37,814 nt of DNA from Deltaproteobacteria bacterium (GTDB lineage: Bacteria; Desulfobacterota; Syntrophia; Syntrophales; UBA2210). Positions 1 through 37,814 of the stretch are shown piece by piece. The DNA lies in assembly GCA_016930775.1 (NCBI GenBank), contig JAFGGB010000031.1:1-37814 (forward strand), read 5' to 3'. Within the stretch, counting starts at the first letter, position 1. The number at the start of each line of letters is the position of its first letter. The position numbers and the translations under genes were made by a program. The notes under the pieces are model-generated. The model ran no database searches, had not been told where the DNA came from, and saw only the letters and a list, made by a program, of their open reading frames with translations.

Positions 1-99
1 CTCTTTCCGTTTAGGACGAGAGTTTCCGCCTCCTGCTCTTTCGATTGCAGGGCGGGCGCCTAGTTCGTCCGTGCTTCCAAAGTTTAATGTCTGTTTCAC
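1..99 (-). CDS. Possible N-terminus of the group II intron reverse transcriptase/maturase (partial, GTG start, runs off the edge)
   Basis: Open frame VKQTLNFGSTDELGARPAIERAGGGNSRPKRKE directly after the aggagg that follows the intron 'gcagagggcatagtagg' signature. Frame choice is uncertain. Confidence 0.35.
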   Translation of the reverse strand, partial: MKQTLNFGSTDELGARPAIERAGGGNSRPKRKE

Positions 100-543
100 T
101 CCTCCTACTATGCCCTCTGCTGACTTCTGTATGGCGATCAGATACCGTTGCCGGCATCTCAGTCCAATGGGGGGCTTCAGGTCGATCTTTGTCTTCTCCG
201 TTTACCGGCTGGTTTCCCGTCGGCGCCGCAATATCTCAACCATACCTTCACCACAGACGCCATGCAGATCTCCCAGGGTAAGGCACGCAACTGTCGATGC
301 GCAAACGCCGGATTTATAAAGCACATCCCTTTGCAGATGGAGGACTTCGCAGTCACGTGCCCGCTCGTCCCGGATGCGCCACGCCTCGCATCCGGTTTCT
401 GTTCGTCGTCCCGCATCTTTGGATTGGGCTTCCTCCAGACCCCGCCTCGCGACGACGCCCTTGCCCTTCTCCTATCCTTCGGCTCTGCGATTACCTGGCG
501 CGAGGACTTGCACCTCGCTAGTTACGTGCCATGCCTGGCACAC
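1..543 (-). mobile_element. Group II intron, 5' portion (domains I-IV start), truncated by the window edge
   Basis: Reverse complement starts with GTGTGCCAGGCATGGCAC (GUGYG-type 5' end, about 543). It then has gcgaggtgcaagtcctcgc (500-518), ccctgggagatctgcatgg (about 260-278) and gaagtcagcagagggcatagtagg (104-127), strings typical of the RNA upstream of LtrA-type reverse transcriptase ORFs. Domains V/VI and the RT body would lie beyond base 1. Confidence 0.75.
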
Positions 544-669
544 ACGTTTGGCGTCACCGGGAGGCCGGCTTTATGGCCGATCCGGTGGATGCCGTGGTTC
601 GGATATAATCGCTCAAATTCCTTTTTCGTTCACAGCCGCCCAGAAACGCCCACCTTAACCAATCCAGCA

Positions 670-996
670 TCACGCATGTAATAATCGCCGTAGCAGCAGC
701 GTCTGCATATCGCTACGGCCATCGACAATCAGCAGAACGTAGACGTCCTTATCCATGATTCGGTAAATGATACGGTAGGGTTTGAAGAAGATCTCGCGGT
801 ATTCACGAATCCCTAACGCCGCCAGTTCTTTAGGATAGGCGCCCCGCTCTGGGAATTCAGACAACCCGGAGAAGGCTTTCTCGATTTGCTCCAATACGTA
901 GTCCGCTTTTTGAGGCGCATCATGCAGAGCGATGTAGTTATAAAGCTCTTCGAGATCACGTGCTGCATCATTGGTTAGCAAAACCGCGAACGGCAT
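670..996 (-). CDS. RelE/ParE-family toxin
   Basis: ORF 108 aa with DLEELYNYIA...FPERG...REIFFKPYRIIYRI...VYVLLIVDGRSDMQTLLLRRL, typical of the ParE/RelE fold. The start overlaps the antitoxin stop (TGATG). Confidence 0.88.
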   Translation of the reverse strand: MPFAVLLTNDAARDLEELYNYIALHDAPQKADYVLEQIEKAFSGLSEFPERGAYPKELAALGIREYREIFFKPYRIIYRIMDKDVYVLLIVDGRSDMQTLLLRRLLHA

Positions 997-1271
997 CAGT
1001 CGCCCTCCCGCCGTGCGCGCAGACGTTTAATCACATCTTCTGCAGACAGGACATTGCCTTCCTCAATCTGATGCATCCCGAGCGCCAGGATTTTCAGGAG
1101 AGCCATTGTTTCCTGGGTTTGCTCGTAGCTATCGATGTCCTGTATGACCACCTTGGCTTCGCCATTCTGGGTGATAACCAGCGTCTGTCGCTGTTCGCCC
1201 AGATTCCTTACAATTTCGGCGGCATGGGCCTTGAGGTAACTGATGGGCTTGATCTGGCTGGACAGTCTCAT
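996..1271 (-). CDS. Phd/YefM-family antitoxin
   Basis: MRLSSQIKPISYLKAHAAEIVRNLGEQRQTLVITQNGEAKVVIQDIDSYEQT is a classic Phd/YefM N-terminus. The internal Met at 1271 is preferred over the 1292 start in the track. Confidence 0.88.
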   Translation of the reverse strand: MRLSSQIKPISYLKAHAAEIVRNLGEQRQTLVITQNGEAKVVIQDIDSYEQTQETMALLKILALGMHQIEEGNVLSAEDVIKRLRARREGD

Positions 1272-1293
1272 TGGAGTACCTCCACTTCTCAAA

Positions 1294-1314
1294 TATGACT
1301 AAATATAGTCCATA
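1294..1314. promoter_or_regulatory. Candidate toxin-antitoxin operator palindrome
   Basis: TATGACTAAATATAGTCCATA: GACTA-AATA-TAGTC inverted repeat with TAT/ATA flanks, 23 bp upstream of the antitoxin start. Confidence 0.5.
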
Positions 1315-1435
1315 AACAAGTCTATCGTCAAGATTAATGATTTGCTCGATGCTGAGTGACCTGCCCCCCCAAAAGTGGTCCAGTTTTTATGTTAGGATTT
1401 CGGCATAAACTTGGATTGCGAGTAAGGAGGGCGGG

Positions 1436-1714
1436 ATGAGTCGGAAGCGATTGACGGCGGAACAGATTATCGGGTTGTTGCGAGAAGCGGAAGTGAAGCT
1501 ATCCCAGGGCATGAGGGTAGCGCAGGCTTCCCGGGACATGGGGGTAACGGAGCAGACCTACTATCGCTGGCGGAAAGAATACGGTGGGATGAAGACCGTC
1601 CAAGTGAAGCGGCTCAAGGACCTGGAGCGGGAGAACGGTCGCCTCAAGAAAGCGGTAGCGGAGCTGACTTTGGACAAGCTGATTCTAAAGGAGGCGCTTG
1701 AGGGAAACTATTAA
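1436..1714 (+). CDS. IS3-family transposase OrfA (HTH + leucine zipper)
   Basis: MSRKRLTAEQIIGLLREAEVKLSQGMRVAQASRDMGVTEQTYYRWRKEYGGM...LKDLERENGRLKKAVAELTLDKLILKEAL. Confidence 0.93.
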   Translation: MSRKRLTAEQIIGLLREAEVKLSQGMRVAQASRDMGVTEQTYYRWRKEYGGMKTVQVKRLKDLERENGRLKKAVAELTLDKLILKEALEGNY

Positions 1715-2520
1715 GCCCCGACAGACGTAAGCGCTGCGTGGAACACGTCAAGGGAAAGCTGAACGTTTCCGAGCGGCGTGTCTGTCGGGTGATCGGTCAA
1801 CCGCGATCAACGCAGAGAGTTAGTCCCATTGTCAGGGACGACGAGGAGTGTTTAAGAGCGGCGATTATTCGGCTGGCCGGCAAGCATGGCCGGTATGGAT
1901 ATCGTCGGATTACAGCTCTTTTACAGCGGGATGGTTTTCGAGTTAACCACAAGCGGGAGGAGGGACTCAAGGTTCCCAAGAAGCAACCGAAACGGGGGCG
2001 TCTCTGGTTTAATGATGGTTCTTGCGTTCGTCTGCGACCGACCCATCGGAACCATGTCTGGTCCTATGATTTTGTGTCGGATCGCACCCATGACGGGCGG
2101 CCCATCAAGATTTTGACGGTGATTGACGAGCATAGCCGGGAGTGCCTGGCTATGCTCGTAGAACGACGGCTTCAATCGGATGATGTCCTGAGTTGCCTTG
2201 CTGAACTTTTTGTCAAGCATGGTCCTCCGGAGCATGTCCGCTCGGACAACGGCTCCGAGTTCACGGCCAAGGTTGTTCGCCGATGGCTTAAACGGATCGG
2301 CGTCCAGACGCTCTTTATTGAACCGGGCAGTCCTTGGGAAAACGGCTATAATGAAAGCTTCAACGGCAAGTTCCGGGACGAAAAGCTTAACGGGGAGATT
2401 TTCTATTCCTTGAAGGAGGCGCAGGTCCTCATTGAGCAGTGGCGGATGGAATACAATACATTCAGGCCGCACAGTTCATTAAAGTATCGTCCTCCAGCGC
2501 CGGAGGCATGGCTGCATTGA
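1705..2520 (+). CDS. IS3-family transposase OrfB (DDE integrase core), probably made by -1 frameshift from OrfA
   Basis: WSYDFVSDRTHDG (D), RSDNGSEFTAK (D), ENGYNESFNGKFRDE (E), HSSLKYRPPAPEAW. The track start at 1738 is only the first GTG; the open frame reaches back to the GGGAAAC heptamer. Confidence 0.88.
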   Translation, partial: KLLSPDRRKRCVEHVKGKLNVSERRVCRVIGQPRSTQRVSPIVRDDEECLRAAIIRLAGKHGRYGYRRITALLQRDGFRVNHKREEGLKVPKKQPKRGRLWFNDGSCVRLRPTHRNHVWSYDFVSDRTHDGRPIKILTVIDEHSRECLAMLVERRLQSDDVLSCLAELFVKHGPPEHVRSDNGSEFTAKVVRRWLKRIGVQTLFIEPGSPWENGYNESFNGKFRDEKLNGEIFYSLKEAQVLIEQWRMEYNTFRPHSSLKYRPPAPEAWLH

Positions 2521-2696
2521 AAAACACGAAATGCGAGAATCCTAACTTAATATGTGGTACATGTTTCGGGGGCAGGTCACGAAAAAGCGATGCAAAACTA
2601 TAACTTATCTTATTTTATTGTCAATAGAAAATATAGGCGGGTTCAGAAGCATGTCAAAGGCGCCTGAAAACCCTCTGGACAGCCTTTTGGAGGAAT

Positions 2697-2945
2697 CGGG
2701 GGTCAAATCTTCGTTGCTGACATGGGGAAAATAGCAACGTAAAAAGGGGACAGATTCGTTTATTAGTGGATGCCGATCCTTGCTGCCGTAGCCAAGCCGA
2801 CAGTAAGGAAAGATGTGGGGAACGATATATGACGTGGGTGAGAGATTCCGTTCCTGCGGGCGAATGGGAACTGATCCGGCAATCGCTCCAGCGGGGACAA
2901 TTGACCGGCAGCCCTCGATTTGTTGATGAAATTCGGTCAGAATAC
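2697..2945 (+). pseudogene. RAYT (REP-associated Y1 transposase) remnant with its repeat-like flank
   Basis: TWVRDSVPAGEWELIRQSLQRGQLTGSPRFVDEI resembles RAYT C-termini (WE.IR..L.RGQ..G..RF.DEI). Upstream are ggggtcaaatct, a CGTTGCT/AGCAACG hairpin and gtaaaaaggggacagattc, repeat types that accompany such genes. Confidence 0.55.
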
Positions 2946-3310
2946 GCCTCACTCATTGTATGTTCCTTCTGTCAGAACCATGCCGAAGAGACTCAAGCAT
3001 TATGATTATCCATACCATTTCGAAGTACGGCGGGCGTCACGGAACTCCGGCATACGGTGGAAGGCACGCTGGCTCCAGGCGAGTGTCACGCTTGCGGAAG
3101 AATACATTGACTTCGAAGAAGTGGAGGATGGTATGCACGATGTGTATTTCCGTGATTTGTTCGTTGGAAGGTTCGTTGAAAGAACCATGAAGATAGAGGA
3201 TGTGATCAGGCGGGTTCCCATACGGCAGACCATTGTTGAATGCGGCAATCCAAAGACCCGAAGAAAAGTGTCGCCTGTGTGCCTGGAATAAAATGTTGCC
3301 TATGTACCCG
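2944..3310 (+). pseudogene. IS481-like transposase/integrase C-terminal fragment plus right-end sequence
   Basis: TPHSLYVPSVRTMPKRLKHYDYPYHFEVRRASRNSGIRWKARWLQASVTLAEEYIDFEEVEDGMHDVYFRDLFVGRFVERTMKIED matches the C-terminus of integrase-core IS481-type proteins. No catalytic core is present. Followed by tgtcgcctgtgtgcctggaataaaatgttgcctatgtacccgg. Confidence 0.72.
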
Positions 3311-3612
3311 GATCATAACGGATGCCGCCTGGCTTCTCCATACACAACTGTTGACCATAACTCGATAATATCTTGTATCGTCAACACTAAGATGATACAT
3401 TTTCCTGCAAACGATGATGATAGCTGACACTTGGGATAGATCATTCGCCTCAAATCCTTAATGAAGAAAGCAGCCATGATCTAGGTAGAGAGCTCTTAAA
3501 ACATTAAAAGTCTTTTTCAACAAGAAAACATCGAGGACAGCAGCATAACGAGGATTGTAACTGCCGGAGGGTCGTAAAGAATTCAAAGACCGGCTTATAT
3601 GAAGAAGATGCC

Positions 3613-3936
3613 ATGAAACATTCGCCCTATTCGAGGTTCGACAGCCACAATCTTATCCTGCGGGACGAACTTGCCGTTGATCGGACGCTGCTGGCGAACG
3701 AAAGAACCCTTCTGGCGTATCTTCGCTCGGCAGTGGCGTTGGTGATCGCCGGCGTTACGATCATTCATTTCTCGACGGAAAGCTGGTTCTGGGCAGTAGG
3801 ATTAGCGTGCATCCCAACGGGAATCGTCACCGGAGCTGTCGGCGTGGCGCGGTATGGGAGAATGAACAAATCCATTTCGCTTCTTCGAAGGCGGTCGAAA
3901 GAGGAGATACACAAATCGGAAGAATCCGATATGTGA
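3613..3936 (+). CDS. DUF202 family small membrane protein
   Basis: DELAVDRTLLANERTLLAYLRSAVALVIAGVTII: signature of DUF202. Confidence 0.85.
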   Translation: MKHSPYSRFDSHNLILRDELAVDRTLLANERTLLAYLRSAVALVIAGVTIIHFSTESWFWAVGLACIPTGIVTGAVGVARYGRMNKSISLLRRRSKEEIHKSEESDM

Positions 3937-4101
3937 ACTTCACTTAATTCTTTTTCCTTGCGGGCGGCTGCAGAAAAATGCGGCGGCGGCGGCAACGGAA
4001 TCATAGTCTGTCATCATATCCTTTTGTCAGCATATCCTTGTCTTTTCTACGTTCATCATTCATTATCTTGAAGCTCTTCTTATATAACTGCGACGAAACA
4101 G

Positions 4102-4119
4102 TTGCGCCATTAGGCGCAA
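4102..4119. promoter_or_regulatory. Perfect inverted repeat TTGCGCC-ATTA-GGCGCAA, candidate activator site
   Basis: 7-bp perfect arms, 4-nt spacer, in the noncoding region upstream of the EamA/tct cluster. Confidence 0.45.
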
Positions 4120-4130
4120 TATTCCATAGA

Positions 4131-4152
4131 CACTGTGCCATATGGCACAGTG
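4131..4152. promoter_or_regulatory. 22-bp perfect palindrome CACTGTGCCATATGGCACAGTG, candidate activator/operator site
   Basis: Every base is self-complementary. Lies 11 bp after the TTGCGCC repeat and about 95 bp upstream of a sigma54-like promoter. Confidence 0.5.
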
Positions 4153-4245
4153 GAACTTCATGCCTCGTCGCTAAAATAATCTTTCATGTCGTATGTTCAC
4201 ATCAATATTAAGAAGATACGAACATTCTTTATCGAAAAACCTGTT

Positions 4246-4260
4246 TGGCACAAAACATGC
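4246..4260 (+). promoter_or_regulatory. Candidate sigma54 (-24/-12) promoter
   Basis: TGGCACAAAACATGC: exact TGGCAC -24 box, GG and GC separated by the canonical 10 bp, one mismatch in the -12 box (ATGC for TTGC). About 60-66 bp upstream of the EamA start codon. Confidence 0.6.
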
Positions 4261-4319
4261 TCGCATGAGGGCGTGTCGGCGCACTGCAGCGCCCCCGTTT
4301 ATCACGCTGAATTACATGG

Positions 4320-5234
4320 GTGTCTATGAGTTATCGCGGTTTCTTTTTCCTCGCCACGGCGGCTCTTTCCTACGGCATTCTGCACGTCGTTGACAAGTCT
4401 GCCGTCAGTCGCGGTGTAGATCCTGCGGCATATACGGTAATGCGGATCGTCATTGCCATGGCCGTCCTGGCGGCAGTTGTCATGCTGAAAGGCGATGATC
4501 GAATTCGCAGTGTATTCCGGAAGGACAATATCAAGGACCTCTTCATTATCGGCGTGTTTGGCTCGGGAATAGGACTTTTTTTCCAGATCAAGGGACTCTC
4601 TCTTTCGAGTGTGACGAATGTGAGCCTTCTGCTGACGCTTGTAGCTCCCATGACCAGCTTTTTGGCCTTCTTGATTCTCAAAGAACCGATATCGAAGCGG
4701 TTTATCCTGTCCTCAGCGTTTATGGTGGCAGGAGTCTGTTCCATCCATCTCAGAAACACCTATGCTCCTTTCAACAGGGGCGATCTTCTCGTGACGTTCG
4801 CCATGGTCGGATTTGCCTACAGCAATATCCACGCTCGGAAAACCATGAAGAGCATGTCCGTGACGCTGGTAACCTTCGGCCGGCTTGTCTTTGGCTCGTT
4901 GTCGCTGGGAATCCTGATGCCCTTTCTCGGGGCCTCGCTGCCCAGCCTGTTGAATGCTCCGGTGCTTGTCGTGCTGGGAGGTTGCCTTTTCGGCGTCAGG
5001 ATGGCGGCGTATTACAAGGGAATTGAGATAGAGGGCGCATCCGTTGCGGCCACCTTTCTCCTCTTTTCCCCCGCCGTGGCCGTCCTGAGCGCACACCTTG
5101 TTCTCGGAGAACCTATCACCGGGCCGATAATGGTCGGCATCGGCTTGGTGATTGTTGGAGGATTCCTGTTGACCGGCATCAGGCCAGACAATGCCGCCTG
5201 CGTGATTGCCAATGTCGACCGGAAGGGGGAGTAG
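4320..5234 (+). CDS. EamA/DMT-family transporter
   Basis: Ten-TM EamA pattern with two repeats (SSVTNVSLLLTLVAPMTSFLAFLILKEPIS; ASVAATFLLFSPAVAVLSAHLVLGEPITG). Start GTG 4320 or ATG 4326. Confidence 0.88.
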   Translation: MSMSYRGFFFLATAALSYGILHVVDKSAVSRGVDPAAYTVMRIVIAMAVLAAVVMLKGDDRIRSVFRKDNIKDLFIIGVFGSGIGLFFQIKGLSLSSVTNVSLLLTLVAPMTSFLAFLILKEPISKRFILSSAFMVAGVCSIHLRNTYAPFNRGDLLVTFAMVGFAYSNIHARKTMKSMSVTLVTFGRLVFGSLSLGILMPFLGASLPSLLNAPVLVVLGGCLFGVRMAAYYKGIEIEGASVAATFLLFSPAVAVLSAHLVLGEPITGPIMVGIGLVIVGGFLLTGIRPDNAACVIANVDRKGE

Positions 5235-5290
5235 GCGCCGCTGCCCTGCTCTCGGATCGCTAACTCAACAACTTTATCAAGGAGGATGTT

Positions 5291-6232
5291 ATGAGAAGAA
5301 TCATTTTTATTGTAATGATCGTTTTAATTGCTTTACCGTTGCAAGTTCAGGCGAAGTATCCTTCCCGAGCCATTACCATCATCGTTCCCTCGGCGGCAGG
5401 AGGTTCAACCGACGCCACCGCACGGATATTCATCAAGGCAGCGAAGAATTACTGGCCCGAGGCAGATTTCGTCGTTAAAAACGTCAGCGGGTCCGGCGGG
5501 CAGAAGGGCTTCGAGGAAATTGCGCGCGCAAAGGCCGATGGCTACACGATCGGCATGGTTTTTACGACGCAGGTTGTTGCCCATATCGTTTCCAAGCGCG
5601 CCAAGTACACTCTGGACAGTTTCCACGTCATGGGCAATGTCGGTCAGGACCCCGAGATCGTAGTCGTTCCCAAAAACAGTTCAATTACCAGCCTCGATGA
5701 GTTGGTCAAGGCGGCGAAGGAGAAAACGCTTACAGCCACCGTCAACGGCATTGGTTCCGATGATTTCGTGGCTATGAGAAAGTTTGAAGAAATTGCCGGA
5801 GTGACGTTCAATATGATGCCCACCAAAGGTTCAACGGAGCAGAAGGCGGCCATCCTCGGGGGGCACGTGGACGTCAGTTTCATGAATCTCTCCCAAATGC
5901 ACGGTCAGCACAAGGCGGGCGACGCCCGAATTATCGCCATCCTGGACGAAACGCGATCGGATCTGGTGATGGACGTGAAAACGGGCATAGAGCAGGGTTA
6001 CAAGGTTCTTATGACGGCAGCTCGCGGTTTCGTGGCGCCCGCAAAAATTGATAAGGATGTTGCCGACAAGCTGGATGATTTGCTGCAGAAGGTGCTGAAA
6101 GATCCGGGTTTCATAGCTGACTGTAAAAAGGACAGCCTTTTCCTGCTTCCGATGACCGGGACGCAATTCCTTGGGTACCTCAAAGAACTGCAGATAGATA
6201 CCCAAAGATACTATAACAAGAATCCCTGGTAA
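5291..6232 (+). CDS. tctC: TctC-type tripartite tricarboxylate transporter substrate-binding protein
   Basis: Signal peptide then KYPSRAITIIVPSAAGGSTDATARIF; precedes TctB/TctA homologues. Confidence 0.9.
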   Translation: MRRIIFIVMIVLIALPLQVQAKYPSRAITIIVPSAAGGSTDATARIFIKAAKNYWPEADFVVKNVSGSGGQKGFEEIARAKADGYTIGMVFTTQVVAHIVSKRAKYTLDSFHVMGNVGQDPEIVVVPKNSSITSLDELVKAAKEKTLTATVNGIGSDDFVAMRKFEEIAGVTFNMMPTKGSTEQKAAILGGHVDVSFMNLSQMHGQHKAGDARIIAILDETRSDLVMDVKTGIEQGYKVLMTAARGFVAPAKIDKDVADKLDDLLQKVLKDPGFIADCKKDSLFLLPMTGTQFLGYLKELQIDTQRYYNKNPW

Positions 6233-6418
6233 GAAAAGGCGAATCAGAACGACCCCCGGAAGGCTGTTGGCAAGGAATGTGGCTATTCCTCTTCTGCGAG
6301 ATGCTTTTCAATCGGGGCAAGGAGCGATGCAGGTTTTCATCGAGCCCGACGACAGTCTCTTTCTTCGCGGGCAGCTTCTCCGGGGTGTTCCTCAAAATAA
6401 AATAAGCGGTGATATGTT

Positions 6419-6874
6419 ATGAGCAAGCGCTTGTCCAAATTGATGATCATTGGCGCGCACTTTCTTCTTGCCGTTCTGCTGTTTCTCAGCACGGCCCGAT
6501 ATCCCGAGTGCGTTCAGAGTTCCACGGCCACCTATGTGCGTTTTATCGGCCTGACACTGGCTATTCTCTCGGTCATTCAGTTCCTGCTATGGTTGAAGGA
6601 CCCCGACAGGAGCTTACGGGAAAAACTCGGCATTATAGTCAATGCCCGAGGTTTTTGGGGGTTGCTCATTCTTTTGCTGTGTTACGCAGCGGCACTCGGA
6701 ATGTTGGGCTTTTACATTTCATCGGCGCTGTTTCTGCCCGTGACCATGTACCTCTTGGGCGCACGCAACATAGCAGCAATCGGAGGAACCTCCGTGTCGG
6801 TATTGCTTTTCGTGTACCTGGTTTTCGGCAAGATTCTGGGAGTCCTGATGCCGGAGGCCCTGTTGTTCAATTAG
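6419..6874 (+). CDS. tctB: TctB-family small membrane subunit of TTT transporter
   Basis: 151-aa four-TM protein directly before tctA; RYPECVQSSTATYVRFIGLTLAILSVIQFLLW pattern. Confidence 0.82.
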   Translation: MSKRLSKLMIIGAHFLLAVLLFLSTARYPECVQSSTATYVRFIGLTLAILSVIQFLLWLKDPDRSLREKLGIIVNARGFWGLLILLLCYAAALGMLGFYISSALFLPVTMYLLGARNIAAIGGTSVSVLLFVYLVFGKILGVLMPEALLFN

Positions 6875-6878
6875 AAGG

Positions 6879-8360
6879 ATGGCAAGCATGATTATTGAAG
6901 CATTACAATCCATTCTGACCCCTTCAGCGCTCACTGCCGTGTTTGTGGGAACCGTTGCTGGGGTCCTGGTCGGCGCCATACCGGGATTGACGGCCACCAT
7001 GGCCGTGGCCTTGCTGATTCCGGTAACCTTTGCCCTGGAGCCTCTTACGGGTCTTGTCCTCATGGGCGGCGTTTATTGCGGCGCCATGTATGGAGGATCG
7101 ATCCCCGCTATTCTCCTCCACACACCGGGAACGCCCGCAGCTGCGGCAACGGCGCTTGAAGGATATCCCCTGACAAAAAAAGGGCACGGCGGACTTGCCC
7201 TGAAGGTATCCGTCGTTTCAAGCTATATCGGCGGGACCTTTTCGACGATCGTTTTGCTGTGCGTAGCGCCAATCCTGGCGAGATTCGCCCTGAGGTTCGG
7301 ACCGCCTGAGTATTTTCTCCTGGCTATTCTCGGTCTCGTGGGCATCGTATCCCTGGCCGACGAGGGGGAGTTGGTCAAGGCCTTGATGTCCGGTTTCCTC
7401 GGACTGGCAATTGCCGTCGTCGGAACGGACCCCATATCGGGCGGGCTGCGGTACACTATGGGCATTACGGATCTCTTCGACGGCGTCGCCTTTATGCCTG
7501 TTCTGATCGGCATGTTTTCCGTCGCCCAGATGATAGAATTGACGGGCGTTAAATCAATCATCACCGACAGGACCACCTTTAGCAAGATCAAGCGAGAAAA
7601 GATGCCCAAGGGGCTTGGCAAATTTATCGGACTGGGCTCCGTTCTCGGAACGATCGTGGGCATTCTGCCGGGCGAGGGCGCTACGATCGCGGCTTTCATA
7701 TCGTATAATGTGGCGCGACAAAACTCGAAGAACCGGAAGCTTTTCGGGAAAGGCAATCCCGAAGGAATTGCCGCCGCCGAAAGCGGAAACAACGGCTGCG
7801 TAGGCGGATCCCTCGTGCCGACGCTGACTTTGGGCATCCCTGGCAATAGCGTGGCTGCGGCGCTTATGGGCGGATTGATCATTCACGGGCTCATTCCAGG
7901 TCCTGAGCTTTTTACGAAACACGGTGTGATCACCTATGGGTTCATTTTTTCGCTTTTCCTGGCAAACCTGATATTCTTGGCTCTGGGCCTGTATCTCGCC
8001 CCTTACTTTGCACATATTTCGCTCACTCCCACATCATTGCTTATACCGGTGGTGTGCCTCTTTTCCGTTCTCGGTTCGTACGCCATAAACAACAGCCTCT
8101 TCGATGTTTTCGTCGCCCTTGCGGCAGGCTTATCAGCCGTAATCCTTCACAAGGCAGGCTATTCATGCAGCGCCCTCGTCCTGGGACTTATCCTCGGTCC
8201 GATCGCCGAGTGCGGCTTCGCTCAGGGGCTCATCATCGGGCACGGGAGCTATTCCATTTTCTTCACCCGAGCCCCGAGCCTGGCTCTCTGGGCTGTCATC
8301 GCGCTCCTGCTCGTGCCGCCCTTTGTACAGATCTATAAACATCACAGGAGGAAAGAATAA
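6879..8360 (+). CDS. tctA: TctA-family large membrane subunit of TTT transporter
   Basis: GAIPGLTATMAVALLIPVTFALEPLTGLVLMGGVYCGAMYGGSIPAILLHTPGTPAAAATALEGYPL and GILPGEGATIAAFISYN...GNSVAAALMGGLIIHGLIPGP. Confidence 0.96.
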   Translation: MASMIIEALQSILTPSALTAVFVGTVAGVLVGAIPGLTATMAVALLIPVTFALEPLTGLVLMGGVYCGAMYGGSIPAILLHTPGTPAAAATALEGYPLTKKGHGGLALKVSVVSSYIGGTFSTIVLLCVAPILARFALRFGPPEYFLLAILGLVGIVSLADEGELVKALMSGFLGLAIAVVGTDPISGGLRYTMGITDLFDGVAFMPVLIGMFSVAQMIELTGVKSIITDRTTFSKIKREKMPKGLGKFIGLGSVLGTIVGILPGEGATIAAFISYNVARQNSKNRKLFGKGNPEGIAAAESGNNGCVGGSLVPTLTLGIPGNSVAAALMGGLIIHGLIPGPELFTKHGVITYGFIFSLFLANLIFLALGLYLAPYFAHISLTPTSLLIPVVCLFSVLGSYAINNSLFDVFVALAAGLSAVILHKAGYSCSALVLGLILGPIAECGFAQGLIIGHGSYSIFFTRAPSLALWAVIALLLVPPFVQIYKHHRRKE

Positions 8361-8868
8361 ACGAATCTGCGACAAACCCGATTGCACTTTTACTCTAATC
8401 GCCGGCCGCCCCAACTGCAATGGGAGCTTTCACTGCGCCGGTGAAATACTCTGATCGGCGGACGTTTGAATGACATTGCGAACAGGGCGGCCGGGACGCT
8501 CGGCGGATAACTGCGGGAGGCATCTGCAGCGATTGGCAGGCGGCATGTGTGCTTCTTCCCCCTCTGTATCTCGTACGGAGAACCTGTTCCGGCATGAAAT
8601 ATTCGCGCAGCAGCAATGCTGGCCGCCCTCGCGCCGCCGCAGGCTGCCTTGACAATTTCGGCATCGGCACTGGTAACGTGCGCATCGCTTCATCGCCTCG
8701 GCACGAACGACGAACAGTAGGCTGAATTCGCCGGGATTCTCACGAAGGATCTTTTTCGCAATGCTGTTATTTCGCATCAGTGTCTCGCGTCAGTAGGTCA
8801 TCAAGGCGGCAGCGAAGCGGACAGCAAATTTTTTCGACGGGGCATTCCGGAAGGTTTTCTGGAGACCA

Positions 8869-10410
8869 ATGACAAGGAGTGATATAGTAAAACAAGAACA
8901 AGTACGTTACGGGCGCTGGAGATCCTGTTTAGTGAATCTCACAGTAAAATTTTTCCTATCTGTTACCTGCCTGGTAACCGTCATTATCGCTCTTGCCATG
9001 TTGACCACGCTGAAACAGGAAACATCCTTCATTGAAGCAAAGATGAAGAAAAAAGGATATGTTTTGGCCGAAGTGATGGCCATGGCCAGCGTCAACGGGT
9101 TTCTAAGCTACGATTATTCAATGTTGAAGCGATATTTCGACACTGTCTGCAAGGATGAGGACGTCATTCTTGTAATGATCCTCGATAACGAAGGCCGCAT
9201 CAAGATGCACAGCGATATCGACCAGATCGGCATAAAATTGAACGACGAAACCACCTTGGCGGCGCTAAATGTTCGCGAGCCCGTTTTCCAGGAGATGGAA
9301 GAAGAAAGATTGGGCAAGATTTATTACTTTACCGCCCCGATTATGGTGGAATCGCAAAAACTGGGCATCGTCCGCTTTGCCATGTCAAATGCCGAGATTA
9401 TCCGGGACACCTCCGCCTCACGAAACAGACTGCTGCTTATCGGCTTGGCGGCAATACTGCTGGGGGGACTCGGGGCGGTTCTCATGGGCCGCATGATTTC
9501 AAAGCCGCTGCGCCAACTGGCCGCCGGCGCCAGGGCTGTTTCGCGCGGCGATCTGAATTGGAAGATCGATATCAGAGGGCAGGATGAGATTGGCGTGCTC
9601 GCCGAAGCCTTCTCCTATATGGTAAGCAATTTACGCAAGTCAATCGACTCTCTTGTTCTGGCCGAGAAAATGGCAAGCATCGGAAAGCTCGCCTCTACGA
9701 TCGCCCATGAAGTCAGAAATCCCATGGAACCCATCAAGGGTTCGGCGGAAATTCTCCAGCAGGCCTTTCCTGCAAACGAAAAGATTGTTAAATATACCCG
9801 CATAATAAAGGACGAAATCAGCGGCGTGTGCGACTTTCTGGATCATTTCCTTAATTTTGCCAGACCGCCTAAATTTTCCGTTGGCCCGGTGAACGTCAAC
9901 GATGTTTTGAAGGAAACTCTGTCGCTTATAGATCATTACATCGGCGACCACAATCTCGTCATTGAAAAGAATCTTGATGACGGTCTTCCGGTAATTTCAG
10001 GGAACGAGCGCCAAATCAAACAGCTCTTTCTGAATCTCGTCATGAATGCCGTCCAGGCTATGCGTGACGATCAGCCGGGAAAATTGACAATCGGATCTTC
10101 CCTTCGTTCGGTCCTCTCCCCGGGAAATGAAGGCGATTCCAGATACGGGCGCTATGTAAGCGTAGAATTCTGCGACTCCGGCAAGGGAATAGCGCTGGAA
10201 GATCTGAATCGAATATTTGAACCTTTTCACACGACTAAAGAGGACGGCACCGGTCTGGGTCTTGCCATCGGCCGCACCATCATGAACCGCCATGGCGGAT
10301 TCATTACAGTGGAAAGCGAGTTGGGCCGGTGGACCCGAGTTACGGCTCATTTCCCCGCAGACCCGGCAGACGAGACCAGCACCAATCAACATGTGAAAGG
10401 ATTTCTATGA
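8869..10410 (+). CDS. Membrane-bound sensor histidine kinase (periplasmic sensor, HAMP, HisKA, HATPase_c)
   Basis: Two TM segments flanking about 150 aa, HAMP (RMISKPLRQLAAGARAVSRGDLNWKI), H-box IAHEVRNPMEPIKGSAEIL, NLVMNAVQAM, GTGLGLAIGRTIMNRHGG. Confidence 0.95.
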   Translation: MTRSDIVKQEQVRYGRWRSCLVNLTVKFFLSVTCLVTVIIALAMLTTLKQETSFIEAKMKKKGYVLAEVMAMASVNGFLSYDYSMLKRYFDTVCKDEDVILVMILDNEGRIKMHSDIDQIGIKLNDETTLAALNVREPVFQEMEEERLGKIYYFTAPIMVESQKLGIVRFAMSNAEIIRDTSASRNRLLLIGLAAILLGGLGAVLMGRMISKPLRQLAAGARAVSRGDLNWKIDIRGQDEIGVLAEAFSYMVSNLRKSIDSLVLAEKMASIGKLASTIAHEVRNPMEPIKGSAEILQQAFPANEKIVKYTRIIKDEISGVCDFLDHFLNFARPPKFSVGPVNVNDVLKETLSLIDHYIGDHNLVIEKNLDDGLPVISGNERQIKQLFLNLVMNAVQAMRDDQPGKLTIGSSLRSVLSPGNEGDSRYGRYVSVEFCDSGKGIALEDLNRIFEPFHTTKEDGTGLGLAIGRTIMNRHGGFITVESELGRWTRVTAHFPADPADETSTNQHVKGFL

Positions 10411-11777
10411 AGGCAACCATTCTGGTGGTTGATGATCGGCCGAATATCAGGGAAGTGTTAACGGACATTCTGAACGAAGAATACAACGTAAAGAATTGCG
10501 GCAATGGCGATAAGGCAATTGAGATCTTTCAGGAGTTGAAACCGGACATCGTCATATCCGATGTGAAGATGCCGGGCATGGACGGGATGGAGTTGATAAA
10601 ACGCATTCGAACAATGGACGAGATCGTTCCCGTGATTTTGATTACCGCCTACGGCACGATTCCTTCAGCCGTTGAGGCAATGAGAATAGGCGCGTATGAT
10701 TATTTAACAAAACCGATTGATTACGATCGTCTGAAACTTGTCATTCGAAGAGCCCTTGATCAAAGCAGTCTGAAACGGGAAAACAGCCTTCTCAGGGAGC
10801 AGCTGGCAAAAAAATACAGCCTTTATGACAATATCATAGGCAAGAGCCACGTAATGCAGAAGGTTTTCAATCTGGTCGAAACCGTAGCGTCTTCCCACAG
10901 CAACGTTTTGATACAAGGTGAAAGCGGCACTGGCAAGGAATTGATTGCCAATGCCATCTATTATCACAGTACACGGAAGCACAAGCCCATGATTATCGTT
11001 GACTGTTCCACCCTGCCTGAAGGTTTGCTGGAAAGTGAGTTGTTTGGCCACGAGAAAGGCGCCTTTTCCGGCGCCGTCACGGCAAAAAAGGGCAGAATCG
11101 AAATTGCCGACGGCGGCACATTGTATCTTGATGAAATCAGCGAAATGAGCATATTCCTTCAGGCTAAATTGCTCAGGGTATTGCAGGAAAGACAGTTCCT
11201 CCGGGTTGGGGGACTGAAACCGATCAACGTTGATTTCCGTTTAATCTCCTCGACAAACAGAGATCTTCAAAAGGAGGTGGAATGCGGTCAATTCCGTTCC
11301 GATTTATATTATCGCCTGAATGTTGTCATGATAACGATCCCGCCATTGCGCGAACGGAAGGAAGATATCCCCCTCTTGGTCGATAGCTTTTTGAAAAAGT
11401 TTGCCAGACGCGAGGGAAGAACCATTAAAAGCGTTTCCAGAGAGCTTATGGAGAGCCTTATCCGATACAATTGGCCGGGGAATGTACGTGAATTGAAAAA
11501 TTGCGTTGAACGCATGGTCGTGATCGGGCGATCGGAACCCCTGACGCCGGAAGATTTGCCCGAATCTATTGGCTGCCGCCAAACCCCGCCTGCCGCCGAG
11601 GACCATAGTTCCCCCTGTTACAACCTCTCCTCCATTGAAAAGAATATTGTTCAACAGGTCCTCGAAAAAACCAATTGGAACAAATCTGCCGCCGCCAGTT
11701 TACTGAATATAGATCGCAAGGCCCTGTACACTCGTATAAAAAAATACAAGCTGAACAGCTCATCAAGCGAAGGGTAG
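10407..11777 (+). CDS. NtrC-family sigma54-dependent response regulator
   Basis: REC (DIVISDVKMPGMDG), AAA+ (GESGTGKE Walker A, GAFSGA loop, GGTLYLDEIS), Fis HTH C-terminus (SAAASLLNIDRKALYTRIKKY). ATG overlaps the kinase stop codon. Confidence 0.96.
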   Translation: MKATILVVDDRPNIREVLTDILNEEYNVKNCGNGDKAIEIFQELKPDIVISDVKMPGMDGMELIKRIRTMDEIVPVILITAYGTIPSAVEAMRIGAYDYLTKPIDYDRLKLVIRRALDQSSLKRENSLLREQLAKKYSLYDNIIGKSHVMQKVFNLVETVASSHSNVLIQGESGTGKELIANAIYYHSTRKHKPMIIVDCSTLPEGLLESELFGHEKGAFSGAVTAKKGRIEIADGGTLYLDEISEMSIFLQAKLLRVLQERQFLRVGGLKPINVDFRLISSTNRDLQKEVECGQFRSDLYYRLNVVMITIPPLRERKEDIPLLVDSFLKKFARREGRTIKSVSRELMESLIRYNWPGNVRELKNCVERMVVIGRSEPLTPEDLPESIGCRQTPPAAEDHSSPCYNLSSIEKNIVQQVLEKTNWNKSAAASLLNIDRKALYTRIKKYKLNSSSSEG

Positions 11778-11862
11778 ACTGCAGAGCGAAGCGGCGGGTT
11801 GGCGTCGGGGACAGTTGTGGATATTTCTACCGTGATGTTGCCTTCCCGGGCCTTCAGGAAGA

Positions 11863-12777
11863 TTATCCTCCCTTGAGAGACCGGCCTTCTATCAGATAAA
11901 CCCACAACTGGGAAATCAGCATGCCCGACAACATGAGAACACATCCCAGAAACTGCCGGAAGGAAAGAATTTCTTTCAACAAAAGCCACCCCCCCAGTGC
12001 CGCGAAGACCGATTCCAGACTGAGGATAATCGCTGCGTGGGCAGGGTGAGCCGACCGTTGCGCCACAACCTGGAGCGTATAGGCGACCCCCACAGACATG
12101 ACGCCGCCATAGAGGATTGCCGGGAGAGCCCCCCGAAGATTCTCCAGAGAAGCGGTTTCGACAAAAGCGGCTGCGATCAGACTGAAAAGAGAACAGGCGG
12201 CATATTGGATACAAGCGAGTCTGAGCGAGTCCATCCTGGGGGAAAGCCAGCCGATAGCGATCACATGCCCGGCAAAGAAAAAGGCGCCGATGAAGACGAG
12301 GAAGTCGCCGGAGGATATCGTCAACTGTTCCGTCACGCTGAGAAAATAGAGACCGGCAGCAGCAAGAACGGCCCCTGTCCACGTTCCGGCATTGGTTCTC
12401 TGACGCCAGAAAAGGCCAAGGAACGGGACGATAACCACATAGAGTCCCGTTATGAAACCGGCCTTGCCGGCGGTGGTGTATACAATGCCCGCCTGCTGAA
12501 GTGAAGCTCCCCCAAACAACAGCATTCCCGCCAGGAGGCTTCCTCGAACAGCTGCTTTCCTGCCTCCGGAATCCAATTCCCAAGACAATGGGGAGCGTCC
12601 CCTTTTCGGGATGGCAATCAGAGGCAGAAGAACCAGGCAGCCCAGGGCGAAACGGACGCCGTTGAACAGGAAAGGCCCCAGGTATTCCATCCCCACCCGT
12701 TGAGCGACAAAGGCAAACCCCCATATCAACGCCGTTGAAAGGAGTATCCCGTCTGATCTTAAAGCGTGTTTATTCAT
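11863..12777 (-). CDS. EamA/DMT-family transporter
   Basis: MNKHALRSDGILLSTALIWGFAFVAQRVGMEYLGPFLFNGVRFALG...ILSLESVFAALGGWLLLKEILS. Confidence 0.92.
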   Translation of the reverse strand: MNKHALRSDGILLSTALIWGFAFVAQRVGMEYLGPFLFNGVRFALGCLVLLPLIAIPKRGRSPLSWELDSGGRKAAVRGSLLAGMLLFGGASLQQAGIVYTTAGKAGFITGLYVVIVPFLGLFWRQRTNAGTWTGAVLAAAGLYFLSVTEQLTISSGDFLVFIGAFFFAGHVIAIGWLSPRMDSLRLACIQYAACSLFSLIAAAFVETASLENLRGALPAILYGGVMSVGVAYTLQVVAQRSAHPAHAAIILSLESVFAALGGWLLLKEILSFRQFLGCVLMLSGMLISQLWVYLIEGRSLKGG

Positions 12778-12915
12778 AACGGCGATAGGGGCTATCCTTC
12801 ATTATCATTAACAATCGCGAGGGAAACCCTGGGCGATCCCTGATTCATCCATCCAGAAAAACGCAGTCTCCATGCCGCATGGCTGGCACTGAAACCTATA
12901 ATTCAAAATTTAAAA

Positions 12916-12939
12916 AAAGGGGCCGAAGAGGGCCCCTTT
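12916..12939 (-). terminator. Rho-independent terminator after ahcY
   Basis: Minus strand AAAGGGGCC-CTCTTC-GGCCCCTTT followed by a T run (GGCCCCTTTTTTT). Confidence 0.85.
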
Positions 12940-12973
12940 CCCCGATTTCCGATTTGCTTCCCGCCAGATCCCG

Positions 12974-15422
<2,449 letters not shown>

Positions 15423-15429
<7 letters not shown>

Positions 15430-16082
15430 TTCTTTTCTCCTCTCTGGAAATAACTCGATCTGCTACCGAGGCTACGTTGCTCCGGGGGCGCAATAATGCC
15501 GCCGGATATCAGCAATGTAAACGCCTCCTCAACGGTCATGTCCAACATAATGACGTTTTCTTCTGGAATCATAAGATAGAATCCCGATGTGGGATTTGGC
15601 GTTGTCGGTACGAAAATATTAAGAACTCTCTGTTCCGTCTTCTCCTGAATCTCTCCTTGTGCAACACCCGTGACAAATCCGAGAGCATACATGCCGGCTC
15701 TGGGAAACTCAATGAGTGCGACCTTTTTGAAACTCCCGCTCTTATCGCCGAGGATTGCTTCGGTCAGCTGCTTGGCGCCTTTATATATGTTCCGCACGAA
15801 GGGAATTTGATCGACGATAGCCTCGCCAAGTTCCATGAGTTTTCTGCCCACGAAGCTTTTTGTTACAAGACCGACGATGAAGATGAGAGCGACGGTAACA
15901 ACAAAACCCCCGAAACCCGGAACATAAAAAGGAAGATAGGTGTCGGGATTCAGCGCCGGCGGAACGACGCTGACAAGCTTACGGACAACTTTCAGGATTA
16001 TAAAAAGAATGTATGCGGTGAGACTGACGGGAATGATAACAAGAATTCCCGTCAGAAATATCTTTTTGATTTTTTTCCCCAT
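15423..16082 (-). CDS. DUF502 membrane protein
   Basis: LTGILVIIPVSLTAYILF...PGFGGFVVTVALIFIVGLVTKSFVGRKLMELGEAIVDQIPFVRNIYKGAKQLTEAIL. Confidence 0.9.
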
Positions 16083-16288
16083 TATTCTCTCATGAGCGAA
16101 CATTGAGACGATGGAGTGGTGTATCAGAAAAGGACTCTTTTTTCAATATGTCTTTCATTTCTGACGGACGCAAGGATTTGGGACTCCAGCCAAACTCTTG
16201 GCTGCTCCTCAAGAGGCCGCCCGTCTATTCATCGCAGGGTCGATCGCATATCCGTCATGACCGGTTCCACCCTCGCCGGATGAACAAT

Positions 16289-16645
16289 TCATTCTCTTTT
16301 TGCGATTCCGTTTTTTTCGTTGAGAAAAATGCAGGTCGGCTTCCAATGCCTTGCCTCGCTGTCGTCAACGGAGACATAGCTTACAATGATGACGCGATCG
16401 CCTTTGGCAACCTTGCGGGCGGCGGCGCCGTTAAGACATATGACGCCGGAACCCCTTGCTCCCTTGATCACATAGGTGGAAAAGCGTTCGCCGTTATTGA
16501 TGTTGTAAATGTCCACCTTCTCATAGCAATATAGTCTAGCCGCATCGATTAGGTCTTCATCGATGGTAATGCTTCCTTCGTATGATAAGTCGGCATCGGT
16601 CACAGCGGCCCGATGGAGTTTGGATTTCATCATGGTTCTCTGCAT
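16289..16645 (-). CDS. panD: Aspartate 1-decarboxylase
   Basis: [30 protein letters not shown] with the ESG/EGS self-cleavage region, [36 protein letters not shown]. Start is ATG 16645 or nearby ATG. Confidence 0.95.
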
Positions 16646-16657
16646 AACTCTGCTCCC

Positions 16658-17524
16658 TTATGATCCGTATGCCGGCAAGGTCTCACCGAAAACGTGATTG
16701 TCAATGAGCCGCGTTGCTCCGACCTTGACGGCCAGGGCGATGACCCCATCGCCGTCGATGAACTCAATATCCTCCATCGCAGCGGCATCGCAGATCTTGA
16801 CATAGTCGATCGCCGTCGCCGGATGGGACTCAATAAAGGCTGCAACCCTGTCAATGATAACGGCCGCCCTGCGTTCGCCCTTGTCGTACAGATCCTGGGC
16901 CAGAAGCAATGACCGATAAAGACTGAGGGCCGATTTTCTCTCTTCGGTTTTCAGATACGTATTCCGGGAACTCATTGCAAGTCCGTCCGGCTCTCTTGTC
17001 GTGGTCATGCCAACGATTTCGACATCGAGATTGAGATCTTCCGCCATGCGGCGTATCGTAACGAACTGTTGAAAATCCTTCTTGCCGAATACGGCTGCAT
17101 GGGGTTTCACAATATTGAAAAGCTTCGCGCAGACCGTGGCAACGCCTCTGAAATGGCCGGGCCGCGAAAGACCGCAGAGGTTTTTGGTCACGCCTTCGAC
17201 GCTCACATAGGTCTGGAACAGCAGCGGATACATTTCTTCGGGAGATGGAGTGAAAATGACATCCACGCCGACGCTTTCACAAAGCCGCCTGTCCCGTTCG
17301 AAGTCACGGGGATATTTTGCCAGGTCTTCATTAGGTCCGAATTGCGTGGGATTCACAAAGATGCTTACAACGAGATCGTCGCTGATAGATCGCCCTTCCC
17401 TCATGAGATTGAGATGCCCCTCGTGAAGATATCCCATGGTGGGAACGAACGCTATCCGTTTGCCCTTCATTCTCTTCAGATCGGATCTGCGCTGCATTTC
17501 GCGAGCAACGGCAATTATCTCCAT
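16658..17524 (-). CDS. panC: Pantoate-beta-alanine ligase
   Basis: FVPTMGYLHEGHLNLMREG, VSIFVNPTQFGPNEDLAKYPRDF, FGKKDFQQFVTIRRM, MSSRNTYL. Confidence 0.97.
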   Translation of the reverse strand: MEIIAVAREMQRRSDLKRMKGKRIAFVPTMGYLHEGHLNLMREGRSISDDLVVSIFVNPTQFGPNEDLAKYPRDFERDRRLCESVGVDVIFTPSPEEMYPLLFQTYVSVEGVTKNLCGLSRPGHFRGVATVCAKLFNIVKPHAAVFGKKDFQQFVTIRRMAEDLNLDVEIVGMTTTREPDGLAMSSRNTYLKTEERKSALSLYRSLLLAQDLYDKGERRAAVIIDRVAAFIESHPATAIDYVKICDAAAMEDIEFIDGDGVIALAVKVGATRLIDNHVFGETLPAYGS

Positions 17525-17544
17525 GATGCCTTCACCTCACAAAA

Positions 17545-17572
17545 AAGCCTCTCCGTCATGGACGGGAGGCTT
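17545..17572 (-). terminator. Rho-independent terminator after the tsaD-DUF2062-ksgA run
   Basis: Minus strand AAGCCTC-CCGTC-CAT-GACGG-a-GAGGCTT followed by TTTT. Confidence 0.85.
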
Positions 17573-17669
17573 GTATCACGAACGCAACGAATCCTTGCAA
17601 CCTCTCCGTCTCAGTCCTTTCGAAGGATCCAAGCGGTCATGCGGCTCGTATCAAATTGATTCATGGATG

Positions 17670-18512
17670 TCAAGCTTTTTGTCGCATCTCCACAAGGGTG
17701 GCGATTCGTAAAAAATCCTTCCAGCTGAGCGATTCCGGCCTCCGTCTGCCGTCGATGCCGGCCATCCGCAGGATGTCCGGAACTGAAAGACCTGTCGATA
17801 AAAGATCGTTATCGTCCTTAAGACTGTTCACAACGGTCTTCCGCCGCTTTCCGAAGGCCTTCCTGACTATACGGTTGAAAAGCATGTATGTCCCGTCGGA
17901 AACAGCTTCTTTCTTGAAAAGAAGTTTCACAACCATGGAATCAACGTTCGGACGGGGCGTAAAACAAGCGGCGGGCGCGGAAATTATTTTCATGGGTTCG
18001 GCAACGAAGGCTGACATGACAGACAGTATTCCATAGGCCTTGACGCCCGGCGGCGCCACTATCCGTTCGGCCACCTCCCGCTGGAACATCAGGGCCATCG
18101 ACGTTATGAATCTTCGGAAATCAAAGAGACGAAAGAGTATCGGCGTCGATATGTTGTAGGGAATATTGCCCATGACGATAAGCCTGCCGTTCCCCTTGGG
18201 AACTCCGGCAAAATCGAATCGAAGAATGTCGGCCTGGATAATCTCCACATTCCGTCTATCCTTCAGTTCCTCACGGAGAATCTCTATCATTGGCGGATCG
18301 ACATCCACTGCGACAACCTTCCCTGCCCTGTCGGCAATCATTCCAGTCATCACGCCGATGCCTGCGCCGATTTCAACGACAGTGTCCCGTTCTGTCAGAT
18401 CTGCCGCCTCGACAATCCGGCGGATGACGTTCATGTCAATGAGGAAGTTTTGACCGTACTTCTTGCGGGGTCGGACTCCGTATTTTGCGAGAGTCTTAAT
18501 CGGGCTGTTCAT
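17670..18512 (-). CDS. rsmA/ksgA: 16S rRNA (adenine1518-N6/adenine1519-N6)-dimethyltransferase
   Basis: KKYGQNFLIDMNVIRRIV, VVEIGAGIGVMT, VMGNIPYNISTPILFRL, FTPRPNVDSMVVKL. Start moved to MNSPIKTLAKYG at 18512. Confidence 0.95.
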   Translation of the reverse strand: MNSPIKTLAKYGVRPRKKYGQNFLIDMNVIRRIVEAADLTERDTVVEIGAGIGVMTGMIADRAGKVVAVDVDPPMIEILREELKDRRNVEIIQADILRFDFAGVPKGNGRLIVMGNIPYNISTPILFRLFDFRRFITSMALMFQREVAERIVAPPGVKAYGILSVMSAFVAEPMKIISAPAACFTPRPNVDSMVVKLLFKKEAVSDGTYMLFNRIVRKAFGKRRKTVVNSLKDDNDLLSTGLSVPDILRMAGIDGRRRPESLSWKDFLRIATLVEMRQKA

Positions 18513-18963
18513 ACCGCAGCCGTCGCCGAACTGCCAGAATCGCTCTGTAGGCGACAAAATATGATGGAACCGCGAATGCCGCGGCCATGATGATCCCGCC
18601 GACAATAAGCGGCACGAAAATATTCCATCCCATCTGGAAAATGCTAATCATTGAGCAGTCTGCAAAGTTCAGGTTGGCCTGTGCCGCATAGCCCGTCAGA
18701 CTCTTCCCCAGGTAAAACTGCGACAGGTACAGCAGCGGTATTGTCACTGGATTGGAAACGATCGTGGCCCCCAGGACGGCGGCCGTGAAGTTTTGTCGGA
18801 ACAATACACAAAGGGCCGCTATGGCTGCCGTGTGAAAGGGAATTGTGGGGGTGGCGCCGATGAACACGCCTACTGCCATGCTCAGGGCAAGCCTTCGAGG
18901 ATCGCCTTTGAGGCTGATAAATTCGTCATAGAAAAACTTTATGCGTCGTTTGAGTGCATCCAT
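18496..18963 (-). CDS. DUF2062 membrane protein
   Basis: LALSMAVGVFIGATPTIPFHTAAIAALCVLFRQNFTAAVLGATIVSNPVTIPLLY. Confidence 0.9.
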   Translation of the reverse strand: MDALKRRIKFFYDEFISLKGDPRRLALSMAVGVFIGATPTIPFHTAAIAALCVLFRQNFTAAVLGATIVSNPVTIPLLYLSQFYLGKSLTGYAAQANLNFADCSMISIFQMGWNIFVPLIVGGIIMAAAFAVPSYFVAYRAILAVRRRLRYEQPD

Positions 18964-18969
18964 GATTTC

Positions 18970-19974
18970 TCATTCCTCAAGAGGCCAGCGCGACACTGCT
19001 CCAAGGTCCAGAGAATCTTTGCGGCCCCGTTCCAGGAAGGCATTGCCCACCGCGGCTATCATGGCGGCGTTGTCCGTACAGAGTTCGGGGGACGGAATAA
19101 AAAGGCCTAGGCGCCGGGTCCCGACGGATTCGCGAAAGCGTTCACGCAGACGGCTGTTGGAGGCAACGCCGCCCGCTACGACAATTCTGGGAATGCCGGT
19201 CTCATCGGCGGCGCGAATTGTTTTCTCCACGAGGACTTCCACAATTGCATCCTGATAGCTCGCCGCAAGATCCGCGAGTTCACCTTCCACGGGCATATCG
19301 CCTCTCTTCCGCAGATGATAGAGAAGTGCCGTCTTCAGGCCGCTGAAACTGAAATCATATCCTTCACCCCGAAGGGCTCGTGGAAACGACAGGGCTGATG
19401 GATTGCCCTTCCGTGCCAGCCGATCGATTATGACCCCTCCGGGATATCCGAGGTTAAGCATCTTCGCTGCCTTGTCATAGGCCTCGCCGGCGGCGTCGTC
19501 TCGCGTCTGGCCCAGGAGTCTGCTGCTGCCGAATCCCTTTACGACATAGAGGTGCGTGTGTCCACCTGAGACGACAAGGGCGATGAAAGGAAAACACGGC
19601 GGATCATCGCCAAGAAAGACCGCCGCGATATGGCCCTCGATATGATTAACGCCTACGTAAGGAATGCCGAGTCCGTAAGCCAACGATTTGGCCAGGGACA
19701 TCCCGACAATAAGAGATCCCATCAGGCCGGGACCCCGAGTAACGGCTATGCCGTCGATATCGGGGAAAATCACTCCTGCGGCATCAAGGGCTTCCTGGAT
19801 AACCGGAACGATTGCCTCGATATGCTTTCTCGATGCCAATTCCGGCACGACGCCGCCGTACCGGCTGTGAACATTGATCTGGGAAGCGACGACACTGGAA
19901 CGTATCACTGCACCTTTCTCAACAACGGCAGCGGCCGTTTCATCGCAGGACGACTCGATTCCCAAAACGAGCAT
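18970..19974 (-). CDS. tsaD: tRNA N6-adenosine threonylcarbamoyltransferase
   Basis: MLVLGIESSCDETAAAVVE, PELASRKHIEAI, RGPGLMGSLIVGMSLAKSLA, GVNHIEGH, LVVSGGHTHLY, DNAAMIAAVG. Confidence 0.96.
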   Translation of the reverse strand: MLVLGIESSCDETAAAVVEKGAVIRSSVVASQINVHSRYGGVVPELASRKHIEAIVPVIQEALDAAGVIFPDIDGIAVTRGPGLMGSLIVGMSLAKSLAYGLGIPYVGVNHIEGHIAAVFLGDDPPCFPFIALVVSGGHTHLYVVKGFGSSRLLGQTRDDAAGEAYDKAAKMLNLGYPGGVIIDRLARKGNPSALSFPRALRGEGYDFSFSGLKTALLYHLRKRGDMPVEGELADLAASYQDAIVEVLVEKTIRAADETGIPRIVVAGGVASNSRLRERFRESVGTRRLGLFIPSPELCTDNAAMIAAVGNAFLERGRKDSLDLGAVSRWPLEE

Positions 19975-20091
19975 TCGGTTTTTCGGCTCCACAAAGAGTG
20001 GCAAAGGGTATATAAGAAAAGCATGTTTTTGTAAACAAGGAATCTGAAATGACGGAGTTCGCCACATTATCGGAAAGGAAACAAGGTCTGC

Positions 20092-21699
20092 ATGGAAATA
20101 CGAACTGACTTTCTGGTCATAGGGAGCGGTCTGGCAGGATTATTCTTCGCCATCAGGGCGGCCGATATCGGCACAGTAGCCGTTGTCACGAAAAAGGACA
20201 AGATCGAATCGAGCACCAATTACGCTCAAGGGGGAATCGCAGCCGTTATGGCCGAAGACGATTGTTTTGATTCCCACGTCGCCGATACGTTGACAAGCGG
20301 CGTAGGTCTCTGCAATGAAGACATAGTAAATCTGGTTGTCAAGGAGGGACCTGAACGCATCGACGATCTCATTGACTGGGGCGTCTCATTTTCAAAGAAG
20401 AGCGATGCGCCCGAAAGGGGTTTTGACCTTGGCCGAGAAGGCGGACACAGCCACCGCAGGGTCCTCCATGCCAAGGATTACACAGGCAGAGAAATCGAGC
20501 GAGTTCTGTCGGAACGGGCAGAACAGCACCCGAATATCGCCATCTATGAAAACCATTTCGCCGTCAACCTGATAACCCGTTCGAAGCTGACGGGAGAGCG
20601 ACGAAGTGCAAACCTCTGCCTCGGCGCTTACGTGCTCGACATCGAGGGACGCGCCATTCATACCTTCAGGGCGCCTTATGTCGTTCTCGCTTCAGGAGGG
20701 AGCGGCAAGACATACCTCTATACATCAAACCCCGACATCGCCACGGGAGACGGACTGGCCATGGCATACCGGGCCGGGGCCGCTATCGCGAACATGGAAT
20801 TCTTCCAGTTTCATCCCACATGCCTGTATCATCCAGCAGCAAAATCCTTCCTCGTGAGCGAAGCTGTCAGGGGCGAAGGCGGCGAGCTCAAGCTTCGGAA
20901 CGGCAGCGCCTTCATGGAGAAATATCATCCCCTGAAAAGCCTTGCGCCCCGGGACGTTGTTGCTCGGGCCATCGACACGGAGATGAAACGGAACGGCGAT
21001 GATTTCGTGCTTCTCGATATAACCCACAAGGACCGTGATTTTTTAAGCAAACGCTTCCCCACGATCTACGAACGCTGCCTCTCCCTCGGCATCGATATGG
21101 CTTGCGAACCCATCCCCGTTGTTCCGGCGGCTCACTACCAGTGCGGCGGCGTTCTCGTCGACGATTACGCCCGAACGACAATAGAAGGACTTTTTGCCTG
21201 CGGCGAAGTAGCTTGCACGGGTCTCCACGGCGCCAACCGCTTGGCCAGCAATTCTCTTCTGGAAGCCGTTGTTTTTGCCAACCGCGCCTTCCTGAAAGTT
21301 TCCGAGATGCTGCCCGGGAAAACCGAAGAATCTTTTTCCATTCCTCCATGGGATCCCAAGGGCGCTACGGAGAGCGACGAATCGATCGTCGTCTCCCACA
21401 ACTGGGATGAAATCAGGCGCTGCATGTGGAACTACGTTGGAATTGTAAGGTCCGACAAGCGCCTCGCCCGGGCTAAACGGCGCATCGATCTTATCAAGCA
21501 GGAGATCGATGAATATTACTGGAACTTCACAATCACCCCCGATCTGCTGGAACTGAGAAACATCGCCGACGTGGCCCAGTTGATCGTGGCATGCGCAATC
21601 ATGAGAAAGGAAAGCCGTGGTCTGCACAATACCATCGATTACCCTACGAAAGACGACGCCAATTGGCGACGAAATACAATCATTCAGCAATACCCGTGA
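20092..21699 (+). CDS. nadB: L-aspartate oxidase
   Basis: DFLVIGSGLAGLFFAIRAAD, SSTNYAQGGIAAV, EGGHSHRRVLHAKDYTG, FFQFHPTCLY, PAAHYQCGGVLVDDYARTTIEGLFACGEVACTGLHGANRLASNSLLEAVVFANRA. Confidence 0.97.
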   Translation: MEIRTDFLVIGSGLAGLFFAIRAADIGTVAVVTKKDKIESSTNYAQGGIAAVMAEDDCFDSHVADTLTSGVGLCNEDIVNLVVKEGPERIDDLIDWGVSFSKKSDAPERGFDLGREGGHSHRRVLHAKDYTGREIERVLSERAEQHPNIAIYENHFAVNLITRSKLTGERRSANLCLGAYVLDIEGRAIHTFRAPYVVLASGGSGKTYLYTSNPDIATGDGLAMAYRAGAAIANMEFFQFHPTCLYHPAAKSFLVSEAVRGEGGELKLRNGSAFMEKYHPLKSLAPRDVVARAIDTEMKRNGDDFVLLDITHKDRDFLSKRFPTIYERCLSLGIDMACEPIPVVPAAHYQCGGVLVDDYARTTIEGLFACGEVACTGLHGANRLASNSLLEAVVFANRAFLKVSEMLPGKTEESFSIPPWDPKGATESDESIVVSHNWDEIRRCMWNYVGIVRSDKRLARAKRRIDLIKQEIDEYYWNFTITPDLLELRNIADVAQLIVACAIMRKESRGLHNTIDYPTKDDANWRRNTIIQQYP

Positions 21700-21756
21700 A
21701 TGAAGTTCCGTTAACCCGGAAGAGAGAACTGTCGGGGCTGCAATAAAAAAGCTCCG

Positions 21757-21776
21757 TCGATTGCACTAACAATCGA
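21757..21776. other. Perfect hairpin TCGATTG-CACTAA-CAATCGA between nadB and gcvT
   Basis: Exact 7-bp arms. No T tract, so not called a terminator. Confidence 0.5.
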
Positions 21777-21926
21777 TCCGGTGGATAAACTGAACGAGAT
21801 CAAGAGGATTCGTGAAGTTCTGTCGAGACTTCAAGGATTCTTCATAAAAACCTGTTGACAGAAATCCACGCGATACTTACTGTTGATCGTGATGAACATC
21901 GGGACATACGAGGTCGAGTGTCTATA

Positions 21927-23201
21927 ATGATCGATCAACGCAAGACGACGCCTCTTTATTCCTGGCACCTCTCGCAGGGCGCCAGAATGTCTGTCTTCGG
22001 CGGCTATGACATGCCTCTCTGGTATCGAGGCGGCATGAAAGAAGAGCACTTGTCGGTTATACAACGGGCCGGCCTTTTCGATACGAGCCACATGTCCGTC
22101 CTATCAATCTCGGGCGTCGCTTCTTTCGATCTTCTTCAGCGCTGTTTCACGAAAGACCTCGCCGCCTGCATCGGAACGAACAGAGGTCCTCTGGTTCCGG
22201 GTCGGTGCGTCTACGGCGCCTTTCTCAACGAGAAAGGCCACGTGATCGATGACGCCATAGTCTACGATATGGGCGGCCGTCGATACTTGGTTGTTGTGAA
22301 CGCCGGCATGGGAACGACAATATGCGACCATCTGCGACATCATGATCAAACAGTGTCCTGCTGTATCGACGATCTCTCCGACCGCATAGGGAAAATGGAT
22401 CTCCAGGGCCCGCTCGCAGCTAAAATTCTCGCGCCTCTTCTCAGAGATTCCCAATCGGTCTTCGAAAAAATGCCCTATTTCAGCTTCAAGGGATTCTTTG
22501 ACTCAGACGAATCGGAAGCTTCTGCCGTCCTTCTGAATGACGGCAGACCTATTCTCCTTTCACGGACCGGGTACACGGGCGAATTTGGATTCGAGATCTT
22601 CGTTGCAAGGGAAGCCGCTCTCGACCTTTGGAAACTCATCCTCACCAGCGGCGAAACAGGGGGTCTTGTCGCCTGCGGCCTGGCTGCCCGCGATTCCCTG
22701 AGAACGGGAGCAAAACTTCCGCTGTCTCACCAGGATATTGGTCCATGGCCGTTTATCCATAATCCCTGGACATTCGCTCTGCCATTCAACACTGAAGGAT
22801 CGGGGTTCACGAAAGACTTCATAGGCGCACAGGCCATCGCGGAGGATCGGAACGCCGAGCGAACCTATGCTTTCGCAGGATACGATGTTCGCAAGGTTTC
22901 CACGGCCGATCCGGCAATCGTTCTCGACAGGAATGATCGTGCAATCGGGACTGTCTTGACCTGCGCCACGGACATGGCCATAGACAGGGTAGAAAACCAT
23001 ATAGCGAGCATCGCCAGTCCCGATAGACCGTCCGATTTCTCGCCGGGAGGTCTGTCCTGCGGTTTTATCAAGACATCGGCCGTCCTCAGACCGGGGAACA
23101 TCGTCAAACTTAAGGACAAAAGGCGGGTTCTCACGGTCGAAATCGTCGACGACATACGTCCCGACCGCACGGCCCGCCGTCCCATAATCGAAATGGCGTG
23201 A
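21927..23201 (+). CDS. gcvT: Glycine cleavage system T protein (aminomethyltransferase)
   Basis: TPLYSWHLSQGARMSVFGGYDMPLWYRGGMKEEHLSVIQRAGLFDTSHMSVL, RTGYTGEFGFEIF, LAARDSLRTGAKLPLSHQDI. Start moved to ATG 21927. Confidence 0.94.
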   Translation: MIDQRKTTPLYSWHLSQGARMSVFGGYDMPLWYRGGMKEEHLSVIQRAGLFDTSHMSVLSISGVASFDLLQRCFTKDLAACIGTNRGPLVPGRCVYGAFLNEKGHVIDDAIVYDMGGRRYLVVVNAGMGTTICDHLRHHDQTVSCCIDDLSDRIGKMDLQGPLAAKILAPLLRDSQSVFEKMPYFSFKGFFDSDESEASAVLLNDGRPILLSRTGYTGEFGFEIFVAREAALDLWKLILTSGETGGLVACGLAARDSLRTGAKLPLSHQDIGPWPFIHNPWTFALPFNTEGSGFTKDFIGAQAIAEDRNAERTYAFAGYDVRKVSTADPAIVLDRNDRAIGTVLTCATDMAIDRVENHIASIASPDRPSDFSPGGLSCGFIKTSAVLRPGNIVKLKDKRRVLTVEIVDDIRPDRTARRPIIEMA

Positions 23202-23271
23202 TCGACAATCGCAACGGTCCCATTCCGCGAAAACGACATGAACCTATACCAGCGTTATAAGGAGGCGACGC

Positions 23272-23676
23272 ATGAAAGAAATAAGCGAACTTAATTTGCC
23301 CGATGACATCCACTATGCCGAGGACCACGAATGGGCCCGATGGGAGGACGAAACGATTAAAATCGGAATCGACGATTACGCCCAAGACCAGCTGGGCGAC
23401 ATCGTATTCGTGGACCTTCCTCAGCCGGGCAGCCGCTTCGAAAAAGGAGAAGAGTTCGGCACTGTGGAATCCGTGAAGGCCGTATCGGAACTCTATATCC
23501 CTCTGAGCGGCGAGATAGTCGCCATCAACAAGGATCTTGAGGATTCACCGGAACTGGTCAATCATGACCCCTATGAAGACGGCTGGATGATAGAAATAAA
23601 ACCCGACGACCCCCGGGAATATGAACAACTCATGGACAAAAGAACCTACCTAGAGATGCTGAAGGGACTTGAATAA
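23272..23676 (+). CDS. gcvH: Glycine cleavage system H protein
   Basis: HYAEDHEWARWEDETIKIGIDDYAQDQLGDIVFVDLPQPG and lipoyl-lysine motif GTVESVKAVSELY. Confidence 0.97.
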   Translation: MKEISELNLPDDIHYAEDHEWARWEDETIKIGIDDYAQDQLGDIVFVDLPQPGSRFEKGEEFGTVESVKAVSELYIPLSGEIVAINKDLEDSPELVNHDPYEDGWMIEIKPDDPREYEQLMDKRTYLEMLKGLE

Positions 23677-25008
23677 ATGCGCTACTTCCCCCACACCGCG
23701 GGAGATGTCGAATCGATGCTCTCCGTCGTTGGACGCCATTCTCTCGACGAACTTTTTTCTTCTATCCCTCCTTCCTGTCGGCTGGAAGACAAACTCGACC
23801 TGCCGGATCCAATGACCGAGTGGGAATTAAACGACCATATGAATGCTCTGGCCGCCGCTAATACAACGTCAGAGAATGGCAAGCTCTTTATCGGGGCCGG
23901 AAGCTATGATCATTTTATACCCGCCTCCGTTGCCGCTCTGAGCGGACGTTCCGAATTCGTCACATCATACACGCCGTACCAGCCTGAAATAAGCCAGGGC
24001 ACTCTTCAGGCGATTTACGAATATCAGACTCTAACTGCTCGACTGCTGGGCCTCGAAACAGCCAATGCCTCCATGTATGACGGCGCATCGGCCCTTGCAG
24101 AGGGAATGCTCATGGCCCTTCGCCTTTCCAAGAAACGAACGATAGCCCTCTCCCGGCTTATCCATCCCCACTGCCAAGGGGTTGTGCGGACCTATCTCGC
24201 GCCCACGGACTGCACCATCGTGGAACTGCCGTGCGGAACCGACGGAAGAACCGATCTCTCGCCTCTCAAGGGTCGAACGGACATAGCGGCAGTGGCCGTT
24301 CAATCGCCCAATTTTTTCGGCGTCATCGAAGATCTTGAAACAATAGTCGGCACGGCAAAGGGAATAAACGCCTTGACTGTCGCATCTTTCACGGAAGCTC
24401 TCGCCTACGGCCTCTTGCAGCCGCCAGGTTATTTCGGCGCCGACATAGCCTGCGGCGAAGGTCAAAGCATGGGCATCCCACGGATATTCGGAGGACCGGC
24501 GCTGGGCATGTTCGCCAGTCGCATGGAATACGTGAGAAACATGCCGGGCAGACTTGTGGGCGTCACCTCGGACCGCGAAGGAGCGCGGGGCTTCGTCCTC
24601 ACATTGTCAACGAGGGAACAGCACATACGGCGGGAAAAAGCGACGTCCAACATCTGTACGAACAACAGCCTGTGCGCTCTCATCGCCGCCATATATATGG
24701 CATCTCTCGGCGGCACGGGACTCCGCCGGCTTGCTCAGCTCAACCGCGACAAGTCCGAATACCTCAAATCCGGCCTTCTTTCCCGGGGATTCCGTTCCGT
24801 CTTCACCGGTCAAACATTTAATGAGTTTGTCCTCGAGGCGCCGGCAGGATTCAGCCGCACCTACCGGAAACTGCTTGAACGGAAAATCGTGGCAGGTCTG
24901 CGCATGGACCGCTATTATCCAGATCTCAAAAACCATTACCTTTTCTGCGCTACCGAACGGCACAGCAAAGCCGATATGGACGCTCTCCTCGAGGAGGTGA
25001 ATGCATGA
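23677..25008 (+). CDS. gcvPA: Glycine dehydrogenase (decarboxylating) subunit 1
   Basis: FIGAGSYDHFIPASVAALSGRSEFVTSYTPYQPEISQGTLQAIYEYQTLTARLLGLETANASMYDGASALAEG. Confidence 0.96.
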   Translation: MRYFPHTAGDVESMLSVVGRHSLDELFSSIPPSCRLEDKLDLPDPMTEWELNDHMNALAAANTTSENGKLFIGAGSYDHFIPASVAALSGRSEFVTSYTPYQPEISQGTLQAIYEYQTLTARLLGLETANASMYDGASALAEGMLMALRLSKKRTIALSRLIHPHCQGVVRTYLAPTDCTIVELPCGTDGRTDLSPLKGRTDIAAVAVQSPNFFGVIEDLETIVGTAKGINALTVASFTEALAYGLLQPPGYFGADIACGEGQSMGIPRIFGGPALGMFASRMEYVRNMPGRLVGVTSDREGARGFVLTLSTREQHIRREKATSNICTNNSLCALIAAIYMASLGGTGLRRLAQLNRDKSEYLKSGLLSRGFRSVFTGQTFNEFVLEAPAGFSRTYRKLLERKIVAGLRMDRYYPDLKNHYLFCATERHSKADMDALLEEVNA

Positions 25009-26462
25009 CCGAGATTGCCGGAACAACAGGCCTGATTCTGAACGAACCGCTCCTCTGGGAAAAGGGCAAAGAGGGTCGCGAGGGGTACTCCATGCCCCGC
25101 CGCGACGTGCCCGTCGTTCCTTTGGACTTCGGCGCCGCCGAATCATCCCCCGATATACCCGATCTTTCCGAAATCGACGTCGTCCGTCACTATACTCGCC
25201 TCTCCCAGTGGAATTTCGGCGTCGACACAGGGATGTACCCTCTGGGGTCATGCACGATGAAGTACAACCCCAAAACGAACGAGAGGCAGGCATCGCTGGA
25301 AGGTTTCGCCGGCGCCCATCCCCTCGTCCCCGAACATCTCAATCAAGGGATTCTTCGGCTTCTCTTCGAACTTCAAGGGTATCTCTGCGAAATTACGGGC
25401 ATGGACGCCGCGACGTTGCAACCGGCGGCCGGCGCTCAGGGCGAACTCACGGGGATGCTCGTCATTCACGCCTATTATGCGGCGAAGGGTGAGCGCCGTT
25501 CAAAAATCATCGTCCCGGACACAGCCCATGGGACAAACCCGGCAAGCGCTGCCCTGTGCGGGTTCAAGGCCGCGCCCGTCGCGTCGAGCGCGGACGGACT
25601 CCTCACGGCCGAAGCCGTCGCCGCACTCATGGACGAGGAAACGGCGGGAATCATGGTGACGAACCCGAACACCCTCGGTTTTTTTGAAACCAATCTGCCG
25701 GAAATAGCGGAAGTCGTTCACGCCAAGGGAGGCGTCGTCTACTGCGATGGAGCAAATATGAACGCCGTCATGGGCATCGTCAAGATGGGACGGATCGGCG
25801 CGGACATCATGCACCTGAATCTTCATAAAACCTTTTCGACGCCGCACGGAGGCGGCGGTCCCGGCGCCGGGCCGATCTGCGTGAAGGCTTATCTTGCACC
25901 CTACCTGCCTGAGCCGCGCATTATCCATGACCACGGAGAATACAGACTATCAGAGGATTTTCCTCAATCGATAGGAAGAATTCATTCCTTCATGGGCAAC
26001 GTCGGGGTCATGATCAAGGCTTACAGCTATATCAGGACCATGGGAGCGGAATACCTGAAAAGGGCAAGCGAGCTTGCCGTCCTGAACGCCAACTACCTGA
26101 AGGAACGGCTGAAGGGCGCCTATCACCTTGCCTATGATCGTCCCTGCATGCACGAATGCGTCTTTTCCGACCGCTACCAGGCCGTCCGCAAGATAAAAGC
26201 CCTCGACATAGCCAAGGCGCTGATGGATTTCGGCTTTCATCCCCCCACGATCTATTTCCCGCTTGTGGTCCCCGGCGCGCTCATGGTGGAACCTACGGAA
26301 ACGGAATCGAAGGAAGACATAGACCGTCTGATATCGGCTTTTCTGGCTATCGCCGAACAGGCGGAGGAGAACCCGGAACAACTTCTCGAATCGCCGCGCA
26401 AAACCAAGGTCAGGCGACTCGACGAAACGCAAGCCGCCAGAAAACCTTGTCTGGCTGGCTAG
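25005..26462 (+). CDS. gcvPB: Glycine dehydrogenase (decarboxylating) subunit 2
   Basis: MYPLGSCTMKYNPK, ITGMDAATLQPAAGAQGELTGMLVIHAYY, PDTAHGTNPASAALCGF, GADIMHLNLHKTFSTPHGGGGPGAGPI. Confidence 0.97.
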   Translation: MTEIAGTTGLILNEPLLWEKGKEGREGYSMPRRDVPVVPLDFGAAESSPDIPDLSEIDVVRHYTRLSQWNFGVDTGMYPLGSCTMKYNPKTNERQASLEGFAGAHPLVPEHLNQGILRLLFELQGYLCEITGMDAATLQPAAGAQGELTGMLVIHAYYAAKGERRSKIIVPDTAHGTNPASAALCGFKAAPVASSADGLLTAEAVAALMDEETAGIMVTNPNTLGFFETNLPEIAEVVHAKGGVVYCDGANMNAVMGIVKMGRIGADIMHLNLHKTFSTPHGGGGPGAGPICVKAYLAPYLPEPRIIHDHGEYRLSEDFPQSIGRIHSFMGNVGVMIKAYSYIRTMGAEYLKRASELAVLNANYLKERLKGAYHLAYDRPCMHECVFSDRYQAVRKIKALDIAKALMDFGFHPPTIYFPLVVPGALMVEPTETESKEDIDRLISAFLAIAEQAEENPEQLLESPRKTKVRRLDETQAARKPCLAG

Positions 26463-26617
26463 AAAGCTTCGAAGATATCACAGAAGACGAGATATTGATT
26501 GTCTGTGAATATGAAGCTTCTACGCCGACAATCTGCTGAAGGACCATGATCTCGGCATTCGCAAGGCATGCATGCCTACCCGACAAACGGCGATTTCGCA
26601 ACAGGCAGGGAACAACA

Positions 26618-27307
26618 TTGAGGGAAAGCTGGTTTTTCATCGATCTTCCACGGACACCTTACGGAGAGGCCCTGAAACTGCAGCGCCGCCTCGTCGACGC
26701 CCGAAGAACGGCCCGCCTGGCCAGGGATATTGTTCTCCTTACGGAGCACGATCCCGTTTTCACTCTCGGGCGCCATAGCGCGGCGGAGGGATACTGCACC
26801 GGCAAATCTCCCGCGATGAGGGAGGGAATACCCGTCGTCGCTGTTGAACGAGGGGGAAACATCACCTACCACGGTCCGGGACAACTTGTCGTCTATCCCA
26901 TCGTAGCGCTGCACGCCCGCCGTCTCGATGTGAGGACCTATGTGAGCCTTCTCGAAGAAACCATGATCAGGACAGCGCTCCACTGGAATATTCCGGCCGA
27001 ACGGAACAACGTGAACCCCGGCGTCTGGATTGGTGCGAGGAAGCTGGGAAGCGTGGGCATCGCTCTTCGCCGCGGAATCGCCTTTCACGGCTTTGCATTA
27101 AATGTCAGCTGCACGCCCGAACCCTTCAATTGGATCAGCCCCTGCGGCCTCAAGGGAATCGCCATGACATCCATCGCTCAGGAAGCTCGTGCGCCGGTGA
27201 CCGTTGATGAGGCTCGAATCGTTGTTCACCATCATCTGGCCGATATATTCTCTGTGGAACTATGTCCCGCCGATATGCCTGCTATCGCAGGAATGGGCAC
27301 ATTCTGA
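26618..27307 (+). CDS. lipB: Lipoyl(octanoyl) transferase
   Basis: VFTLGRHS, VERGGNITYHGPGQLVVYPI, GVWIGARKLGSVGIALRRGIAFHGFALNVSCTPEPFNWISPCGL. TTG start at 26618 proposed; the track starts at 26546. Confidence 0.93.
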   Translation: MRESWFFIDLPRTPYGEALKLQRRLVDARRTARLARDIVLLTEHDPVFTLGRHSAAEGYCTGKSPAMREGIPVVAVERGGNITYHGPGQLVVYPIVALHARRLDVRTYVSLLEETMIRTALHWNIPAERNNVNPGVWIGARKLGSVGIALRRGIAFHGFALNVSCTPEPFNWISPCGLKGIAMTSIAQEARAPVTVDEARIVVHHHLADIFSVELCPADMPAIAGMGTF

Positions 27308-28206
27308 TGGCTTCATCCCCTACAAGGCGCCGCGCCGACTCGTCGAGAAAACCCGCCTGGCTGAAACGATCTCTGCCGGCAGGGCCCGCCTATGAAGCAG
27401 TCCGGCGCATGACGAGACTGTCGGGGGTTAACACGGTTTGCCGTGAAGCTCGATGTCCCAATATCTGGGAGTGTTTCGGCCGCAGAACGGCTACGTTCCT
27501 CCTTATGGGACCCTCCTGCAGCCGACACTGCAGATTCTGCGCCGTCAAAAAGGGCTCTCTTCAACCGCTCGACTCCGACGAACCCCGACGCGTAGCGGAA
27601 ACGGTGCAACGAATGGGACTTCGTCACGCCGTCATCACCTCGGTAACCCGCGACGACTTGCCCGACGGCGGCGCCCGTCACATAGCCGAAACGATCCTCC
27701 GCATCCGCGAACTTCTCTCAGAAACGACCGTCGAGATACTTATACCCGACTTCAGAGGCGAACCGGAGGCGATTCAAACCGTTGTCGCGGCAAAACCCCA
27801 CGTAATCGGCCACAACATGGAAACGGTCAGGCGCCTCTTTCCAATGGTTCGTCCCGAGGGAAATTACGACCTGTCGCTCACGGTCTTGAAAACAATTAAA
27901 AAAGAAATGCCGGGAATCATTGCCAAGTCCGGATTTATGCTGGGACTTGGCGAAAAGAAGGAAGAGGTGGAGGAGATGCTCCTGGACCTGCGGCACTGCA
28001 ACTGCGATGTTGTCACCATCGGACAATACCTCCAGCCTGACCGCTGCAATGCGCCCGTTCATCGGTTCGTGGATCCCGAGGAATTTAACGACTGGGAACG
28101 GCTGGCTTCCGTCATGGGATTTCGAAACTCGGTCTGCGGACCCCTCGTCCGAAGCTCCTATAGAGCCGAAGAGATGTACGAAAATATTTCTTCTATAATT
28201 ACCTGA
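27307..28206 (+). CDS. lipA: Lipoyl synthase (radical SAM)
   Basis: CREARCPNIWECFGRRTATFLLMGPSCSRHCRFCAV (both cluster motifs), VITSVTRDDLPDGGARHIAETI, KSGFMLGLGE, YLQPDRCNAPVHRFV. Start overlaps lipB stop (TGATG). Confidence 0.96.
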   Translation: MASSPTRRRADSSRKPAWLKRSLPAGPAYEAVRRMTRLSGVNTVCREARCPNIWECFGRRTATFLLMGPSCSRHCRFCAVKKGSLQPLDSDEPRRVAETVQRMGLRHAVITSVTRDDLPDGGARHIAETILRIRELLSETTVEILIPDFRGEPEAIQTVVAAKPHVIGHNMETVRRLFPMVRPEGNYDLSLTVLKTIKKEMPGIIAKSGFMLGLGEKKEEVEEMLLDLRHCNCDVVTIGQYLQPDRCNAPVHRFVDPEEFNDWERLASVMGFRNSVCGPLVRSSYRAEEMYENISSIIT

Positions 28207-28299
28207 TATCATAACCGATATTCCGCAATATCAATCCCCCGCGACAGGAAGGGTTCAAGTTCTTATCATAAATGTCGATATATTGTTCGACAGTTCTAC

Positions 28300-28410
28300 C
28301 GGAGGACCGGTCCGGGTGCATTGATTGTCGCCCGCTACTGTTCCAACGGACGCCACGACACATCCCATGAAATTTGACATCGGTTCGAAACCCCGACGAA
28401 CCGGGAAGGC
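28300..28410 (+). ncRNA. Candidate cobalamin-riboswitch-like leader, possibly degenerate
   Basis: In order: GGGTGCA, GCCCGCTACTGTT, ACGGACGCCACGACA, CGGTTCG...CGAACCGGGAAGGC, resembling the CCCGCnACTGT, GCCACT and GGGAAGG boxes of the cobalamin element. The 3' closing box (GGAGACC-like) was not found. Confidence 0.35.
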
Positions 28411-28466
28411 ATCTGATATTCATACGGACTTTTCATCGAAGGGAACGCTAAGAGCTGAGGCAGATC

Positions 28467-31400
28467 ATGACAAACGTATCCGTGTTTAAGAAAAACATCA
28501 AATCTGATCGAAAAACCTCCAATACCGTCGGACTCGCCTACAAAGAGGGTTTTTCAGGCTATTCTCCCGAACCTGTCGAATCCTGGTACAGGTCGCTCGT
28601 GGAATGCACCGACGACTCCGTATACCTGGTCGATCGCCAGTGCCGGTACCTTTTCGTCAACACAAAACATCTCGTCCGCATGGGGGTTTCCGCCGGGCAG
28701 GTTGTAGGAAGGAATTACGAAGATTTTCATTCGTCCGATCGAACGTCAACCTTCAACAAAATGGTTGAATCGGTCTTCACAACAGATAAATCGGTCCAGC
28801 ATGAACACTACAGCGAGCGCGACGGCAGATATTTTCTCAGGACGCTTAGTCCTGTAAAAGGTCCAGCCGGCCCCGTTGAAATGGTTGCAGTCATTTCCAA
28901 GGACATCACTAACCTGAAGAACCTTGAAGCTTCCCTGAGGGAGACGCGAGACCGATATCAGCGCATTTTTCAAAACCTCCAAGATATTTACTACGAAATA
29001 ACCGAAGATGGCGTTATTCTTGAGTTCTCTCCTTCGGTAACCAGATCCCTGGGCTACGCTCGAGAAGAACTCATAGGCGCCTCAATATCGGATCTTTACG
29101 TGGAACTCGGTCAGCGGAACGCCCTTCTCGAAAATCTCAATCTGACGGGAGAAGTCAAGGATTACGAAATCGAACTAAGAAACAAACAGGGAGCGCCCGT
29201 CCCATGCGCTATCAACGCCGTCATTATTACGGACGAGCGGGACGGCGTACGGAAAATTATTGGCTCCTTGCGGGATATCTCGGAACGAAAGCGGGCGGAA
29301 GAGAAGCTGAGAAAATCAGAGAACAAGTATCGCACTATCTTTGAGAATACGGGGAATGCAGCAATTATAATCGACCCTGACCTGACCATTTCGCTGGTAA
29401 ACACGGAATTTGAAAAACTCTCCGGATGGACAAAAAAAGAAGTGCAGGGTCGGCGACGGTGGACGGATTTCATTGCAAAGGAGGATCGCAACCGAACCAT
29501 CGCATTTTTTAACGGCCGGAAGGATGAAAGGAGCAAACAATCGACGCACGATGAATGTCTCTTTGTCACCGCAGAAGGATCCGTCAAAACCGTCCTTCTT
29601 ACCGTAGCGCCCTTCCCCGAGTGTTCCCGTTGGATAGCAACGTTCATCGATATAACGGAACACAGGAAAGCCGAAAGAGAAAGCGAAGAACGACGCCAGT
29701 TTCTCGAGGGCATCCTCGCATCCGCCCCGGATGCGATCGTCACCCAGGATGCCAAGCGAACAATTATAGAATGGAATGCCGGCGCCGAACGTCTCTTTGG
29801 ATACACGAGGGAAGAAGCTCTTGGCAAAAACTTGGACAGCCTTGTGAACTGCCTGAATCAGGAAGAGACTCTTTCGATTACCGATATCATCCTTAACGAT
29901 CTCGACGCGCCGCCCACCGAGGTGATACGCTGCCGCAAGGACAGGCAGCCCGTCCACGCCCTTGCCACGGGCTCGCCCATCAAGGTGGAAGGAGAGATCA
30001 TAGGCTCTGTAATCGTCTATACGGACATCGCAAAGCTCAAACAATTCGAAGAAACCCTTCACCAGGAAAAAGAGAAGTTCCGCGTTATGGTGGAAGAAGG
30101 CCCGCTGGGCGTCATGATTGTCGATCTCAAGGGATCTATAAAATATGTGAATCCGGTAATCAGCAGAATAACCGGCTACGGGATAAATGAAATCCCCACC
30201 CTGGAACATTTTTACGACGCCATTCTCAGATCGGACGGCCGAAAGAAGAAGTTTGACGCCTTATGGACAGCCGAAGGATCCGCCAAAGAACAGCGCCGTC
30301 CCCACTCGGCAATTATTGCAATTACCTCTAAGGATTCTGTGGAAAAGATCGCCCTCTTCAGGCGGGTTGCCCTCGAGCGGGGAGACTATTTTATAATCGT
30401 TGAAGATATCACCGACCAGAGGAAGCTCGAACTTCAGCTTCAACAAGCCCAGAAAATGGAAGCCATCGGAACACTGGCCGGCGGCATTGCACACGATTTC
30501 AACAATCTTCTCATGGGAATCCAGGGCAACGCCTCTCTGGGCAACATGCACCTGACTCCCGATCATCCATCCCACGAGCGACTGAAAAACATCGAACAGT
30601 ATGTCCAGAGCGGGGCGGAACTGACTAAACAGCTTCTCGGGTTCGCCCGGCGGGGCAAATATGAAGCAAAACCAACGAAACTAAATACGTTTATCCAGAA
30701 AAACGCCGATATGTTCGGTCGGACCAAGAAAGAGATACGGATCTTCACCAACTTCGATCCCGACGTGTGGACTGTCGATGTGGATCGCAGCCAGATGGAG
30801 CAGGTGCTCCTGAATCTGTTCGTCAACGCCTGGCAAGCCATGCCCGGCGGCGGCAAGCTCTTTCTCAGCACGTCGAACACCGTCCTTGATGAATCCTATG
30901 TCAAGCCTTACACGGTGACCCCAGGCAGATATGTGAAAGTATCCATCACAGACACCGGCGTCGGTATGGATGAGGCAACGATGAAACGGATTTTCGATCC
31001 TTTTTTCACAACCAAGGAAATGGGTCGAGGCACCGGTCTGGGGCTGGCCTGCGTCTACGGCATCGTGAAGAATCACGGCGGTTTCATCAACGTGTATTCC
31101 GAGGAGCGGATCGGTTCGACTTTTACGATATATATCCCTGTCTCGGAAACCGATGCAGTCCTTCCTGAGGAGAGCGCTCCCAGTGAAGCGGTCCGCATGG
31201 GCAAGGGTACAATTCTCCTCGTCGACGATGAAGAAATGATCGTCAGTGTCGGCCGAGACCTTCTGAATCACCTCGGATATGACGTCCTTACCGCCACAAG
31301 CGGCCATGAAACCCTGGAGATATACAATGCAAAAGGTTCTACCATCGATCTCGTCATTATCGATATGATTATGCCCGAACTGGACGGGGGCGCAACCTTC

Positions 31401-31589
31401 GATCGGCTTAAAGAAATGAACGAAAACGTTTCAGTGCTGCTATCGAGCGGCTACAGTCTCAACGGCAAGGCTTCCGAGATTATCCAGCGGGGATGCCGGG
31501 GTTTCATTCAAAAACCCTTCACCATCGGAGAGCTGTCGCGCAAAGTAGTCGAAACAATAAACAATAAACCCAACAACTTTCTCCGTTAA
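28467..31589 (+). CDS. Soluble multi-PAS hybrid histidine kinase with C-terminal receiver
   Basis: About five PAS domains, H-box GGIAHDFNNLLMGIQGNA, ATPase GTGLGLACVYGIVKNHGG, REC TILLVDDEEMI...LVIIDMIMPELDG...FIQKPF; no evident TM segment. Confidence 0.93.
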   Translation: MTNVSVFKKNIKSDRKTSNTVGLAYKEGFSGYSPEPVESWYRSLVECTDDSVYLVDRQCRYLFVNTKHLVRMGVSAGQVVGRNYEDFHSSDRTSTFNKMVESVFTTDKSVQHEHYSERDGRYFLRTLSPVKGPAGPVEMVAVISKDITNLKNLEASLRETRDRYQRIFQNLQDIYYEITEDGVILEFSPSVTRSLGYAREELIGASISDLYVELGQRNALLENLNLTGEVKDYEIELRNKQGAPVPCAINAVIITDERDGVRKIIGSLRDISERKRAEEKLRKSENKYRTIFENTGNAAIIIDPDLTISLVNTEFEKLSGWTKKEVQGRRRWTDFIAKEDRNRTIAFFNGRKDERSKQSTHDECLFVTAEGSVKTVLLTVAPFPECSRWIATFIDITEHRKAERESEERRQFLEGILASAPDAIVTQDAKRTIIEWNAGAERLFGYTREEALGKNLDSLVNCLNQEETLSITDIILNDLDAPPTEVIRCRKDRQPVHALATGSPIKVEGEIIGSVIVYTDIAKLKQFEETLHQEKEKFRVMVEEGPLGVMIVDLKGSIKYVNPVISRITGYGINEIPTLEHFYDAILRSDGRKKKFDALWTAEGSAKEQRRPHSAIIAITSKDSVEKIALFRRVALERGDYFIIVEDITDQRKLELQLQQAQKMEAIGTLAGGIAHDFNNLLMGIQGNASLGNMHLTPDHPSHERLKNIEQYVQSGAELTKQLLGFARRGKYEAKPTKLNTFIQKNADMFGRTKKEIRIFTNFDPDVWTVDVDRSQMEQVLLNLFVNAWQAMPGGGKLFLSTSNTVLDESYVKPYTVTPGRYVKVSITDTGVGMDEATMKRIFDPFFTTKEMGRGTGLGLACVYGIVKNHGGFINVYSEERIGSTFTIYIPVSETDAVLPEESAPSEAVRMGKGTILLVDDEEMIVSVGRDLLNHLGYDVLTATSGHETLEIYNAKGSTIDLVIIDMIMPELDGGATFDRLKEMNENVSVLLSSGYSLNGKASEIIQRGCRGFIQKPFTIGELSRKVVETINNKPNNFLR

Positions 31590-31808
31590 CCGGCTTCATC
31601 GTCCCTACAGGACTGCATCATCAAGGGCGTAAAACCTCCCATCGACCCACTGTCCTCTCATACCCGCTATTGACAGATATCACAGGGAAGATGCATTATC
31701 ATTCATAGAAGACTATGATCTTTCGAGCCGAATCGCACAAGCGATCCTGCTTCTCGTTCTTTGTGATAATCCAAGGCATCGGCGCTCCGTTGTCATAAAC
31801 CGGACTGC

Positions 31809-33140
31809 ATGAAAGGAGAATATGAAATGCCTCATTTTGCTGAAAGGATACGAGCACTGGGGACCGAAAACGCCTTCAAGCTTGGCGAGGACATCAGGCG
31901 AGCCGAATCATTAGGCCAAAAGGTCATCAGACTCAATTTAGGCGAACCTGACTTTAACAGCGCCGACAATATAAATGACCGCGCCATTCAAGAAATCAGG
32001 CGGGGCAATTCCCATTATACGGATCCTCAGGGCATTCTGCCGTTCCGCGAGACCATCGCCCGTCAGGTTGCCGAAACGCGGGGAGTGAAGATCGATCCTC
32101 GCAGAGTTGTAGTTACCGCAGGCGCCAAACCGACGATAGCCTATACCTTGCTTGCTCATGTCGATCCCGGCGATGAGGTGATTTACCCCAGCCCCGGCTT
32201 TCCCATTTATGAATCCTGGATCACCTTCATCGGAGCGACGCCACGACCCCTCCACCTGTCTGAAAGGAAGAACTTTCTGTTCGACCCCGTCGATCTGGAG
32301 AAACTGATTACCGCACGAACAAAATTGATCTTTCTGAATTCTCCGTCAAATCCCACAGGCGGAGTCCTGACCCGGCAGGATCTCCAGAACGTCGCCGATG
32401 TCATCAGGAACAGCGCGGCGCCTGACCTTCGCATTTATTCCGACGAAATCTACGAGAATATCCTCTTCGATGGAAGGACTCACCAGAGCATCATGTCCCT
32501 GCCCTCCATGACAGAACAGACCATCATGGTGAGCGGTCACTCCAAGACGTTCGCTATGACGGGCTGGAGGCTGGGATATGCCATACTTCCTACAGTGGAA
32601 GAAGCTAACTTATTCAAGCAGTTCAACATAAATTTCATCTCATGCGTGCCTCCCTTCATTCAGGAAGCGGGCATCGCCGCTCTCGACAATCCCGAGAATA
32701 AAAACCATGTCGTCGCAATGGTGCGCGAATTCGAAAAACGTCGGGATTGCGCCATCGCCGAGCTAGCGGCCATTCCCGGCGTTACCTGCGCAAGGCCCGA
32801 AGGCGCCTTTTACGCCTTCCCCAATATCGAAGGCCTTTGCGAAGAAATCGGCGTCATAGAAAGATACAACAATCTTTCGCAGACTGTCCGTGGCGCAACC
32901 AGCCCATCCACGCTATTTCAGATGTTTCTGCTCTACAGGTACGGCGTCGCCACCCTTGACCGACGATCTTTCGGCGTCATCGGGAGCGAAGGCAAACATT
33001 TTCTCCGAATTTCCCTGGCAACAGCTCTGCCTCTCCTGAAGGAGGGAATAGAAAATATCGCTCGGGCCGCCGTTGATCGAAGCGGTTTTTCCCGGTTCAT
33101 GGATGACGAAGGCCCAAGGTTATGGCCGGATCGGCGATAA
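31809..33140 (+). CDS. Pyridoxal-phosphate class I/II aminotransferase
   Basis: RLNLGEPDFNSADNI, HYTDPQGILPFRETIA, VTAGAKPTI, FLNSPSNPTGGV, SDEIYENILFDG, SGHSKTFAMTGWRLGY. Confidence 0.95.
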   Translation: MKGEYEMPHFAERIRALGTENAFKLGEDIRRAESLGQKVIRLNLGEPDFNSADNINDRAIQEIRRGNSHYTDPQGILPFRETIARQVAETRGVKIDPRRVVVTAGAKPTIAYTLLAHVDPGDEVIYPSPGFPIYESWITFIGATPRPLHLSERKNFLFDPVDLEKLITARTKLIFLNSPSNPTGGVLTRQDLQNVADVIRNSAAPDLRIYSDEIYENILFDGRTHQSIMSLPSMTEQTIMVSGHSKTFAMTGWRLGYAILPTVEEANLFKQFNINFISCVPPFIQEAGIAALDNPENKNHVVAMVREFEKRRDCAIAELAAIPGVTCARPEGAFYAFPNIEGLCEEIGVIERYNNLSQTVRGATSPSTLFQMFLLYRYGVATLDRRSFGVIGSEGKHFLRISLATALPLLKEGIENIARAAVDRSGFSRFMDDEGPRLWPDRR

Positions 33141-33575
33141 CCGGAACAACCTTGAGATGCCGTAACATAAGAGGCATCCACGTTCCTTCGGAGGACAGCC
33201 AATCGCCCTTCGCATGAAGACGATGGGCGAATCGCCGGTTCTACGGATCATCTCTTCCGAATCAGAAAAGTTCTCCTTCAGGCTGGGAACAGAGCTGCCG
33301 GTCTATATAGGAACGGGCCCGTTTTTTTGTCTTGAAAATACCGAAGCGACCCTCGCAGAGAATGTCGGCTTCAAGGGCCAGGAGAATTTCTATCGACGAG
33401 CGCCAAGCTTGAAGCTCCGACCGGAATGCCGGCAGGGAGGGTCCATGAATGTCTTGGCCAAGAAGACCTCTCTTTCCGGCACGGGGCAGGGAAATAGAAC
33501 CGGGCCTTTTTGTCCCGGCGTCCGGGTCCAGTGCATATCAGTCGACCCGAAGGAAAGCCGCTCAACCTTCAGACA

Positions 33576-34502
33576 TCAATCCTCTACGGTGATAAGGGCG
33601 CCGATGAGATTGTCGATGCTGGTCATCCCTTCCCCAAGAAGATACTGTTCGATCCCCTCGATGATCTCCAAGGTCGCCCGGGGATTGATAAAGTTTGCCG
33701 TTCCCACCTGAACCGCCCGGGCGCCGACCATAAAGAACTCCAGGGCGTCGCGAGCCGTCGCGATGCCTCCCAGGCCGACAACGGGAATTGAAACGCTTCT
33801 GACCGCCTGCCAGACCATCCTCAAGGCAACGGGTTTGATTGCGGGCCCCGACAGACCGCCTGTCACATTTCTCAAGGCCGGCCGTTTCCCGGCTATGTCT
33901 ATCGACATGCCGAGGAGGGTATTGATAAGGGACAGGGCGTCAGCCCCCGCATCTTCGACTGCCGAGGCAATCACACGGATGTCCGTCACGTTAGGCGTCA
34001 GCTTGACCATTACGGGCAGGGAAGATACGCCTTTGACCGCCGCCGTGACCTCAGCCGCGCTTCGAGGATCGGCGCCGAAAGCCAGACCGCCGTGCTTGAC
34101 GTTTGGACAGGAAATGTTCACTTCAAGGGCGCTGACTCCGCCGGCTTCGCAGAGCTCTTGAGCAACTCGTACGTATTCATCAACGGTTGCGCCGAAAATG
34201 TTTGCTATGACGGGAATTCCAACGTTGCGGAGAAAGGGCAGTTTCTCCTCAATAAAGGCTTTTACTCCAACATTCTGCAGTCCCACTGCATTCAACATCC
34301 CTGAGGCCGTCTCCATTATACGAGGGGGACGATTGCCCACTCGCGGCGCCAGGGATATCCCCTTGACTACAATGGCGCCCAATCGACTGAGATCGAAGAA
34401 ATGCGCATACTCCTCCCCGTAACCGAATGTGCCGGAGGCCGTCATGACGGGATTTTGCAGTGTGAGCGAGCCGATAGTCACCTTCATGTCAGGTTTATTC
34501 AT
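33576..34502 (-). CDS. pyrD: Dihydroorotate dehydrogenase (class 1B catalytic subunit)
   Basis: [100 protein letters not shown]. Confidence 0.96.
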
Positions 34503-35331
34503 CTTGGACGCTCCAATCAATCTCCGAAAGCGAGAAGACGGGACCTTCGGTACAAACCCTTCCATAGCGGATTCCAGGCGCCTCTCCCGAGAGAGCCACA
34601 ACACATCCCAGACAGGCGCCGACTCCGCAGGCCATCCGCTCTTCCAGGGACACCTGGCAGGAAAGTCCCGATCCGATCATGCAATGCGCCAGAGTTTTCA
34701 GCATGGGCAACGGCCCGCAGGCATAGATCATCGTATTGGAATCGCGGTATGACGGCAGGTCCTGGGCAAAGAGTTCCGTAATGAAGCCGCGATGTCCCGT
34801 GCTTCCGTCATCGGTGCTGAGACGAAGATCGGCGCGGAGAGCCTCCATGCGATCACGGCCGATAAGATGACTTTCCGCTGCCGCTCCGAGATAACAGATT
34901 ATCGGAAATTCCTTATCGCGCAAGAGGAACCGGTATGCCTGGGCCAGGCGCATCAGGGGAGCAATGCCCATTCCACCGGCTACAAGAACAACCCGTTGCG
35001 CTGCCGGGTCAATATCGAAACCTCTTCCCAGAGGACCAAGAAGCCCAATCTTGTCGCCTTCATGCAGACGAGAAAGACTATCCGTTCCTTCACCGGTCAC
35101 CCTGTAGAGTATTTCCAGGCGGACGCATTCCGGCTCTTCCGCAAGGCCATAAATACAGAAAGGACGTGGAAGAAAAGGGACTGACCTCCCTGGCAGAATC
35201 AGCATGATAAATTGTCCGGGGCAGGCGCTTCCGTACGACAAAGGCGCTCTGAGAACCATGAGACAATGCCCGGGCAAAAAGAATCGGTTGGAAAGGATCT
35301 GCACTTGTTGATCAAAAAGAATTTCACGCAT
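34495..35331 (-). CDS. pyrK: Dihydroorotate dehydrogenase electron-transfer subunit
   Basis: [48 protein letters not shown], and 2Fe-2S motif [13 protein letters not shown]. Confidence 0.94.
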
Positions 35332-35842
35332 TGGCCCGCTCCGCTTCGCTGATGATCGCCGACATTTTTACAATGTCCGCCCATAGAATCAAGGCGTCCT
35401 CTCCTGTATCTCCATAGTAGTCGGGACGTATCCCTTCAACGACGAAACCGAATTTCTTATATAAGGCCAGCGCTGCTGCATTTGAGGGTCTTGCCTCCAT
35501 CGTAACCCTCTTGGTGCGCTTACGTATACCCGTCTCCATCAGGACTCTCATGAGCGCCGTAGCTATGCCGCTGCGCCTTCGGCGAGGGTGAACCGCAATG
35601 TTGCGCAGATGAATCTCATCGAGAATCACGGCAAAACTGATATAGCCGACCAAGGCATCTCCAGTGTATGCAACTAGGTCGCAACAAAAGGGGTAGCCCA
35701 TCTCTTCGATGAAAAGTCCTGCCGTCCAAGGCGTGGGAAATGAAACCTCTTCGATGGCCATTACCTGCGGCAGGTCATCGAGCGTCATCTCTCGTATTCG
35801 AAGGGTCTCGCCCTCCGATGAAGCTGTCCTTCTGTTTTTCAC
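35324..35842 (-). CDS. rimI: Ribosomal-protein-alanine N-acetyltransferase
   Basis: IREMTLDDLPQVMAIEEVSFPTPWTAGLF, LRNIAVHPRRRRSGIATALM, TMEARPSNAAALALYKKFGFVVEGIRPDYY, EDALILW. Confidence 0.93.
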   Translation of the reverse strand: MKNRRTASSEGETLRIREMTLDDLPQVMAIEEVSFPTPWTAGLFIEEMGYPFCCDLVAYTGDALVGYISFAVILDEIHLRNIAVHPRRRRSGIATALMRVLMETGIRKRTKRVTMEARPSNAAALALYKKFGFVVEGIRPDYYGDTGEDALILWADIVKMSAIISEAERANA

Positions 35843-35861
35843 GATCCCATCTCCCGGATTT

Positions 35862-36551
35862 TCACCGAACCAGGTACTCCCGAACCAGGACGGCTATAAC
35901 AAGAGTTCCTGCAAAAAGTGGAATAGCGCCGCGCACCTTGATCGTGGTCAATGCCACCGCAACACCCACGGCTGGAATGAGACAGTAAGCGCGGGAAAGA
36001 CCGCGAAGGATCGCCGGGCTCAGCCGGATATAGAGAGCTTCAATTATCCACAGTCCTGCAGCCATGAAAATGACGATGAACGCAAAGACCGCCAGAAAGT
36101 GAGCGGCAAGCGCCCTCATCTGGAGGCGGGAAAGACAGGAAAGATCGCCGGCCTCTATGCAGGTTTCAAAATCATCGGCCAGTCTATCGTTGGATTTTGC
36201 CAGCGCCCTGTCAACCCATTGGCCGACCAGAGCGATCGGCGCTACAATGAGCACAGTCAAGGCGATGAGTGCAGGCGTCGCCCCGCCGAGAGATTTGCCG
36301 ACAAGAATCGCAATTCCCGCAGCAACGACAGCGGCAATGGAATCATTGGGCGGTGTATAGGCGCCCACAGGAACTCTGTCTATCCAGAGCAATTCCATAT
36401 TTGCCCCGATAACGATCCCTGTTTGCGGATCTCCGAGGAATAAGCCGATGAGAGGACCAAGCATGACAGGCCGCGAGATCATAGTCTGCAGGGTTACACG
36501 GTCCAGACACAGGAACCCTCCAAGCAGGGCCACCTCCAGGATGGTCGTCAT
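35862..36551 (-). CDS. PTS mannose/fructose/sorbose-family IIC component
   Basis: SRPVMLGPLIGLFLGDPQTGIVIGANMELLWIDRVPVGAYTPPNDSIAAVVAAGIAIL. Confidence 0.92.
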   Translation of the reverse strand: MTTILEVALLGGFLCLDRVTLQTMISRPVMLGPLIGLFLGDPQTGIVIGANMELLWIDRVPVGAYTPPNDSIAAVVAAGIAILVGKSLGGATPALIALTVLIVAPIALVGQWVDRALAKSNDRLADDFETCIEAGDLSCLSRLQMRALAAHFLAVFAFIVIFMAAGLWIIEALYIRLSPAILRGLSRAYCLIPAVGVAVALTTIKVRGAIPLFAGTLVIAVLVREYLVR

Positions 36552-36561
36552 AGAGGATCTT

Positions 36562-37077
36562 TCACCGTTCGAGAACGGCCGAAGAAAAGGGAATCTTTTT
36601 TACTGCATCGCATAACTTCGACGGCTTGTCTCGAGGGATGCTCTGTATTTCCACATCAACTCCACCGGCAACAAGTTTTTGCAGCAGCTTCAGATCTTTG
36701 TGATCGAGAAAAAGTGACGCCGAAATGCAGGTCTTGCCGCTTTCCTTGTGGACGTTGCCGATATTGAGCCGGCCGAAGCGAAAACCGCCATCGTAGGCTC
36801 TGACGGCGTCGGCGAAATCCCTGAAGAGAACTATGGTCACCCTGCCTCTGGAGTATTCTGTCCATCGATGCCGTGCAAAGTCGTCCACTCCGTAAATCTG
36901 AACTTCGATATCGCTGGGAACGGACATCCTGATAACGGATTCCCGGAAAAAATCGCCGGCGACTTCGTCATTGACTACGACAATAACCGAGACCTTCAAG
37001 TGAGGAACCCATCCCTCGATGATCTGTCCATGAACCAGCCTGTTGTCAACGCGTACAAAGGTGGAATTCATCGGCAT
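36562..37077 (-). CDS. PTS mannose-family IIB component
   Basis: FVRVDNRLVHGQIIEGWVPHLK (phospho-His region), LNIGNVHKESGK. Confidence 0.93.
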   Translation of the reverse strand: MPMNSTFVRVDNRLVHGQIIEGWVPHLKVSVIVVVNDEVAGDFFRESVIRMSVPSDIEVQIYGVDDFARHRWTEYSRGRVTIVLFRDFADAVRAYDGGFRFGRLNIGNVHKESGKTCISASLFLDHKDLKLLQKLVAGGVDVEIQSIPRDKPSKLCDAVKKIPFSSAVLER

Positions 37078-37175
37078 GGTCTCGGCGATTCAAAGTCTTG
37101 TTCCATGAATGTAACGAAACCTTTTCCTGGATTAACAATAGGGAGTCTCGCAATTTCCACGACGAAGTTGCCGGT

Positions 37176-37586
37176 CTATGAATCTATCTTTCGTCTGAGA
37201 ACTTCTCCGGCGATATAGATATTGTTCTTGCCGTAATCACGGACATGCTCGGCAAAAGAGGTCAGTTCCACTTCTTCCTGCTTCTCGCAGATCTTCAGGA
37301 GCATAGGCAGATTGACTCCCGTGACGACTTCGATTTTGTCTTCTCTGAGAAATGACAGGGATATATTTGACGGCGTACCTCCGAAAAGGTCCGTCAGTAT
37401 GAGGATGCCCTTGCCCCGATCCGTTTTTTTTATCGCCGTGGTTATCTCCTTTTTAATGAGTTCCACGCTTTTCGATGCATCGACGGAAACATAAGTAATG
37501 CATTCAATGTCTCCTTTAATCATCTTTGCAACATTAATGAGTTCCTGCCCCAGGTTTCCGTGGGTTATAACCACGACACCGATCAT
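37176..37586 (-). CDS. PTS mannose-family IIA component
   Basis: MIGVVVITHGNLGQELI (active-site His), GILILTDLFGGTPSNISLSFL, VVTGVNLPMLL. Confidence 0.94.
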   Translation of the reverse strand: MIGVVVITHGNLGQELINVAKMIKGDIECITYVSVDASKSVELIKKEITTAIKKTDRGKGILILTDLFGGTPSNISLSFLREDKIEVVTGVNLPMLLKICEKQEEVELTSFAEHVRDYGKNNIYIAGEVLRRKIDS

Positions 37587-37718
37587 AGGCTTCTCGTACC
37601 TCCTAACCGTGAGACGTAGGCTAATGAATTAACCGCTGATTGTCAAGAAAATCCGGCCTTGACAGAGCAAGATTCCCCCTTTATAAGATAACTCGGCGGG
37701 ATGTGGCGTCCCGCTGAT

Positions 37719-37814
37719 ATGATGACATCGACGAGAAAACATACCTGTCCGCAGTGCGGCCTCGTTACCGAGGAATACCGTAATCCTGCGCCGACAGTCG
37801 ATGTTGTCATAGAA
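37719..37814 (+). CDS. NUDIX hydrolase with N-terminal zinc ribbon (partial, runs off the right edge)
   Basis: MMTSTRKHTCPQCGLVTEEYRNPAPTVDVVIE: CPxCG ribbon followed by YRNPxPTVDVVIE NUDIX start. Confidence 0.7.
   Translation, partial: MMTSTRKHTCPQCGLVTEEYRNPAPTVDVVIE

Follow-up and report, generated by a model that had tools for sequence, protein, structure and literature searches.

The window, by which we mean the whole 37.8 kb stretch of DNA analysed here, contains an operon for a tripartite tricarboxylate transporter headed by an EamA-family gene. Two palindromes and a predicted promoter precede this operon, and genes for a sensor kinase and a response regulator follow it. The features are as follows:

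4102-4119, no strand assigned: distal candidate activator site, TTGCGCC-ATTA-GGCGCAA, with a 16-bp core at 4103-4118 (TGCGCC-ATTA-GGCGCA)
4131-4152, no strand assigned: proximal candidate activator site, a 22-bp perfect palindrome with its core at 4134-4149 (TGTGCC-ATAT-GGCACA)
4246-4260, plus strand: predicted sigma-54 (-24/-12) promoter, TGGCACAAAACATGC (TGGCAC-AAAAC-ATGC), with a predicted start near 4272
4320-5234, plus strand: EamA-family transporter (Pfam PF00892), first gene of the operon, starting at GTG 4320 or ATG 4326
5291-6232, plus strand: tctC, periplasmic binding protein (PF03401)
6419-6874, plus strand: tctB, small membrane subunit (PF07331)
6879-8360, plus strand: tctA, large membrane subunit (PF01970)
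8869-10410, plus strand: sensor histidine kinase with HAMP, HisKA and HATPase domains and a weak sCache_3_2 match
10407-11777, plus strand: NtrC-type response regulator with a receiver (PF00072), a sigma-54 AAA+ domain (PF00158) and a Fis-type helix-turn-helix (PF02954)

The TctCBA transporter set is complete, TctC, TctB and TctA being encoded together, and TctA is 63% identical to its counterpart in a spirochaete (locus L047) versus 46% for the best paralogue in its own genome. The sCache_3_2 match of the kinase falls just under the Pfam cut-off in the full protein. The regulator carries GAFSGA in its sigma-54-contacting loop (GAFTGA in the L047 regulator) and RKALYTR as its recognition helix, and scores below every curated cut-off of the NCBIfam equivalog models for AtoC, NtrC, ZraR and PgtA, the best score being that for AtoC (491.5 versus a cut-off of 714 bits). 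Between tctA and the kinase gene lie about 500 bp (8361-8868) with no convincing open reading frame, and the kinase-regulator pair is probably transcribed from a promoter of its own.

The intergenic region upstream of the operon is bounded by a DUF202 gene (ending at 3936) and the EamA gene (starting at 4320). Both palindromes and the promoter box were described by an earlier sequence-only reading, and its sequences and positions agree base for base with ours, as does the exact GG-N10-GC spacing of the box. An inverted-repeat search returned 11-bp arms in the proximal palindrome, which reads CACTGTGCCAT|ATGGCACAGTG (unsplit, CACTGTGCCATATGGCACAGTG) and is the longest perfect palindrome of the window, and 7-bp arms in the distal one. 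When the intergenic region was shuffled 400 times with dinucleotide counts preserved, no shuffle produced a palindrome with 11-bp arms and eight held a pair of separate perfect palindromes whose arms were at least 7 bp long. The 16-mers at the two sites, TGCGCCATTAGGCGCA (distal) and TGTGCCATATGGCACA (proximal), both fit TGYGCC-N4-GGCRCA, and the two cores have TGYGCC-AT-N2-GGCRCA in common. Their centres are 31 bp apart, or about three helical turns, and are predicted to lie at about -162 (distal) and -131 (proximal) relative to the start near 4272, which was itself predicted from a distance of about 12 bp between the -12 GC and the start.

The promoter box differs from TGGCAC-N5-TTGC at one position, its GG and GC being ten bases apart. 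It is not significant on its own, as the window holds 25 matches with up to two mismatches versus 32 expected; its credibility comes from its location and from conservation across related loci, sigma-54 boxes also lying downstream of the paired sites in seven other loci. The rpoN gene is present (G000:C140) and RpoN is encoded in all four genomes tested (4/4). A search for a sigma-70 promoter in the intergenic region upstream of EamA found none.

The sequence-only reading had named conservation of the palindromes and the box in related genomes as a check. The arrangement recurs in distant spirochaetes; within the phylum of the window, the orthologous cluster was not found among 395 genomes. 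Scoring the top few candidates per genome, we saw no clear orthologue of the kinase in those 395 genomes, and the sole distant kinase match within the phylum (L158) is without the cluster. The closest relatives of the kinase and activator (8869-11777) are in spirochaetes. The best kinase match among 84,980 species is in a Spirochaetales metagenome-assembled genome (L047) with the gene order HK-RR-tctC-tctB-tctA and a regulator 56% identical to that of the window. Between its regulator gene and tctC are TGTTCC-ACAC-GGAACA and TGTTCC-ATAT-GGAACA, 21 bp apart, followed by TGGCATAAAACTTGC, and TGTTCC-N4-GGAACA is confined to that locus in its genome. Two further spirochaete loci, L167 and L166, have the same design with spacings of 31 and 32 bp. 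The spirochaete pairs, of type TGTKCC-N4-GGMACA, precede a sigma-54 box and either tctCBA or an ABC-transporter operon, and the spacing is 30-32 bp in seven of the eight loci and 21 bp in the remaining one.

A degenerate pair pattern was built from four loci (the window, L047, L167 and L166) and then run genome-wide. Genome G455, excluded from the building of the pattern, encodes a regulator 63% identical to that of the window and holds a single pair with 31-bp spacing, located on a different contig from the regulator, with TGGCACAGAAAATGC and a gene for a binding protein downstream of it. The contig with the regulator begins with matching ABC components, and the two contigs, C90 (L191:8953-10283) and C161 (L165:90-7512), may be adjacent. 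Five more kinase relatives (L201-L205) were added by kinase homology only, two of which (L202 and L203) were left out of the pair test, their sequences ending inside the regulator gene. In L201 the two sites are 30 bp apart and the gene after the sigma-54 box encodes a binding protein; in L205 they are 31 bp apart and the gene after the sigma-54 box is tctC. L204 has a good site and a degenerate one, each some 300 bp away from the predicted start, with a TGGCACTCTTTTTGC box before tctC. Sites were thus predicted correctly in three loci outside the building set (G455, L201 and L205) and only partly in L204.

The sequence-only reading had also suggested that the palindromes, being different, could bind two proteins. 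An activator and a repressor would be one such combination. The outer flanks and arm lengths of the palindromes do differ (7-bp arms around a 4-base spacer versus a continuous 22-bp palindrome), but the shared core contradicts this idea, as do the seven other loci, in which the pair is again one motif twice, spaced by whole helical turns. We therefore regard two different regulators as very unlikely. Because the pair is a single motif in whole-turn spacing both here and in spirochaetes, it fits two dimers of one putative activator bound on a single face of the DNA.

Exact matches to TGYGCC-N4-GGCRCA number three in the 3.1 Mb genome of the window, two being the pair itself and the third lying inside an open reading frame with RCC1-like repeats. 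Matches with up to one mismatch (23) equal those of a reversed-pattern control (24), so no regulon beyond the EamA promoter is claimed. The degenerate pair pattern has one match per genome in all five genomes checked (G000, G445, G455, G820 and G832). Of 392 other spirochaete genomes sampled, just 11 have any match. No pair was found in 1.28 Mb of unrelated kinase loci, in the own-genome paralogue loci, or when each of seven regions was shuffled 20,000 times. One spirochaete genome, with 21 pattern matches, has tandem repeats of about 23 bp (G661:C13:114630-114783, L176), whose CGCTCTAATGGGAACG-type units are probably an unrelated repeat family.

A tree places the eight activators together in a single clade (support 100/100), separate from 18 paralogues of the window genome, and within this clade the window activator groups beside that of spirochaete locus L165 (support 94/91). 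The recognition-helix sequence RKALY is common to all eight and present in none of the 18 paralogues, and motif and activator clade are co-conserved. The gene order differs, the kinase-regulator pair lying after tct in the window and before tctC in the spirochaete tct clusters, and EamA as first gene is absent from the relatives. The sites keep to the transporter promoter and not to the regulator genes in this comparison, as is expected of a target enhancer.

These counts and the tree also bear on whether the sites belong to the general nitrogen regulator NtrC and not to the local response regulator. The E. coli NtrC box, TGCACCAnnnTGGTGCA (PMC8743547), resembles the palindromes in being a GC-rich inverted repeat, and the geometry is the same. 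However, it is 17 bp long with five bases between its half-sites, and the 16-bp TGYGCC-N4-GGCRCA, with four, does not match it as a site of that regulon; moreover, with one occurrence per genome the pair is unlike a nitrogen regulon, and it follows a single activator clade, making control by NtrC highly improbable. That the palindromes act as RNA hairpins, terminators or attenuators is extremely improbable: both give stable RNA folds (z about -4.9) and the minus-strand hairpin 4119-4102 scores as terminator-like, but they lie upstream of the predicted start with no T-run after them on the plus strand and no convergent minus-strand gene nearby, an Rfam search of the region gave no family at threshold and only sub-threshold chance matches, and half-sites are conserved in helical register even in degenerate palindromes that would pair poorly.

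The palindrome pair is best explained as a dedicated two-site NtrC-type enhancer for EamA-tctCBA served by the local kinase-regulator pair, a reading to which we assign a probability of about 0.92. The earlier proposal of an enhancer and sigma-54 promoter for EamA-tct served by the regulator at 10407-11777 is thereby strongly supported, through footprinting across eight loci. In NtrC-type activators, phosphorylated dimers assemble into an AAA+ oligomer that contacts sigma-54 polymerase through a DNA loop and opens the promoter. In the mechanism that we infer here, with its binding, phosphorylation, cooperativity, looping and start site, the kinase (8869-10410) would sense an extracytoplasmic signal and phosphorylate the response regulator, which we propose binds both palindromes. 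Regulator dimers would occupy the two TGYGCC-N4-GGCRCA sites cooperatively on one helix face (31 bp, about three turns), and the activator oligomer would loop over about 90 bp to the polymerase at 4246-4260, the AAA+ oligomer spending ATP to open the EamA-tctCBA promoter. This is a new instance of a familiar type of switch, and it links regulator, motif, promoter and target unusually cleanly for a sigma-54 activator clade that is uncharacterised, from sequence alone and with correct predictions in loci outside the set that built the motif.

Neighbouring genes in the relatives offer hints to the substrate. A PhnD-like, phosphonate-type binding protein adjoins the orthologous kinase at five loci (L165:3883-6152, L047:9062-11488, L203:636-2893, L204:7215-9198 and L205:7941-10215) and follows tctA in L166 and L167. 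It is possible that the PhnD-like protein beside the kinase of these relatives is a periplasmic co-sensor. The window kinase has no PhnD-like neighbour, and the window itself is without phosphonate- or phosphate-type neighbour genes. Phosphate transporters lie directly after tctA at L204:599-2322, L205:14899-16642 and L167:2205-3860, that of L167 being a Na+/Pi cotransporter, that of L205 PHO4 with PhoU_div, and that of L204 identified by its position and its sequence similarity to L205. In G455 (L191 and L165), the same enhancer and regulator clade is associated with an ABC importer in place of TctCBA, and this ABC target has its best scores, below cut-off, against the PhnS2/PhnU2 models. On the basis of the PhnD-like proteins, the phosphate transporters and the PhnS2/PhnU2 scores in the relatives, we speculate that the substrate is an organic anion that is phosphorylated or a phosphonate. 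The PhnD-like proteins and phosphate transporters linked to these genes give a lead to what an orphan Tct transporter carries.

Upstream of the tct cluster, the window holds a ParE-type toxin gene with a Phd/YefM antitoxin gene (670-1292, minus strand) and, adjoining these, an IS3-like transposase pair (1436-2520). A mis-binned contig was considered and rejected: the GC content and tetranucleotide profile of the cluster are nearer to its own genome than to spirochaetes, a weak signal given the short stretches compared, and transfer is likelier than contamination for this reason. The grouping with L165, the transposase and ParE/Phd genes upstream and the host-like composition together make it likely that the module was transferred between phyla. 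The enhancer is linked to TctCBA in the window and several spirochaetes, and in G455 and probably G869 to an ABC importer that is PhnS2/FbpA-like. A bolder and rather doubtful extension is that enhancer and activator form a mobile cassette that is shared between distant phyla and has been joined to unrelated transporter classes whose substrates are of one kind, namely organic anions that are phosphorylated or phosphonates. If true, the Tct transporter would have a non-carboxylate role.

The main text of a paper on the Desulfovibrio sigma-54 regulome mentions neither tricarboxylate transport nor the TGYGCC-N4-GGCRCA motif (PMC4641369). The window arrangement has parallels in several known systems. 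The NtrC enhancer of glnA consists of two sites about three helical turns apart. Like it, the predicted window enhancer has its two inverted-repeat sites over 100 bp ahead of a sigma-54 promoter, with an AAA+ response regulator proposed to bind them, but its motif is the 16-bp TGYGCC-N4-GGCRCA versus the 17-bp TGCACCAnnnTGGTGCA and it appears dedicated to one operon. The Salmonella PgtABC-PgtP phosphoglycerate system likewise combines a sensor kinase with a regulator of the sigma-54 type, and a neighbouring binding protein in the spirochaete relatives may similarly help sensing; the transporter class differs, however, and the window regulator scores 222 versus the PgtA family cut-off of 650 bits. 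DctB and DctD, a sensor kinase and a sigma-54 activator, control the organic-anion transporter gene dctA through a tandem site that lies upstream of it. This matches the kinase, activator and paired site before a transporter gene seen here, whereas the window target is a Tct (TTT) transporter (an ABC transporter in some relatives) and the binding motif is different. TctD/TctE and BctD/BctE are adjacent two-component pairs that control tct operons, as proposed for the window, but their regulators are OmpR-type, in contrast to the NtrC-type regulator and sigma-54 promoter here, which place a tct operon under predicted NtrC-type control.
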